The notes under the pieces were generated by a model, which was given only the letters and a program-made list of their open reading frames with translations, ran no database searches and had not been told where the DNA came from. A DNA stretch of 64,000 nucleotides from Phosphitispora fastidiosa (GTDB taxonomy: Bacteria; Bacillota; Thermincolia; Thermincolales; UBA2595): contig NZ_JAHHUL010000020.1 of the NCBI RefSeq assembly GCF_019008365.1, positions 1 to 64,000 of the forward strand. Reading direction: 5' to 3'. Shown piece by piece: positions 1-64,000 of the stretch. Each line of letters opens with the position of its first letter. Position 1 is the first letter of the stretch. The position numbers and the translations under genes were made by a program.

Positions 1-2
1 CA

Positions 3-116
3 GATGGTGAGAACACTAAGGAGGCCCATTGGAATTACTACATTTTCAGGGAAGCGATAGGAAGACCGTATAACCCCAAGGATATGACGGGTAATTATGA
101 TCATTTATCAAGGTAG
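3..116 (+). CDS. C-terminal fragment of an unidentified protein (cut by window edge)
   Basis: An open frame runs from the left edge to a TAG at 114-116 and encodes 37 residues ending NYDHLSR. It is rich in aromatic and charged residues and shows no motif I recognise. No start is visible inside the window, so only the tail of a longer protein is present. A structured stretch and a possible terminator follow before the convergent LysR gene. It could also be a chance open frame, because 37 codons is weak evidence. Confidence 0.4.
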   Translation, partial: DGENTKEAHWNYYIFREAIGRPYNPKDMTGNYDHLSR

Positions 117-150
117 GAAATAGTCTTACAGCAAGGAACGGTCGCTTATT

Positions 151-210
151 TAAGGGGGGTGGTAACCGCTTGGGAGCCCCGTTGTAGTAATTTTATCCAC
201 CCCTGCCTTA
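151..210 (+). other. Strong stem-loop of unknown function
   Basis: The arms at 151-162 and 197-210 pair over 12 positions: a 5-bp TAAGG/CCTTA stem and a 7-bp GGGGTGG/CCACCCC stem, separated by a 2-nt bulge. They enclose a loop of about 34 nt with a small inner GCT/AGC hairpin. It lies between the partial gene and the convergent LysR gene. I compared it by eye with tRNA-Sec and common riboswitch cores and found no convincing match. Confidence 0.4.
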
Positions 211-253
211 TTAAATTTTAATGATCAAAAAGCGCGGGTTTTGTCATGAGCTG

Positions 254-281
254 AAAAGAGCCTAATAGCTCTCTTTTTTTA
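254..281 (+). terminator. Possible terminator between convergent genes
   Basis: A 5-bp stem AGAGC/GCTCT (257-261, 268-272) is followed by C and seven T residues on the + strand. It overlaps the last codons of the minus-strand LysR gene and would end transcription of the upstream + strand unit. The stem is short, so the call is tentative. Confidence 0.4.
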
Positions 282-1146
282 TATGTGACAAAAAGGCCAA
301 TGCTGCCGGAGAAAGGTGAACTCCTTTGGGATAAATACAGAGCAGCTTCCGGTTCATTTGCAGCTCAGGAAAACTGGGGGCACATAAAAGGCCGGTCTGC
401 AGTTCCAGCCCCACGGTGAACCGGGACAGAAATGTAATCCCCATTCCGGCCATGACTGCCCTTTTCACAGCCTCGGTATCACCAAGGGTGACAACCCTGC
501 CGGGTTTGATCTGGACACGTTCCAGAATGGCTTCCAGGGCCTTTCTGGTGGCTGAACCCAATTCCCTCATGATAAAAACCTCTTTAGTGAGCAGTTCCGG
601 CTGAAAGACGGTCGTTTTAGACAAAGGATGGTCCGGACAAACTAAAAAAAGAATCTGGTCTTCAAGAATTGGTTCAATACACAGTCCCGGAGGGTCGGCA
701 ATTCCCGCAATAAAGGCCAGGTCGAAATCCCGGTTGGCAGCCCGGGCAGCGATTTCATCACTGCTGCCCAGTTCCAGGGAAGCCTCAATATTGGGATGCT
801 GCTTCAGAAAAGTAGCCAGTGGAGTAGGCAGTAAATAACTGCCCATAGTTGTGCAGGCGCCAATACTCAGCTTACCGATATGAAGGCCCTGTAATTCCTG
901 GAGGGTTCTGTCAGCCTCATCGGCCAGCCGCAACATCTGTTCAACATATTCAAACAACCTGCGGCCCGCTTCACTCAGGTAAACACCACGGCTGTGCCTG
1001 TTGAACAGGCTTATCCCTACTGATTTTTCAAGGGATTCAATCTGGCGTGACAGGGCCGGCTGAGTAATATGAAGTTTTTCGGCTCCTTTACTGAAGCTGC
1101 CGGATCTGGCGATTTCATAAAAAGCCCTGAGCTGGGATAACTCCAT
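262..1146 (-). CDS. LysR-family transcriptional regulator
   Basis: This 294-residue protein has the standard LysR layout: an N-terminal winged helix-turn-helix (residues about 1-60, with the recognition segment around ITQPALSRQIESLE) and a C-terminal periplasmic-binding-like co-inducer domain (about 90-290). It is transcribed divergently from selD, and only 123 bp separate the two starts. LysR regulators usually control the adjacent divergent gene. An 18-nt motif in this intergenic region recurs upstream of the membrane selenoprotein gene at 4301, so the regulon probably covers the selenoprotein genes. The co-inducer is unknown; a selenium, sulfur or redox signal is a guess from context. Confidence 0.9.
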   Translation of the reverse strand: MELSQLRAFYEIARSGSFSKGAEKLHITQPALSRQIESLEKSVGISLFNRHSRGVYLSEAGRRLFEYVEQMLRLADEADRTLQELQGLHIGKLSIGACTTMGSYLLPTPLATFLKQHPNIEASLELGSSDEIAARAANRDFDLAFIAGIADPPGLCIEPILEDQILFLVCPDHPLSKTTVFQPELLTKEVFIMRELGSATRKALEAILERVQIKPGRVVTLGDTEAVKRAVMAGMGITFLSRFTVGLELQTGLLCAPSFPELQMNRKLLCIYPKGVHLSPAALAFLSHIKKESY

Positions 1147-1195
1147 AAATCCACCACCTGATGATATAATGTATTATTATAGCTGCTATGATGAT

Positions 1196-1231
1196 TATGC
1201 ATTTCTATTATATCACTACATGTGGTAATAT
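1196..1231 (+). promoter_or_regulatory. Putative LysR operator and selD promoter
   Basis: The 18-mer TATGCATTTCTATTATAT at 1196-1213 lies in the LysR-selD divergent intergenic region and recurs with one mismatch at 4196-4213. Both copies are followed, at exactly 30 nt from the motif start, by a GG-TAANAT box (TAATAT here at 1226-1231) that could be a -10 element. No good -35 is visible, which suits an activator-dependent promoter. Binding by the neighbouring LysR protein is inferred. Confidence 0.55.
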
Positions 1232-1269
1232 GTAAAATATAAGTTCTGTGGGAAAAGAGGGTAATAGCA

Positions 1270-2313
1270 TTGAAAGAGAAACCTACTGTCAGGTTAACCA
1301 GTTTTTCGCCGGGTTCGGGCTGAGCCTGCAAAATAGATCCGGCGGATCTAAAACAGATTCTGACGAGCCTCCCCAAAATCAAGGATAAACGTTTTTATAC
1401 GGAGGGCGCTGATGATGCGGCGGTCTTTAAAGTCAGTGAAGAATTGGCAATGGTCCAGACCGTTGATTTTATCACCCCGGTTTTAAACGACCCCTACTCC
1501 TTTGGAGCAGTAGCAGCTGCAAATGCCTTAAGTGATATCTATGCCATGGGGGCGGAACCGGTTTTTGCTTTAAACATCGTCTGTTTTCCCGTAAAAAGCC
1601 TGGCTGTCAGTATCCTTGAGGAGATCCTGCGCGGCGGGGCTGATATTGCTTTAAAGGCCGGGGTCACCGTTGCAGGGGGACATTCTGTGGAAGACAATGC
1701 TCCCAAGTATGGGATGGCTGTTACGGGTACGGTAAATCCCGAAAAGCTGTTATTTAAAAAGGGGGCGCGGCCCGGTGATAAGCTGTACCTGACCAAGCCT
1801 TTAGGGTCAGGAATAATAACAACTGCCATCGACCGCGATTTAGCCGGTACAGAGCTGACAGCAAAGGTCTATGACCTGATGGTGGAGCTGAACCGTGGCG
1901 CAGCCACTGCAATGTTGGAAGTTGGTGTCAATGCCTGTACTGATGTGAGCGGGTTTGGCTTCCTGGGCCATCTTTATGAGATGTTAACAGCAGGTGGGAT
2001 AAGTGCGCAGATTTATACCGGCTCCGTACCGGTTATTGATGAGGTTTGGGACCTGGTCCGTTCCGGTATCGTACCAGCCGGAACTCATAATAATTATCGT
2101 TACCTGGCAGAAAAAGTGAAATCAGATAACGTAATGCCTGAAACCAGAACGGTTTTATGTGATTCCCAGACTTCGGGCGGATTGTTAATTGCAGTGACAC
2201 CGGAAAAGGCAGAGAAGCTGGAAGAGTCGCTGATTAGAGAAGGATGCCTGGCAGCGGCGTGTGTTGGGGAAATCACAGGCGGGCCTTCAGGTATTATTGA
2301 ACTTTTGCCATAG
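1270..2313 (+). CDS. selD: Selenide, water dikinase SelD (selenoprotein, Sec18)
   Basis: SelD makes selenophosphate from selenide and ATP, the selenium donor for Sec-tRNA and selenouridine. An uninterrupted ATG-initiated frame exists only from 1444, but the same frame reads back to a TTG at 1270 with a GAGG ribosome site at 1257-1260. It crosses one TGA at 1321-1323. The restored N-terminus carries GSG-U-A-C-K, the glycine-rich active-site loop in which E. coli SelD has Cys17 and Lys20; here Sec18 and Lys21 take those places. The full product is 347 residues, normal for SelD, with the GADDAAV metal/ATP region around residues 46-52. The DsrE-like selenoprotein gene follows after 51 bp. Sec-containing SelD is known in several bacteria. 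Confidence 0.95.
1321..1350 (+). promoter_or_regulatory. bSECIS element of selD
   Basis: The TGA at 1321 is followed by a perfect 7-bp stem TAGATCC/GGATCTA (1334-1340 and 1344-1350) closing a GGC loop. The loop starts 20 nt after the T of the TGA and begins with G, as expected for a SelB-binding bacterial SECIS. Confidence 0.8.
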
Positions 2314-2364
2314 CGCAAAAATACGCTGTCTGATGACAGATGGTGAAATGAAAGGAGGGATAAT

Positions 2365-2715
2365 GTGAAGTATCTTTTTATAGTTAATGACGGTCCCTAT
2401 GGAACAGAAAAGGCCTATAATGCACTTAGGCTGGCCATGGTCATGCAAAAAGAGGTTGCTGCCGATGTCAGGGTTTTTCTGATGGCTGATGCTGTTGGCA
2501 ATGCTGTAACAGGCCAGAATACGCCACAGGGTTATTATAATATTGAGCGCATGCTTAAGGGAATCCTGGTTAAAGGCGGGAAAGTCAAGTTGTGAGGGAC
2601 CTGTATGGACGCTCGGGGACTGAGCGAAGTACAAATGGTCGAGGGAACTGAAAGAAGCAACATGATAGAATTGGCCCATTGGATGGAAGAGGCGGACAAG
2701 GTTGCAACATTTTAG
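2365..2715 (+). CDS. DsrE-family selenoprotein (Sec77)
   Basis: The GTG start at 2365 follows an AAGGAGGG ribosome site. The frame meets TGA at 2593-2595 and then continues to TAG at 2713-2715, giving 116 residues. Residues 1-76 have the DsrE/YchN fold pattern (N-terminal beta strand, NDGPYGTEKAYNALRLA). The segment after the stop reads G-T-C-M-D-A-R-G, exactly where DsrE-like proteins carry a C-G-T-C redox or sulfur-transfer site, so the TGA is Sec in a U-x-x-C motif. The tail (HWMEEADKVATF) is also typical. The family moves sulfur or handles thiol redox; the substrate here is unknown. A Sec form of DsrE-like proteins has been described from sequence surveys. Ending the gene at the TGA would remove the active site. 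Confidence 0.92.
2593..2626 (+). promoter_or_regulatory. bSECIS element of the DsrE-like selenoprotein
   Basis: After the TGA at 2593, the 5-bp stem CGCTC/GAGCG (2610-2614, 2622-2626) closes the 7-nt loop GGGGACT. The loop starts 22 nt from the TGA and begins with G. Its geometry matches the selD element (20 nt) and the 5267 element (21 nt). Confidence 0.75.
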
Positions 2716-2736
2716 CCAGGGTCCAAACATTCAGTT

Positions 2737-2765
2737 TTTACCGGAGGCTGCAGGCCTCCGGTAAA
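2737..2765 (+). other. 12-bp perfect hairpin upstream of lpdA
   Basis: The arms at 2737-2748 and 2754-2765 (core ACCGGAGGC/GCCTCCGGT) are perfectly complementary around a TGCAG loop. The hairpin ends five bases before the lpdA ribosome site AAGGAGG. No T-run follows on the + strand, so it is more likely an mRNA processing, stabilising or partial attenuation structure than a full terminator. A T-run precedes it, so it could terminate minus-strand transcription. Confidence 0.6.
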
Positions 2766-2784
2766 GTTTAAGGAGGTAAAAACT

Positions 2785-4164
2785 ATGGCTTACAAAATAG
2801 TCATTCTGGGTGGAGGACCGGGAGGTTATGTGGCTGCCATCAGGGCTGCACAACTGGGTGCAAAGGTCATGGTGGTGGAAAAAGACCGTTTGGGCGGAAC
2901 CTGCCTTAACAGGGGCTGCATTCCTACCAAGGCGTTGGTTTCCGGGACGGAAGTACTCCGAGGCCTTAGAAATAGTCGGGAATTTGGCATTGATGCCGGT
3001 AACCCGGTGATAGATTTTCCCCGTTTCATGAAGCGCAAGGACCAGGTGGTCCAAAGACTGGTTACCGGTATCAACTACCTGTTTAAAAAGCACAAGATTG
3101 AGACAGTAAAAGGCACCGGAAAACTGTTGTCTCCAAACAGTGTTCAAATTGACAAGGAGGATGGCAGCAGTGAAAAGGTACAGGCTGAGAACATAATTAT
3201 AGCAACCGGCTCCAGACCGGCTGTCAATCCCTCATGGGGTTATGACGGGACAACAGTGTTAACAAGTGATGAAATCCTTAACCTGACGGAATGCCCTAAG
3301 AGCTTGCTCATAATCGGCGGCGGAGTCATTGGGTGTGAATTTGCCGGTATTTTTGCGGAGCTTGGCGCCGAGGTTACCATTGTGGAAATAATGCCTTCAA
3401 TACTCAGCGGTATCGACAAGGAAGCGGCCAGGTTAATGCAGACTCTCTTTAAAAAGCAGGGGATTACTCTAAAGACCGGAACCGGAATCCAACAAGTAAC
3501 CAAGGGTCAGGATGGTGTTGCGGTGACACTGGAGACCGGGGAGGAAATCAGGGCTGATCAGATGCTGGTTTCTGTTGGGCGGGCTTTTAATACTGAAGGT
3601 ATAGGTCTGGACAATGTTGGTGTGAAGACCGGCCTCAAGGGCGAAATACCGGTCAATTCCAGGATGCAGACCGGTGTCGGGAATATCTACGCCATTGGTG
3701 ATGTAACCAATAAGATACAGCTTGCCCATGTGGCCTCAGCCCAGGGTATTGCTGCAGTGGAAAATATCATGGGTATGGAAACTGAAATGGACTATACTGT
3801 GGTGCCCAACTGTATTTTTTCTTATCCGGAAGTGGCTTCAGTTGGGATAACCGGCCAAATGGCTGAAGAGCAGGGTATTGCCGCAAAAGCAGGAAAATTT
3901 CCTTTTATGGCTGTCGGCAGGGCTCTGGCAGCAGGACAGGCAGAAGGCTTTGTAAAAATCATTGCAGACCCGGTAACTGATAAAATTCTTGGGGTAACAA
4001 TTGTCGGACCACATGCGTCAGATCTGATAGCTGAAGCAGCCCTGGCAGTAAAACTGGGGGCAACTGCTGCCCAGCTTGCCGGTACAATCCATGCTCATCC
4101 TACCTTGGCGGAAGCAGTAATGGAAGCCGCAGAGGCTGTACATGGACGCAGCATTCATATTTGA
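2785..4164 (+). CDS. lpdA: Dihydrolipoamide dehydrogenase-family flavoprotein
   Basis: This 459-residue, two-dinucleotide-binding flavin disulfide reductase has an FAD site GGGPGGY (9-15), a redox disulfide at Cys40 and Cys45 (GGTCLNRGCIPTKA), a central NAD site (IIGGGVIGCEFAGIFAELGA), and the C-terminal dimer motif with active-site His-Glu (HAHPTLAEAVMEAA). The start is ATG with AAGGAGG. It normally passes electrons between dihydrolipoyl groups and NAD. No lipoyl-bearing or 2-oxoacid dehydrogenase gene is in the window. Its position between two selenoprotein genes suggests it serves a local thiol or selenol substrate instead, which is an inference. Confidence 0.92.
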   Translation: MAYKIVILGGGPGGYVAAIRAAQLGAKVMVVEKDRLGGTCLNRGCIPTKALVSGTEVLRGLRNSREFGIDAGNPVIDFPRFMKRKDQVVQRLVTGINYLFKKHKIETVKGTGKLLSPNSVQIDKEDGSSEKVQAENIIIATGSRPAVNPSWGYDGTTVLTSDEILNLTECPKSLLIIGGGVIGCEFAGIFAELGAEVTIVEIMPSILSGIDKEAARLMQTLFKKQGITLKTGTGIQQVTKGQDGVAVTLETGEEIRADQMLVSVGRAFNTEGIGLDNVGVKTGLKGEIPVNSRMQTGVGNIYAIGDVTNKIQLAHVASAQGIAAVENIMGMETEMDYTVVPNCIFSYPEVASVGITGQMAEEQGIAAKAGKFPFMAVGRALAAGQAEGFVKIIADPVTDKILGVTIVGPHASDLIAEAALAVKLGATAAQLAGTIHAHPTLAEAVMEAAEAVHGRSIHI

Positions 4165-4195
4165 TATGTTAATCTGTCATAACTAATATGATAAA

Positions 4196-4231
4196 TATGC
4201 ATTTCAATTATATTTAAGGTTATGGTAAGAT
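4196..4231 (+). promoter_or_regulatory. Second copy of the LysR-type operator, upstream of the membrane selenoprotein
   Basis: TATGCATTTCAATTATAT (4196-4213) matches the selD upstream motif in 17 of 18 positions. A GG-TAAGAT box (4226-4231) stands at the same 30-nt offset as the TAATAT box upstream of selD. This suggests a second promoter for 4301-7500 under the same regulator. Confidence 0.55.
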
Positions 4232-4300
4232 AGGAACAACTTTAAAGGTAGGCCCGCAAGTACTACTATAAAAAGTACTACAGAAAGGAGAAAGTATCTA

Positions 4301-5425
4301 ATGAAGTTTAATCCATTCAAATTCCAGGTACCTTTGGCTGCAGGAGGTATCACACTAATGGCCTTTAATTATCTGCAGTTTGCCGTACCTCATGGAGAGG
4401 GACTAATCAAATTGTCAGATATGCCCTGGGGAGGGTTTAGTACAGTTCAAAATCTGTTGTACCTTTTTTTAACCGGAATTATGTTGACTTTTACAGTGAT
4501 TAGCTTGGTATCCACAGTTGTTCTTTTGAAAAGTTTAACAGTATGGCTTTTTAACAGGGAGGAATACAACGCTTTCATGAATGGGCCGCCCACCATGAGT
4601 ATTGGTATTTTTGTTCCCATTGCCTCCATGTCAATGATTGCAAATGTGGTTTTGGCTCCCTTGGCTTTTTTTATCCCTCAAATATCGTCAAATCTGCAAT
4701 CTTTGATGCTGCCCGGCTTTATTCTCTTTGGTTGTCTCTGGTTTATTCTGTTTACACTTGAATTCAAGTTTCTGAAGAACTGGTTAACCCGGCCGCTTGA
4801 TGGAGCGAAATTGAATTTTGTGTGGCTGCTTGATGTCTTCGCCTTCGGTCTGGTTAATCTGACCGGTACCGGCATAGCCTCCATGTCAGCCAACAAAGAG
4901 CTTTCGTCTATAGCTGCCTTCGGGTCTCTGCTGGCTTTGAGTGTTGGTTTGTTTTTACTGGTAACTAAACTTAGTTATTTAGTTTACCTGCAGCTAAAAT
5001 CTGTCAGTCTGCCGCAGAACCCCGTACTGCCCAGTTATTTCATTATGATTCCAATTACCTGTCTGTTTGGCATAAGTCTCCTGAGGTTTACAGATTATTT
5101 GCAGGTGCATTTTGGCTTTAATACAGAGGTTATCTCGTTCTTTTTAATCAATTTTTCATATGTCGCTGCAATTGGCTGGGGGATTTTCAGTGTTTATTTA
5201 CTCAGCAGCTACTTTAAGGAATATTTCTATAGCAGTGAATTTTCCGCAACCCAGTGGGCGATGGTCTGAGCTTTCGTTGGCTCCCAAGTTTTGGGGGTTT
5301 ATGTGTACGCAAATTATTTTCCCAATGCAGTACTTTCTGCCGTAAACTATATCAGCGTTATATTTGCATCAATCATGTATGCTGTTGTTTTTGGCAAGTT
5401 CTATCAAGCCCATAAAGTTAAGTGA
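4301..5425 (+). CDS. Polytopic membrane selenoprotein (Sec323), TsoY-like
   Basis: The frame starts at an ATG behind GAAAGGAGA, meets TGA at 5267-5269 and continues to TGA at 5423-5425, giving 374 residues. It has about ten hydrophobic segments along its whole length. The extension after the internal stop (U-AFVGSQVLGVYVYANYF, then a further hydrophobic helix and a basic tail) completes the last membrane segments, so the TGA is read as Sec323 rather than a stop. From memory, it resembles a family that NCBI calls TsoY (three-selenoprotein operon), whose biochemical role is not established. The long hydrophobic bundle could be a transporter or a quinone/heme-linked subunit. It is followed after 42 bp by the heme b and Fe-S genes. 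Confidence 0.85.
5267..5297 (+). promoter_or_regulatory. bSECIS element of the membrane selenoprotein
   Basis: The stem CTCCCAA/TTGGGGG (5281-5287, 5291-5297, one T-G pair) closes a GTT loop. The loop starts 21 nt after the TGA and begins with G, matching the other two elements. Confidence 0.75.
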
Positions 5426-5467
5426 ATAGGAGAAACAGCTCCCAATATAATTAAGTGGGGTGGTTAG

Positions 5468-6253
5468 ATGGATTCAGGTGTAGTTCTCTACTACAAGCCC
5501 TGGACAATATTCTGGGTAATTCAGTCTCTTGGACTACTACTATTAATAGTAGGATTGGTCAATAAATTCTCCTTTTATTTCAGCGGAAAAGGCAGACTAC
5601 TTTATCGACAGCCTGACTGCAGAGCAATGTTCGCCGCCTTTTTCCGGGAAGTATTGTTTCAGAAACATATAGCCCAAAGAAGCTTTTTGCGCTGGTCAGT
5701 TCATATGCTGGTTTTTTGGGGCTTTATCGGACTAATGTCTCTCTCGGCAATAGCGGTGGCTTTGGAGACCGTTATTCCGGAAAGCTCCGGCATCAGCCAA
5801 TATATGCTTCACGGCCAGGGCCACAACTATTATAAGCTGGCCGGAGACCTTTTTGGACTAATGCTGTTAGCCGGGGTGGCAGCTGCTTTCCTGAGAAGGT
5901 TTGTTTTCCGGGCCGAACAACTAAATACAGACTCTACTGATACGATAACATTGGTTTTTCTGTTTCTGTTGGTGATTACCGGGTTCTTCCTGGAGGCTGT
6001 GCGGATTGCGCTGTCCGGACCTGTACCCGGACTGGAGTATTCCTTTATTGGATACCGGTTGTCTGGATTTGCTTTATTTAAGGGGGAGTGGGTTCGTGCT
6101 GCGGCATCTGTGATCTGGATTACGCATGCCGTACTTACTGCCGCCATGTTGGCTTATTTTCCCCACAGCAAGTTTATGCACATCATCAATAGTCCGGCAG
6201 AAATTATCTTAAATGCTTCCGAAGAACGGGTAAGGGGTGATTTATATATATGA
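5468..6253 (+). CDS. NarI/DsrM-like heme b membrane subunit
   Basis: This 261-residue integral membrane protein has about five to six hydrophobic segments. Histidines inside or at the ends of helices (around HMLVFWGF, HGQGHNYYKL, WITHAVL) are placed like the heme ligands of respiratory nitrate reductase gamma and DsrM proteins. The stop overlaps the ATG of the Fe-S gene (ATGA), so the two are translationally coupled. As a DsrM-like subunit it would move electrons between the quinone pool and its Fe-S partner. Direction and substrate are unknown. Confidence 0.85.
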   Translation: MDSGVVLYYKPWTIFWVIQSLGLLLLIVGLVNKFSFYFSGKGRLLYRQPDCRAMFAAFFREVLFQKHIAQRSFLRWSVHMLVFWGFIGLMSLSAIAVALETVIPESSGISQYMLHGQGHNYYKLAGDLFGLMLLAGVAAAFLRRFVFRAEQLNTDSTDTITLVFLFLLVITGFFLEAVRIALSGPVPGLEYSFIGYRLSGFALFKGEWVRAAASVIWITHAVLTAAMLAYFPHSKFMHIINSPAEIILNASEERVRGDLYI

Positions 6254-7500
6254 AAAAGAGTAATAGTAAAATACCTTTGGATAAATTAAGTCCCCGCCGG
6301 TTGATGTGCCTGGATGCCTGTACCAGGTGCGGAGAATGTCAGAATTGGTGCCCGGTGTATAGTCTTACGGAAAATGAAAAAGTTACTCCCAGGGCTAAAA
6401 TAAAGAATTTCAAGTCTATCTTAAAAGCGCAGAACGGATTTCTGGGATTATTCAAATCTGACATTAGTCAGGATACCCTGTCAGACTTTTTGACAGGTCT
6501 GTATGAGTGTTCCTGCTGCAACCAGTGCCATTTCGTCTGTCCGTCAAGAATTGATACTGTTGAATTATGGGAAGATGTCCGGGAGGCCATGTTCAGGTCC
6601 GGATTAGGGCCAATTCCTGAACAAAGAACCTTCTGTGAGAATCTGGTCAAATTCGGGAATCCCTATAAAAAGGAACAGTCAGCCCGGACCGACTGGATAG
6701 AAGCCGGCCTTCAGGATGGAACACTGCTGTCCAGGCCGGAACTGATTACGGAAAATAAGGCTTCCGTGCTGCTGTTTATAGGTTGTACAGCAACCTTTGA
6801 TGAAAAGGTAAGCAGAATTGCCAAACATACGGTTAATATCCTTAACGAGGCAGGAGTTAAGTTTGGGATTTTGGGGACAGCGGAAAACTGCTGTTATGGC
6901 AAGCTGCGCCGGATGGGAGATCCGACCTTTAAACAGTTGGCACAGCAAAACATCGAAAAGCTGAACAGTTTGGGATTTGATACTCTGGTTTCTGCATGTG
7001 CAGGGTGTTTTAAAACCCTTAACGCTGATTATCCCAAGGTTGGGGAGCAAAAATATAAGATTTATCATCTTTCTGAGTATCTTGACATTCTAATCCGGCA
7101 GGGACAAATCAAGTTAAAGGAGCCTATTCCAGGAAAAGTCACCTACCATGACCCCTGCCTGCTGGGACGGCACAACAATATTTACGACGCCCCGCGCCGG
7201 GTGGTTGAGGCAATTCCCGGAATGGAGTTCGTTGAAATGGAAAAAACCAGGCAGTTCTCAAGGTGCTGCGGGGTCGGCGGAGGCCTGAAGATTGCTAACC
7301 ACGATTTGCAGGAAGCGGCATCGGTCCGCCGCATCAGAGATGCTGAGGAAACCGGAGCCGAGTATCTGACAACTCCATGCCCGACCTGCTTTTCAGGACT
7401 GTCAGGCGGCGCCTCAATAGCTGAATCAAAACTTAAAGTTATTCATATGGCAGAACTGGTGGCCAGGGCAATGGGAATTGCAACTGCTTCAAAAGACTAA
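6250..7500 (+). CDS. HdrD/DsrK-like Fe-S oxidoreductase
   Basis: This 416-residue protein has two ferredoxin-type [4Fe-4S] motifs, the first at Cys24, Cys27, Cys30 and Cys34 and the second around YECSCCNQCHFVCPS. Two CCG (DUF3483/cysteine-rich) domains follow: one with NCCYGKLRRMG and CAGC, the other with HDPCLLGR, RCCGVGGG and CPTC. This is the heterodisulfide reductase D / DsrK layout. CCG domains can bind a noncubane cluster that cleaves disulfide-type bonds. With the preceding heme b subunit it forms a DsrMK-like pair, possibly linking quinone to a thiol, persulfide or selenol carried by the DsrE-like selenoprotein. All cysteines are TGT/TGC; no Sec codon was found. Confidence 0.88.
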   Translation: MKKSNSKIPLDKLSPRRLMCLDACTRCGECQNWCPVYSLTENEKVTPRAKIKNFKSILKAQNGFLGLFKSDISQDTLSDFLTGLYECSCCNQCHFVCPSRIDTVELWEDVREAMFRSGLGPIPEQRTFCENLVKFGNPYKKEQSARTDWIEAGLQDGTLLSRPELITENKASVLLFIGCTATFDEKVSRIAKHTVNILNEAGVKFGILGTAENCCYGKLRRMGDPTFKQLAQQNIEKLNSLGFDTLVSACAGCFKTLNADYPKVGEQKYKIYHLSEYLDILIRQGQIKLKEPIPGKVTYHDPCLLGRHNNIYDAPRRVVEAIPGMEFVEMEKTRQFSRCCGVGGGLKIANHDLQEAASVRRIRDAEETGAEYLTTPCPTCFSGLSGGASIAESKLKVIHMAELVARAMGIATASKD

Positions 7501-7653
7501 AATTCGAAAAAACTTCCCACATATCTACAATCATTTCGGCCGGAAAATAGAGGGATTCCCCCGCTATATAACGAAAAAAAAGTAAGCTCCGAACAAAATT
7601 CAGACAATTCGTAAAAATTATGAATTAATAGAAAAGGGGATTCCGAAAAACAA

Positions 7654-8754
7654 GTGAAAAATGATGTATTTCCGGGGTATGATATTAGGAAGACCATCGC
7701 TTTGGTTTTTTCTTTGCTGATCACTTCTTCAGTGGTTTTAGGCAGCATTTTTTTAATCGGATTTAATTTACATCATAATATGAGTACAGCGCTGACCGGC
7801 CTGGAAGCATGGTCCGGATGCATGCCTGTTTTAGCGCTGCTGGCGGTTCCGCTGGGAGGTATTATCATAACTTCCGGAATCATTTTCAGGTATTTACACA
7901 GTACCCTGAAGCGTATTTACAGGATAACGGAGAGCTTGGATGAGGCCTCGGCAGGGAACTTCACAAATGTAATTGTAGATGACGGAACCGATGAAATTGC
8001 ACATCTGGCCGCCTCCATCAATGATATGGTTGGGAAAATCCGGGAGTATCATGAAGATGACAAACGGATGCTGGAAGATCACTTCATGTATGAAAAGCTT
8101 ACTGCTATCGGGGAGACTGCAGCAGGTACAGCCCATGAAATCCGGAACCCGCTTACAAGTATAAAGGGCTTCACATATCTTCTTCAGGACAAGTTTAAAC
8201 ACGGGGAACAAGGATGGGAATATGCGCAGATAATTAAAAAAGAGGTTCAGCATATTGAGGGTATTATCAACCAGTTCCTGATGATGGCGGTACCGACTTT
8301 CCCGGTGATGAAACAAAGCAGCATCCATGAATTAATTGACCAACTGCTGCCTGATACTGCCATGTATGCAGTTGATAACGGGGTTTTAATAGAAACAGAT
8401 TTTTCCGGAGGCCTGCCTGAGGTTTACATCGACCGCCCGCAGATTACGCAGTTGGTTAGCAATTTATGCAGAAACTCGATTCAGGCCATGCCATATGGGG
8501 GGACCTTAAAAATTCAGACCAGGTTTTCAGGTGAGGAAAATATGGTCACCTTGATAATTAGTGATACCGGAACCGGAATTTCCCCCGATGTTCTCAACCG
8601 GATAGCCGACCCTTTTTTCACAACCAGAGAGGAGGCTGCCGGACTGGGACTGACAGTATGTTATCGGATTGTTCAGAATCACGATGGCATCATGCAGGTT
8701 AATTCTATTGAAGGTGTTGGCACAACCTGCATAGTAAAATTGCCTGTCCGGTAA
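7654..8754 (+). CDS. Sensor histidine kinase (orphan, sporulation-kinase-like)
   Basis: This 366-residue protein has two N-terminal membrane helices (about 15-37 and 58-78), a HAMP linker (about 80-130), a HisKA domain with the phospho-acceptor His161 in AHEIRNPLTSIKGF, and a HATPase_c domain with N box NLCRNSIQAM, G1 DTGTGI and G2 GLGLTV. The GTG start at 7654 follows AAAAGGGG. The short extracytoplasmic loop leaves little room for a sensor. No response regulator gene is adjacent, as for orphan kinases feeding Spo0A in sporulating Firmicutes; that target is a guess. Confidence 0.88.
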   Translation: MKNDVFPGYDIRKTIALVFSLLITSSVVLGSIFLIGFNLHHNMSTALTGLEAWSGCMPVLALLAVPLGGIIITSGIIFRYLHSTLKRIYRITESLDEASAGNFTNVIVDDGTDEIAHLAASINDMVGKIREYHEDDKRMLEDHFMYEKLTAIGETAAGTAHEIRNPLTSIKGFTYLLQDKFKHGEQGWEYAQIIKKEVQHIEGIINQFLMMAVPTFPVMKQSSIHELIDQLLPDTAMYAVDNGVLIETDFSGGLPEVYIDRPQITQLVSNLCRNSIQAMPYGGTLKIQTRFSGEENMVTLIISDTGTGISPDVLNRIADPFFTTREEAAGLGLTVCYRIVQNHDGIMQVNSIEGVGTTCIVKLPVR

Positions 8755-8781
8755 CACTAGAGAAATTCATCTGTTAATGGA

Positions 8782-8836
8782 GTGGCAGATATGTTGCGGA
8801 ACGACTGGAGTCGTTGTAAAGCAATGTGTCTGCCGC
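8782..8836 (+). other. Long RNA hairpin between the kinase gene and ku
   Basis: The arms 8782-8797 and 8821-8836 pair over all 16 positions when read as + strand RNA, with four G-U pairs and no mismatch. An inner ACGACT/AGTCGT hairpin sits in the loop. The wobble pairs favour function as RNA. No T-run follows, so it is not a standard terminator. It may be a leader or processing structure of the ku-ligD transcript or a small RNA. Confidence 0.5.
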
Positions 8837-8938
8837 TTCCTGTGCTTTAGGCAAAAATACTTCATTTAATTATGAAACACTGTCTGTACATGATAAATGT
8901 AATGGGGGTGATAATAATATAAAGTGAGGTGGGTTTTT

Positions 8939-9811
8939 GTGAGAAACCTTTGGAAGGGCGCTATCAGCTTCGGCCTGGTGCATGTACCTGTAAAACTGTA
9001 TGCGGCCACTGAACGTAAGGACATTAAATTTAATTACCTTCATGAGAAATGTAAGACGCCGGTACGGTATGAAAAGATTTGTCCGACTTGCGAAACAGAA
9101 GTGCCTATGAATGAAATTGTCAGGGGATATGAATATGAAAAAGGTAAATATGTTGTTCTCAGTGATGAGGATTTTGAGAGTATTCCCCTGGCCACCGCAA
9201 AAACAGTAGAAATTATAAACTTTGCAGATCTGAGTGAAATAGATCCGGTGCTTTTTGATAAATCATATTACCTGGCTCCGGGAGACGGTGGGCAGAAGGC
9301 ATATGAACTACTCAAAAAATCGATGGCGGAAACCGGAAAAGTAGCTATAGCAAAAGTTATCATCAGGTCCAAGGAATCTCTGGCAGCCCTCAGGGTATAC
9401 CGGGATATAATTGTTATGGAGACAATGTTTTACCCTGATGAAATTCGGAATACGGAGCTGCTGCCGGAAATCAATTATAATGTGAAGGTAAGTGAAAATG
9501 AGGCTAAAATGGCATCAAATCTGATTGAAAGTCTGGCTGAGCCGTTCAGCCTGGAAAAATACCACAATGAATACCGGGCTGCGTTAAGTGAACTTATTGA
9601 GTCCAGGATCACCGGTAAAGAGGTAGAGGTTGCCCCCAGAGTGGAGACCGGCAAGGTAGTTGACCTTATGGAGGCTCTTAAGGCGAGTATCGACCTGGCC
9701 AAGGAAGAAAAGGAACGGACTCGGATGAAAAAGGACGCCAAACCAGGAGCAAAGGCCGGCAGAAAGGCCGCAGCAGGGTCCGGCAAAGGTCGCCGGAAGG
9801 CCGGAACATGA
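8939..9811 (+). CDS. ku: Non-homologous end joining protein Ku
   Basis: Bacterial Ku homodimers ring DNA double-strand ends and recruit LigD. The 290-residue product begins LWKGAISFGLVHVPVKL, the conserved Ku N-terminus, and carries the central Ku beta-barrel core. The C-terminal tail after about residue 255 is very rich in Lys, Arg, Gly and Ala, as in bacterial Ku proteins where it aids DNA threading. A GTG at 8939 with GAGGTG seven bases upstream is preferred over an earlier in-frame GTG at 8924. The stop overlaps the ligase ATG by 4 nt. End joining is typical of sporulating Firmicutes, where it repairs spore DNA. Confidence 0.95.
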   Translation: MRNLWKGAISFGLVHVPVKLYAATERKDIKFNYLHEKCKTPVRYEKICPTCETEVPMNEIVRGYEYEKGKYVVLSDEDFESIPLATAKTVEIINFADLSEIDPVLFDKSYYLAPGDGGQKAYELLKKSMAETGKVAIAKVIIRSKESLAALRVYRDIIVMETMFYPDEIRNTELLPEINYNVKVSENEAKMASNLIESLAEPFSLEKYHNEYRAALSELIESRITGKEVEVAPRVETGKVVDLMEALKASIDLAKEEKERTRMKKDAKPGAKAGRKAAAGSGKGRRKAGT

Positions 9812-10749
9812 AGTTGAAACCGGTAATCCCGTTTGAACCGGTAAAGGCTGATGAAATGCCGGTTGGAAACCAGTGGACAGCTCAGGTTAAATGGGACGGA
9901 GTGCGCATTTTAACGTATTTTGACGGGGATATTGCTGCCTTATATAATAGGAAGCTGAATAACCGAACCCTTCAGTTTCCCGAGTTTGCTGAAATAAAGA
10001 GATATTGTTCCGCTGCATCAGTTGTGTTGGATGGTGAAGTAATTGCTTTAGAAAAAGGGAAACCCTCTTTTCATAATGTGATGAAGCGGGATGGTGTCAG
10101 ACAACCGGATAAAGTTCTCCGGGCTATGAGAGAAACACCTGTGGTTTATATGATTTTTGATATCCTGTTTTATAACGGGGGATGGGTTACCGGTTCACCA
10201 TTGGAACAAAGGCAGGAGATACTGCATGATGTGATAATACCTTCCGATCATGTACAGTTAGTTGAAAATTTTGATGACCCGCAATCTCTTTATAAAGTAG
10301 TTTCAGCACAGGACTTAGAGGGCATCGTCTGTAAGGACTTAACAAGTACATATGGTATCAAGGGTAAAGACCGCAGGTGGCAAAAACTGAAGAATTATCA
10401 TGACTTGATTGCTGTAGTCGGGGGGGTGACCTTTCGGGGCGATATTGTAAATGCATTGCTGTTGGGCCTTTATGACCGGGAAGGCCGGCTTTGGTACATC
10501 GGGCATGCCGGAACGGGGAAATTGAACATGACCGAATGGAGGGCGCTGACTGAACGCATTAAGCCTTTAGTGGTCAAGGAGCGTCACTTCGTGAACAAGC
10601 CGGAGCGTATAAAAACTGCTGTTTGGCTGCAGCCTGTCATCACTGTTAAAGTAAAGTTCATTGAATGGACCGGGGGTCAGACTCTGAGACAGCCAAGTAT
10701 TCAGGCGTTTGTAGAAATTCCGCCGGAAAAATGCCGCTTGGAAAGGTGA
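9808..10749 (+). CDS. ligD: ATP-dependent DNA ligase, LigD ligase domain
   Basis: This 313-residue protein consists of only the ligase part of LigD. It has the adenylylation motif with Lys28 (VKWDGVR), motif III near VLDGEVIAL, motif IV near EGIVCK, the RWQKLK motif V, and a C-terminal OB fold. It seals nicks after end alignment by Ku. Unlike mycobacterial LigD, the polymerase domain is a separate downstream gene and no phosphoesterase domain is seen here. It is coupled to ku by ATGA overlap, with five bases to the next gene. Confidence 0.93.
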   Translation: MKLKPVIPFEPVKADEMPVGNQWTAQVKWDGVRILTYFDGDIAALYNRKLNNRTLQFPEFAEIKRYCSAASVVLDGEVIALEKGKPSFHNVMKRDGVRQPDKVLRAMRETPVVYMIFDILFYNGGWVTGSPLEQRQEILHDVIIPSDHVQLVENFDDPQSLYKVVSAQDLEGIVCKDLTSTYGIKGKDRRWQKLKNYHDLIAVVGGVTFRGDIVNALLLGLYDREGRLWYIGHAGTGKLNMTEWRALTERIKPLVVKERHFVNKPERIKTAVWLQPVITVKVKFIEWTGGQTLRQPSIQAFVEIPPEKCRLER

Positions 10750-10754
10750 TTTAG

Positions 10755-11660
10755 TTGGATAGAGAGGTTATTGTCGCCGGAAAAAGCCTTCGACTGACAA
10801 ACCTGGAAAAAACGATGTGGCCCGGTGATAGTATAAATAAGGCGGGACTTATTAAGTATTATGCTGAAATTGCAGATATCCTGCTGCCACATCTGAGGGA
10901 CAGGCTGTTCGTAATGAGCCGGTATCCTGATGGGATTGATGGGGAGATGTTCTATCAGAAGGATTGTCCGGGGTATGCTCCGGAATGGGTGAAAACATTT
11001 CCGGTGAGGTCGCCTGAGGCAGGTAAAACGATAAACTATATTATTTGTAATGACCTGCCTACACTATTATGGCTGGCCAATCAGGCCTGTATAGAACTTC
11101 ATATCTGGCTGGCCAAGGCGCCGGAAATAAACTACCCCGATATTATGGTTTTTGATCTGGACCCGATGCCTCCGGCAGGTTTTGCTGACACACTTGAGGT
11201 TGCTGTTTTGGTAAAAGAGGCTCTGGACCAGTTTGGCCTTTACGGATATCCCAAGACCTCGGGCGCCACGGGCCTGCATGTCTTTGTTCCCGTCAAGCCT
11301 GAATATACCTATAGTGAGGTTCGGGATGCCGTAGAGTTTATCTGCCGTCAGGTGCATGCGGTTTTTCCCGGCAAGACGACCATGGAAAGATTAGTGGCCG
11401 ACCGGGGAGGGAAGGTTTACTTGGATTACCTGCAGAATACCCGGGGCAAGACTATGACTTTTCAATACAGCCTGCGTCCGGTCCCCGGAGCGCCGGTATC
11501 GGCGCCGCTGACCTGGGAAGAGGTCAGGCAGGGCAAGGTACGTCCCGGTGATTTTAACAGCGGTAATGTCTTGGACAGAATCAGGCAGGTCGGGGATCTT
11601 TATGGGGATTTTCTCAGACCTGGCCAGGGGCTGCAAAAACTGGTAGCAATGGTACGCTAA
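10755..11660 (+). CDS. LigD-type primase-polymerase (NHEJ polymerase)
   Basis: This 301-residue archaeo-eukaryotic primase superfamily protein has the opening typical of LigD polymerase domains (LTNLEKTMWPGD), the metal-binding pair in VFDLDPMP, and the conserved SGATGLHVFVPV segment. It fills gaps and adds ribonucleotides at ends held by Ku. The start is TTG at 10755, five bases after the ligase stop, with AAAGGTGA overlapping that stop. Together with ku and the ligase gene it makes a three-gene end-joining operon. Confidence 0.93.
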   Translation: MDREVIVAGKSLRLTNLEKTMWPGDSINKAGLIKYYAEIADILLPHLRDRLFVMSRYPDGIDGEMFYQKDCPGYAPEWVKTFPVRSPEAGKTINYIICNDLPTLLWLANQACIELHIWLAKAPEINYPDIMVFDLDPMPPAGFADTLEVAVLVKEALDQFGLYGYPKTSGATGLHVFVPVKPEYTYSEVRDAVEFICRQVHAVFPGKTTMERLVADRGGKVYLDYLQNTRGKTMTFQYSLRPVPGAPVSAPLTWEEVRQGKVRPGDFNSGNVLDRIRQVGDLYGDFLRPGQGLQKLVAMVR

Positions 11661-11783
11661 TAGAATAATTTGACAGAAAAATTCCTTCCCATGCAGGAAA
11701 TTAAGGAACTACCCCGAAACAGTGTAAAGGATAAAAAGGCTTTATGTTTTGAGAAATCTAACTATCTGTCAGGGGTGCAGTTT

Positions 11784-12896
11784 GTGGATTCCAAGGCTTA
11801 TTATGTTTTGCTGAGCATGGTGGAAGGTTTGGGGCCGCGCCGGCTTGCTGCTTTGATTGAGTTCATGGGTTCAGCGGAAAAGGTTTGGTATGGAAGTGAA
11901 GCAGCTTTAAGGTCTATACCGGGAATTCCGGCAAAGGTTATTTCGAGTCTTCTGGACAGGCGCAGGGAATTAAAACCGGAAGCAGAAACACAAAAACTTG
12001 CGGACTCCGGAATCGGGGTTATTTCTATCGAGGAACCCGAATATCCGCTATTGTTAAAAAACATTTTTGACCCTCCAAAGATTTTATATTTCAAGGGGAA
12101 GAAGAGTATCCTGAATAAAGAGATGTTTGCTATAGTGGGAGCCAGGAAGGCGACCCATTATGGATTAACGGCAGCCCGGGCGATAGCGGGTGAATTGTCA
12201 CACGCCGGTCTGGGCATTGTATCCGGTATGGCCAGGGGAATTGATACGGCAGCCCATAGGGGGGCCCTGGATTCAGGTGGAATCACTATTGCTGTTTTGG
12301 GATGTGGGGTCGATGTGGTATACCCCAGGGAGAACCGAAATATAATGGAAGAGATAATTCAAAAAGGAGCGGTGATTAGTGAATTTCCTCCGGGAACCTC
12401 ACCTGTGGCCGGCAACTTTCCGCAGCGCAACAGACTCATCAGTGGATTATCCTGTGGTGTATTGGTTATCGAAGCTGCCGAGAAAAGCGGTTCCCTGATT
12501 ACGGTGGATTTTGCCCTGGAACAGGGGCGTGAGGTATTTGCCGTCCCGGGGCAGGTGACTAACAGGATGAACCGGGGCTGCCACCGGCTTATCCGACAGG
12601 GTGCCTGCCTGGTGGAAAACGCAGGAGATATTCTTGAGGAACTGGGATTGGCTGTTCCTGATCAAGGGGTACTTCCCGGGCGGGAGCTGTGTGGTGTCTC
12701 AGGTAATATTTATTTGACCGATGAAGAAAAAAGGGTATATAATATTATTTCAGATGACCCGATAAGCAGTGAAACAATCATATGCAGCACCGGGATCAGG
12801 CCTTCTGAGGTTATGTCTATGCTTCTGGTTATGGAATTAAAAGGCCTCGTCAGGCAGCTTCCCGGACAGAGATATGTCCGGAGTATCCTTGTTTAA
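11784..12896 (+). CDS. dprA: DNA-processing protein DprA
   Basis: DprA loads RecA on single-stranded DNA during transformation. The product has an N-terminal helix-hairpin-helix-like region (GLGPRRLAALIEF), the Rossmann-like DprA domain with GARKATHYGL, SGMARGIDTAAHRGAL and FPQRNRLISGLS, and a C-terminal winged helix. The frame is open back to TTG 11670, but only the GTG at 11784 has a ribosome site (AGGGGTG, 7-bp spacing), and its 370-residue product fits the family length. As in Bacillus, it precedes topA. The presence of other competence genes cannot be judged here. Confidence 0.93.
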   Translation: MDSKAYYVLLSMVEGLGPRRLAALIEFMGSAEKVWYGSEAALRSIPGIPAKVISSLLDRRRELKPEAETQKLADSGIGVISIEEPEYPLLLKNIFDPPKILYFKGKKSILNKEMFAIVGARKATHYGLTAARAIAGELSHAGLGIVSGMARGIDTAAHRGALDSGGITIAVLGCGVDVVYPRENRNIMEEIIQKGAVISEFPPGTSPVAGNFPQRNRLISGLSCGVLVIEAAEKSGSLITVDFALEQGREVFAVPGQVTNRMNRGCHRLIRQGACLVENAGDILEELGLAVPDQGVLPGRELCGVSGNIYLTDEEKRVYNIISDDPISSETIICSTGIRPSEVMSMLLVMELKGLVRQLPGQRYVRSILV

Positions 12897-12902
12897 AAGC
12901 AT

Positions 12903-12956
12903 TTTTTTGTAACTGTATATATTTTTGTAACTGTATATATTTTTGTAACTGTATAT
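12903..12956 (+). repeat. Three tandem copies of an 18-bp AT-rich repeat
   Basis: The unit TTTTTGTAACTGTATATA recurs with an exact 18-bp period in the dprA-topA gap (G positions 12909, 12927 and 12945). It could be protein-binding sites or replication slippage. There are no spacers, so it is not a CRISPR. Confidence 0.85.
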
Positions 12957-13059
12957 AAACGTAAAGTTGCGGTTAAGACTACGAAATGACAGCACTGTGT
13001 TAATGGGGAATTGCTCTTTTGAATATTTAGAAGCAGAAGCTGTTACAGGGGTGATAATT

Positions 13060-15156
13060 TTGTCAAAGTATCTGGTGATTGTAGAGTCGCCTGCCAAGGC
13101 CAAAACCATAGGAAAATTTCTTGGCAAAAAGTATACTGTAAAGGCATCTATGGGACATATCAGGGATTTGCCCAGAAGCCAGTTTGGAGTAGATGTGGAA
13201 AAGAACTTTGACCCTAAGTACATCACTATCAGGGGCAAAGGTGATATTTTGAAGGAACTGCGCAGCGCAGCCAAAAAGTCCACTCATATCTTGCTGGCCA
13301 CTGACCCTGACCGGGAGGGTGAGGCAATTGCATGGCATCTGCAGTACCAGCTGCAGATCAATGAAAAGGAAAAGTGCCGGGTAGAATTTAATGAAATTAC
13401 AAAAGATGCCGTCCAAAAGGCGATGAAGTCCCCGCGCACCATTGATGAGCCCAGAGTAGATGCCCAGCAGGCCAGAAGGGTTTTGGACCGCCTGGTCGGC
13501 TATAATCTCAGCCCGCTGCTCTGGAGAAAAGTTAAAAAAGGGCTTAGCGCCGGTCGTGTTCAGTCAGTAGCGGTGCGGCTGGTTTGTGACCGGGAAGAAG
13601 AAATTAAGGCATTTGTTCCTGAAGAATATTGGTCCTTGACAGGTATTTTCAGGAAAAAAGGCAATAAGAGTGATATTACCGCAAAACTTCTGAAACATAA
13701 TAAAAAGAAAATAAACATCTTAAACAAAACTGAGATGGACAGAGTCATGTCAGACCTTAAAGAGGTTGACTATGTCATCGATGACATCAAGAAAAGAGAA
13801 AAGAAGCGGAATCCATCCCCGCCCTTTACAACAAGTACGATGCAGCAGGAAGCTTACCGGAAGCTGAATTTTGCGGCCCGGAAAACCATGCAGGTGGCCC
13901 AGCAGCTTTATGAGGGTTTGGATATTGGTCCTGAAGGTACGGTAGGTCTGGTTACATATATCAGAACAGATTCCACCAGAATCTCTGAAACAGCTCAGGA
14001 GGAGACAGCACAATATATCCTTGATAACTATGGGGCCGACTATAAGCCTGGCAAGGCAAGGCAGTACCAAACCAAGGGCCGGACCCAAAATGCCCATGAG
14101 GCTATCAGGCCGACAACCATTATCCACGAACCTGAAAAGATTAAAAAGTTTCTCAGCAGGGACCAGTATAAACTATATAAACTGATTTGGGAGCGGTTCC
14201 TGGCAAGCCAGATGAGTTCTGCGGTGGTGGATACCACGACGGTAGATATTATGGCCGGAGAGTATACTTTCAGGGCAACCGGTTCAGTGGTGAAATTCCC
14301 CGGGTTCATGAAGGTTTACACTGAAAGCCGGGACAATGGTGACAAAGAGGAATCTGGGTCACTGCCTGCGGATTTGGAAAAGGGCAGCTCTCTTGAAAAA
14401 AAAGGCCTGGAACCGAAACAGCATTTTACCCAGCCGCCTCCGCGATATTCGGATGCCAGTCTTATTAAGGCCCTTGAGGAAAACGGGATAGGCCGCCCGA
14501 GTACCTATGCGCCAATAGTGGAGACAATCCAAAAGAGGGGCTATATAATAAAGGAAGAAAAACAGTTTTTCCCCACAGAGCTGGGTTTTGTGGTGGTTGA
14601 CCTGTTGAAGGAGCATTTTTCCGATATTATTAATATACAGTTTACTGCTGCCATGGAGGATAAGCTTGACAGCATAGAAGAGGGCGCTACCGACTGGATA
14701 GAAATTATCCGTGAATTTTATACTCCGTTTAAAGAAACACTGGAAAAGGCGGAAAAAAACATCGGTGTCATTGAGATAGAAGACGAGGTAAGTGATGAGG
14801 TTTGTGACCTGTGCGGACGTAATCTGGTTATTAAAATGGGAAGGTATGGCAAGTTTCTGGCCTGCCCTGGTTTTCCCGAATGCCGGAATACCAAACCCCT
14901 TTTGGAGACTATCGGGGTTTCCTGCCCTCAATGCGGAGGAGACGTAGTTTTGAAGAGAAGTAAAAAGGGTCGGAAGTTTTACGGGTGCAGCAACTACCCG
15001 GATTGTGACTTTGTCTCTTGGGACCAGCCTACAGATAAGAGATGTCCTCAATGCAGCAAAGTTCTGGTGCAGAAATCCGTAAGCGGTAAAGGAACGGTTC
15101 TTAAATGCTCGGGTAGCGACTGTAAATACCAGGAAAAAGCAGCAGTTGTTGAATAA
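13060..15156 (+). CDS. topA: DNA topoisomerase I (type IA)
   Basis: Relaxes negative supercoils. The 698-residue protein has an N-terminal Toprim domain (YLVIVESPAKAKTI, ATDPDREGEAIAWH), the active-site tyrosine in TYIRTDSTRIS, and three C-terminal C4 zinc-ribbon repeats (beginning CDLCG, CPQCGG and CPQCSK). The TTG at 13060 with GGGGTG seven bases upstream gives the canonical N-terminus MSKYLVIVES; the frame is open further upstream to 12967, but without a ribosome site. The gene heads the topA-trmFO-xerC-hslVU-codY series. Confidence 0.96.
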   Translation: MSKYLVIVESPAKAKTIGKFLGKKYTVKASMGHIRDLPRSQFGVDVEKNFDPKYITIRGKGDILKELRSAAKKSTHILLATDPDREGEAIAWHLQYQLQINEKEKCRVEFNEITKDAVQKAMKSPRTIDEPRVDAQQARRVLDRLVGYNLSPLLWRKVKKGLSAGRVQSVAVRLVCDREEEIKAFVPEEYWSLTGIFRKKGNKSDITAKLLKHNKKKINILNKTEMDRVMSDLKEVDYVIDDIKKREKKRNPSPPFTTSTMQQEAYRKLNFAARKTMQVAQQLYEGLDIGPEGTVGLVTYIRTDSTRISETAQEETAQYILDNYGADYKPGKARQYQTKGRTQNAHEAIRPTTIIHEPEKIKKFLSRDQYKLYKLIWERFLASQMSSAVVDTTTVDIMAGEYTFRATGSVVKFPGFMKVYTESRDNGDKEESGSLPADLEKGSSLEKKGLEPKQHFTQPPPRYSDASLIKALEENGIGRPSTYAPIVETIQKRGYIIKEEKQFFPTELGFVVVDLLKEHFSDIINIQFTAAMEDKLDSIEEGATDWIEIIREFYTPFKETLEKAEKNIGVIEIEDEVSDEVCDLCGRNLVIKMGRYGKFLACPGFPECRNTKPLLETIGVSCPQCGGDVVLKRSKKGRKFYGCSNYPDCDFVSWDQPTDKRCPQCSKVLVQKSVSGKGTVLKCSGSDCKYQEKAAVVE

Positions 15157-15209
15157 TCGTCAATTCGGGGGCCAGTCAACTATCTAATCAAGAAAGGGTT
15201 TTGGCTTAA

Positions 15210-16529
15210 ATGAAACCAGTAACTGTAATTGGTGCCGGGCTGGCCGGTTCGGAGGCGGCCTGGCAGCTTGCCTCCAGAGGTATCCCGGTGAGCCTTTTTG
15301 AAATGAGGCCGGTGAGAAAATCTCCGGCTCATCATACCGACATGTTTGCCGAGCTTGTGTGCAGCAATTCCCTTAGGGGGAGTTCGCTGGAAAATGCCGT
15401 GGGATTATTAAAAGAAGAAATGCGCCGTCTTAATTCGTTAATCATAATGTGTGCCGATAAATCATCAGTTCCGGCAGGAGGCGCTTTGGCAGTTGACCGG
15501 TCGGAATTTGCCGGGCTGGTCACCGATATGGTATCAGGACATCCAAACGTGGAGGTTATCAGGCAGGAGGCTGCCCAAATTGATACAGCCAATCCGGTGA
15601 TAATTGCCACCGGGCCTTTGACCTCTGATGCCATGTCTGATACTATCAGGAAAATTACGGGGTATGAATATCTTTACTTCTATGATGCGGCAGCTCCGAT
15701 AGTTACTCTGGAATCCCTGGACCACTCCAGGGTTTTTCGGGCTTCCAGGTATGATAAGGGTGAAGCCGCCTATCTCAATTGCCCTATGAACAGGGAAGAG
15801 TACGAAAGGTTTTATCAGGAACTGGTGGACGCTGAGTGTACTCCCTTAAGAGAGTTTGAAAAAGAGATATTTTTTGAGGGCTGTATGCCTGTAGAGGAAT
15901 TAGCCTCCAGAGGATACCAGACTTTGCTGTTCGGGCCGTTAAAGCCGGTGGGACTAACAGACCCGCGTACCGGCGACAGACCTTATGCAGTGGTCCAGCT
16001 TAGACAGGACAACAGTGAAGGCACTTTATATAACATCGTAGGTTTTCAGACACATCTCAAGTGGGGTGAACAGAACCGCGTTTTCAGAATGATCCCGGGA
16101 CTCGAAAATGCTGAGTTTGTACGTTATGGTGTCATGCACCGCAATACTTTTATCAATTCCCCCGAAATTCTGAGGCCTACTCTTCAGATTAAGAACGATG
16201 AAAATATTTTTTTTGCCGGACAGATTACCGGGGTTGAAGGATATGTGGAATCGGCGGCAATGGGGCTGGTTGCCGGGATTAACGCAGCCCGGATGAGCGC
16301 GGGTGGGATACCGGTCATTTTTCCGGAGGAAACGGCACATGGGGCATTATGCAAATATATTACCACACCGGCGGCCAAAAAGTTTCAACCCATGAATATT
16401 AATTTCGGAATTTTACCGCAGCTTGATGAAAAAATTCGGGATAAGCGGCTTAGATATGGTAAAATATCAGAAAGGGCGCTCAACAGGCTTGAGGAATTTA
16501 AGCCGGGTTTAGCGGTAATAAAAGTATAA
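15210..16529 (+). CDS. trmFO: Folate/FAD-dependent tRNA (uracil-54) methyltransferase TrmFO
   Basis: Makes ribothymidine at position 54 of the tRNA T-loop, using methylenetetrahydrofolate and FADH2. The 439-residue product has the N-terminal FAD site [16 protein letters not shown], and the GidA-like motifs CSNSLRG and [17 protein letters not shown]. The length is normal for TrmFO. The start is ATG at 15210 after AAGAAAGGG. It follows topA by 53 bp, the same order as in Bacillus (topA-gid). Confidence 0.96.
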
Positions 16530-16546
16530 GGTTGGTGGGAAGAGCT

Positions 16547-17197
16547 ATGGTAAATACTGGGGAGTATTCTCTTGCAGAAGAGAGAATCAATGCCCTGACT
16601 CATGGCATAGGTACCGCTCTTGCTGTGACAGGCCTTGTTTTACTTATCGTATTTGCAGTTATGTATGGTGACATCTGGCATATTGTTAGTTTTAGCATCT
16701 ATGGCTCGACACTTGTTTTAATGTACCTAATATCAACCCTGTACCATGCACTAAGGAACAGGAAGGCCAAAGATATCCTGAAGGTTTTGGACCATTCGGC
16801 GATATATTTACTAATAGCGGGTACATATACTCCATTTACCCTCATCACACTCCACGGCCGATTAGGCTGGATTTTATTTGGGGTGGTCTGGGGGCTGGCG
16901 ATTGCCGGAATTGTATTCAAAATATTTTTTGTAAAAAGATTTCGCATCCTGTCAACAGCTTTGTACCTAGCAATGGGTTGGCTAGTGGTTTCAGTAGTCA
17001 AGCCTCTGGTTGCAGGTATCCCCGGCCCGGGTCTTGCCTGGCTGGTTGCCGGTGGCGTACTGTATAGTTCGGGAACGTTTTTTTACATCAGGAAAAAGAA
17101 GGCCTTTAATCATGCTGTCTGGCATTTGTTTGTCATGGCGGGCAGTGTGTGCCATTTTCTGGCAGTGCTTTTATATGTACTGCCTTTAAAATCCTAA
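16547..17197 (+). CDS. Hemolysin III / PAQR family membrane protein
   Basis: This 216-residue protein has about seven membrane helices, and its N-terminus (SLAEERINALTHGIGTALAVTGL) is typical of the YqfA/HlyIII family. Family histidines are present (THG near the start, DHSAIY in the middle, HAVWHLFVMAGSVCHF near the end), consistent with metal binding as in PAQR receptors. The physiological role is unclear, and the haemolysin name is historical. ATG 16547 with GGTGGGAAG is preferred to TTG 16532. It is inserted between trmFO and xerC, which are adjacent in Bacillus. Confidence 0.9.
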   Translation: MVNTGEYSLAEERINALTHGIGTALAVTGLVLLIVFAVMYGDIWHIVSFSIYGSTLVLMYLISTLYHALRNRKAKDILKVLDHSAIYLLIAGTYTPFTLITLHGRLGWILFGVVWGLAIAGIVFKIFFVKRFRILSTALYLAMGWLVVSVVKPLVAGIPGPGLAWLVAGGVLYSSGTFFYIRKKKAFNHAVWHLFVMAGSVCHFLAVLLYVLPLKS

Positions 17198-17268
17198 TCA
17201 GCAGCGGGCAGCCGAAGGGTTGTTAAAAAGGGCGCTGAATCGGTGAGCTCACGAAGCAGGGTGATTGC

Positions 17269-18171
17269 ATGTATACATTTATTGATAGCTTCATAGTTTA
17301 TTTAAAAGTAGAGAAAAATGCCTCGCCAAGGACTCAGGAAAGTTACCAGAGAGACATCTGGCAGTTTGTGGATTTCCTGGCTGATGAATTTAAAGTGTCC
17401 GGTGAACAGGTGACACCCCAACAGGTTGACCACCTGTCAGTCCGGAAATACCTGGCTGAACTGCAGAAAAAGGGGCTGTACAGGTCTACGATTGCCAGGA
17501 AACTGGCAGCCTTAAGGTCATTTTACCGCTTTCTCTCCCGGGAGGAGGTTGTGTCCGGCAACCCTATGTTGAGGGTTTCAACTCCGAAGCTTGAAAAAAG
17601 GCTTCCCGAATTCCTGTATGAGGATGAAATCAGGAGCCTTATGGAAGCTCCTGATACCCAGAAGGCATCGGGGCTAAGGGACCGGGCTATTCTTGAGGTA
17701 CTGTATTCCAGCGGCTTGCGGGTCAGCGAGCTTGTGGGGATGGATATCGGTGACTCTGATTTGGAGCTTGAGTATGTGAGGGTTATGGGTAAGGGTGCCA
17801 AGGAAAGGATTGTTCCCATGGGGTCTTATGCTATCAAGGCCCTGAATGGGTATCTGGCGGACGGAAGGCCTCAGCTTACCGGCAAACAGAGTACCGGAGC
17901 GCTTTTTTTAAACAAGAGCGGGGGCCGGCTGACGGCAAGAAGTGTCCGCAACATTGTAGATAAATATGTGAAACAGGTAAGTATCCAGCGGCGCATCAGC
18001 CCGCACACGTTAAGGCATTCGTTTGCCACCCACCTGTTGGACGGAGGAGCTGATCTCAGGGCTGTTCAGGAACTGCTGGGGCATGTTAAAATGTCCACAA
18101 CTCAGATATATACACATGTGACCAAGCAAAAGCTGAGGTCTGTTTATGAAAAAAGCCATCCCCGGGCTTAA
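17269..18171 (+). CDS. xerC: Tyrosine recombinase XerC
   Basis: Resolves chromosome dimers at dif together with XerD. The 300-residue protein has an N-terminal SAM-like DNA-binding domain (about 1-90) and a catalytic domain with the complete set Arg151, Lys175, His246, Arg249, His272 and Tyr281. Its position before hslV matches Bacillus codV. It contacts hslV almost directly. Confidence 0.94.
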
Positions 18172-18191
18172 TGGGGACAGGAGGTATTGTT

Positions 18192-18722
18192 ATGTTTCAA
18201 GGTACTACCATTGTCGCTGTCAAGTTGAATGGGAAAGTAGCTGTAGCCGGTGACGGGCAGGTTACTTTTGGCGGGAATATGATTTTAAAGCAAAAGGCCA
18301 AAAAAGTTCGCCGTTTGCATAATAATAAGATTGTCGCCGGCTTTGCCGGTTCAGTGGCTGATGCCTTTACCCTGTTTGAAAAGTTTGAGAAAAAGCTGGA
18401 AGAGTTCCGGGGCAACCTCCCCAGAGCGGCAGTGGAGCTTGCCAAGGAATGGCGTATGGATAAGTTCCTGCGAAAGCTTGAAGCCCTGCTGATAGTTGCT
18501 GATGAGGAACACCTGTTGATTATATCGGGTAACGGTGAGGTTATCGAACCTGATGATAATGTAACAGCAATAGGTTCCGGCGGGGCATATGCTCTCGCCG
18601 CGGCCAGGGCTTTGGTCAACCACACACAGTTGAGCGCTTCTGATATAGCCAGGGAGGCCCTGGAAATCGCTGCCTCAATCTGCATATATACGAATTCCAA
18701 TATAACAATTGAGGAACTGTAG
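18192..18722 (+). CDS. hslV: ATP-dependent protease subunit HslV (ClpQ)
   Basis: Proteolytic core of the HslVU complex. The 176-residue protein has the N-terminal nucleophile region [20 protein letters not shown]. As in the family, processing should expose Thr in TTIV. The ATG at 18192 follows AGGAGGT with good spacing; an earlier in-frame ATG at 18171 overlaps the xerC stop and lacks a ribosome site. The partner hslU starts 217 bp downstream, an unusually wide gap for this pair and one occupied by a repeat. Confidence 0.95.
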
Positions 18723-18753
18723 GGATGCAGTAGGCTCTCCACAGACACCGGAT

Positions 18754-18892
18754 AAATCTAACCTTGTTCCTGGCGAAGTCCGGGAACACCGCTAATTCGT
18801 CATCTACCCGCAGGGGGCACGCCGGATCCGTAAAGGCACTAAAGTGCCAACGGCTCCGCTGCTGCCTCAATGGCGGCGCGGGCCGTCCGTGG
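18754..18892 (+). repeat. Degenerate copy of the 29.2-kb fold-back element
   Basis: Positions 18754-18799 match 29229-29274 at all but two of 46 positions, and 18866-18892 match 29285-29311 (27 positions, two differences). About 66 unrelated bases lie between the matched blocks here. The outer inverted arms of the 29.2-kb copy are not recognisable, so this looks like a truncated or rearranged copy inside the hslV-hslU gap. It also holds a GGCACT/AGTGCC hairpin. Confidence 0.8.
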
Positions 18893-18939
18893 AAATAAGA
18901 TTTTTATTATCACCAGATGTTAATAAGGGGGACATTTCC

Positions 18940-20337
18940 ATGCAAGACTTAACTCCAAGAAAAATCGTTACCGAACTGGATAAATATATTGTGGGGCAGA
19001 ATAAGGCCAAAAAGTCTGTTGCCGTAGCCTTGCGCAATCGTTACCGGAGGAGGATGCTCTCAGCCGGTCTCCGGGATGAGGTTGTACCAAAGAATATTAT
19101 TATGATTGGCCCTACCGGTGTTGGCAAAACAGAGATCGCCCGGCGCTTGGCGAAGCTTGTCAATGCTCCTTTTGTCAAGGTTGAGGCCACCAAATTTACT
19201 GAGGTCGGGTATGTAGGCAGAGATGTGGAGTCAATAATCAGGGATTTGGTGGAGACGGCCATCAGGGTAGTGAAAAACGAGAAGATTTCTGCTGTTGAAG
19301 AAAAGGCTGGCGAACTGGCGGAACAAAGGATAATTGAGCTTTTGGCGCCGCTGCCGGAAAAAGACGGTGGGGCCAAAAACCCCTTTGAAGTTTTTTTCGG
19401 GGGCGGACAGCAGGACCAGACCACGGATGATGAACACAGCCAGCACATCAAGAGGCTGCAGTTCGAACGGGATACCCTTAAGGAAAAGCTGGCTGCAGGG
19501 AAACTGGAGAACGAGTATCTTGAGATAGAGGTTGAAGATACCGGAACCCCTATGGTGGAGGTCTTTACAGGTGCTGGTGTCGAAGAAATGGGGATAAATA
19601 TCCAGGATATGCTGGGGGGAATATTTCCTAAAAAGAAGAAGCATCGTAAGCTTACTGTCGGGGAAGCGCGTAAAATCCTGGTCCAGCAGGAGGCGCAAAA
19701 GCTTATCGACATGGATGAAGTTGTTTCCATAGCAGTGGATCGGGCGGAACAGTCAGGGATTATTTTCCTTGACGAAATAGATAAGATAGCGGGACAGGAA
19801 AGCGGTTCCGGGCCTGACGTATCCAGGGGCGGGGTGCAGCGGGATATCCTGCCGATTGTGGAAGGCTCCACAGTAATGACAAAATATGGACCGGTTAAAA
19901 CAGATTATATCCTTTTTATAGCAGCTGGTGCTTTTCATGTTTCCAAACCCTCAGACCTGATTCCCGAACTGCAGGGGCGTTTTCCAATCCGTGTTGAACT
20001 GGAAAGCCTTACCGAGGCTGACTTTAAACAGATTCTTACCGAACCTCAGAATGCCTTGATTAAGCAATATACAGCTTTGCTGGAAACAGAAGGGGTTAGT
20101 TTAAAATTTACTGAAAATTCTCTTGATGAAATAGCTAAAATAGCTTATACTGTTAATGAACAGACAGAAAATATCGGCGCTCGACGTTTACATACAATTT
20201 TAGAGAAATTATTGGAGGATATTGCGTTTGATGCGCCTGATATCGAGGTAAAAGATATTTCGGTAGATTGTGAATACGTTCGCAATAAACTTCAGGATGT
20301 TGTTCAAAACCAGGACTTAAGCCGTTATATCTTATAA
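18940..20337 (+). CDS. hslU: ATP-dependent protease ATPase subunit HslU (ClpY)
   Basis: AAA+ unfoldase that feeds HslV. The 465-residue protein has the N-terminus [17 protein letters not shown], Walker [10 protein letters not shown] with Lys63, the I domain, Walker [11 protein letters not shown], and a C-terminal sensor-2 region ending in DLSRYIL, the tail that docks into HslV. The ATG at 18940 with AAGGGGG is chosen over the longer open frame from 18844, which runs through the repeat. Confidence 0.96.
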
Positions 20338-20362
20338 GGCCTTGAGCTAAGGGAGGAAAGTT

Positions 20363-21145
20363 ATGAAGGATTTGCTGGAACGAACCCGGGAGATTAATAA
20401 ACTGCTTCAGAAGGCTGCCGGAAACCCGGTCGATTTTCAGGAAATGGCCGATGTCTTGACTGAAAACATTGAATCAAATACTTACATTGTTGGCAGAAGA
20501 GGGAAGCTTCTCGGGTTTTCTTTTGTGGACAAGTTTGACTGTGATGTTATTAGGGATATCATTGAAAATGCAGAACGTTTTCCTGAGAGTTATAATGAGT
20601 CGCTGCTAAGGATTATTGAAACAAAAGCCAACTTTAATGAGAAATCAAATACCTGTGTTTTTCATATTGAGAATCAGTGTGTTTTTCAGGATAAGGTAAT
20701 GACAGTAGTACCTATAGCAGGTGGAGGGGAAAGGCTGGGTACGCTGGTGCTGGCGAAATTTAACGAGCAGTTTACCAATGAGGACCTGGTTTTGGCCGAA
20801 TATGGCGCAACAGTGGTCGGCATGGAGGTTCTTCGAATAAAAGCAGAACGTGTTGAAGAAGAAGCCCGTAAAAAGGCTGCTGTGCAGATTGCCCTGGGAA
20901 CCCTTTCTTATTCTGAACTGGAAGCAATTGAACATATTTTCGAAGAGCTTGAAGGTGATGAAGGCCTGTTGGTAGCCAGCAAGATTGCTGACAGGGTAGG
21001 AATTACCCGCTCTGTTATCGTCAATGCCCTAAGAAAGTTTGAAAGTGCCGGGGTTATTGAGTCCAAATCGCTGGGCATGAAAGGGACTTATATTAGGATA
21101 TTGAATGAGCGGCTGTTGGATGAGCTGCATAAGCTGAAACATTAA
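20363..21145 (+). CDS. codY: GTP-sensing transcriptional repressor CodY
   Basis: Global regulator responding to GTP and branched-chain amino acids. The 260-residue protein has the N-terminal GAF-like ligand domain and a C-terminal winged helix-turn-helix ([20 protein letters not shown], about residues 205-224). ATG after GGGAGG. It is the last gene before the flagellar operon and ends in its own terminator. Confidence 0.96.
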
Positions 21146-21186
21146 AAAAGAACCTACAGTGTTATAACACTGTAGGTTCTTTTTTA
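21143..21186 (+). terminator. Terminator after codY
   Basis: A perfect palindrome (AGAACCTACAGTGTTA and its complement, 21149-21180) is flanked by A6 and T7, so it can act in both directions. It ends the topA-codY unit. Confidence 0.9.
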
Positions 21187-21198
21187 ATTGTGCATGTT

Positions 21199-21310
21199 GG
21201 TGAAAATGGCTCCTGACTGCGTTGTGCGGCTGACCGTAATCCTCGACGTACGTCCAGTACGCCTGCGGTTACGGTCAGCCGTACGCCTTGTCAGGAGCCA
21301 TTTTCCCACC
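21199..21310 (+). repeat. Large fold-back element
   Basis: Two nested perfect stems are visible: AAAATGGCTCCTGAC with its complement (21203-21217, 21290-21304) and CGGCTGACCGTAA with its complement (21227-21239, 21269-21281), around a central GACGTACGTC palindrome. The whole piece folds on itself. It lies just after the codY terminator and has no coding content. It resembles dispersed intergenic palindromes of clostridia. Confidence 0.8.
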
Positions 21311-21570
21311 TCCGGGTCGGATGAATAGCAAAAGCTGAAATGAAAAAAATGCGGCAGTTTAACATACTATGGTGAATCTTTAATCAATGCGTTGTACAAC
21401 TAATCGCAATCTTGATGCCGGGGGTCCCCCCGTTTTGTCGGGACGGCGGTCTCCGAAGGAGCCGGGGTTCCGGTAACAAAATGGGGGCATGGGGGGTCCC
21501 CCCGTTTTGTCGGGACGGCGGTCTCCGAAGGAGCCATTTTCCCACCCGCGGGTCGGATGAATAGCAGAAG
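21294..21570 (+). repeat. 41-bp direct repeats bracketing the tandem GC-rich units
   Basis: The segments 21294-21334 and 21530-21570 share the pattern GGAGCCATTTTCCCACC followed by GGGTCGGATGAATAGCA, with only three or four differences. The first copy is the right end of the fold-back at 21199. The second closes the tandem repeat block. This suggests a duplication or insertion of one element into another. Confidence 0.75.
21421..21535 (-). repeat. Two direct copies of a GC-rich repeat (period 72 bp)
   Basis: Positions 21421-21463 and 21493-21535 are identical over 43 bp (start GGGGTCCCCCCGTTTTGTCG). The intervening 29 bp plus one unit matches, in inverted orientation, the sequence at about 54885-54956. 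Open frames over this block only translate the repeat. Confidence 0.85.
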
Positions 21571-21894
21571 AAGTAATTGCAGTGTAATTGCAGGTGAAAA
21601 CGGCCTTCTGGGAGAGGGTGCGAGATTTGTCGATAAACCAAGTAATTTCAAAGAAAATTAGATAGTAAAAAAAGGATTTTGGGTAACAATGGCGAAATAT
21701 TGTTACATTGGAAATCGTTACACAATACAGGTTAAAATTGTAGGTTGCCAAATGGTAAAAAATTATAAAAAAATATAAAAAAATGTAAGAAAAGGTAGGA
21801 ATTTTGGGAACGAATGACGAATACACCCCCAAGGGTTTACATATTTTATCCAGGGTTACATTTTATTCCTGAATGTGAGTTCACAATACATCCA

Positions 21895-21990
21895 AACTTT
21901 GTTAAAGGCAAATTTACTGAAAGGTAAAGGCGCAAAGCTGCGGACCTAGAGGCTTGGTTATGATACCATTACAATTATGCAGTTATCGTA
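21895..21990 (+). promoter_or_regulatory. Cyclic di-GMP-I (GEMM) riboswitch upstream of flgB
   Basis: The core shows GGCAAA, a P2 hairpin TTTAC-TGAAAG-GTAAA with a GAAA tetraloop (about 21912-21927), the invariant GCGCAAAGC linker (21930-21938) and a GGACCTA receptor-like segment (21942-21948), in the order and spacing of the GEMM-I aptamer. No T-run terminator follows within the next 150 nt, so regulation may act on translation, processing or Rho rather than by intrinsic termination. It heads the flagellar operon, as a c-di-GMP-I riboswitch does at flgB in Clostridioides difficile. Confidence 0.85.
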
Positions 21991-22099
21991 AAAACGGTCA
22001 TTGAATATTATGATGCTGGTAACTTCCATTATATTGTATTAAATGGGCTATTTATTCAGAGCTATGGTTGCGGGCTGCCGAAGGGAGGTTAGCATTATT

Positions 22100-22198
22100 A
22101 TGCCAAACTGCGGTAGCTGTGGTTTGGATTTTTACGTTATGGGAGTGATTAGATTTGATCGAAAATCTGTTAATTACCAAGACGATGAAAATGCTTGA
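22100..22198 (+). CDS. Possible 32-residue leader peptide with CGSCG motif
   Basis: An ATG at 22100, 12 bases after GGGAGG, opens a 32-codon frame starting MPNCGSCGLDFYVMG that overlaps the start of flgB in another frame. It lies between the riboswitch and flgB. It may be a translated leader coupling to flgB or a chance frame. I recognise no family. Confidence 0.25.
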   Translation: MPNCGSCGLDFYVMGVIRFDRKSVNYQDDENA

Positions 22199-22568
22199 AA
22201 AGGGTCTTGACGCATCTGCCCTGAGGAACAGGGTGATCGCGGACAACCTTGCCAATGTGGATACCCCGGGATATAAAAGGTCAGATGTGCTATTTGAGGA
22301 AGAGCTGCGGAAGGCTATAGGACGGGAGACTGGACTGGCCGGGAAGCTCACCCATGACAGGCACATTCCGATTGGCAGAAAATCAGAATTTAATGTAACG
22401 CCGGAGGTTGTCAGAAGTGAAGATGCGTCTATGAGAAATGACGGTAATAATGTGGATATTGACAGGGAAATGGCGGCATTGGCAAAAAATACAATTATAT
22501 ACAGCGTATTGGCCCAGGAATTAAACGGTGAATTCCAGAAAATTAAGATGGCTATTAATGGAAGATAA
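22155..22568 (+). CDS. flgB: Flagellar basal-body rod protein FlgB
   Basis: Proximal rod subunit. The 137-residue protein has the conserved N-terminal helix and rod signature ALRNRVIADNLANVDTPGYKR (about residues 20-40) and a C-terminal coiled-coil helix. The TTG start at 22155 follows GGAGTG. It is the first gene of the flagellar operon, below the c-di-GMP riboswitch. Confidence 0.94.
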   Translation: MIENLLITKTMKMLEKGLDASALRNRVIADNLANVDTPGYKRSDVLFEEELRKAIGRETGLAGKLTHDRHIPIGRKSEFNVTPEVVRSEDASMRNDGNNVDIDREMAALAKNTIIYSVLAQELNGEFQKIKMAINGR

Positions 22569-22592
22569 TGTTCGGGACTGAGGAGGGTTACC

Positions 22593-23036
22593 ATGAATCT
22601 TTTTAAGGCATTAGATATCAGCGCATCCGGAATGACGGCACAGAGGCTGAGGATGGACCTCATTTCTGAAAATATAGCTAATATTAATACTACCAGAACC
22701 GAGGCGGGAGGACCTTACCGCCGGAAGATGGCTATTTTCGAGGCCAGGGGACCGGAAAGCAGTTTTGCGGGGATCCTGGGCAGAACTCTAGAACAGCAAA
22801 AGACAGGTGCCGGGGTAAGGGTTTTAGGGATAAATGAAGACAAGAGCCCTTTTAAAATGGTTTATGACCCCAATCACCCTGATGCCAATGATGAGGGATA
22901 TGTGAGCATGCCCAATGTCAACATTGTGACTGAAATGGTAAATATGATTTCAGCCACCAGGTCATATGAGGCCAATGTAACGGCTACAAAAGCCTCCAAG
23001 GACATTGCGCTCAAGGCTATGGAAATTGGAAAGTAA
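22593..23036 (+). CDS. flgC: Flagellar basal-body rod protein FlgC
   Basis: Proximal rod subunit. The 147-residue protein has the signature MRLDLISENIANINTTRT-like segment near residues 19-34 and the C-terminal helix with ATRSYEANVTATKA typical of rod proteins. ATG after GAGGAGGG. It is 24 bp after flgB and 14 bp before fliE. Confidence 0.95.
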   Translation: MNLFKALDISASGMTAQRLRMDLISENIANINTTRTEAGGPYRRKMAIFEARGPESSFAGILGRTLEQQKTGAGVRVLGINEDKSPFKMVYDPNHPDANDEGYVSMPNVNIVTEMVNMISATRSYEANVTATKASKDIALKAMEIGK

Positions 23037-23050
23037 AGGGGGGTTGACAG

Positions 23051-23362
23051 GTGAATATTCTGAGCACACCGGTTGATGTGCTGCAGGCTGGTCGTAAACT
23101 TGGCGAACTGTCACAGGCACAGAACAATGACAATGACAAGGGTATGGGGTTTGCCGATATGCTGCAGAACTCCATCAATGAAATAAATTCTCTTCAGCAG
23201 CAATCGGCTGACCTGAAAAACACCCTGGTTACAGGTGAACTAAATGAGCTGCACCAGGTAATGATTGCGGCAGAAAAATCAAGTCTTTCTTTTCAGTTAA
23301 CACTCCAGATTCGCAACAAAGTTGTAGAAGCATACCAGGAAATTATGAGAATGCAGGTATAA
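23051..23362 (+). CDS. fliE: Flagellar hook-basal body complex protein FliE
   Basis: Joins the MS ring to the rod. The 103-residue protein has the typical C-terminal helix (SSLSFQLTLQIRNKVVEAYQ, then EIMRMQV). The start is GTG at 23051. Its place between flgC and fliF is the standard order. Confidence 0.94.
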   Translation: MNILSTPVDVLQAGRKLGELSQAQNNDNDKGMGFADMLQNSINEINSLQQQSADLKNTLVTGELNELHQVMIAAEKSSLSFQLTLQIRNKVVEAYQEIMRMQV

Positions 23363-23404
23363 CAGTTTTTTTTCTTATAGAGTGGAATGAGGTGACTTGT
23401 CTTA

Positions 23405-24982
23405 ATGAAAGAGTATTTGTTGCAACTGAAAACGCAGTCTATTGAGTTGTGGCAAAAAATGAACAAAATACAGAAATCAGTCATTGTAGGTTCGGCGGCT
23501 CTTCTGATTGTGGTTTTAATTCTGCTTACCAGAAGCGCGACTATGCCGGATTATGGGGCCTTATTCACTCTAAAAGACGAGCAGCAGGCAGGGCAGATAG
23601 TAGAAAAGCTTAATGAGAAAAAAATACCTTTCAGGTTTGCCGACAATGGAGCCGATGGTACCGTTACCATTATGATTCCTAACAAGGATATTACCCAAAC
23701 ACGGTTGGAATTAGCCGGTGAAGGAATGCCCACAGGCGGAGTTGTCGGATTTGAGAGTTTTGATAACACTAAGTTCGGGGAGACAGATACCGATCGCCGG
23801 GCCAGATACCTCCGTGCACTGCAGGGCGAACTTACCCGCACAATCGAGGGGATGTCCGAGGTCGATAGGGCCAGAGTGCATATTGTCCAACCCGAACCTT
23901 CTCTTTTTTCTGAAGACCAAAAAAGTGCTACCGCAGCAGTGATGTTAAAGCTTAAACCCAACAAGACCCTTGAGGAAAGCCAGGTCGCAGGTATTGCCAA
24001 GCTGGTGACCAACAGTGTTGAGGGATTAACGGAAGATAATATTACTATTGTTGATATTAACGGAAATGTTCTTTCCGAAAACACCAGCGGTTCAGAAAGC
24101 GGCGCTATTTCGGGAAAACAGGTCGAAGTAAGGCAGCAGTATCAGAAACAGTACCAGAGCGAGCTTCAGGATTCGGTTGAGAGTATGCTGGAAAAAATCT
24201 GGGGCCCGGGGAAGGTTGTCTGCAGGGTTAGCCTGGATATTGATTTTGATAAGATTGAGCAGAAAAGGCAGGAGTATGGGGATGCAGTACCCAGAAGCAC
24301 CGAAGAGTCCGAAAAGACCAGCACTACCACCAACAGTACTGCAGCATTAGGGGCGCCGGGTACTGACAGCAATATTCCGGGCTACGAAACTGCCGGGGAA
24401 ACCGGAACCAGTGAAACCACAGAAATACATGAAATCAGAAACAATGAGATTAATACATATGAAGAATTCAGGGAGGTCGCCCCGGGCGGTGTGAAAAGAA
24501 TGTCTGTGGCGGTTGTTATTGATAGGGAGATTGACGCTAATCAGCAGAAGGTTGTCGAAGACATTGTTAAGAGTGCGGCAGGATTCGACACTAACCGTGG
24601 CGATCAGTTGTCGGTTGCCGGAATGCCGTTTAATACCGAGTATCAGGATGAGCTGAGCAAGCAGATAGCTGATGCAGAGCAAAGGCAGATGTATATTTAC
24701 GGCGGGGCAGCGGCTTTGGCAGCAGTTGTTCTGATTGGGGTCATTGTTGGCAGTGTAGTGGTCATGAGACGCAGAAAGCAAGACAAAGTACCCCTGGAAG
24801 ACCAATTTGTGATTAGCAGGCCATTGTCGATAGATGAATTAGAGGATAACAGTATTCCTGAAAAAGACCTGACACCTGAAGAGAAAGAGCAGAAAAGAAT
24901 TAAGGAACGCGTGGAAAACGTTGCTAAAGAGCAGCCTGACGATATCGCCCAATTGCTCCGTACCTGGTTGATTGAAGAATAG
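23405..24982 (+). CDS. fliF: Flagellar MS-ring protein FliF
   Basis: Forms the membrane-supramembrane ring. The 525-residue protein has membrane helices at about 24-45 and 435-458, ring-building motifs with PDYGALF and GGVVGFESFD in between, an extended Ser/Thr/Glu-rich loop around 295-340, and a cytoplasmic C-terminus that binds FliG. ATG with GAGGTGA upstream. Confidence 0.96.
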   Translation: MKEYLLQLKTQSIELWQKMNKIQKSVIVGSAALLIVVLILLTRSATMPDYGALFTLKDEQQAGQIVEKLNEKKIPFRFADNGADGTVTIMIPNKDITQTRLELAGEGMPTGGVVGFESFDNTKFGETDTDRRARYLRALQGELTRTIEGMSEVDRARVHIVQPEPSLFSEDQKSATAAVMLKLKPNKTLEESQVAGIAKLVTNSVEGLTEDNITIVDINGNVLSENTSGSESGAISGKQVEVRQQYQKQYQSELQDSVESMLEKIWGPGKVVCRVSLDIDFDKIEQKRQEYGDAVPRSTEESEKTSTTTNSTAALGAPGTDSNIPGYETAGETGTSETTEIHEIRNNEINTYEEFREVAPGGVKRMSVAVVIDREIDANQQKVVEDIVKSAAGFDTNRGDQLSVAGMPFNTEYQDELSKQIADAEQRQMYIYGGAAALAAVVLIGVIVGSVVVMRRRKQDKVPLEDQFVISRPLSIDELEDNSIPEKDLTPEEKEQKRIKERVENVAKEQPDDIAQLLRTWLIEE

Positions 24983-24993
24983 AGGTGACATTA

Positions 24994-25998
24994 ATGGCGA
25001 GAGCCTTGACGGGAAAACAAAAAGCAGCAATTTTACTCATTTCCCTGGGTCCGGAGGTTTCTGCAGAGATATTTAAGCACCTCAGAGATGAGGAAATAGA
25101 AGAGCTTACTATTGAAATTGCCAATATACGCAAGGTCAGCGCTGATGATAAGGCCGATATCCTGTCTGAATTCCATGATTTGCTGGTGGCCAGAGATGTC
25201 ATATCCTCCGGAGGTATCGAATATGCCAGGGAGGTTCTGGAAAAGGCTCTGGGCAACCAGAAAGCCCTGGATATCATTCAGAGACTTACAGCTACCCTAC
25301 AGGTCAAGCCTTTTGACTTTGTCAGGAAAACAGACCCTGCGCAGCTGCTTAACTTTATTCAGTCAGAACACCCGCAAACCATAGCCCTGATTATTGCATA
25401 CCTGGCTCCTGACCAGGCTGCCACTATACTTTCGGCGCTGCCGCCTGACCGCCAGGCGGATGTAGCCAGGAGGATTGCCATGATGGATAGCACCTCCCCG
25501 GATGTAATCAGGGATATTGAACGATTGTTGGAACGAAAACTTTCATCAGTGGTTTCCACCGATTTCACCAGTGCGGGTGGAGTTCAATCTGTTGTTGATA
25601 TCCTTAACCGGGTTGACCGCACAACTGAGAAAACCATTATGGAAAGTATGGAAATACAGGACCCGGAAATGGCCGAGGAAATCAAGAAAAGGATGTTTGT
25701 TTTCGAAGATATCGTACAGCTTGATGACAGGGCAATCCAGCAGATACTCCGCGATGTGGACAGCAAAGACCTTGCTCTGGCACTTAAGGGGTCAAATGAG
25801 GAAGTAGGCGCCAAGGTTCAGCGTAACATGTCAAAACGCGCAACAGATATGCTGAAGGAAGATATGGAATATATGGGTCCTGTCAGGCTGCGTGACGTAG
25901 AAGATGCTCAACAGCGCATAGTAAACATTATCAGAAAGCTGGAAGAAGCTGGGGAGATTGTCATTGCTCGTGGCGGAGGAGATGAAGTAATTGTCTAA
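24994..25998 (+). CDS. fliG: Flagellar motor switch protein FliG
   Basis: Rotor protein that receives torque from the stator. The 334-residue protein has the N-terminal FliF-binding domain (LTGKQKAAILLISLG), the middle EHPQTIALIIAYL segment and the C-terminal charged torque helix region. The ATG at 24994 with AGAGGTG is chosen over GTG 24985, which lies inside the ribosome site. It overlaps the fliH start by 8 bp. Confidence 0.96.
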   Translation: MARALTGKQKAAILLISLGPEVSAEIFKHLRDEEIEELTIEIANIRKVSADDKADILSEFHDLLVARDVISSGGIEYAREVLEKALGNQKALDIIQRLTATLQVKPFDFVRKTDPAQLLNFIQSEHPQTIALIIAYLAPDQAATILSALPPDRQADVARRIAMMDSTSPDVIRDIERLLERKLSSVVSTDFTSAGGVQSVVDILNRVDRTTEKTIMESMEIQDPEMAEEIKKRMFVFEDIVQLDDRAIQQILRDVDSKDLALALKGSNEEVGAKVQRNMSKRATDMLKEDMEYMGPVRLRDVEDAQQRIVNIIRKLEEAGEIVIARGGGDEVIV

Positions 25999-26773
25999 GG
26001 TTATAAAGGGTTTGTCCGTCAAGCTGCAATCCCCAATGATTGTACGACATGGCAGTGATACGGGACCGGAACCTCTCCCCGATGATTACCATGGGCCCAT
26101 ATCCGAACAGGATGTAGGACAGCTAAAGGACCAGGCAGCACAGATCCTCAGTGAAACTGAGCAGATGGTTAAGGAACTTCTTGGAACTGCCAGACAGGAA
26201 GCTGAGAAGATAATCAGGAACTCCAGGGAAGAGGCCCAGGATTTAATTGAAGTAGGCCGCCAAAAACTAAGGGAAATTGAAGAAGAAGCATATGCCAAGG
26301 GTTGGCAGGAAGGCAATAAGGCTGCCATGGAGGAGTATGAGGCAAAACTCAGGGAAGCGGACGCCATTCTGGAAAAGGCCGAAGAAGAAAAATGGCGGGT
26401 TGTGGCAGGCTCTGAGGAAGAGATTGTCAGGCTGTCTGTGGCGGTTGCCAGGAAGGTTATCGACCGGGAAATGGAGACAAACCCTGAAATTGTGGCAGAT
26501 ATGGTTAAACGGGCCGTTCAGAAGGCTACCGACAGAGAGGAACTAACTGTAAGAGTCAATCCAGATAACCTGGATGTTACTATAAATGCCAGAGATGATA
26601 TTTCACAGGAAGTGAAAGGGATTCGCAAATTAAAGGTTTTGGCTGACCCGGCAATTGCTCCGGGGGGTTGTGTAGTTGAAAGTCACAATGGTACTGTTGA
26701 CGCAAGAATCGAGAGACAGATGAATGAGATAGAACAAGCTTTGATGGAAGTGAATCCAAATGCAAAAGTTTGA
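25991..26773 (+). CDS. fliH: Flagellar export ATPase regulator FliH
   Basis: Stator-like subunit controlling FliI. The 260-residue protein has a long charged coiled coil (about 40-140, Glu/Lys/Ala-rich) and a C-terminal domain with VARKVIDREMETNPEIVADM and GGCVVES typical of FliH/YscL. The TTG start at 25991 overlaps the end of fliG, with GGAGGAG upstream. It overlaps fliI by 14 bp. Confidence 0.92.
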   Translation: MSKVIKGLSVKLQSPMIVRHGSDTGPEPLPDDYHGPISEQDVGQLKDQAAQILSETEQMVKELLGTARQEAEKIIRNSREEAQDLIEVGRQKLREIEEEAYAKGWQEGNKAAMEEYEAKLREADAILEKAEEEKWRVVAGSEEEIVRLSVAVARKVIDREMETNPEIVADMVKRAVQKATDREELTVRVNPDNLDVTINARDDISQEVKGIRKLKVLADPAIAPGGCVVESHNGTVDARIERQMNEIEQALMEVNPNAKV

Positions 26774-28082
26774 AAAGTATTTTCAGGCCATAGAAAAGAC
26801 AGAACCGATTAAGACAAACGGTAAAGTCACCCAGGTTATCGGTCTTATTATCGAGTCCCAGGGTCCTGGGGCCAACCTGGGGGAATTATGTTATGTTTTT
26901 CCGAATAAAGGTTCTCTGAAGATAAAGGCAGAGGTTGTAGGGTTCAGAGAAAATAAGATTCTCCTGATGCCCCTCGGTGAACTAAGCGGTATCGGTCCCG
27001 GGTGTGAAGTTGTGGCAACCGGGGATACCTTCAGGGTTGGTGTGGGAAACCGGATTCTGGGAAGGATTATCGACGGTCTGGGTAATCCCCTCGATTGTGG
27101 CGGATGCCTTGAGATTTCAGTGGATTACCCGGTAAATAATAGTCCGCCTAATCCACTGGACAGGAAACGGATCACGGAACCTCTGTCAATAGGAGTTAAG
27201 GCAATAGATGGTATGCTGACCTGTGGCAAGGGACAGCGGATTGGGATATTTTCCGGAAGCGGGGTTGGTAAGAGTACCCTTTTGGGAATGGTTGCCCGAA
27301 ACACATCAGCCGATGTTAATGTAATAGCTCTGATTGGCGAACGTGGCCGTGAGGTCAGGGAGTTTATTGAGAAAGACCTGGGTGAAGAAGGTCTGCGGCG
27401 TTCGGTAGTGGTTGTGGCCACTTCGGACCAACCCGCACTGGTACGGTTGAAGGGCGCCATGGTAGCGACTACAATAGCAGAATACTTCAGGGACCAGGGG
27501 CTGGATGTGATGTTTATGATGGATTCGGTAACCCGTTTTGCCATGGCCCAAAGGGAGATCGGGCTGGCAGTAGGCGAACCTCCTGCCACCAGGGGATATA
27601 CTCCTTCTGTATTTGCACTATTGCCAAAGCTTCTGGAACGCTCCGGGACCTCAGCCAGTGGAACCATAACCGGGTTGTATACCGTACTTGTAGATGGCGA
27701 TGACCACAATGAACCTATTGCTGATGCTGTAAGGGGTATTCTGGATGGGCATATAGTTCTCACCAGGGAACTGGCAATGCAGACCCATTATCCTGCCATA
27801 GATGTTCTGGCAAGTGTCAGCCGGGTTATGAATGACATTGTGCCAGAAGGCCATAGGAAGTCTGCTGATGAAATGCGCAGCATAATGGCAACTTACAGGG
27901 AAGCTAAGGACTTGATAGATATTGGAGCTTATTCAATGGGCAGCAACCCAAAAATAGATTATGCCATATCTAAGATCGACCGGGTGCTTGAATTTTTGAA
28001 ACAGGGTGTAGATGATAAATATACTTTTGAGGATGCTGTTGATATCCTCAGGGCTCTTGCCGAGAACCGTATATCGGCATAA
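26760..28082 (+). CDS. fliI: Flagellum-specific ATP synthase FliI
   Basis: Hexameric ATPase of the flagellar type III export apparatus. The 440-residue protein has an F1-beta-like core with Walker A GSGVGKST, the ALIGERGREVREF motif, Walker B around DVMFMMDSVTRFA, and the EPPATRGYTPSVF segment. The ATG lies within the end of fliH, so translation is coupled. Confidence 0.96.
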   Translation: MQKFEKYFQAIEKTEPIKTNGKVTQVIGLIIESQGPGANLGELCYVFPNKGSLKIKAEVVGFRENKILLMPLGELSGIGPGCEVVATGDTFRVGVGNRILGRIIDGLGNPLDCGGCLEISVDYPVNNSPPNPLDRKRITEPLSIGVKAIDGMLTCGKGQRIGIFSGSGVGKSTLLGMVARNTSADVNVIALIGERGREVREFIEKDLGEEGLRRSVVVVATSDQPALVRLKGAMVATTIAEYFRDQGLDVMFMMDSVTRFAMAQREIGLAVGEPPATRGYTPSVFALLPKLLERSGTSASGTITGLYTVLVDGDDHNEPIADAVRGILDGHIVLTRELAMQTHYPAIDVLASVSRVMNDIVPEGHRKSADEMRSIMATYREAKDLIDIGAYSMGSNPKIDYAISKIDRVLEFLKQGVDDKYTFEDAVDILRALAENRISA

Positions 28083-28099
28083 GAAGGAGATGAAGCCCT

Positions 28100-28552
28100 A
28101 TGAAAAAGTTTGTCTTCAAGCTCCAGACGGCACTTGACCTCAAACTGAAGGCTGAGGAAATGAAAAAGGAAGAACTGGTTACGGCAACTGATATATATAA
28201 GGAAAGCTGCCGGGTCCTGGAATACCTGAAAACAAGATTGGCTGAAATTCAGGATACGGTAAGAGGGAAACAGGGAGAGCAATTTGATGTCACCGAAATA
28301 AGGAGATGCCAGGACTACATACCTGTCATCAATGAACATATCAGCCAGCAGGCGCTGATAACTGAGGAGCACCGCGTCGCCATGGAAGAGGTCAGAGGCG
28401 AACTTGTCGAAATAATGAAAGAAAGAAAGATCCTGGAAAAGCTCAGGACAAGGCACTACCAGGATTATATGCGAGAGTTCCTCAGGGAGGAACAGAAACA
28501 GATCGACGAGATGGCGACAACAGGCTTTATACACAGGGATTCAGCTGTATAA
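28100..28552 (+). CDS. fliJ: Flagellar export protein FliJ
   Basis: Small coiled-coil chaperone and export-gate activator. The 150-residue protein is almost wholly helical and charged (MKKFVFKLQTALDLKLKAEE at the N-terminus) and ends with a Glu/Lys-rich helix. The length and position after fliI fit FliJ. ATG with AAGGAGATG. Confidence 0.9.
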   Translation: MKKFVFKLQTALDLKLKAEEMKKEELVTATDIYKESCRVLEYLKTRLAEIQDTVRGKQGEQFDVTEIRRCQDYIPVINEHISQQALITEEHRVAMEEVRGELVEIMKERKILEKLRTRHYQDYMREFLREEQKQIDEMATTGFIHRDSAV

Positions 28553-28563
28553 CAGGGGGTTAA

Positions 28564-29160
28564 ATGCCAGTGCGGGTAAAAAAGATACTTTCCAGAATTA
28601 TATTAGTAATACTGATTCTTGGCATAGTTGCAGGCGCTGTATGGGTCCTGGACTGGCTGGCAGTGATTGATGTCCGGAAGACGGCCGGAAAGATTCCTGT
28701 TGTTGGGAAAATGATATCCGCAGAAGAAGTAAAAGACGATAAAAAGGACGACAAAAAAGATGGCAAAGAGGCCCCGCCCAACCCCTTGGAAGAGGAAAAT
28801 AAAAAGCTTAAGGAGCAAGTGCAAAGGCTTGAAAAACAGGCTGGGGAGATGGCCAAACAGTTGGAGATTGTGAATACCGAAAAACAGGACCTGTTGGAAG
28901 AAAGGGAAACTCTTCAGGGTACTCTGGCATCAATGAAGAGTCTTCAGGAGCAGCAAGAGGGAGCCGAGGTCAGCTATCAGAAACTGGCAGAATACTATAC
29001 TGAAATGAAACCCGAAGCTGCAGTTAATATAATGAACAATCTAGCTGATGACGTTACCATTGGGATACTGCAGTACCTTGATAATGAACAGACCGCCAAA
29101 ATTCTTAGCGCCATGGAGCCGGAGAAAGCGGCAGGTATTGTAGATCAGATGAAACAATAG
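28564..29160 (+). CDS. MotE/YlxF-like flagellar operon protein
   Basis: This 198-residue protein has one N-terminal membrane helix (about 8-32), a charged Lys/Asp-rich linker (about 57-75), a coiled coil (about 78-135), and a C-terminal MgtE-N-like domain (YYTEMKPEAAVNIMNNLADD, then KILSAMEPEKAAGIVDQM). This is the layout of Bacillus YlxF and of MotE, a periplasmic motor chaperone in other bacteria. It sits between fliJ and fliK as ylxF does. Its stop codon ends exactly at the left edge of a fold-back element. Confidence 0.85.
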   Translation: MPVRVKKILSRIILVILILGIVAGAVWVLDWLAVIDVRKTAGKIPVVGKMISAEEVKDDKKDDKKDGKEAPPNPLEEENKKLKEQVQRLEKQAGEMAKQLEIVNTEKQDLLEERETLQGTLASMKSLQEQQEGAEVSYQKLAEYYTEMKPEAAVNIMNNLADDVTIGILQYLDNEQTAKILSAMEPEKAAGIVDQMKQ

Positions 29161-29422
29161 GCTCTCGGAAATGACCGGGAATGGCATATGGTGAGCTGTT
29201 GTACCGATTTTCCGCACTGTTGCCGGAGAAATCTAACCTTGCTCCTGGCGAAGTCCGGGAACACCGCCAATTCGCCTTCCGTGGCTCAGTGGCGGCGCGG
29301 GCCGTCCATGGCCCCGCGTCCCGGACTTCGCTTAGCGGAACTGCGGTAACATTTCTCACAGCGTCAGTGCAAGGAAAATCTTGTACAACACCTCACCAAA
29401 TTCCACAGTCATTTCCGAAGCC
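29160..29422 (+). repeat. 263-bp fold-back (MITE-like) element
   Basis: The ends are inverted repeats of about 60 bp (left 29160-29222, right about 29362-29422), matching from CGGAAATGAC through TGGTGAG, TGTTGTAC and GATTTTCC. A perfect 13-bp inner stem GCGAAGTCCGGGA with its complement lies at about 29249-29261 and 29323-29335, so nearly the whole element folds into one long hairpin. It carries no gene. A degenerate copy lies at 18754-18892. It fills most of the ylxF-fliK gap; the remaining 138 bp up to 29560 hold only the fliK ribosome site and no other feature that I see. Confidence 0.85.
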
Positions 29423-29560
29423 GATGTCGGAGGGAAAAAGAAGTCTAGGCGTAGAGCCCTAAAAATACAGGAAATTCTGTTTCCGAGACTTGGTCTACTG
29501 AAAGGGGGTGGTTGGAGAGAAAAACAGGATTAAAAACAGCATATTGGAAAGGAGGTGAAA

Positions 29561-31189
29561 ATGTTGCAGACAATGCCATTTATGGCCATTGCAGGTAATC
29601 CGGCAGTAAAACCGGGAAACGGCCCCAGTCAGGACAGAGAGTGCCGGAATGATGTCCGGAGCAGTCATAGGGCTAAAGAGACACCCTTCTCTGAGACACT
29701 GAAAGATGCTTCTCACAATGTCTGTGAGAATGAGCAAAACAATGAAACAGCTATGACTGAAAGGAAGGACTCAGTAAGCAGACGGTCCGGCGAAGCCGGG
29801 TCTGAGAAGGCAGCTGCAAAAGAGGCAGATGTTAAAGATACAGATGTCAAAGAGGTTCGCCATCCTGAAGCAGATGAATTGATGCAGCTATTGGAAATGC
29901 TCCGGGAACTTGAGTCGGAAGCGGGTTGGAACGCCATTGCAGCTGAAGGCGGTAACCAGATTGGTTTAGCGGGCGGCGGGCTTTCACGGAGTGAATTTGC
30001 ATCTCTGACCGGATTGCTGCAGGACCTAAGTAGTATGAACAATCTGGATCCAGGTCAGCTCAAAAAGCTCCTTGGCAATTTTCTGAAGGTGTTAGAAGCA
30101 GCCGGAGAGGTTTCGCCGGGAATGAACGACCTAAAACTCCTGATACAGAACCAATTAAACCCTGAGACCGGTTTACCCCGGGAGGTATTTCTGACTCAGC
30201 TTGCTGCAAAAGTCAGGCAGTTAACCGGAATTGCCGGGGACGGATCTGGGCAAAACCGGGAGCTGTCGAACGGAAGTAAGGAAGCTCAGCCTGCAAGTGC
30301 ACAAAAACCGGCAGAACCTGGAGGGGGGCAGGCGAAAACAACAGGAAGCGGCTCAGGAGATGCCGGAAGGCCTGGCAGTCCGGCGGTCACCGGTGAGAAT
30401 GAAACCGGTGGGATGGTTAAAACTAACACGGCGGCTGATGTAAGCGCCAAGGCAAATGGTGCGCCGGCGATGCCGGACAGCGGAAGCGGTTCTGAAGCGG
30501 GAAGGCGGTTGTTGGAGAAAGCCTCTGCCAGTGATGTCGTAATGAAGACAGCCTCAGAAAATCAAACAAGCGCTCCCGAAAATGCCAGACCGGTTGGCAA
30601 CAGTGAACCGCAGGCAGCAGGACCCCGTATTGAACAGCTTCAGGCTCAGGTCGGAACACAGCACCAATATTCGGGAAACGGTTCTGCCGATGGAGGCAGC
30701 ACACCTGGTCAGGTTTCCCCAGCCACCTACACCACGCAAACCTATCAGGGAGACCGGGCAGTTTTTACCCAGATTATCCAGAAGGTAAAACTTGCCGCTG
30801 CTCCGGGAACATCTGAAATGCAGATTGAGCTTAAACCCGAGTTTCTGGGCAGGTTAAAACTGACGGTAAGTACCGAAAACGGTCTGGTGACAGCCAGATT
30901 CAATACTCACAGCCCACAGGTCAAGGCAGTTATTGAGGCGAATCTGGCAGCTCTTAGGGATAGTTTAGCTGACCAGGGCATCAAAGTAGACCAGCTTTCA
31001 GTAACTGTTACCCCTGAAAAAAATCATTCGGGACAAGGGGAACGTGATGGCTTATTCAAGAGAAGGAATCAAGCCAGGGGCAGTCGGCTGCCGCTAAATG
31101 AAGACCAGCTTGAAACGGTGTTTTCTGCCGGCGCAAGGCGTCTGACTAGCGCCGGGTATTATGGCAATACAGTTGATTTTACGGCATAG
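29561..31189 (+). CDS. fliK: Flagellar hook-length control protein FliK
   Basis: Molecular ruler and export-specificity switch. The 542-residue protein has a long low-complexity Gly/Ser/Ala/Pro-rich middle (about 220-390) and a conserved C-terminal domain (about 415-490) with EMQIELKPEFLGRLKLTVS and the helix LRDSLADQGIKVDQLSVTV. ATG 29561 after AAGGAGGTG; an in-frame GTG at 29555 lies in that site. The ruler region is poorly conserved between species. Confidence 0.9.
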   Translation: MLQTMPFMAIAGNPAVKPGNGPSQDRECRNDVRSSHRAKETPFSETLKDASHNVCENEQNNETAMTERKDSVSRRSGEAGSEKAAAKEADVKDTDVKEVRHPEADELMQLLEMLRELESEAGWNAIAAEGGNQIGLAGGGLSRSEFASLTGLLQDLSSMNNLDPGQLKKLLGNFLKVLEAAGEVSPGMNDLKLLIQNQLNPETGLPREVFLTQLAAKVRQLTGIAGDGSGQNRELSNGSKEAQPASAQKPAEPGGGQAKTTGSGSGDAGRPGSPAVTGENETGGMVKTNTAADVSAKANGAPAMPDSGSGSEAGRRLLEKASASDVVMKTASENQTSAPENARPVGNSEPQAAGPRIEQLQAQVGTQHQYSGNGSADGGSTPGQVSPATYTTQTYQGDRAVFTQIIQKVKLAAAPGTSEMQIELKPEFLGRLKLTVSTENGLVTARFNTHSPQVKAVIEANLAALRDSLADQGIKVDQLSVTVTPEKNHSGQGERDGLFKRRNQARGSRLPLNEDQLETVFSAGARRLTSAGYYGNTVDFTA

Positions 31190-31201
31190 GAGGTGATTAG
31201 G

Positions 31202-31837
31202 TTGAGTGCAGTGTCCGGAATTGTTGGCAGTACACAGGAAAGTACGGCCAGTGCGGTTAAAAAGGTTCTCGGGAAAGACGATTTTCTGAAACTGATGATT
31301 ACCCAGCTCAGGTATCAGGATCCGCTGGAACCAACTGATAACAAGGACTTTATTGCCCAGATGGCCCAGTTCAGTTCCCTGGAACAGATGGCTAACATGA
31401 GCAAGGGTTTTGAAACAATGGCTCAGTTCCAGGAATCAATACTCAGGGAATCGGCGGTAGGCCAGGCCATAAACCTGATCGGGAAGACGGTAAGCGCAAT
31501 TCTGCCTGTAGAATCGGTTACCGGAAAAATTAATACTGAACAGACCAAGCTTTATCTGGAGGCAGACAAAAACTCGATGACGTTACAGACTCTTGCCAAG
31601 GATACCCCGGTTACGGTGCTGGCCCTGGAAGGTGGGATGTATGAGGTGCTCCTGCAAAACGGTACCAGAGGTTATGTTGCTGAGGATGCCCTGACTATTG
31701 ATGACAACCCAAGAATTACCGGAGTTGCCACAGGAATGAAGCTTATTGATGGGTCACCACATGTTACCATAAACGGGAAGGATGTTCCCCTAACCCAGGT
31801 TGAGGAGGTTAAATTGGCCGCTGAGGAAGGTGTTTAG
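31202..31837 (+). CDS. flgD: Flagellar hook assembly (capping) protein FlgD
   Basis: Hook cap needed for FlgE polymerisation. The 211-residue protein has the conserved N-terminus with LGKDDFLKLMITQLRYQDP and FIAQMAQFSSLEQM (residues about 22-68), followed by a beta-rich cap domain with an SH3-like stretch (TPVTVLALEGGMYEVLLQN). TTG at 31202, eight bases after AGGAGGTGA. Confidence 0.94.
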   Translation: MSAVSGIVGSTQESTASAVKKVLGKDDFLKLMITQLRYQDPLEPTDNKDFIAQMAQFSSLEQMANMSKGFETMAQFQESILRESAVGQAINLIGKTVSAILPVESVTGKINTEQTKLYLEADKNSMTLQTLAKDTPVTVLALEGGMYEVLLQNGTRGYVAEDALTIDDNPRITGVATGMKLIDGSPHVTINGKDVPLTQVEEVKLAAEEGV

Positions 31838-31885
31838 GCGGGGTAAATCCGGCAGTAACAGTTTAGCACAGGGAGGTGCAGATTA

Positions 31886-32272
31886 ATGGTAGATAAGGTG
31901 ATGTATCCCCAGCCAATTATACCGGTTGGTCCATCTAAAGCAGGAACCAAGCCGCAAAAGCCGGAACAGGGGCCACAGGTTCCATTCAGGGACGTGCTGG
32001 AAAATCAGCTTACAGCAGGGGGGATCAAATTCTCATCCCATGCCCGGCAAAGGCTGGAGGTAAGAAATATCAGGCTTACCGGAGACGACTTGGCTAAAAT
32101 CAGCAGCGCTGTTGACCGGGCCGCTCAAAAAGGATCCAGGGACTCCCTGATTATGATGAATAACCTGGCTTTTGTGGTAAGTGTCAAAAACAAAACAGTA
32201 ATCACTGCTATGGATAATGCCGGTATGAAGGACCATGTATTTACCAATATTGACAGCGCTGTTATCGTGTAA
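31886..32272 (+). CDS. Flagellar operon protein of the TIGR02530/YlxG type
   Basis: This 128-residue protein has the family core (IKFSSHARQRLEVRNIRLT, KGSRDSLIMMNNLAFVVSV, ending TAMDNAGMKDHVFTNIDSAVI). Members occur between flgD and flgE in Firmicutes, and their function is not established. ATG after GGGAGGTGC. Confidence 0.85.
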   Translation: MVDKVMYPQPIIPVGPSKAGTKPQKPEQGPQVPFRDVLENQLTAGGIKFSSHARQRLEVRNIRLTGDDLAKISSAVDRAAQKGSRDSLIMMNNLAFVVSVKNKTVITAMDNAGMKDHVFTNIDSAVIV

Positions 32273-32289
32273 GGCTGTCTGACAGGTTG

Positions 32290-32415
32290 GGATTTAAGAA
32301 ACAGATTAATGTAAGTTGGGGCCGGACCTCTGAGAGGGAGCCCCGGGGCTGTGACTGACTGAATCAGCCCGGTATCTCAGCCGGATATTAAAATCCGGGA
32401 AAAAATTTATTAATC
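32290..32415 (+). other. Structured spacer with three hairpins upstream of flgE
   Basis: The 159-bp gap before flgE contains successive inverted repeats: GGGGCC...(C)CCCGG around 32318-32347, GGGGCTG/CAGCCC around 32345-32371, and CCGGAT/ATCCGG around 32382-32399. No T-run follows, so these may be processing or stability elements, or a leader controlling hook gene expression. I do not recognise a known riboswitch. Confidence 0.4.
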
Positions 32416-32431
32416 GGAGGTCGATTTAGTT

Positions 32432-33718
32432 ATGATGCGTTCCATGTTCAGCGGAGTGTCTGGTTTGAGGAACCACCAACTCCGCATGGATGTTATCGGC
32501 AATAACATCGCCAATGTTAACACAATCGGTTACAAGAGAGCAAGAGTTACCTTCCAGGACATGCTCAGCCAAAATATCCGCGGCGCTTCTTCGCCACAGG
32601 GGGGTAAGGGGGGAACCAATCCCCAGCAGATAGGACTGGGGATGACTGTAAACAGCATTGACATCCTGCATACCCAGGGCAGTTCCGAGACTACCGGAAA
32701 AGTTACCGATATGATGGTAGACGGGGACGGGTTCTTTATGGTGGGAGATGGTAACAACACCTTCTATACCCGGGCAGGGAACTTCGATTTTGATTCAGCG
32801 GGAAATCTGATAAGCCCCTCAGGCCTGATGGTTAAGGGCTGGATGGCCGACGACAGTTCCGGGGACATAGACACAACGGGAGCCATCTCCGGGATTCAGA
32901 TTCCCAAGGGACAGGCAATTCAGCCACAGGAAACTCAGAACATTTCCCTGGTTGGCAACCTTGATGCCAATGCAGTTACCTATGACGATACTGTAACACC
33001 CCCCACAGGCACAACCGTACCGGTATCATTAACTGTTTATGACTCACTGGGGAACAGCTGGCCGTTAACGCTCCATCTTGATAAAGACTCTGCCTCCGGC
33101 CAATGGCTTGTTACCAGAATTGACAACCCCGGTTGGACGACTGCGCCTTCAGTCTCCGGTGGGCCAATTATCTTTGATAGTACTGGGAAGCTTACCGCCG
33201 CCGGCGACGGACCGCTTGTCATCACCGGAGCGCCACCTAACGCCAACGCCTTTGTCGCAGGCACCAACCCGATTACTGTAGACATTAGCTCTTTAACCGG
33301 GTATGCCTCAGATTCCGGAGAGTCCAATGTGGAGTTGAACAGCCAGGATGGTTATTCATCAGGTGTCTTAAACGGTTATTCCATTGACAAGACCGGTATT
33401 GTAACCGGAAGGTTCTCCAACGGGCTTACCAAGCAGCTAGCCCAGGTAACTCTGGCCAACTTTAACAACCCGGCAGGGCTCATGAAGGTTGGTGAAAATA
33501 ATTATGTTTCGTCTAATAACTCCGGCCAGGCACAGATAGGTACAGCAGGCTCAGGGGGCAGGGGGGATATATCTCCCGGTAAGATAGAAATGTCAAATGT
33601 GGATCTTTCACAGGAATTCACTGATATGATAGTCACTCAGAGAGGGTTTCAGGCCAATTCCCGGATTATCACTGTTTCTGATGAAATGCTTCAGGAGTTG
33701 GTAAACCTGAAACGCTAA
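32432..33718 (+). CDS. flgE: Flagellar hook protein FlgE
   Basis: This 428-residue protein has the N-terminal axial motif MDVIGNNIANVNTIGYKR (about 17-34), the FlgE-type VDGDGFFMV segment, variable outer domains rich in Gly/Thr/Ser, and the C-terminal motif SNVDLSQEFTDMIVTQRGFQ plus helix (SRIITVSDEMLQELVNLKR). ATG with GGAGGTCG upstream. It follows flgD as expected for the hook operon. Confidence 0.94.
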   Translation: MMRSMFSGVSGLRNHQLRMDVIGNNIANVNTIGYKRARVTFQDMLSQNIRGASSPQGGKGGTNPQQIGLGMTVNSIDILHTQGSSETTGKVTDMMVDGDGFFMVGDGNNTFYTRAGNFDFDSAGNLISPSGLMVKGWMADDSSGDIDTTGAISGIQIPKGQAIQPQETQNISLVGNLDANAVTYDDTVTPPTGTTVPVSLTVYDSLGNSWPLTLHLDKDSASGQWLVTRIDNPGWTTAPSVSGGPIIFDSTGKLTAAGDGPLVITGAPPNANAFVAGTNPITVDISSLTGYASDSGESNVELNSQDGYSSGVLNGYSIDKTGIVTGRFSNGLTKQLAQVTLANFNNPAGLMKVGENNYVSSNNSGQAQIGTAGSGGRGDISPGKIEMSNVDLSQEFTDMIVTQRGFQANSRIITVSDEMLQELVNLKR

Positions 33719-33795
33719 TCCGGTTTAGGCATTAAGAGGGAGGTCGGGGATGGAAACATCCATCCCTGGACCCCATTTTGAAAGAAGGGGTTTGT

Positions 33796-34035
33796 ATGAT
33801 TAAAGTAATCAGGATGAATGGTTCGGAGCTGGTTATAAACCCTGAACTTATCGAGTTTATTGAGGCTACTCCGGATACGGTGCTTACCCTGACCACCGGG
33901 AAAAAATTTGTCCTTAAGGATTCAGTCCAGGAACTGATTGACAAGGTGATGGAATACCGCAAGTCAATCGGCATAACAGTCATTGACCGGGTTTATCCTG
34001 AGACTGGTAATTTGGGCGAAACCCATAAAGAATAG
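33796..34035 (+). CDS. flbD: Flagellar protein FlbD
   Basis: This 79-residue FlbD-family protein has MIKVIRMNGSELVINPELIE and GKKFVLKDSVQELIDKVMEY. It is usually found between flgE and fliL/motA in Firmicutes and spirochaetes. Its role is poorly defined. ATG 33796 with AAGAAGGGG; the frame is open to TTG 33778 upstream without a better site. Confidence 0.92.
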   Translation: MIKVIRMNGSELVINPELIEFIEATPDTVLTLTTGKKFVLKDSVQELIDKVMEYRKSIGITVIDRVYPETGNLGETHKE

Positions 34036-34049
34036 GGGGTAGACATTAA

Positions 34050-34556
34050 ATGGCAGATGAAAACAATGAAGTTCAGAAGAACGAGGAGAAGGCTTCTTCA
34101 GGTTCGGGGACAGTTAAGCTTGTCATAGCCGGGGTCGCCATTCTTATCCTGTGTGCCGGATTATCCTACGGTGTTGCCATGTATGCTGCCAATACATTTT
34201 CCAAAGACGATACACCTAAGGGGGATGGCTATGGCACAGTGAAAAGTGAGACCATTGGCACAACTTATGATGCCGGAGAGTTTATCACCAACCTCGATAC
34301 TCCTGACAATAATAGGTACATTAAAGTAAAGATTGTGCTGGCATTCCAGGAACCTACCGTTCAGGAAGAGATAGCTGCCAAGCTGCCCCAAATCCAGCAC
34401 ACTATCAACAGTACACTCCGCCAGCAGAGTCCTGACAGCCTTTCCCAGACAAAGGCCATGGAAAAACTGGCAGACCTGCTTAAGAAAAACATCAATACCC
34501 ACATGGTTAAGGGGAATGTGAACAGTGTTTATTTTACAAGTTTTGTGGTACAGTAA
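34050..34556 (+). CDS. fliL: Flagellar basal body-associated protein FliL
   Basis: Stator-associated membrane protein. The 168 residues comprise a charged cytoplasmic tail, one membrane helix (about 24-46) and a stomatin-like periplasmic domain with RYIKVKIVLAFQ and the C-terminal VYFTSFVVQ. ATG with AGGGGGTAG. It is 27 bp before fliM. Confidence 0.93.
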   Translation: MADENNEVQKNEEKASSGSGTVKLVIAGVAILILCAGLSYGVAMYAANTFSKDDTPKGDGYGTVKSETIGTTYDAGEFITNLDTPDNNRYIKVKIVLAFQEPTVQEEIAAKLPQIQHTINSTLRQQSPDSLSQTKAMEKLADLLKKNINTHMVKGNVNSVYFTSFVVQ

Positions 34557-34583
34557 AAGGCTGGTACTGGAGGTGAGAGCAAA

Positions 34584-35582
34584 GTGAGTGAAATTCTGTC
34601 CCAGGACGAAATAGATGCTCTGTTATCGGCTTTGTCCACTGATGAGGCCCGACCGGACCAGACTAAGAAAAAAGATGACTCCCACAAGAAAATCAGAGTA
34701 TATGATTTTAAAAGGCCCAGCAAGTTTTCCAAGGAGCAGATTCACACTATTCAGGCCATAAACGAAAATTATGCCCGCCTGCTGGCAACGTTTTTTTCGG
34801 CACACCTGCGCACAATCGTACAGATTACGGTTCATTCGGTTGAACAGCTGACTTATGATGAGTTCATTCATTCGGTGCCAAACCCTTCCACCCTGAACAT
34901 ATTCCGGGCGGAGCCTCTTGAAGGGAATGCGATACTGGAAATTAATCCTTCGATAGTGTTTACCATAATTGACAGGTTGTTTGGCGGTCCCGGTCAGGCG
35001 CCGGAAAGTATCCGTGATCTGACTGATATTGAACGCGTAGTTATTGAAAAAGTAGTTGTCCGCACCCTGGATATATTCCGGGAGGCCTGGGAAAGCATTA
35101 TCTCCTTAAAACCAAAGCTTGAGGTAATTGAGTCAAACCCGCTTTTCACCCAAATTGTCTCTCCTTCCGAAATGGTGGTCCTGGTTTCATTTAAAACCAG
35201 GTTTGGGGAGAATGAAGGCCTGATTAATATGTGTATTCCTTATATTGTTCTGGAACCCATTATTAGCAAGTTATCTGCCCACTTTTGGTTTGCCGGCACA
35301 GCAAAGGAGTCCACTCAGGAATCCATTGGGCGCATTAAAGCCCAGATAGAGAAAGCAAACCTGAACCTTACGGCATTGCTGGGAAAGGCTTCAATACATG
35401 TCGGGGAGCTGTTGGAATTACAGCCGGGTGATGTTATTATGCTGGATAGTAAAATTAATGACCCTGTCGAGATCATGGTGGGTTCCCGGAAAAAGTACCT
35501 GGGGAAGCCCGGAACCCTTGGAAGTAAAATGGCTGTTCAGATTTCGTCAGTAGTTCAGGAAGGAGATGACAATGATGAGTGA
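34584..35582 (+). CDS. fliM: Flagellar motor switch protein FliM
   Basis: C-ring switch protein. The 332-residue protein has the N-terminal CheY-P-binding peptide MSEILSQDEIDALLSALS, a CheC-like middle domain with IVFTIIDRLFGGPG, and a C-terminal SpoA/FliN-like domain. GTG at 34584 with GGAGGTGAG. Its end overlaps the start of fliY. Confidence 0.96.
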   Translation: MSEILSQDEIDALLSALSTDEARPDQTKKKDDSHKKIRVYDFKRPSKFSKEQIHTIQAINENYARLLATFFSAHLRTIVQITVHSVEQLTYDEFIHSVPNPSTLNIFRAEPLEGNAILEINPSIVFTIIDRLFGGPGQAPESIRDLTDIERVVIEKVVVRTLDIFREAWESIISLKPKLEVIESNPLFTQIVSPSEMVVLVSFKTRFGENEGLINMCIPYIVLEPIISKLSAHFWFAGTAKESTQESIGRIKAQIEKANLNLTALLGKASIHVGELLELQPGDVIMLDSKINDPVEIMVGSRKKYLGKPGTLGSKMAVQISSVVQEGDDNDE

Positions 35583-36810
35583 CGGTGTTCTGTCCCAAGA
35601 AGAAATAGATGCCTTATTGAGATCAGATACTCTGGCAAAAGATACCGTTGATGAGGCTCCCGCAGCAGGGACTCCGGTTTCCCTGCAGTCAGAAAATGGC
35701 GTTTTGGAGCCCGGGGGTGGGCTTACAGACATGGAGCGGGATGCTGTCGGTGAAGTTGCTAACATTGTTATGGGATCTGCAGCAACTGCACTGTCCACCC
35801 TTTTAGGCAGTAAAGTCGAGATTACCACTCCGGTGGTTCAAGTGACAGACCCTGATACATTCAGGCAGGACTATCCATTACCCTATGTGCTGGTTAATGT
35901 GGAATATGTTACCGGGCTTAGCGGGGCTAATGTTCTGATTATCCGTGATCAGGATGCCGGCGTGATGGTGGATCTGATGATGGGTGGTGACGGACAATCA
36001 CCCCCTGCCGAACTCAGTGAGATGCATATCAGTGCAATCAGTGAGGCTATGAATCAGATGATGGGGTCGGCCTCAACCGCGATGTCGACAATAATAAAAG
36101 AAAGGGTTGAAATTTCCCCTCCAACTGTTGAGGAGGTTAATTTTGCCACCGATGAGCTCACAGGTACACTTGGTCAAAAGGGCCAGGTGCTGGTAAAGGT
36201 ATCTTTCAGGATGACAATTGAGGGATTGATAGACAGTGAAATCATGCAGTTAATCCCTCTGGAGTTCGCCCGGAATATGGTCAGAAGTTTAATGGATGAA
36301 ATGACCGCTCCGGATATGTCGGAGCTAGATAATTTGCTTGATCAGGGGATTACCGGTGTTGATCAAGGCAGCGTTGGTCTTGAATATGCCGCCGCAGCGG
36401 CTGAACCGGCTGCAATTCACCAACCGGGAACTTTTGTGCCTGACAGCCAGCAGGCCATGCCTGCCGGAAGGTCAGCAGTCCAATCTCCCCAAGTATCTGT
36501 CCAGCCTGTACAGTTTGCTCCTATGCAGTCCGGTTTCCAATCCAGGGAAATTTCCAATATTGACCTGATAATGGATGTGCCGCTGCAGATAACGGTTGAG
36601 CTGGGCAAATGCCGCAAGACAATTCGAGAAATACTGGCTTTGGGGCAAGGGTCTGTAGTAGAGCTGGACAAACTTGCCGGTGAACCTGTCGACCTGTTGG
36701 TCAATGGCAAATTGCTTGCCAAGGGGGAAGTAGTTGTTATTGATGAAAATTTTGGGATTAGGGTTACAGATATAATTTCGCCAATTGAAAGAGTAACGAA
36801 TCTACAATAA
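35572..36810 (+). CDS. fliY: Flagellar motor switch phosphatase FliY
   Basis: This 412-residue fusion comprises an N-terminal CheY-P-binding peptide (GVLSQEEIDALL), a CheC-type phosphatase domain with two EhxxN-type motifs (GEVANIVMGSAATAL and SEAMNQMMGSASTAM), a Pro/Gln/Ala-rich linker (about 260-315) and a C-terminal FliN/SpoA domain (DVPLQITVELGKCRKTIREI). It hydrolyses CheY-P at the switch, as in Bacillus. ATG 35572 with AAGGAG six bases upstream is chosen over ATG 35566. Confidence 0.95.
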   Translation: MMSDGVLSQEEIDALLRSDTLAKDTVDEAPAAGTPVSLQSENGVLEPGGGLTDMERDAVGEVANIVMGSAATALSTLLGSKVEITTPVVQVTDPDTFRQDYPLPYVLVNVEYVTGLSGANVLIIRDQDAGVMVDLMMGGDGQSPPAELSEMHISAISEAMNQMMGSASTAMSTIIKERVEISPPTVEEVNFATDELTGTLGQKGQVLVKVSFRMTIEGLIDSEIMQLIPLEFARNMVRSLMDEMTAPDMSELDNLLDQGITGVDQGSVGLEYAAAAAEPAAIHQPGTFVPDSQQAMPAGRSAVQSPQVSVQPVQFAPMQSGFQSREISNIDLIMDVPLQITVELGKCRKTIREILALGQGSVVELDKLAGEPVDLLVNGKLLAKGEVVVIDENFGIRVTDIISPIERVTNLQ

Positions 36811-36831
36811 ACAGTGATAAGGAGGACAGTT

Positions 36832-37194
36832 ATGGGAGCGCGTATTCTCATTGTGGATGATGCAGCCTTTATGCGCATGATGATCAAAGATATTCTGACC
36901 AAAAACGGTTACCAGATAGTCGGGGAAGCGGAGAATGGCAGTGTGGCAGTTGAAAAATACAAAGAACTTAAACCGGAACTGACTACAATGGATATTACCA
37001 TGCCGGAAATGGATGGAATCAGCGCTGTCAAGGAAATTCGGGATTTTGACCCCCAGGCCAATATTATCATGTGCAGCGCTATGGGTCAGCAGGCAATGGT
37101 AATTGATGCCATTCAGGCTGGAGCCAAGGACTTCATTGTCAAACCCTTTCAGCCGGACCGGGTGTTGGAGGCTGTACGGAAGGCTCTGTCCTAA
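36832..37194 (+). CDS. cheY: Chemotaxis response regulator CheY
   Basis: This 120-residue single receiver domain has the acidic pocket Asp9-Asp10, phospho-acceptor Asp54 in TTMDITMPEMDG, and the conserved Lys in FIVKPF. It binds FliM/FliY when phosphorylated by CheA. ATG at 36832 after AAGGAGG. It lies directly downstream of its phosphatase gene fliY. Confidence 0.95.
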   Translation: MGARILIVDDAAFMRMMIKDILTKNGYQIVGEAENGSVAVEKYKELKPELTTMDITMPEMDGISAVKEIRDFDPQANIIMCSAMGQQAMVIDAIQAGAKDFIVKPFQPDRVLEAVRKALS

Positions 37195-37221
37195 CCCTTT
37201 TATAAGAGAGAGGTCAATTTA

Positions 37222-37827
37222 ATGAAGCAATTTTTTACCAGGCTTGTCCTGCCATTTTTCGCTGTCCTAACCTGGTACGCCGTTTTATCGACCGAAAAGG
37301 TCTTGGCTGCTTCCAGGGAATTGAATCTGGACAATATTGAAGAGCCCCAGGCTGCTCCGATGCCAAGCATGGCTGTTGTGTTTATTAAACTGGTTCTCAG
37401 CCTCCTTATTATTGTAGGTTTGGCATACCTTACAATGAGATTTCTGCGTAAAAGCATGAGGGTATCATCAAGGGGCGAGACAATCAGTGTCCTGGACCAG
37501 TATGCTTTTAGTATGAACAAAGGCATTTATATCACACAAATAGCTGGTAAGGTATATGTTCTGGGGGTGACTGACCAAAATATTAATCTCATTTCCGAAA
37601 TCACTGATGAGGAAGTAATAGGCGAAATGATAGCAAATGCAAAAGCGAGAGAAGCGGAAGGGGTTATTCCGCCAGGCATTCTTGATCAGATTATGCCTTC
37701 GCGGATAAACATAACCGGTTCCAGGCAGAAATCATTCAATGAGCATATCAAAAAGCAGATTCAGAGGCTCCAGTCGATTACAGAAAAGCGGGGTAACATT
37801 ACCCGGGGGGATGACGGTGATGAATAG
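37222..37827 (+). CDS. fliO: Flagellar biosynthetic protein FliO (FliZ type)
   Basis: This 201-residue protein has an N-terminal signal-like helix (about 5-28), a second membrane helix (about 50-70), then a cytoplasmic domain beginning TMRFLRKSMRVSS, typical of FliO/FliZ proteins, which help assemble the FliP export gate. It overlaps fliP by 8 bp. Confidence 0.88.
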   Translation: MKQFFTRLVLPFFAVLTWYAVLSTEKVLAASRELNLDNIEEPQAAPMPSMAVVFIKLVLSLLIIVGLAYLTMRFLRKSMRVSSRGETISVLDQYAFSMNKGIYITQIAGKVYVLGVTDQNINLISEITDEEVIGEMIANAKAREAEGVIPPGILDQIMPSRINITGSRQKSFNEHIKKQIQRLQSITEKRGNITRGDDGDE

Positions 37828-38599
37828 GTCAGGCGCAATCAAGCGGAATATGATAGTTTTCGCAATAATTCTTACAGCTGCTCTGGTTTTTCTGGCCAGA
37901 CCCGTCAGCGCTGCTCAGGCGGTGCCGATACCTAACATAAATGTAGGAGTAGGGAATGCGGATAATCCTGCGGAAATGTCTGCCAGCCTGCAGATACTCT
38001 TCCTATTGACTATCCTGTCACTGGCGCCGTCGATTCTAATAATGATGACCTCCTTTACCCGAATAATCATAGTACTTTCTTTTATGCGGAGCGCACTGGC
38101 TACCCAGCATGCTCCACCCAATCAAATAATCATAGGGATGGCTCTTTTTCTGACATTTTTTGTAATGGCGCCTACCTGGTCACAGATAAACCAGAATGCT
38201 CTGCAGCCTTACATGGAGGAAAAAATAGACCAGGAGCAGGCCTTGGGTAATGCAGTAAAACCCCTTAGGGAATTTATGTTTAAACAGACGCGGGAAAAGG
38301 ATCTGGCCCTATTTGTTAAGCTTTCCGAAAATCCCCGTCCCAAGACTTATGATGATGTTCCGACAATGGTTCTTATTCCATCATTTGTCCTGAGTGAAAT
38401 GAAAACAGCCTTCCAGATTGGATTCATGCTGTTTATTCCTTTTATTGTCATTGACATGATTGTGGCCAGTTCTCTGATGTCAATGGGCATGATTATGCTG
38501 CCACCTATGATGATCTCGATGCCGTTTAAGATTCTCCTGTTTGTCATGGTGGATGGGTGGTATCTGTTGACACGTTCCCTGGTTTTAAGTTTCCAGTGA
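37820..38599 (+). CDS. fliP: Flagellar export gate protein FliP
   Basis: Core of the FliPQR export gate. The 259-residue protein starts with a cleavable-type signal peptide (to about AAQA), followed by helices carrying LSLAPSILIMMTSFTRIIIV and the conserved PSFVLSEMKTAFQIGF segment. ATG 37820, nine bases after a G-run, is preferred over ATG 37811. Confidence 0.95.
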   Translation: MNRSGAIKRNMIVFAIILTAALVFLARPVSAAQAVPIPNINVGVGNADNPAEMSASLQILFLLTILSLAPSILIMMTSFTRIIIVLSFMRSALATQHAPPNQIIIGMALFLTFFVMAPTWSQINQNALQPYMEEKIDQEQALGNAVKPLREFMFKQTREKDLALFVKLSENPRPKTYDDVPTMVLIPSFVLSEMKTAFQIGFMLFIPFIVIDMIVASSLMSMGMIMLPPMMISMPFKILLFVMVDGWYLLTRSLVLSFQ

Positions 38600-38612
38600 A
38601 AGGGGAAAAAGA

Positions 38613-38888
38613 ATGAGCGCCGACAATATAGTATACCTGGCAAGAGAGGCGTTATTTACAGTTTTATTGGTAGCCTCGCCAATCCTTGGCAGCAGCCTGA
38701 TAATCGGTATTCTGATTAGTTTCTTTCAGGCCACTACCCACCTTCAGGAACAGACCCTTACGTTTGTGCCGAAGATTATCGCTGTTCTGGCAGTTGTAGT
38801 GTTTTTCGGTTCCTGGATGCTTAATGTAATGTTGGCATATATGTCAAATGTCTTTATTAACCTGAATAATTTCATAGTTATAAAATAA
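38613..38888 (+). CDS. fliQ: Flagellar export gate protein FliQ
   Basis: This 91-residue protein has two membrane helices and the family pattern LREALFTVLL-like N-terminus with FQATTHLQEQTLTFVPKIIA. It is part of the FliPQR gate. ATG at 38613 after AAAGGGGAAA. Confidence 0.95.
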   Translation: MSADNIVYLAREALFTVLLVASPILGSSLIIGILISFFQATTHLQEQTLTFVPKIIAVLAVVVFFGSWMLNVMLAYMSNVFINLNNFIVIK

Positions 38889-38909
38889 CTCCGAAAGTAG
38901 GGCATATTT

Positions 38910-39698
38910 GTGGAAATTCTGGGACAAATAGCCTCAAATATAGATTTATTCCTGATGGTTTTGGCAAGAGTCAGCGGTATCTTTATCGCAGCCCCCGTAT
39001 TCAGCAACAGAGTAATGCCAGGTCAGGCAAGGGCTCTGATGACAATGATTTTATCGGTAATCATGTTCTCCGGTCTTCAGCCGACAGCTCCGGTTATTCC
39101 GGTACAGATAGGCCCATTTGCGCTATACCTGGCCGGTGAAATCATTATCGGGCTGATAATAGGTTTAGTAGCTCAGTTTGTCTTCTCGGCCGTTCAGTTT
39201 GCCGGCCAGAATATCGACTTTATGATGGGTTACAGTATTGTCAATGTTGTTGACCCCCTTAACCAGACCCAGGCATCACTGATAGGCTCCTTCAAAAACA
39301 TACTTGCACTCCTGGTGTTCCTGGTTACCAATAGTCATCACTATGTAATTGTTGCTCTTTATAAGAGCTATGATAAAATACCCATATTTGGCCTTACAGT
39401 TCCTCCGGAAGCGACAAATTTCATGATAGACTTATTTGGAACTATGCTGGTTACCGGTTTAAAACTGGCGATGCCGGTAATGGGCGCTATATTTGTAACT
39501 GAAGTTGCTCTGGGGATGGTAGCCAGGATGATGCCTCAGATGCCGGTTTTCTTCGTCGGGATACCTGCAAAAATATTTATTGGAGCGATAATGATTACAA
39601 TAATTCTTCCCGTATATGTTATTGCTTTGGAACTCCTGTTTGAGGGCAACTATCAGGATACCCTCAAAATGCTGCAAATTCTGGGTAAAGAGGTTTAG
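38910..39698 (+). CDS. fliR: Flagellar export gate protein FliR
   Basis: This 262-residue polytopic protein has VLARVSGIFIAAPVFSNRVMP near the N-terminus and GIPAKIFIGAIMITIILPVY near the C-terminus, both typical of FliR. GTG start at 38910. flhB follows 2 bp later. Confidence 0.94.
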   Translation: MEILGQIASNIDLFLMVLARVSGIFIAAPVFSNRVMPGQARALMTMILSVIMFSGLQPTAPVIPVQIGPFALYLAGEIIIGLIIGLVAQFVFSAVQFAGQNIDFMMGYSIVNVVDPLNQTQASLIGSFKNILALLVFLVTNSHHYVIVALYKSYDKIPIFGLTVPPEATNFMIDLFGTMLVTGLKLAMPVMGAIFVTEVALGMVARMMPQMPVFFVGIPAKIFIGAIMITIILPVYVIALELLFEGNYQDTLKMLQILGKEV

Positions 39699-39700
39699 GG

Positions 39701-40801
39701 ATGGAAGAGCTGCGTTTACGCTGTTTTACAATTGATCTGCAGCTATTTGCAGAAAAGACCGAAAAGCCTACCGCCAAAAGGAGACAGGAGGCAGCGAAGA
39801 AAGGGCAGATTGCAAACAGCGCCGAGGTAAACTCTGTTTTAGTCCTGTTGGTGGGTTTTCTGGGTGTAAAGTTTCTGGCTCCCCAATTTGCCGACGGGTG
39901 GGCAGTATTAACCTCAGATCTCTTCAAGATGTTTGGTCAGAAGGACTTTATGGTTGACTACAGGATTCTACAGAGTATTCTAATGATGGCGTTGGTTTTT
40001 TCGGCAAAGATACTGGTCCCTATTGTGGGCGGCTGTCTGGTAGCCGGAACGGCTGCTTCGGTTATCCAGACCGGGTTCCGGTTTGATATAACCTCCGTCA
40101 AATTTGACCTGAATAATATTGACCCGGTTCAGGGTGTTAAGCGAATATTTTCCCTGCAGTCCCTTGCCGAGCTGGTGAAATCAATCCTCAAGGTACTGCT
40201 GGTAGGTTATATCGCCTACAATGAAATAATGAAAGAGTTTATGAATTTCTCCGGTCTGAGTGATATGAGTATCAGGGCTTCGGCAGCATTTATTGGGACA
40301 GTGGCCTTGCGAGTGGTTTTCAAGATAATCCTCTGGCTGGTAATCATAGCAATACTTGATTATATGTTTCAGAAGTGGCGCAATGAAAAGAAAATGATGA
40401 TGGAAAAACATGAAGTCAAGGAAGAACACAAGCAGGCGGAAGGTGATCCGCAAATTAAGGGCAAGATCAAGCAAAAGCAGAGACAGATGTCTATGATGCG
40501 GATGATGCAGGCCCTGCCTAAGGCAGATGTAGTTATCACCAACCCCACACACTTTGCCGTTGCCCTGCAGTATGACCCGGAAACGATGTCTGCTCCCACG
40601 GTTATTGCCAAGGGTCAGGACAGGATAGCTCTTAAAATCCGGGAAACTGCCAAAGAACATGACATTGTGATAGTGGAGAACAAGCCCTTGGCCCAGTCAC
40701 TTTACTTTGGGGCTGAGATAGGGGACGTGGTTCCTGCCGACCTCTATCAGGCAGTTGCAGAAGTCCTGGCTTTTGTGTATAAGCTTAAGGGAAAGATCTA
40801 G
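39701..40801 (+). CDS. flhB: Flagellar export switch protein FlhB
   Basis: This 366-residue protein has the N-terminal EKTEKPTAKRRQEAAKKGQI motif (about 19-38), four membrane helices, a charged cytoplasmic linker, and the autocleavage site NPTH in ITNPTHFAVALQY. Self-cleavage there, with FliK, switches export from hook to filament proteins. An 18-residue extension precedes the usual start. Confidence 0.95.
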   Translation: MEELRLRCFTIDLQLFAEKTEKPTAKRRQEAAKKGQIANSAEVNSVLVLLVGFLGVKFLAPQFADGWAVLTSDLFKMFGQKDFMVDYRILQSILMMALVFSAKILVPIVGGCLVAGTAASVIQTGFRFDITSVKFDLNNIDPVQGVKRIFSLQSLAELVKSILKVLLVGYIAYNEIMKEFMNFSGLSDMSIRASAAFIGTVALRVVFKIILWLVIIAILDYMFQKWRNEKKMMMEKHEVKEEHKQAEGDPQIKGKIKQKQRQMSMMRMMQALPKADVVITNPTHFAVALQYDPETMSAPTVIAKGQDRIALKIRETAKEHDIVIVENKPLAQSLYFGAEIGDVVPADLYQAVAEVLAFVYKLKGKI

Positions 40802-40814
40802 GAGGAGGACCTAA

Positions 40815-42881
40815 ATGGCAGTACAGCAGGTTGCGCTATCCAAAATCACAAAGTACAGTGACATATTTGTAGCAGCCGCAGTCATTGGCATGGTGGTTAT
40901 GATGGTAATTCCCATCCCCACCGTACTGTTGGACCTTTTCCTGACTGTAAATATCACACTGGCCCTGATTGTGCTGCTGGTCAGCATGTACAATAATGAG
41001 CCGCTGCAATTTTCATCTTTTCCGTCTCTTTTGCTGATTATGACGATATTCAGGCTTTCCCTTAATGTCAGTTCAACAAGACTGGTGCTGCTCAATGGGT
41101 TTGCCGGAAAGATTATTGAGAAATTCGGGCTCTTTGTTATCGGGGGCAACCCGGTGGTAGGTTTTGTCATTTTTCTGATCCTTGTGGTCATTCAGTTTAT
41201 TGTAATTACCAAAGGCGCCGAGAGGGTCTCTGAAGTTGCTGCCAGGTTTACCCTTGATGCCATGCCGGGAAAACAGATGAGTATAGATGCCGACCTCAAT
41301 GCAGGTCTGATTACCGACCGGGAGGCTGTTGAAAGACGGGAAAGGATTCAGAAGGAGGCGGATTTCTATGGAGCCATGGATGGTGCCTCTAAGTTTATCA
41401 AGGGTGATGCCATTGCCGGGATTGTTATCGTAATCATTAATATTATCGGAGGATTTGCCATCGGAGTTTTACAGAGGGGAATGCCCCTCACAGATGCCAT
41501 GAACACTTATACCATTTTGACGGTGGGTGATGGATTGGTTTCCCAGATACCGGCCCTGCTGATATCTACGGCGACCGGTATTACCGTGACTAGGGCCGCA
41601 TCTTCTGAAATAAGCCTTGGTCAGGAATTGTCAATACAGCTGACGAGCCGTCCCCGGGTACTGGCTATTGCAGCAGGCGCCCTTGCTACCCTGGGCCTTT
41701 TGGGGCTGCCACCGGTGCCGTTCTTTATCCTTGCGGGAATTATGGCGGTAGGCGCCTATTCCATGAAGAAAATTCAGGATGAGCAGAAGGTTAAGCTGCA
41801 GGAAATGGAACAGGAAGAAGAAGTTGAGGAAATTAAAAAACCGGAAAATGTTATGTCACTATTACAGGTTGATGTGTTTGAAATAGAGATGGGCTATTCC
41901 CTCATTCCACTGGTAGATGCCAATCAGGGCGGGGACCTCCTTGACAGGGTGGTTATGATTAGGAGGCAGTGTGCACTGGAACTGGGTATTGTCCTGCCGC
42001 CAATCCGGATGAGGGATAACATGCAGTTAAAGCCCAATAGTTATGTGTTTAAAATAAAAGGTGTAGAGGCGGCAGACGGAGAAATCATGCCTGACCAGTA
42101 TCTTGCCATGAGCTCTGGACTTACCGAGAATGGCATAAAGGGGATAGACACTGTCGAACCTGCCTTTGGACTGCCGGCCAAATGGATACCACCCGACTTG
42201 CGGGAACAGGCAGAGCTTGCCGGATATACTGTTGTTGACCCATCTTCAGTTATCGCTACACACCTCACCGAGGTTATCAAGAGCCATGCTCATGAGGTAT
42301 TCGGCAGGCAGGATGTGCAAAACCTGCTCGACCATGTAAAGAAAACACATCCGGCAGTTGTCGAAGAAATTGTCCCCAGCCTGCTGACTCTTGGTGAGAT
42401 ACAAAAAGTTCTGGCAGGACTGCTGGCCGAAAGGGTCCCTATCAGGGATCTGGTCACAATTCTGGAGACACTTGCCGATCATGCCAGAGCGACAAAAGAC
42501 ACCGATATGCTCATAGAATACGTGAGACAGGCGCTGGCGCGTACCATCGTAAAACAGTACACCGATTCGGGTGATACACTCCATGTTATTACCCTTGACC
42601 CAGGTGTTGAACAGACAGTCAGGGATTCCATCCAGACAACTGATCACGGCTCATACATTGCCTTGGACCCTGATAATGCTAAGATGATATTTAACAGCCT
42701 TGCGGCAAACGTGGAAAGCGCGTCCCGAAATGGTTACCAGCCAATAATACTGTGTGCCCCGGTTGTCAGAATCTATTTTAAAAAACTGACTGAAAAGATG
42801 ATTCCCGAACTGGTGGTGCTCTCATATAACGAGCTTGAAGGCAGAATAAATGTTCAGTCTCTAGGGGTGGTGAGTACTTAG
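40815..42881 (+). CDS. flhA: Flagellar export protein FlhA
   Basis: Ion-driven component of the export apparatus. The 688-residue protein has about eight membrane helices in the first half, the FHIPEP-type conserved loop (AARFTLDAMPGKQMSIDADL) and a cytoplasmic substrate-docking C-domain. ATG with GGAGGAGG. Its stop shares a base with the flhF GTG. Confidence 0.96.
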   Translation: MAVQQVALSKITKYSDIFVAAAVIGMVVMMVIPIPTVLLDLFLTVNITLALIVLLVSMYNNEPLQFSSFPSLLLIMTIFRLSLNVSSTRLVLLNGFAGKIIEKFGLFVIGGNPVVGFVIFLILVVIQFIVITKGAERVSEVAARFTLDAMPGKQMSIDADLNAGLITDREAVERRERIQKEADFYGAMDGASKFIKGDAIAGIVIVIINIIGGFAIGVLQRGMPLTDAMNTYTILTVGDGLVSQIPALLISTATGITVTRAASSEISLGQELSIQLTSRPRVLAIAAGALATLGLLGLPPVPFFILAGIMAVGAYSMKKIQDEQKVKLQEMEQEEEVEEIKKPENVMSLLQVDVFEIEMGYSLIPLVDANQGGDLLDRVVMIRRQCALELGIVLPPIRMRDNMQLKPNSYVFKIKGVEAADGEIMPDQYLAMSSGLTENGIKGIDTVEPAFGLPAKWIPPDLREQAELAGYTVVDPSSVIATHLTEVIKSHAHEVFGRQDVQNLLDHVKKTHPAVVEEIVPSLLTLGEIQKVLAGLLAERVPIRDLVTILETLADHARATKDTDMLIEYVRQALARTIVKQYTDSGDTLHVITLDPGVEQTVRDSIQTTDHGSYIALDPDNAKMIFNSLAANVESASRNGYQPIILCAPVVRIYFKKLTEKMIPELVVLSYNELEGRINVQSLGVVST

Positions 42882-44062
42882 TGCGCGTTAAGAGATATGT
42901 TGCCGAAACACTGCAGGATGCAATGCTTAAGGTGAAAATGGATATGGGTAAGGATGCTGTTATTCTGCATACAAGGAAGTTCAAGGAGGGAGGATTTTTC
43001 GGGTTCTTTGGCAAGGTCAGGTTTGAAGTAACTGCAGCAGTAGAGGAAGCCCGACCGGCTCAGAATCCGGCGCCTGCCGGTAAACCGGCTCAGGATATGC
43101 CGGGGATGCAGGGAAAAATGGGAACGGGCAGGATGACTGCCATAACCATGGAAGAGCCTGCCGAAACCAGCGAGGAAGAGCATGACCTGCATGAGGAACT
43201 TCAGGAAATGAAGGATATGCTGAGTGAAGTCATGAATCAGATAGATATGGCACAGGATATCAAGAGTTTGCCCAAACCGGTGCAGAGGTTCCACCAGATA
43301 TTGACCGATAATGATGTTGATGACAGATTGACCAAAAAAATGCTGCAAAACATCCTGAAACAGATTCCACGTGAAGAAATCGGCAATAGTGAAATCATCA
43401 GGAAGTCATTGGAGAAACAGGTCCTTCGCTTGTTGAAAAAGCCCAGACCGGTTTCCTTCAAGAGACAGGCTCTTGGTCAACAGTCGATTGTTCTGGTAGG
43501 ACCGACCGGGGTAGGGAAAACAACAACCATTGCGAAGCTGGCAGCGACTTTTTCCATCATTGATCAGAAAAAGGTTGCTCTGATAACTGCTGATACCTAC
43601 CGGGTAGCGGCTGTTGAGCAATTAAAGACCTATGGTGAGATAATCGGCATCCCGGTTGATGTGGTCTATACTCCCCAGGAGCTTCAGAAAGCAATCGCCA
43701 GGCATACAGATAAAGATCTGGTCCTGATTGATACAGCGGGGCGGAGTCACAAAAACGATGAACAGATGAGTGAACTGAGAACGTTTCTGGAGATAGCGGA
43801 ACCATCTGATGTTTTTTTGGTCTTAAGCGCTACAACCCGTTACAGGGATATGATGGATATTGTCAACAGCTATGGTGATATTCCTGTTTCCAGGCTGGTG
43901 TTCACCAAGTTGGACGAGACGTCAACTTATGGACCTATTCTAAATGTTGTCAGCAGTACTCAGAAGCACCTGTCTTATGTAACAGTTGGGCAAAACGTTC
44001 CTGATGATATAGAAATAGCGGATCCCAGCAAAATAGCCAATATGATTATGAGGGAGAGATAG
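42881..44062 (+). CDS. flhF: Flagellar SRP-like GTPase FlhF
   Basis: Sets flagellar position and number with FlhG. The 393-residue protein has an N-terminal basic B domain (about 1-60), a Pro/Met/Glu-rich linker, and an SRP-type GTPase NG domain with P-loop [25 protein letters not shown] and TKLDET. GTG start. Confidence 0.95.
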   Translation: MRVKRYVAETLQDAMLKVKMDMGKDAVILHTRKFKEGGFFGFFGKVRFEVTAAVEEARPAQNPAPAGKPAQDMPGMQGKMGTGRMTAITMEEPAETSEEEHDLHEELQEMKDMLSEVMNQIDMAQDIKSLPKPVQRFHQILTDNDVDDRLTKKMLQNILKQIPREEIGNSEIIRKSLEKQVLRLLKKPRPVSFKRQALGQQSIVLVGPTGVGKTTTIAKLAATFSIIDQKKVALITADTYRVAAVEQLKTYGEIIGIPVDVVYTPQELQKAIARHTDKDLVLIDTAGRSHKNDEQMSELRTFLEIAEPSDVFLVLSATTRYRDMMDIVNSYGDIPVSRLVFTKLDETSTYGPILNVVSSTQKHLSYVTVGQNVPDDIEIADPSKIANMIMRER

Positions 44063-44064
44063 CC

Positions 44065-44949
44065 ATGCGTGACCAGGCCGAAAAACTTCGCGTATTGGCC
44101 AGAAACCTTAAGAATCAGGTTGAGTGTGAAATTAAGGGGACCCAGAAAAAAACCCGGATTATCACAGTGACAAGCGGTAAAGGCGGGGTTGGTAAGACTA
44201 ATTTCACCATCAACTTTGCCCTGGCTCTGATGTCTTACGGGCAAAGGGTTTTAATTCTTGATGCAGATCTGGGTTTAGCCAATATTGATGTTGTGCTGGG
44301 GATCAATCCCAAGTACACTCTTTATAATGTTTTAAAAGGCGAAAAGGATATCCAGGACATTATCCTGCCTGGACCCCAGGGACTCCAAATTATTGCCGGG
44401 GGCTCCGGGATGCAGGAACTGGCCAATCTGAGAAGATGGCAGGTAGAACAGTTTATTGCCAAACTTGAGGAACTGGAAGGAATTGCAGATATATTGATAA
44501 TCGATACTGCTGCAGGACTTTCCAGAAATGTAATGAGCTTTGTGCTTGCCGCAGATGAGGTAATTGTGATAACGACCCCTGAGCCGACAGCCATCACCGA
44601 TGCTTACGGTCTGGTAAAGGCCATGACTTCCAAAAGGAAGCACGGGGTAGTTCATCTGGTAGTAAATAAAGTGGAAGATGCTCAGGAGGCAGACATTACT
44701 GCCAGTAAACTGAAGATCGTTGCTGAAAAATTTCTTAAGCTCAACATCGGTCATTTGGGGTTTATTTTGGATGACCCCAGTGTCTCTAAGGCAGTAAAGA
44801 GCCAGGAACCGTTTCTCCTGAAATACCCCAAGTCGGCTGCAGCAGAATGTATTTTGCGCCTGGCAGCCCAGATGCTGGAACAGGAGTTGCAGCCGGAACC
44901 CGCGGGTGTGAAGGCCTTTTTTGGAAAGATTGCCAAACTTTTCGGCTAG
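44065..44949 (+). CDS. flhG: MinD-like ATPase FlhG (YlxH)
   Basis: Partner of FlhF in flagellar patterning. The 294-residue protein has the deviant Walker A SGKGGVGKTNF and the N-terminal short segment (MRDQAEKLRVLARNLKNQ) that resembles the DQAxxLR activator motif stimulating FlhF. DADLGLANIDVVLG and IIDTAAGLS follow. The 3-prime end lies in a 14-bp tandem duplication. Confidence 0.94.
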   Translation: MRDQAEKLRVLARNLKNQVECEIKGTQKKTRIITVTSGKGGVGKTNFTINFALALMSYGQRVLILDADLGLANIDVVLGINPKYTLYNVLKGEKDIQDIILPGPQGLQIIAGGSGMQELANLRRWQVEQFIAKLEELEGIADILIIDTAAGLSRNVMSFVLAADEVIVITTPEPTAITDAYGLVKAMTSKRKHGVVHLVVNKVEDAQEADITASKLKIVAEKFLKLNIGHLGFILDDPSVSKAVKSQEPFLLKYPKSAAAECILRLAAQMLEQELQPEPAGVKAFFGKIAKLFG

Positions 44950-44966
44950 TAATTTTCGGCTAGTAA
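44939..44966 (+). repeat. 14-bp tandem duplication across the flhG stop
   Basis: TTTTCGGCTAGTAA occurs twice in direct tandem (44939-44952, 44953-44966). The first copy holds the flhG stop TAG. The second copy carries the same triplet downstream, giving a spacer before the PilZ gene. Confidence 0.9.
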
Positions 44967-44995
44967 ATGGAAGTTTTCGGAAGGAAGTGAAAGAA

Positions 44996-45652
44996 TTGGG
45001 CTCGTTTGACCCCATAAAAATAAACCAGCCCATTGAACTGGAGCTGCCCAATGATTCATTGAAACAGTACCGGAGCAGGGTAAAGAGCTTGTCTGAGGAA
45101 AGAATGGTAGTGATTGTGCCGGTTAAAGGCAGTTCGCGGGTGGCTATGGATCATGGCCAAAAAGTAAAGGTTATTTATACTGACAGCACTGCAGTATATG
45201 TGTTTTTTACTACGGTTGTCTCTCTGGCAAACGATGATGCCGAAACGGTAACACTGGGTAAGCCGTATGACATAAGGAAAATTCAAAGAAGGAACTTTGT
45301 CAGGCTTGATACACGGGTAAAGGTATTGGTTTATAAGCTCGACAACAGGTTTGAGCGTAAGGGGAACGTGCTTGAGGGCGTTTCTGTGGATATCAGCGGT
45401 GGTGGGATGATGTTTATGTGTGATGAGGTTCTCAGCTGCGGAGATGTTCTGGATGCAGAAGTGTTCCTGAGACAAAACGATAAGGTCAGAGCTATCGGCA
45501 GGGTTGTCAGGTTCACGGAAAACCCTCCGAAAACCAGGATGAAATACTCAGTGGGGTTTGAGTTCACAGTAATTGAGGAATCAGAGAGAGATAAAATAAT
45601 CAGGTTCATCTTTAATCAGCAGAGGGAATTAAGAAGAAAGGGACTTCTTTAG
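44996..45652 (+). CDS. YcgR-like flagellar brake, PilZ domain protein
   Basis: This 218-residue protein has an N-terminal YcgR-type domain (about 1-95) and a C-terminal PilZ domain with the c-di-GMP contact residues in QRRNFVRLDTRVKV and DISGGGMMF. Such proteins slow or bias the motor at high c-di-GMP. TTG 44996 after GGAAGG gives MGSFDPIKINQPIELEL; the frame is open further back into flhG. Together with the riboswitch at 21.9 kb it is a second c-di-GMP input in the operon. Confidence 0.88.
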   Translation: MGSFDPIKINQPIELELPNDSLKQYRSRVKSLSEERMVVIVPVKGSSRVAMDHGQKVKVIYTDSTAVYVFFTTVVSLANDDAETVTLGKPYDIRKIQRRNFVRLDTRVKVLVYKLDNRFERKGNVLEGVSVDISGGGMMFMCDEVLSCGDVLDAEVFLRQNDKVRAIGRVVRFTENPPKTRMKYSVGFEFTVIEESERDKIIRFIFNQQRELRRKGLL

Positions 45653-45667
45653 AGGTGGTACGGCTTG

Positions 45668-46726
45668 ATGAGTGGAAGACATCGGGTTCTTGTTGTAGAT
45701 GATTCTTCATTTATGCGGAGATTTATCACTGACATTTTACATAGTGATGACACCCTTGAGGTAGTAGCAACAGCAGTTAATGGTGTTGAAGCCCTAAAAA
45801 AGGTATCGGAATTGAGACCTGATGTTATTACCCTGGATATTGAGATGCCTGAAATGGACGGCCTTACAGCGCTTAATGAAATCATGGTAAAATGCCCTGT
45901 GCCGGTAATTATGCTGAGCAACAGGACCAGGGTGGGAGCAGAGGCCACAATAAAGGCTCTTGAACTTGGGGCTTTGGATTTTGTGGCCAAACCTTCGGGT
46001 AATATTTCTCTTGACCTGGACAAGGTCAAGGATGAACTGATCCTGAAAGTAAAAGCTGCAGCCCGGGCCGATATAAGGTCAATTCGCAGTGCAGCTTCGC
46101 AATGGAATGCAGATTATGGCAGGAAGGTTAAAATTGAAAGCCAATCCGCTGCTGGAAAGACTCCGCTGCGAATAGTTGCCATTGGGGCATCTACCGGAGG
46201 TCCAAGAGCGCTCCAGGCTGTCTTCTCACAGCTGCCCCAAAACTTACCGGCTGCAATAGCTGTGACTCAGCATATGTCGCCGGGTTTTACGGAATCGTTG
46301 GCACAGCGCCTTAACAGTATTTCTGAGTTTGAGGTTTCAGAGGCCAGGGATGGCGATGAACTAATTGCCGGGAGGGCTTTAATTGCCCCTGGTGACCGGC
46401 ATATGAAAATCAAGCGGCTTGATGACCGTTTTTATATAACCCTGAGTGATGAACCACCTGTGGATGGACTAAGACCTTCTATTGATCTGATGATGGACTC
46501 ACTGGTTGAGTGCAGTGTGCCTCTCCTGGGGGTACTGCTTACCGGAATGGGACAGGATGGGGTGGCCGGGTTAAAAAAGATCAGGGAAAGAAATGGCTGT
46601 ACAATTGTAGAAGATGAGTCAACCTGTGTAATCTACGGGATGCCCAGGGCGGCAATTGAGAACAGGTGTGTTGATATTGTAGCGCCGATATACCGGATTG
46701 CACAGGAGATTATGAATAATATTTAA
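45668..46726 (+). CDS. cheB: Chemotaxis glutamate methylesterase CheB
   Basis: This 352-residue protein has a receiver domain with phospho-acceptor Asp57 (TLDIEMPEMDG), a linker and a methylesterase domain with catalytic Ser in GASTGGPRAL, His in TQHMSPGF and Asp in GMGQDGVAG. It removes methyl groups from receptors. ATG 45668 after AGAGGTGG. No cheR is visible in the window. Confidence 0.95.
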   Translation: MSGRHRVLVVDDSSFMRRFITDILHSDDTLEVVATAVNGVEALKKVSELRPDVITLDIEMPEMDGLTALNEIMVKCPVPVIMLSNRTRVGAEATIKALELGALDFVAKPSGNISLDLDKVKDELILKVKAAARADIRSIRSAASQWNADYGRKVKIESQSAAGKTPLRIVAIGASTGGPRALQAVFSQLPQNLPAAIAVTQHMSPGFTESLAQRLNSISEFEVSEARDGDELIAGRALIAPGDRHMKIKRLDDRFYITLSDEPPVDGLRPSIDLMMDSLVECSVPLLGVLLTGMGQDGVAGLKKIRERNGCTIVEDESTCVIYGMPRAAIENRCVDIVAPIYRIAQEIMNNI

Positions 46727-46756
46727 AAAATGACTGACATGCTGGAGGTGAAGGCA

Positions 46757-48838
46757 ATGGACATGACACAATACAGGGGCATGTTTCTGGAAGAAGCTCA
46801 GGAGCATTTGCAAAAACTTAATGAAGCCCTTCTCGATTTGGAAGGTTCGCCTGAAAACCGGGCAATTCTGGACGAGATTTTCAGGTCTGCACATACATTA
46901 AAGGGCATGTCTGCAACAATGGGGTTTAACCAGGTTGCAGAGCTTACCCACAACATGGAGAATGTTTTGCATAAACTCAGGAACGGCGAGCTGTGCTCTG
47001 CTTCCGGAATCGTAGACCTGCTTTTTAAATGTGTTGATTCCCTCGACAGTATGATTAATGACATAGCTGGAGGCGGAGAAGGCGATTTAGCTGTTGAAGA
47101 CCTCCTGATCGAATTAAAAAACCTTAATGATCCGGAAAGTCAGGCCGGTAAGCCGTCTGGGAGCATGAGCCCTGAGACGGGGCTCTCACCGGGCGTTCCT
47201 GCAGGGAGCGCAGTCACTGGACAGAATATCGTAACATCAATAGACTTTAACGAATATGAAAAGAACCTGATTAAACAAGCTATTGATCAGGGGTTTCAAT
47301 GTTATCACATTGTAGTTTCCATTGACCCGCGCTGTGTGATGAAGTCTGCCAGAGCCTTTATGATATTCAAGAATATGGAGGCTATTGGCGAAATAATAAA
47401 AAGTATACCGCCTGTCCAGGATATTGAGGAAGAAAAGTTTGACACGGGTTTTGAAATTATTCTGATATCCATAGAACCACAGGAAACCGTGAGAAAGGGG
47501 CTGGTTTGCATAACTGAGGTTATGGAGCCGGACATTACGGTCATTTCCCAGGTTTTCTCAACAGGCTCACCTGCCGGCCGGGCTGAAACCCAGGTTTTAA
47601 AATCACAGTCTCTGCAGCAGGACAAGTCATTGGACATTAACGATAAACGTGATTTGGGAGCAACTCGGGCCATTCCCGCAAAGGCGAAAGCCAGCCAGAC
47701 TGTGCGGGTTGATACTACAAAGCTTGATAATTTGATTAATTTGGTTGGCGAGCTGGTAATAAACAAAACACGGATAGAGCAGATAGGGAAGGTGAATCAA
47801 CTCCCGGACCTGGCTGAAACGCTTGAACAGATGGACAGAATAACCACTGATCTGCAGAATGTGGTTATGAAGGTCAGAATGGTGCCAATCGACACCGTAT
47901 TCAGCCGTTTCCCCAGGATGGTAAGGGATTTGGCCAAAGAACTGGGCAAGGAAATAGAACTGATAATTGAAGGCAAAGAGACAGAACTGGATCGCACTGT
48001 TATAGATGAAGTTGGTGACCCTCTGGTACACCTGCTGAGGAACGCTGTTGACCATGGAATAGAGGAACCCGATTTGCGGGCTGCTGCCCAAAAGCCGGAA
48101 CAGGGCCGGGTTCTGTTGTCAGCCCGCCATGAAGGCAATAATGTTGTTATTGAGGTGGAGGATGATGGCAAGGGACTTAATCCTGAAGCCCTTAAACAAA
48201 AAGCCATTGAAAAGGGTATTCTTGATGCTGAAGGTGCGGCTGAACTAAGCGATGCTGAAGCGGTCAGGCTTGTTTTGCGGCCTGGGTTTAGTACCGCCGA
48301 AAAAATAACCGACATCTCCGGACGCGGTGTGGGCATGGATGTTGTCAAAAACAAGATTGAGGCTTTGAGCGGCAGTATTAATATTGAGAGTAGTTCTGGG
48401 CGCGGGACCAGATTTAAAATCCAGCTGCCCCTTACACTGGCTATAATTCAGGCACTGCTGGTGTTGATTGAAGATGAGACTTATGCCATACCCCTGAGTT
48501 TTATAGCTGAGACTACCAGTGTCATGCCTGAACAGGTAAATAAAATACAGGACCAGGAGGTTATTCTCCTGAGAGGTGGGGTACTGCCCCTGATTAGGCT
48601 TAACGAAGTCCTGCAGGTACAGCCCACTGCTTTGCCCAAGGATGAGGAGATTAATATTGTTGTCGTCAAAAACGGTGAGAAAAGAGTAGGGCTTTTGGTC
48701 GACACCCTGATTGGGCAGCAGGAGATAGTGATTAAGCCCCTGGGTAAGCTATTGGGCAATATTTCTGTTGTGTCCGGGGCCACTATCCTTGGAAATGGGC
48801 AGGTGTCACTGATAATTGATGTGGCAGGGCTGTTTTAA
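46757..48838 (+). CDS. cheA: Chemotaxis histidine kinase CheA
   Basis: This 693-residue protein has the P1 Hpt domain with His46 (SAHTLKGMSATMGF), a P2-like CheY/CheB-binding domain, P3 dimerisation, a P4 kinase domain (HLLRNAVDHGIE, VEDDGKGL, ISGRGVGMDVV) and a P5 CheW-like domain. ATG 46757 after GGAGGTGA; earlier in-frame ATGs lack a site. Confidence 0.95.
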   Translation: MDMTQYRGMFLEEAQEHLQKLNEALLDLEGSPENRAILDEIFRSAHTLKGMSATMGFNQVAELTHNMENVLHKLRNGELCSASGIVDLLFKCVDSLDSMINDIAGGGEGDLAVEDLLIELKNLNDPESQAGKPSGSMSPETGLSPGVPAGSAVTGQNIVTSIDFNEYEKNLIKQAIDQGFQCYHIVVSIDPRCVMKSARAFMIFKNMEAIGEIIKSIPPVQDIEEEKFDTGFEIILISIEPQETVRKGLVCITEVMEPDITVISQVFSTGSPAGRAETQVLKSQSLQQDKSLDINDKRDLGATRAIPAKAKASQTVRVDTTKLDNLINLVGELVINKTRIEQIGKVNQLPDLAETLEQMDRITTDLQNVVMKVRMVPIDTVFSRFPRMVRDLAKELGKEIELIIEGKETELDRTVIDEVGDPLVHLLRNAVDHGIEEPDLRAAAQKPEQGRVLLSARHEGNNVVIEVEDDGKGLNPEALKQKAIEKGILDAEGAAELSDAEAVRLVLRPGFSTAEKITDISGRGVGMDVVKNKIEALSGSINIESSSGRGTRFKIQLPLTLAIIQALLVLIEDETYAIPLSFIAETTSVMPEQVNKIQDQEVILLRGGVLPLIRLNEVLQVQPTALPKDEEINIVVVKNGEKRVGLLVDTLIGQQEIVIKPLGKLLGNISVVSGATILGNGQVSLIIDVAGLF

Positions 48839-48853
48839 AAGGGGGAACAGGTT

Positions 48854-49312
48854 ATGGAAACTGGAATACAGGTAGTTGCCTGCACAGTTGAAGGCGAGGA
48901 ATATGCAATCGAAATCAAGAGAGTTCAAGAGATAATCAGGGTACTTGAGACAACCAGAGTGCCTTATGCATCTCCATATATTTCCGGGGTAATTAATCTC
49001 AGGGGGATGGTTATTCCGGTAATGGATCTGCGGAAAAGGTTTGGTTTACCATCCAGGGCCCCTGGAGAAGCTGCCAGAATAATTGTCATCAACCGGAACA
49101 ATGAAATGGTCGGTATTTTGGTGGACAGTGTTTCCGAGGTAATCTGGCTTCCCGCGCAGGCGGTGGAAACTCCTCCTTCCGGTGTAAGCGGCGCTAATAC
49201 TGAGTTTTTTTCCGGAATCGGCAAGCTGGGCAGTCGGCTGCTGATAATGCTCAATCTGGAAAGAATTTTTGAAATCAATGATTCTGTTTCCTCAGGAAGG
49301 GGGGTACTTTGA
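48854..49312 (+). CDS. cheW: Chemotaxis coupling protein CheW
   Basis: This 152-residue scaffold links receptors to CheA, with the family motifs YAIEIKRVQEIIR and GVINLRGMVIPVMDLRKRFGL. ATG with AAGGGGGAAC. Its stop touches the cheC start. Confidence 0.95.
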   Translation: METGIQVVACTVEGEEYAIEIKRVQEIIRVLETTRVPYASPYISGVINLRGMVIPVMDLRKRFGLPSRAPGEAARIIVINRNNEMVGILVDSVSEVIWLPAQAVETPPSGVSGANTEFFSGIGKLGSRLLIMLNLERIFEINDSVSSGRGVL

Positions 49313-49929
49313 TGTCTCTATATGAGAACCTTAGTGAAATACAATTGGACGCTTTCAGGGAAATCGGCACCATTGGCGCCGGAAACGGCGCTACCGCTTT
49401 ATCTCAGCTTATGGGGCGTAAAATAGGAATGTCTGTTCCGGCTATTAGTGTTCTGCCATTTTCCCAGATGCCTGATGCGGTAGGTGGCGCCGAAAAACTT
49501 GTCGCCGGAGTTTTCACGACTATTAGCGGACTGGCCCCCTGCAATATTCTGTTTATGTTTCCGGTTGATTGTGCCAAGACCTTGGCGGGTTACCTTATGG
49601 ACAGAAAATACGGTCAGGATGAAGATCTGGATGAAGTTGGCATGTCTGCCCTTGCCGAGGTAGGTAATATTGTTTCCGGCGCATACTTAAATTCCCTGTC
49701 TAGCTTTACAAGCCTGGAATTTGTGCCTTCTGTGCCCGCCTTAGCGATTGATATGGCAGGCGCTATATTGAACACAGTGCTGGCCAGGATTGGTATTGCC
49801 GGAGATCATGCCCTCCTGATGGAAACGGTTTTCAGTGAAATTGAAGGAAAGGTTACCGGTCACTTCTTTTTGCTGCCTGAGGCCGATTCGCTGGAAAAAA
49901 TTATGGAGGCGATAGGGGTGAAGGGCTAG
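49312..49929 (+). CDS. cheC: CheY-P phosphatase CheC
   Basis: This 205-residue protein has two phosphatase motifs, EIGTIGAGNGATAL and EVGNIVSGAYLNSL, each with the conserved Glu and Asn. It works with CheD, whose gene overlaps the stop codon by one base. ATG 49312 with an AGGAAGGGGGG site. Confidence 0.94.
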   Translation: MSLYENLSEIQLDAFREIGTIGAGNGATALSQLMGRKIGMSVPAISVLPFSQMPDAVGGAEKLVAGVFTTISGLAPCNILFMFPVDCAKTLAGYLMDRKYGQDEDLDEVGMSALAEVGNIVSGAYLNSLSSFTSLEFVPSVPALAIDMAGAILNTVLARIGIAGDHALLMETVFSEIEGKVTGHFFLLPEADSLEKIMEAIGVKG

Positions 49930-50411
49930 TGGGAAACATAATCAAAATAGGAATGGCGGACCTTAATGTTGCAGTGTTCCCGGATATTTTACAGACTTGC
50001 GGCCTTGGCTCATGTGTGGGTATTTGCTTATGGGACCCGGTTAAAAAGGTTTCCGGTATGGCCCATATTATGCTGCCTTCCAGTTCTCTGGGGAAGACCG
50101 CCAATGATGCAAAATTCGCTGATACAGCTGTTCCTCTGCTGATTAACGAAATGCGAAAAAACGGTGCAAATGAGTCTCGCCTGGTTGCTAAGATTGCAGG
50201 CGGCGCCCAGATGTTTTCGTTCTACAGTTCCAATGACATCATGAAAATTGGCGAACGGAATGTTGAAGCGGTAAAGGCCGCATTACAGTCAGCCAGGATA
50301 CACCTGCTTGCTGAAGATACAGGCGGAAGTTACGGCAGGACCATTGAATTTTTCTCTGAAAATGGCAAGCTGTATGTCAGGACTATAAATTTGGGGGAGA
50401 AGTTTATTTAA
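49929..50411 (+). CDS. cheD: Chemoreceptor glutamine deamidase CheD
   Basis: This 160-residue protein has the catalytic Cys in GLGSCVGICLWD and His in GMAHIMLPSS, and the AKIAGGAQMF motif. It deamidates receptors and binds CheC. GTG start overlapping cheC. Confidence 0.94.
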   Translation: MGNIIKIGMADLNVAVFPDILQTCGLGSCVGICLWDPVKKVSGMAHIMLPSSSLGKTANDAKFADTAVPLLINEMRKNGANESRLVAKIAGGAQMFSFYSSNDIMKIGERNVEAVKAALQSARIHLLAEDTGGSYGRTIEFFSENGKLYVRTINLGEKFI

Positions 50412-50423
50412 GGGGGACCTTAA

Positions 50424-50810
50424 GTGTTTTCGGGAAATAATAGGGTTTTTGGGTTGGCATTTATCGGAGTTTTTTTTGTGATACTGTTGATTGGATTACT
50501 ATCTGGCGTAACCCTTAAAGCCGGTCTGGGCCGGGCCTTTATGGCAGGATTGTTGTTTTCAGTATTGCTCTGGGCCCTTTTCAAGGTAATCGGCAGGTAT
50601 GCCTTGCCTATAGCAGACATAGCGGACAGTTCTTCTCCACAGAACGACTATGTGGGCGGGCAGCTGGATCTCACGGTTTCAGATTCGGAAGAACCTAAAG
50701 GTTTTTCCCCAATTACAGCAAAACAGATTGACCCTGATTTGGAGAGAGTTATCAACGACGACCCTGAGAGAGTGGCAGAAATAGTTAAGAAAATGGGTTA
50801 TGATGGTTAA
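50424..50810 (+). CDS. Small membrane protein of the flagellar operon, unknown function
   Basis: This 128-residue protein has two membrane helices (about 8-30 and 38-62) and a soluble C-terminal half ending with an amphipathic segment (DDPERVAEIVKKMGYDG). GTG at 50424 after AAGGGGGACC. It lies between cheD and sigD. I know no family function. The C-terminal DPERVAEIVKKM pattern resembles the C-ring or FliG-like helix ends seen in other flagellar-operon proteins, which is suggestive only. Confidence 0.75.
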   Translation: MFSGNNRVFGLAFIGVFFVILLIGLLSGVTLKAGLGRAFMAGLLFSVLLWALFKVIGRYALPIADIADSSSPQNDYVGGQLDLTVSDSEEPKGFSPITAKQIDPDLERVINDDPERVAEIVKKMGYDG

Positions 50811-50829
50811 AACCCGGTAGGAGGTTTTT

Positions 50830-51621
50830 ATGAACCCTTCAGTTGCTGCAAATGAGACAGGCCTGTTATGGGAGCGCTATAAAAATCATAATGATATTTC
50901 TGCCCGGGAGCAGTTGATTCTTTATTATGTAGGACTGGTTAAGTATGTGGCAGGCCGGATGGCAATTTCCCTTCCGCCGAGTGTACAGCAGGATGACCTG
51001 ATAAGCTACGGGATATTTGGGCTGATCGATGCAATAGAAAAATTTGAGCCTGAACGCAACATTAAGTTTGAGACTTATGCCATAGCCCGGATTCGGGGAT
51101 CTGTTTGGGATGGTTTAAGGTCTATGGATTGGGTTCCTTATTCAATACGGCAAAAGGCCAAAGAGCTTGAATATGCATATTCCCGACTAGAAGGCAAGCT
51201 TGGCAGGGCAGCAACAGATGAGGAAATTTGTGATACCCTTAGTATAAATAAACAGCAATTTGTTCAGCTGCTAATGGAAACCAGTTTTACTTCCTTTTTA
51301 TCCCTTGACGAGATATGGAAATTCGACAGGGATGGAGGTAATTCGGTCAGGGTTATCGAAACTATTGAGGATGAGAACGCTGTTGATCCTGTTTCAATGG
51401 TTATGTTTGAAGAAAGAAAACTGGCTTTAACTGATGCTATTAATAAACTTCCTGAAAGGGAGAAGCTTGTTATTGCGCTATATTATTATGAGGGGCTGAC
51501 ACTAAAAGAAATTGGTAAAGTGCTTGGTGTCACCGAATCCAGAATATCACAGTTACATACTAAAGCTGTTCTGCGGCTTCGCGGCCGCTTAAGCAGGGTG
51601 AAAAAAAAGATCTTTGACTAA
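50830..51621 (+). CDS. sigD: RNA polymerase sigma factor for flagellar genes (SigD/FliA)
   Basis: This 263-residue sigma-28 has region 2 (LILYYVGLVKYVAGRMA, DDLISYGIFGLIDAIEKF), region 3 and region 4 (EIGKVLGVTESRISQLHTKA). It directs late flagellar and chemotaxis promoters. ATG after GGAGG. Same position as Bacillus sigD. Confidence 0.95.
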   Translation: MNPSVAANETGLLWERYKNHNDISAREQLILYYVGLVKYVAGRMAISLPPSVQQDDLISYGIFGLIDAIEKFEPERNIKFETYAIARIRGSVWDGLRSMDWVPYSIRQKAKELEYAYSRLEGKLGRAATDEEICDTLSINKQQFVQLLMETSFTSFLSLDEIWKFDRDGGNSVRVIETIEDENAVDPVSMVMFEERKLALTDAINKLPEREKLVIALYYYEGLTLKEIGKVLGVTESRISQLHTKAVLRLRGRLSRVKKKIFD

Positions 51622-51636
51622 AACGGAGGAAACCAT

Positions 51637-53319
51637 ATGACTGACGATAGTTTAAAAAATCTGACCCAGCAGGATATGGAGAAGATTCTTGAAAAGGCCG
51701 AGGATGTAGCTAATGATGTACTGGAGAATGGTAATATGCACCTGCAATTTAAGCCTGATGGCGTGTACCTGACTGTTACCCCTCCCGGCAGCAGCGGTTC
51801 CGCAATAAATTCAGACCAGGTTCTTAGGGAACTGGAACTGCGTGCTGTCCGAAATATTGATAACAGAAAGGTTCAGCAAATAGTTAATGAAATGAAGGGC
51901 ACTCCTGAATTAATTGCACCTCATCAGGGAGAACTGGCAGAAGACGGGTATATAGTTGTCGAAATCAGTAAGAACAAGATGGAGGCATACCTGACGGTTT
52001 ACCCTCACCGGGGCAGGGGTAAACCGGTTACCAGAGAGGATATTCAAAAGGCTCTTAAGGATAACCATGTGGTTTACGGAGTAATGGAATATATAATTGA
52101 TTCTGCTCTCCAATTCGGCCAGGTGGGGGAAGTCCTGACAGTTGCCGCAGGCTCTGAACCTGTTGATGGGGAAAGTGCCGTCATTGAGTATAAGATTAAT
52201 CCTGCAAATCCTGGCAAACCGGAAGAGCTTATGGATGGCAGGGTGGATTTTTATAACCTGCACCTGATCCAGAATGTTGAACCAGGTGAAGTACTTGCTG
52301 TTAAAAAACCTGCCCAGCCTGGAACCCCAGGGCATACCGTTACTGGTGAAGAGCTGCCTCCCAAACCGGGGAAGGATGTTCAGCTAGCCATTGGGAAGAA
52401 TGTGGAACTTACTGATGACAATAATACTGCTGTAGCTGCTGCTAAGGGTCATGTGGTAATAGCCGGAAATAAGATAAGTGTTTCCGGAATATACGAAATT
52501 AACGGTGATGTGGACTTTAATACCGGAAACGTTGAGTTTAGCGGCACCGTAGTTGTTAAAGGCAGCATCAGGGAAGGCTTTAAAGTTGTTGCTGACGGTG
52601 ATGTCGAGGTAATGGGCAACATAAGTGACGGGATTGTTGAATGCACAGGCGCCCTTAAGGTGAAAAACGGCATAGTTGGCAGAAGCAAGTCCAGGATAAA
52701 GGCTGGAGGGAGCGTTTTTACCAGATTTATTGAAAACACGGTACTGGACTCGGGAATGGATGTAATAATCGGAGAAGCGATTATGCACAGCAGAGTTCAC
52801 GCCCGGAAGTCTGTTGTGGTTGCAGGCAAAGGGGTAATAGTCGGCGGACTTATCAGAGCCGGTGAGGAAATAAACTGTAAAAACGTAGGCTCTCCCATGG
52901 CCACGGCAACGGAGCTGGAAACAGGGGTCAATCCTGACCTGCGGCGCAGGTATTCATTTCTTTTAAAAGAGAAGCAGGCTAAGGAAGTTGACCTTGACAA
53001 GGCAGAAAAGGCCGTTAAATTATTAAAGTACCTGGAGCAGACCCAGGGGACTCTTCCTGAAGATAAAAAAGCTATACTTGCCAGGGTTGCCAAAGTTCAG
53101 GGGGAGCTCATCCGGGAACTTGAAGAACTCAAAAACTGCCTTGTAGATATCGAAGCACAGATACAGCAGTCTGAACGGGGACGTATCAAGGTCCATGGCG
53201 TTATGCATCCGGGGGTTAAAGTTACTATTGGCTCGGCAACGATGCAGGCATATGATGACCTGCCGTTTGTGACCCTGACCAATGTTATGGGAGAGATAAA
53301 AATTAACCCATATAAATAG
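51637..53319 (+). CDS. DUF342 (FapA family) protein
   Basis: This 560-residue protein comprises an N-terminal domain, a central parallel beta-helix-like region rich in Gly/Val (about 200-430, including IYEINGDVDFNTGNVEFSG), then a coiled coil (about 440-515). It matches the DUF342/FapA family, often placed near sigD in clostridia. The function is unknown; a surface- or polymer-binding role is speculative. Confidence 0.85.
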   Translation: MTDDSLKNLTQQDMEKILEKAEDVANDVLENGNMHLQFKPDGVYLTVTPPGSSGSAINSDQVLRELELRAVRNIDNRKVQQIVNEMKGTPELIAPHQGELAEDGYIVVEISKNKMEAYLTVYPHRGRGKPVTREDIQKALKDNHVVYGVMEYIIDSALQFGQVGEVLTVAAGSEPVDGESAVIEYKINPANPGKPEELMDGRVDFYNLHLIQNVEPGEVLAVKKPAQPGTPGHTVTGEELPPKPGKDVQLAIGKNVELTDDNNTAVAAAKGHVVIAGNKISVSGIYEINGDVDFNTGNVEFSGTVVVKGSIREGFKVVADGDVEVMGNISDGIVECTGALKVKNGIVGRSKSRIKAGGSVFTRFIENTVLDSGMDVIIGEAIMHSRVHARKSVVVAGKGVIVGGLIRAGEEINCKNVGSPMATATELETGVNPDLRRRYSFLLKEKQAKEVDLDKAEKAVKLLKYLEQTQGTLPEDKKAILARVAKVQGELIRELEELKNCLVDIEAQIQQSERGRIKVHGVMHPGVKVTIGSATMQAYDDLPFVTLTNVMGEIKINPYK

Positions 53320-53338
53320 AGACAGGTGGTGGGAGAAT

Positions 53339-53659
53339 ATGACCCTGCGTCCGGTCGATATGCAGGTTCTTCTGCCGAAGGTTTCCGAAGTTAACCGCAA
53401 CCAGCCTATCCAGAATCAGCAGGACCAGACACAGCAGCAGCAAATGGCTGCACAATTCCAGAAACAGATGGAGATACAGAAGCAAAAGGTTCACAATTCC
53501 GAGAAACCTGATGGCCAGAAAATCGAGCAAGATACTGAGGAAAAGGCTGCCAGTCACGATGGCGAAGGCAAAAAACGCCGCCAGGGCGGTCGGGAACAGG
53601 AAAAACAGGAAGAGTTAAAAGACCCTGACAGGGGCAAGCTTTTTGACATCAAGGTATAA
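53339..53659 (+). CDS. Hypothetical Gln/Lys-rich protein
   Basis: This 106-residue hydrophilic protein has a Gln-rich stretch (about 20-50) and a Lys/Glu/Gly-rich second half ending LFDIKV. No membrane helix and no known domain. ATG 53339 with GGTGGGAG. It sits between the DUF342 gene and a swrB-like gene in one orientation and appears to belong to the operon. Confidence 0.7.
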   Translation: MTLRPVDMQVLLPKVSEVNRNQPIQNQQDQTQQQQMAAQFQKQMEIQKQKVHNSEKPDGQKIEQDTEEKAASHDGEGKKRRQGGREQEKQEELKDPDRGKLFDIKV

Positions 53660-53696
53660 TTTTTGTTGTGTGAATTTGCATTAAGGGTGTGAGATT

Positions 53697-54335
53697 TTGG
53701 TTTACCTGTTCATATTTTTGGGAGTAATATTTATTGCCCTCGCTGTTTGGAGGGGGCGGGTTTGTGATGTTATTAGGCAGCAGGAAATTCAGGAATACAG
53801 ACAATTAAAGGAAGATCTACGGCTGGCCAGGAGTGATGTGGAAATACTTTTGGACCAGTTGGAAAATGTCTCTGAAAAAGTTGTTACAGATATCTCAGCC
53901 GGTATTGAGGAAGCCGAGCTCCTCAAGGATTTGAATTCAGGTGAAGTCAGTGAGACAGATACAGGTGTTGCCCTTGAAGCAGATACAGGTGATGCCAATA
54001 AGGCGGATACAGGTGATGCCAATAAGGCAGATGAAGGTGAAGCTTTTGCGGCAAAGTCAAGGTCTCTTGGAGTGAATTCCGGACCTGCTTCTGTGATGAC
54101 AAAAAAAATAAATAATACTATTATGTTTCCGCGGACTTCCGCATTACCTGCGGATGATACAGCCGATACTGCCAGACCGGGTCTTAATCAATTACCTGCA
54201 AAACACCAGATGGTTTATGCCATGGAACGGCTGGGTTACCCTGAGGACGAGATTGCCAGACAGATGAATATAGGAAAAGGTGAAGTAAGCCTGATTCTCC
54301 AGATAAAAAGAAAAGGTGAAGAATTAAATGCTTAG
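53697..54335 (+). CDS. SwrB-like membrane-anchored protein (DUF6115 type)
   Basis: This 212-residue protein has an N-terminal membrane helix (about 1-18), a coiled coil (about 25-75), a Thr/Asp/Ala repeat segment, and a C-terminal helix-turn-helix-like domain (QMVYAMERLGYPEDEIARQM, then GKGEVSLILQIKRK). Length, anchor and position after sigD resemble Bacillus SwrB, which promotes flagellar assembly. TTG start. The repeat stretch comes from 24-bp tandem DNA repeats at about 53979-54038. Confidence 0.75.
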   Translation: MVYLFIFLGVIFIALAVWRGRVCDVIRQQEIQEYRQLKEDLRLARSDVEILLDQLENVSEKVVTDISAGIEEAELLKDLNSGEVSETDTGVALEADTGDANKADTGDANKADEGEAFAAKSRSLGVNSGPASVMTKKINNTIMFPRTSALPADDTADTARPGLNQLPAKHQMVYAMERLGYPEDEIARQMNIGKGEVSLILQIKRKGEELNA

Positions 54336-54798
54336 TATATTCAGGAAGGATTTCCTGCTTGGTATAGGACTGGGGTTTTTACTAAGTGCGCTTATAGTTA
54401 ATTTCTCCGGTGCGGATAAATTAACCGACAGTGAGATTATGGAACGGGCAGCCCAGCTAGGCATGGTCCACGCTGAAAAAGAAACTGATAAAGAAACTGA
54501 TAAAGTGCCGGGGATTCCGGTAAAAACCCCTGTTAATGATGCTGCAAAAGAACCTGTTAAAACCGAAGAGTCAAATCCGCCTGAAAACACAAAATTTGTG
54601 AAGTTTGTGATAAGGCCGGGAACCGGGTCGGAAGAGATTTCCCGAATGCTTGAAGAACAGGGCGTAGTTACAGACAGAAGTCAGTTTTACCAACTGGTAA
54701 CCGATAAGGGCGCTCACCGCAGGTTCCGAACCGGAACCTTTGACCTGCCTTGTGATGGAGATATGGAGGAGATCCTGAAAATTTTAACAGGGAGGTAA
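54328..54798 (+). CDS. MltG/YceG-like N-terminal domain protein
   Basis: This 156-residue protein has an N-terminal membrane helix (about 8-28), a Lys/Thr/Pro-rich linker and a C-terminal LysM-like subdomain (KFVIRPGTGSEEISRMLEEQ, GVVTDRSQFYQLV) as at the start of MltG (YceG) transglycosylases. The catalytic part is absent, so it is a short stand-alone form. It overlaps the previous gene by 8 bp and is the last gene of the flagellar run. Confidence 0.7.
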   Translation: MLSIFRKDFLLGIGLGFLLSALIVNFSGADKLTDSEIMERAAQLGMVHAEKETDKETDKVPGIPVKTPVNDAAKEPVKTEESNPPENTKFVKFVIRPGTGSEEISRMLEEQGVVTDRSQFYQLVTDKGAHRRFRTGTFDLPCDGDMEEILKILTGR

Positions 54799-54855
54799 CA
54801 ATTCTTTAGGCTGCTGACAAAGGGCACTGATTTTGAATATATCAAACTATATTTT

Positions 54856-55042
54856 AGACAGGGGCAGATATGTTCCTCTGGCGGGGCCCCCAATCCGTTA
54901 CCGAAACCCCGGCCTTTTGGAAAGGCCGCCGTTTCGACGGTTTGGGGGGACCCCCGACGTCTCCGCCGGCTTCCACTCCCGCTTCGCGGGTCGTGGGCCG
55001 GACGGACGACATCCGCCTGCCGGAACACATCTACCCCTGTCT
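54856..55042 (+). repeat. 187-bp MITE-like element with 21-bp inverted ends
   Basis: The ends 54856-54876 and 55022-55042 are inverted repeats differing at only two of 21 positions (AGACAGGGG, then AGAT, then TGTTCC). The interior (about 54885-54956) matches the 72-bp GC-rich repeat at 21.4 kb in the opposite orientation. There is no gene inside. The element lies between the last flagellar gene and the rpsB promoter; the flanking AT-rich bases 55043-55140 hold nothing I can name. Confidence 0.8.
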
Positions 55043-55140
55043 CAATAATATTTTTATAATACAAAACCAATACTTTTATCAGCAGTCTGAGGAAATTAAG
55101 GCTTCCTGTATAAAAATTTCCATTGATTGCAATAATATAG

Positions 55141-55169
55141 TTGCACTTGACTGAAATATGTGCTACAAT
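55141..55169 (+). promoter_or_regulatory. Strong sigma-A promoter of rpsB
   Basis: TTGCAC (55141-55146) and TACAAT (55164-55169) are separated by exactly 17 bp, close to the housekeeping consensus. This gives the ribosomal protein operon its own promoter downstream of the flagellar run. Confidence 0.8.
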
Positions 55170-55205
55170 ATCAAACGGTGTAAAATACACACGTTTCCGG
55201 ATTTT

Positions 55206-55237
55206 TGCAGTGGTGCCGGGTTAATACCGGCTCTGCA
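55206..55237 (+). promoter_or_regulatory. rpsB leader hairpin
   Basis: A two-part hairpin lies in the 5-prime leader of rpsB: outer TGCAG/CTGCA (55206-55210, 55233-55237) and inner GCCGG/CCGGC (55215-55219, 55227-55231). Leaders of S2 genes often bind S2 for feedback control. Assignment to that role rests on position only. Confidence 0.45.
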
Positions 55238-55287
55238 GAAGATGAAAGGAACGGAGGAAAAAACCAATAAGAGAGGAGGTGACTCCA

Positions 55288-56034
55288 ATGGCTGTAATTT
55301 CCATGAAACAACTTCTGGAAGCCGGAGTTCACTTTGGACACCAGACACGCAGGTGGAACCCGAAAATGGCGGAGTACATTTTTACCGACCGGAACGGGAT
55401 TTATATCATCGATCTGCAGCGTACTGTTAAGAAGGTTGACGAAGCCTATAATTTTGTCAGACAGTTAGCTTTAGAAGGCAAAAGCATCATGTTTGTGGGA
55501 ACCAAGAAGCAGGCTCAGGAGGCTGTCAGAGAAGAAGCAACCCGTTGTGGGATGTTCTTCGTAAATCAGCGCTGGCTTGGGGGAACACTGACCAATTTCC
55601 AAACCATCAAAAGGCGGATTGACCGCCTTCATGAACTGGAAAAGATGGAGGCTGACGGGATCTTTACCGTACTTCCCAAAAAAGAAGTAGCTGTTTTACT
55701 GCATGAAAAAGAGAAACTGGAAAAGTTTCTTGGCGGTATTAAGGAAATGAAAAGACTTCCCAGCGCCCTGTTTATTATTGACCCGCGTAAAGAGCGCATC
55801 GCAGTGGCAGAAGCAAGAAAGCTTGGGATTCCTATTATTGCGATAGTTGATACTAACTGTGATCCCGATGAGATTGACTTAGTAATTCCCGGGAATGATG
55901 ATGCAATCAGGGCAGTTAGGTTACTGACTTCCAAGATGGCAGATGCAGTTATTGAAGGGATTAATCTAAGTAAGGATAAACAAGCTGAAGCCGAGGCTGA
56001 AGCTGAAGCTCAGGCTGAAGTAATGGAAGCATAA
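55288..56034 (+). CDS. rpsB: 30S ribosomal protein S2
   Basis: This 248-residue S2 has the conserved N-terminus [20 protein letters not shown] and RRWNPKM. The last residues are an Ala/Glu repeat. ATG 55288 after GAGAGGAGGTGA. Confidence 0.97.
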
Positions 56035-56042
56035 AACAAATC

Positions 56043-56086
56043 AGGGTGACCAGGGTTTTTGAGGAGCCCTAGTCACCCTTATTTTT
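56043..56086 (+). terminator. Partial terminator (attenuator) between rpsB and tsf
   Basis: AGGGTGAC/GTCACCCT (56043-56050, 56072-56079) with an inner AGGG/CCCT stem is followed by TATTTTT. It can lower tsf relative to rpsB. Confidence 0.75.
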
Positions 56087-56103
56087 AAGGAGGATTAATT
56101 AAA

Positions 56104-56991
56104 ATGGTTACTGCTGCAATGGTTAAAGAGTTGCGGGAACGCACCGGGGCAGGGATGATGGACTGTAAAAAAGCCTTGGCCGAAACTGGGGGCGACATGG
56201 AAAAGGCAATTGAATTCTTGCGTGAAAAAGGCCTTGCCGCTGCAGCCAAGAAATCAGGGCGTATTGCCGCTGAGGGGCTGGTTTCGGCAAAAGTGGCTTC
56301 CGGTAACAAAAAGGCTGTTCTTCTGGAAGTAAACTGTGAAACGGATTTTGTAGCCAAGACAGATGAATTCAAAGCATTTGTGGATGAAGTTGCTGATGTA
56401 ATTTTACACAATAATCCGACAGATGTGGATGGACTTCTTCAAGTTAAGGCTGGCCAAAGTACTGTTAGTGAAATGCTTACCGAAAAGGTTGCCAAAATCG
56501 GAGAAAATATATCTATTCGCCGTTTCGCATCATTTGAGGCACCCGATGGTTTTGTAGAAGCATATATCCACGGTGTGGGACGTATTGGCGTCCTGGTCGA
56601 GCTTTCAGGTAATTCGGATAACCTCGGTGAAGTTGCCAAAGATGTGGCTATGCAGGTTGCTGCATCCAAACCTGATTATGCAACCCGTGACCAGGTTGCT
56701 GCAGATGTAATTGAAAAAGAAAAAGAGATTCTTAAAGTTCAGGCTATGAACGAAGGTAAATCGGAAAATATCGCTGAAAAGATTGTTATGGGCAGGATAG
56801 AGAAATTCTACAAGGAAAACTGCCTGGTAGAACAGCCTTTTATAAAAGATACTGATTTAAGTGTAAAGCAGATGCTTGAGCAAAAACAGGTTAAGGTAGC
56901 TCGTTTTATCCGTTTTGAAATGGGCGAAGGGCTTGAAAAGAGAGAAAACGATTTGGCGGCAGAGGTTGCTGCCATGCAGAAAAAATCCTAG
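56104..56991 (+). CDS. tsf: Elongation factor Ts
   Basis: Nucleotide exchange factor for EF-Tu. The 295-residue protein has the N-terminal UBA-like domain ([20 protein letters not shown]) and the [10 protein letters not shown] motif. ATG after AAGGAGG. Confidence 0.97.
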
Positions 56992-57006
56992 CCTGGGAAA
57001 GCTTGA

Positions 57007-58424
<1,418 letters not shown>

Positions 58425-58448
58425 TTATAACAGGATTGAGGGATATAT

Positions 58449-58661
58449 ATGGAGCTGCCTGATGTGATAGGTTTTGTGCTGGATGAGGCATTAGATGTGA
58501 TTACCGGTTGCGGCTATGAAGTTGATGAAATAGTAGTTTTAAAACCACCGCGGAAATCAGCCGAACCTGTTGGAATAGCCCGAGTAGTGCGCCTTTCTCC
58601 AGATGAGAGAGGTGGACTACAGGTTATCATTACATATCAGGATTATGGAAAGGAGGTGTAA
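58449..58661 (+). CDS. Small PASTA-like protein
   Basis: This 70-residue protein begins LPDVIGFVLDEALDVITGCG and has the short beta-hairpin pattern of a single PASTA domain, but no kinase or penicillin-binding partner. It abuts the ferredoxin gene by three bases. Role unknown. Confidence 0.7.
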   Translation: MELPDVIGFVLDEALDVITGCGYEVDEIVVLKPPRKSAEPVGIARVVRLSPDERGGLQVIITYQDYGKEV

Positions 58662-58664
58662 TAC

Positions 58665-58832
58665 ATGGCCTATAAAATTACTGATGAATGTGTAGCTTGC
58701 GGTACATGCATGGATACATGCCCCAATGGCGCCATTTCCGAAGGTGATATTTATGTAATTAATGCTGATGAGTGCGTTGACTGCGGCGCTTGCGCTGAAG
58801 CTTGCCCCACAGGAGCAATTGTTGAAGGTTAG
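58665..58832 (+). CDS. 2[4Fe-4S] ferredoxin
   Basis: This 55-residue clostridial-type ferredoxin has two CxxCxxCxxxCP motifs ([16 protein letters not shown] and [16 protein letters not shown]), full length. ATG 58665 after AAGGAGGTG, 3 bp after the PASTA-like gene. It is an electron carrier of the anaerobic metabolism and is too short for many gene callers. A strong terminator follows. Confidence 0.95.
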
Positions 58833-58838
58833 TCAGCT

Positions 58839-58869
58839 AAACCCCCTCAATTAAGAGGGGGTTTGTTTC
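58839..58869 (+). terminator. Terminator after the ferredoxin gene
   Basis: AAACCCCCTC/GAGGGGGTTT (58839-58848, 58855-58864) around AATTAA, then GTTTC. A strong stem with a weak T tract. Confidence 0.8.
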
Positions 58870-58963
58870 ATATTAACAAAAAGATGTAATAAAAATATAA
58901 AATAGTAGTAATTAATGGTATAATATATCTTAATAATTCCTGTAAAGCCGGGGAGGCTGCCAA

Positions 58964-59767
58964 ATGGTGCGCGAATGGCTAAGCGTTTTGAGATTGGGCA
59001 AACATAAAAATAATTCCCCAGAAGTGGAGGATTTATATAAGTCACTTGATTCTGACAAAATGCCTGTACATATTGCCATCATTATGGATGGGAACGGGCG
59101 CTGGGCTACCCGGCGCGGGCTGCCAAGGGCATTGGGACACCGGGCCGGTGTCGAATCACTAAGAGAAATTGTGAAAACATGCTCGTCTCTTGGGGTGGGT
59201 TTTCTGACTGTATACGCCTTTTCTACGGAAAACTGGAAGAGACCGGCAGAGGAAGTTACTACTCTGATGGATCTTCTGGTAGAATATCTCAATAAGGAGC
59301 TTAAGGAACTGCATCATAACAATGTCAGGGTGAAAACCATCGGGAGAATTGATGAGCTTCCGGCTAAGGCACGGGATGCCTTGGAAGTGGCCGCAGCAGA
59401 AACCTCTCAGAATACCGGACTTACTCTGAACCTGGCCCTGAATTACGGAGGCCGGAATGAGATAACTGAAGCCGTGAAGCAGATAGGCAGAGATGCTTCA
59501 GCCGGGGTCTTAAACCCCGATGATATCGACGAGAACATAATTTCCAAATATCTTTACACTGCCGGTATGCCGGACCCTGACCTGTTGATCCGGCCTTCAG
59601 GAGAGCAGCGGATAAGCAACTTTCTGCTATGGCAGGCGGCTTATGCCGAATTTTGGTATTGTCCTGTCCTTTGGCCGGATTTCCGCAGAAAGCATTTACT
59701 GGAAGCTGTGATTGATTATCAAAACCGCCAGCGAAGGTTTGGCGGACTTCATCATAGTAAAAAATGA
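58964..59767 (+). CDS. uppS: Isoprenyl transferase (undecaprenyl diphosphate synthase)
   Basis: Makes the C55 lipid carrier for cell-wall synthesis. The 267-residue protein has IIMDGNGRWATRRGLPRALG and the FSTENWKRP motif. It has a longer N-terminus (about 40 residues) than usual; ATG 58964 has GGGGAGG upstream. Confidence 0.95.
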   Translation: MVREWLSVLRLGKHKNNSPEVEDLYKSLDSDKMPVHIAIIMDGNGRWATRRGLPRALGHRAGVESLREIVKTCSSLGVGFLTVYAFSTENWKRPAEEVTTLMDLLVEYLNKELKELHHNNVRVKTIGRIDELPAKARDALEVAAAETSQNTGLTLNLALNYGGRNEITEAVKQIGRDASAGVLNPDDIDENIISKYLYTAGMPDPDLLIRPSGEQRISNFLLWQAAYAEFWYCPVLWPDFRRKHLLEAVIDYQNRQRRFGGLHHSKK

Positions 59768-59786
59768 GGCCGGTGATCTTGATAAC

Positions 59787-60578
59787 ATGCTATTATACAG
59801 AGTTTTAAGCGCTGCAATTGGTATCCCCGTTGCTGTCTGCCTCGTATGGTATGGCGGCTTGCCTTTGTTATTGGCTGTTTTGATTCTTGCATTGCTGGGT
59901 ATCCATGAAACAGGCTCTCTTCTTAAAAAAACCGGAATAAATGTCTGGATGCCAGGCGCTTTTTGGGGAGGACTTATATTTGTAATTAATGCCGGTTTTG
60001 AGAGTAAGGGTTTACTGGGTGTCACTCTGCTGCTGGTGATGTTGGCTGTATTTATTCGTCTTGTGTGGTTATATCCCCGGGTTAACATTACTGAACTGGC
60101 TGTGACGGTATTTGTTTCTTTATATGCCGGTTGGCAATTAACCCATATAATTGCCCTCAGAGAGCTGCCGGGCGGCTTCTATTTAGTGCTTCTGATGATG
60201 CTGACAACCTGGAGTACCGATACCTTTGCATATTTTACCGGCAGCGCGGTGGGCAAAACAAAGCTGGCCCCGGCACTGAGTCCCAATAAGACAATTGAAG
60301 GCTCAATAGGCGGTATTGCAGGAAGTGTGGCCACAGCTGCCGCTTTCTGGGCAGTCACTGCTCATTTTGCACTCATACATTATATCCTTATCGGACTCCT
60401 TGTTGGAGTTTTGGGCCAGGTTGGTGACCTGGTGGAATCAGCGCTGAAACGATTGGCCGGGCAAAAGGATTCCGGAAGAATAATTCCTGGCCACGGAGGC
60501 ATTCTTGACAGGTTTGACAGTATGCTGATAACAGCGTCCGTTGTTTATTTTTATTTGAAAATCTTTATTTTTTCTTAA
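59787..60578 (+). CDS. cdsA: Phosphatidate cytidylyltransferase CdsA
   Basis: Makes CDP-diacylglycerol. The 263-residue protein has about eight membrane helices and the C-terminal signature GRIIPGHGGILDRFDSML. ATG 59787 follows GGTGAT; upstream frames overlap uppS without a site. Confidence 0.95.
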   Translation: MLLYRVLSAAIGIPVAVCLVWYGGLPLLLAVLILALLGIHETGSLLKKTGINVWMPGAFWGGLIFVINAGFESKGLLGVTLLLVMLAVFIRLVWLYPRVNITELAVTVFVSLYAGWQLTHIIALRELPGGFYLVLLMMLTTWSTDTFAYFTGSAVGKTKLAPALSPNKTIEGSIGGIAGSVATAAAFWAVTAHFALIHYILIGLLVGVLGQVGDLVESALKRLAGQKDSGRIIPGHGGILDRFDSMLITASVVYFYLKIFIFS

Positions 60579-60591
60579 AGGTGGACTTACC

Positions 60592-61656
60592 TTGAAGGAC
60601 TTTGCCAAAACTGTGATTATCATATTGCTGGGAACAGCAGTGGCCTACCTTTTGGGACTCTATGTCGCTCCCATACTGGCGCCATTTATTTTAGCCCTGT
60701 TCCTGACCTTTTTTATAGACCCTCTGATAGATTTCTTTCAGAACAGGCTGCGGTTCCCCAGAACAGCCGCTGTTAGCACGGCAATGCTGGTAGTATTTGG
60801 CGGCGCCGGTCTGGTGGTTACTGCCGTTATCACCAGGTTAATTGTTGAACTTGTTCATTTAACGGCATTTTTACCTGATTATATTCATAATATTAAATCA
60901 GTGATTTCATCTCTTCAGAGTAAGGCCGAGGCCTATTACCTGGCCTTACCGGGTGATGTTACGGAATTCATCAATGAGAAAGTAACTGGCGCTGATTACA
61001 GCCTGGATTCTATACTGGGCAGGGCCGAAAAAGTAACCGGTACCTTGCTCAATGCTCTGCTGAACCTGATTTCATCTGTCCCTACATTTATTTTGCTGAT
61101 AATCATCAGTGGTATAGCCACATATTTTATGGCCAAAGATAAAGTTATTTTGATTGATTTTTGGCTGAGGGTGATACCGGAGCCATATGGCCGCAAGATT
61201 CTTGATGTGGTTAAGGATATTTTTTATGCTGTAATCAGTTATATCAGAGCAATTCTGGTGCTTGTTATGCTCACTTTTCTGCAGACCCTTATCGGCCTTC
61301 ACCTGATTGGCGCACCATATGCCTTGATTATGGCGCTGGTTATCGGGTTTGCCGATATTATCCCGGTCTTGGGGCCGACCGCTATATATCTGCCTTGGAT
61401 TATATGGGAGTTTATTACCGGGGATACGGTGTTTGCCATTAAACTCACTGTCCTTTATGCCCTTGTCATAATTGTAAGGCAGGTACTGGAGACCAAAATT
61501 GTTTCCAATTCTATTGGCCTGCACCCTTTGGCAACCCTTGTCAGCATGTATGTAGGCCTCCAGCTTATGGGACCTCTTGGGGTAATCGCCGGTCCTCTGT
61601 TTGTGATTGCACTGAAGGCCTGCGGTTCGGCCGGTTTGCTGCGTTGGAAAAGTTGA
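60592..61656 (+). CDS. AI-2E family transporter (YtvI-like permease)
   Basis: This 354-residue protein has the AI-2E/UPF0118 pattern: paired N-terminal helices with FILALFLTFFIDPLIDFFQN, a central cytoplasmic region, and C-terminal helices with GFADIIPVLGPTAIYLPW and LGVIAGPLFVIALKA. The substrate is unknown; relatives include sporulation protein YtvI. TTG start after AAAGGTGG. It is inserted between cdsA and dxr, which are adjacent in Bacillus. Confidence 0.9.
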   Translation: MKDFAKTVIIILLGTAVAYLLGLYVAPILAPFILALFLTFFIDPLIDFFQNRLRFPRTAAVSTAMLVVFGGAGLVVTAVITRLIVELVHLTAFLPDYIHNIKSVISSLQSKAEAYYLALPGDVTEFINEKVTGADYSLDSILGRAEKVTGTLLNALLNLISSVPTFILLIIISGIATYFMAKDKVILIDFWLRVIPEPYGRKILDVVKDIFYAVISYIRAILVLVMLTFLQTLIGLHLIGAPYALIMALVIGFADIIPVLGPTAIYLPWIIWEFITGDTVFAIKLTVLYALVIIVRQVLETKIVSNSIGLHPLATLVSMYVGLQLMGPLGVIAGPLFVIALKACGSAGLLRWKS

Positions 61657-61736
61657 ACGGGAATGTTTCCAGGAAACCGGAATCATTTTGGGTTTAACTT
61701 GACATTATAGTATAGTATCATATAGGAGAAGATATA

Positions 61737-62903
61737 ATGAAAAACATCGTTGTACTTGGCAGCACCGGATCTATAGGGACCCAGACGCTTGAAGTATTAG
61801 ACAGGTTTCCCGACAGTTTTCAGGTAATAGGGCTGGCTGCAGGCAGCAGTTTGCAAAAGCTGGCTGCACAGGTTAATAAGTATCGCCCCAAAATTGTGAG
61901 TGTTGGGACAGATGATGATATTCCGCGATTTAGAAGCCTAATTCCGTCAGATATTGAAATTGTTTCAGGCGTTCAGGGGATGTCAGAGATAGCCCGTATG
62001 GCAGGGACAGATGTCGTGGTGACATCAATTACGGGTACTCTGGGGCTGCTGCCGACTATAGAGGCAATCAATGCCGGAAAAGATATTGCCTTGGCCAATA
62101 AGGAGACTCTGGTTGCTGCCGGGGAAATTGTGATGAAATTGGCACAACAAAAAGGTGTCAGTATTTTACCGGTAGACAGTGAGCACTCGGCGATTTTTCA
62201 GTGTCTCAATGGTGAGGAGCGTTCCCGGGTTAGCAGGATTATTCTTACTGCTTCAGGCGGGCCTTTCCGGGACTGGTCTCCCAGCCGGCTGCGAAGTGTT
62301 ACTGTTGCAGATGCCCTAAAACATCCCAACTGGTCCATGGGACGCAAGATTACTGTTGATTCGGCAACAATGATGAATAAGGGACTTGAGGTAATCGAGG
62401 CCAGGTGGCTTTTTGATGTGGAACTGCAGGACATAGATGTACTGATACATCCCCAGAGTATTGTCCATTCCATGGTTGAGTTTACCGATGGATCGGTGCT
62501 GGCCCAAATGGGCTTACCTGATATGAAGCTGCCGATACAATATGCACTCACATATCCCGAAAGGCCGGAATCCGGTTTTCCCAAGCTTGACCTGGCGGCA
62601 GTTGGGCAATTGTCTTTTACAGCGCCGCGTCCAGAGATATTTTCCTGTCTCGGTTTGGCATATGAGGCTGGGAGGCAGGGGGGGACAATGCCTGCAGTCT
62701 TGAATGCCGCCAATGAAAAGGCTGTAGAGATGTTTTTAAATGGGCAGATTGGTTTTTTAGATATCCCGTTATTGATTGAAAACGTTATGGCCAATCATAC
62801 ACCTGTGCAGAGTCCCGGACTGGATGACATTCTTAGGAGTGATATTTGGGCTCGCGAAGAAGCTCAGTCTGCAGCCGGTAAAATGATGCTCAAGACTAAA
62901 TAA
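61737..62903 (+). CDS. dxr: 1-deoxy-D-xylulose 5-phosphate reductoisomerase
   Basis: Second step of the MEP isoprenoid pathway. The 388-residue protein has NADPH site LGSTGSIGTQTLEVL, LANKETLVAAGE, PVDSEHSAIFQ and TASGGPFRDW. ATG with AGGAGAAG. It supplies precursors for UppS two genes upstream. Confidence 0.97.
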   Translation: MKNIVVLGSTGSIGTQTLEVLDRFPDSFQVIGLAAGSSLQKLAAQVNKYRPKIVSVGTDDDIPRFRSLIPSDIEIVSGVQGMSEIARMAGTDVVVTSITGTLGLLPTIEAINAGKDIALANKETLVAAGEIVMKLAQQKGVSILPVDSEHSAIFQCLNGEERSRVSRIILTASGGPFRDWSPSRLRSVTVADALKHPNWSMGRKITVDSATMMNKGLEVIEARWLFDVELQDIDVLIHPQSIVHSMVEFTDGSVLAQMGLPDMKLPIQYALTYPERPESGFPKLDLAAVGQLSFTAPRPEIFSCLGLAYEAGRQGGTMPAVLNAANEKAVEMFLNGQIGFLDIPLLIENVMANHTPVQSPGLDDILRSDIWAREEAQSAAGKMMLKTK

Positions 62904-62940
62904 ATGGTAATAATAAAAATAAGATTAGAGGGTGAAAAAA

Positions 62941-64000
62941 ATGCCGGACTGGTTAATATATATTCCATATGCGATTCTGGTTTTTGGAGTGCTTGTACTG
63001 GTTCATGAAATGGGACATTTTACGGTGGCCAAACTTGTTGGGGTTCAGGTCTATGAATTCAGTATTGGGTTTGGACCACGGCTGGTTGGATTTCGGAAAG
63101 GGGAAACAGCTTATAACCTCCGGGCTGTCCCCTTAGGCGGGTTTGTGCGTATGGCTGGAATGGATCCTGAAGAGGACCGGCGGGAGTCAGGGGATACTGA
63201 GGGTGCCGGGGAAAACAACCAGGCTGACTCGGCTGCTGCTGTGGTGGCGGCTCCTGAAAAAAGTTTTGCCAACAAGACTGTTCTCCAGAGGATGGCCATA
63301 ATTGCAGCCGGGCCGGTGATGAACTTTGTCCTGGCAGTGGTACTGTTTGCCATAATTATATGGGTTTCCGGGGTTCCGGTAAACAAAATAGACCAGGTTA
63401 TTCCTGACAGGCCTGCCGCAGAGGTTGGCATAAAATCGGGAGATACTATTACCAGAATTGGTGATCAGAGGGTTGGTACATGGGAGGATATACTCCAGGT
63501 TATTCACGCCAGTCCGGAAAAACAGCTGCAGATTGAAGTTCAAAGGGATCAGGAGACAAAGGTATTTGAGGTGAAACCGGAAAAAGATCCGGAGACCCAG
63601 TGGGGCTTAATAGGAATTACCCCACAGACCAGGAAACCGGGGGTTTTTGAGTCATTAAAGCAGGGTTCTGTGAAGACATATGAAATGCTTAGTCTGACTT
63701 TTGTATTTATTGGTAAAATGATTTCCAAAGAAATGCCTGTTCAGTTGAGCGGACCGGTCAGAATCACTTATGAACTGGGCAAGGCGGCCGAGATGGGATT
63801 CATTTTTCTGGTGAATATTGCCGGGTTTTTAAGTCTGCAGATAGGGCTTTTTAACCTTCTGCCGATACCTGCTCTGGATGGGAGCAGGCTGGTATTCCTG
63901 GGCTGGGAAGGAATCAGAGGGACTCCGGTAGACCAAACAAAAGAAAACTTTATCCATATGGTAGGGTTAATGTTCCTGCTCTTTATAATGGTAGTTATTA
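62941..64000 (+). CDS. rseP: RIP metalloprotease RseP/RasP (cut by window end)
   Basis: Site-2 intramembrane protease of the regulated proteolysis cascade. The visible 353 residues include the zinc motif HEMGH (His22, Glu23, His26), a PDZ domain (about 140-215, with PAAEVGIKSGDTIT) and the second ligand motif NLLPIPALDG. ATG after GAGGGTG. The frame is open to the end of the window; only a few C-terminal residues should be missing. A Glu/Gly/Ala-rich insertion lies at about 80-105. Confidence 0.95.
   Translation, partial: MPDWLIYIPYAILVFGVLVLVHEMGHFTVAKLVGVQVYEFSIGFGPRLVGFRKGETAYNLRAVPLGGFVRMAGMDPEEDRRESGDTEGAGENNQADSAAAVVAAPEKSFANKTVLQRMAIIAAGPVMNFVLAVVLFAIIIWVSGVPVNKIDQVIPDRPAAEVGIKSGDTITRIGDQRVGTWEDILQVIHASPEKQLQIEVQRDQETKVFEVKPEKDPETQWGLIGITPQTRKPGVFESLKQGSVKTYEMLSLTFVFIGKMISKEMPVQLSGPVRITYELGKAAEMGFIFLVNIAGFLSLQIGLFNLLPIPALDGSRLVFLGWEGIRGTPVDQTKENFIHMVGLMFLLFIMVVI

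Follow-up and report, generated by a model that had tools for sequence, protein, structure and literature searches.

Phosphitispora fastidiosa carries a gene, tsoY, encoding a 374-residue selenoprotein with ten helices and a predicted SLAC1/TehA-type fold, in which selenocysteine (Sec) occupies the position of the phenylalanine that gates SLAC1/TehA channels. The gene is located at positions 4301–5425 (plus strand) of the window, the whole 64,000-nucleotide stretch of DNA analysed here, with the Sec323 codon TGA at 5267–5269, in transmembrane helix 9 (TM9). We put at roughly 0.5 the probability that TsoY is a SLAC1-type channel for reduced selenium/sulfur species that is gated by the chemical reactivity of Sec. 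The pore and the gate site are supported by the structural model and by alignment; the substrate we infer from gene context, and the gating chemistry is likewise put forward as a proposal. According to a 2026 review, prokaryotes have no specific high-affinity selenium transport system (PMC13188914). A SLAC1-type pore with Sec at its gate, encoded among selD and chalcogen carriers, represents a testable candidate for this missing system. For the TsoY family, this reading supplies a fold and an active site together with a hypothesis; it also offers Phe, Cys and Sec as naturally occurring variants of the residue that has been studied most in SLAC1/TehA channels.

The TsoY family is already known. 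The window protein belongs to the NCBIfam family 'selenoprotein TsoY' (NF047643; 560.4 bits over residues 2–367, cut-off 250) and shares its Sec site, in agreement with an earlier note on this DNA that described a TsoY-like membrane selenoprotein. The TsoY_fam model is also matched, and an NCBIfam scan of the protein returned the two TsoY models only. The 2026 review gives TsoY by name and by its motif UxxV with no function, citing Haft and Tolstoy 2025, and mentions neither SLAC1 nor any anion channel or gate position (PMC13188914); the naming paper may note a resemblance to channels. The SLAC1/TehA fold and the replacement of the gating phenylalanine by Sec or Cys are read here as new, although part of this may already appear in the naming paper. 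TsoY-family matches above cut-off were found in 13 of 398 genomes of the phylum, and a scan of GTDB genomes yielded 43 tsoY-type loci, 26 of them with an in-frame TGA. Named relatives, 88–91% identical at the protein level, are catalogued as Thermincola ferriacetica MAGs. A search of the host genome for TsoA gave sub-cut-off matches only.

An AlphaFold2 model of the TsoY monomer contains ten helices (pLDDT 85, pTM 0.86). The best matches to this model among solved structures are SLAC1, SLAH or TehA, with Z of 27–32 over ~300 residues, the next unrelated entry being a designed barrel with Z 17. A separately built model for the Cys branch of the family (pLDDT 88) gave SLAC1/TehA matches with Z 26–30, compared to 15 for the next unrelated entry. 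A Pfam scan gave no PF03595 (SLAC1) match for the window TsoY, and a sequence-profile search of the PDB with TsoY returned no SLAC1 chain, hence the link to SLAC1 rests on the predicted fold and on profile-profile alignment. Only the Trichococcus homologue (locus L036), with Cys at the Sec site, scores above the PF03595 gathering cut-off (37.6 versus 27.9 bits). We consider a SLAC1/TehA-type fold for TsoY well supported by the modelling, with remote sequence similarity. TsoY resembles TehA/SLAC1 (PF03595; PDB 3m71, 7en0, 7wnq) in its predicted ten-helix fold, its TM9 gate column and its inner-helix conservation, but the residue in that column is Sec or Cys rather than phenylalanine, and the plant regulatory domains are lacking. 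The same genome also has a conventional SLAC1-family gene (G000:C16:93494-94384, L067) whose product retains the gate phenylalanine (WWAYTFPL), and the Sec protein is thus an addition rather than a replacement.

In the SLAC1-type fold, TM1/3/5/7/9 form the inner layer of helices (PMC9076830), and HiTehA F262, corresponding to AtSLAC1 F450, is a documented gate residue, the removal of which increases HiTehA conductance (PMC10645844). Profile-profile alignment against ten SLAC1/TehA-type proteins places Sec323 on this residue with E-values of 5e-7 to 8e-7, compared to 0.2 or worse for a reversed-profile control, and F262 was paired with Sec323 in 59/60 resampled alignments. Two MAFFT alignments agree: the Sec or Cys of all 34 TsoY-family sequences shares a column with the phenylalanine of all ten channels, a residue that none of these 34 sequences has at this TM9 position. 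The local match aligns TsoY W319-A-M-V-U323-A with AtSLAC1 W446-S-Y-T-F450-P451, and the Pro following the gate residue is kept in the Cys branch, as in SLAC1. When hhalign was restricted to small subsets, such as only the TehA pair or only the Cys branch, the alignments were not significant and in some subsets the register was shifted; the gate assignment uses the full-set and resampled alignments. Transmembrane residues at least 90% conserved in TsoY are located almost exclusively on the odd, pore-lining helices (22/24, p 9e-7), and U323, V326 and V330 are invariant on one face of TM9. The location of Sec323 at the SLAC1/TehA gate position is well supported by the alignments and the model. 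The earlier note had placed Sec near the last helices, which holds (TM9 of 10) but understates a site that the alignment assigns to the channel gate.

A second chalcogen residue may be paired with the gate. Cys254 (codon 5060–5062, plus strand) is located on TM7; in alignment A2 it is invariant in the Sec branch (21/21 sequences), and the 13 sequences of the Cys branch all have Thr or Ser at this position. In several members Cys254 and Sec323 are the sole Cys/Sec residues. A Cys254-Sec323 selenenylsulfide may be possible, with the contact proposed from the helix positions. The Cys branch (NF047644 members L045–L058) shares the fold with the window TsoY and has Cys in the gate column, but is without Sec, SECIS and Cys254, and its gene contexts differ, with SQR-like genes present in two.

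The genes surrounding tsoY in the window occur in the order lysR, selD, dsrE, lpd, tsoY, cytochrome b, HdrD-like. A LysR regulator resembling the selenium-metabolism subfamily (262–1146, minus strand; NF040786 237 bits, just below the cut-off of 250) is followed by five plus-strand neighbours: selD (1261–2313), itself a selenoprotein gene (SGUACK; TGA 1321–1323); a DsrE-family selenoprotein (2365–2715; KVKLUGTCMDARGL, TGA 2593–2595), a near-identical relative of which at locus L017 matches Pfam DsrE; a dihydrolipoyl-dehydrogenase-type flavoprotein (lpd, 2785–4164; TIGR01350 573 bits) upstream of tsoY; and, just downstream of tsoY, a NarI/QmoC-like membrane cytochrome b (5468–6253) and an HdrD/GlpC-like protein with 4Fe-4S and CCG domains (6250–7500). 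Within 7 kb of the 27 Sec-type tsoY genes, a DsrE gene of the window type occurs at 15 loci, with selD, a selenium-type LysR gene and a NifS-like desulfurase gene each at 13, and a YedF-like DsrE gene at nine. Three selenoprotein genes (selD, dsrE and tsoY) lie inside 4.2 kb of the window. DsrE-like selenoproteins as such are known; the dsrE gene was overlooked by standard ORF calling, and a stable hairpin follows its TGA. A minus-strand ORF at 2287–2730 was rejected as a gene, being a mere shadow of dsrE. The idea that the neighbours form a split NF045663 flavoprotein/dicluster fusion was likewise discarded (82 bits for the HdrD-like protein versus a cut-off of 530). Mesobacillus selenatarsenatis SF-1 contains two Sec-type tsoY loci (L032, L034), each adjoining selD and DsrE genes, and a small CGGC-domain protein recurs upstream of tsoY (L021, L028, L029, L031, L044).

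In the proposed mechanism, the pore-plugging phenylalanine (HiTehA F262, AtSLAC1 F450) would be replaced by Sec, or by Cys in relatives, and the cargo would be a small anion of reduced selenium or sulfur (HSe-, HS-), or else an oxyanion, for example selenite, for use by the desulfurase/DsrE/SelD pathway encoded nearby. Sec, being nucleophilic, could gate by reversible bonding to the chalcogen substrate and/or by oxidation, and in the Sec branch Cys254 on pore helix TM7 would be a possible partner in a selenenylsulfide. Against a channel, a selenolate in its ionised form would repel the anions in such a pore, so that it is not evident how they could pass freely. Furthermore, the linkage of tsoY to selenium genes may reflect selenium supply for a selenoprotein, rather than transport.

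A comparison to YedE/FdhT (TIGR04112), a proposed selenium transporter that is polytopic and tied to SelD-dependent selenium use (PMC5322559), bears on this mechanism. Both are polytopic membrane proteins, but they belong to separate families: TsoY did not match TIGR04112 (Seleno YedE) in the NCBIfam scan, and the YedE of the host genome, which has both proteins, is a different gene. Among 256 SelA-positive genomes, YedE occurs in 2/11 with a Sec-type TsoY compared to 141/245 without (one-sided p 0.011, with kinship ignored), and this rarity counts weakly for a selenium channel. The specific proposal that TsoY is a dedicated selenium (or selenium/sulfur) anion channel, with a Sec gate and cargo recognition based on chalcogen chemistry, is made tentatively and falls clearly short of even odds. 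If it were true, TsoY would, to our knowledge, be the first known channel to be gated by selenocysteine.

The main rival is a general anion channel gated by redox state, in which Sec323 (with Cys254) would sense oxidation or sulfide while the neighbouring genes supply selenium or share regulation. The SLAC1 fold, the gate column and Cys254 also fit this, changes to the gate phenylalanine are known to alter SLAC1/TehA conductance (PMC10645844), and ArsR-rhodanese type regulators are found near tsoY at 5/27 loci. However, tsoY is repeatedly and strongly linked to genes for SelD, NifS-like and DsrE proteins, which favours a role with chalcogens over one in general ion balance, and the Cys branch is without Cys254. 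We consider this explanation doubtful, if deserving of serious attention.

An unlikely explanation is that TsoY uses the SLAC1 fold for a membrane enzyme, either an oxidoreductase or a chalcogen transferase, with a catalytic Sec323 facing a closed cavity and shuttling electrons, or sulfane sulfur/selenium, between a periplasmic substrate and DsrE, flavoprotein or Fe-S partners in the cytoplasm. Such partners can be named among the window neighbours (the dihydrolipoyl-dehydrogenase-type flavoprotein, the cytochrome b and the HdrD-like protein), and the DsrE neighbour has its Sec in a UxxC motif. The cytochrome b/HdrD-like pair is, however, limited to the four closest loci, a cofactor-binding motif was not found in TsoY, and no known enzyme with a SLAC1 fold was met in this analysis.

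The tsoY reading frame starts at ATG 4301, with a ribosome-binding-type GAAAGGAG upstream, and passes TGA 5267–5269 (residue 323) to reach the final stop TGA 5423–5425. The TGA is found at the same residue in 27 loci (26 from GenBank genomes and the window), all with a conserved (A/G)xVGSQVLG motif after it. Codon changes past the TGA are mostly at third positions, as they are before it (9/8/24 at positions 1/2/3 in the comparison to L018). The continuation of 51 residues past TGA 5267 to the end at 5425, as claimed in the earlier note, is borne out by this motif and third-position bias. Cys at residue 323, which the note had suggested looking for, is present in both close (L036, Trichococcus) and distant homologues (L045–L058), and none of the homologues found ends at residue 322. 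Judged by these sequence comparisons, the residues after TGA 5267 are real coding sequence.

A bacterial SECIS hairpin is located at 5279–5299 (plus strand), with a 7-bp core (5281–5287/5291–5297) and a GUU loop. Its stem starts 11 nt after the TGA for the core, or 9 nt for the extended stem, which corrects the 21 nt given previously for a SECIS-like hairpin. None of the seven core pairs is broken in any of the 25 distinct Sec genes, compared to 4.4 pairs expected under a random choice of synonymous codons, and compensating changes (A-U to G-C, C-G to U-A) are seen. The Trichococcus gene (L036:9992-11143), with Cys at the site, keeps the VGSQVLG peptide via other codons and has lost 4/7 of the SECIS pairs. 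To judge by its sequence, this gene is a natural Sec-to-Cys replacement as well as a natural control, the hairpin having been lost together with Sec. Rfam searches around tsoY gave chance matches only. The host assembly, of 4.09 Mb and 99.96% completeness, encodes SelA, SelB and tRNA-Sec, with SelD encoded in the window. The sequence evidence establishes UGA recoding with a SECIS element at tsoY. That TGA 5267 is an ordinary stop, yielding a 322-residue protein with incidental downstream conservation, agrees with the end of the mechanical ORF at 5269 but is highly improbable given the in-frame continuation conserved at every Sec locus, the homologues with Cys at the site, the ubiquitous SECIS and the full Sec machinery. 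One further locus (L015:1501-1791, genome G302) contains a C-terminal tsoY fragment only, with extra stops, and appears to be a tsoY gene in decay; SelA is still encoded in that genome.
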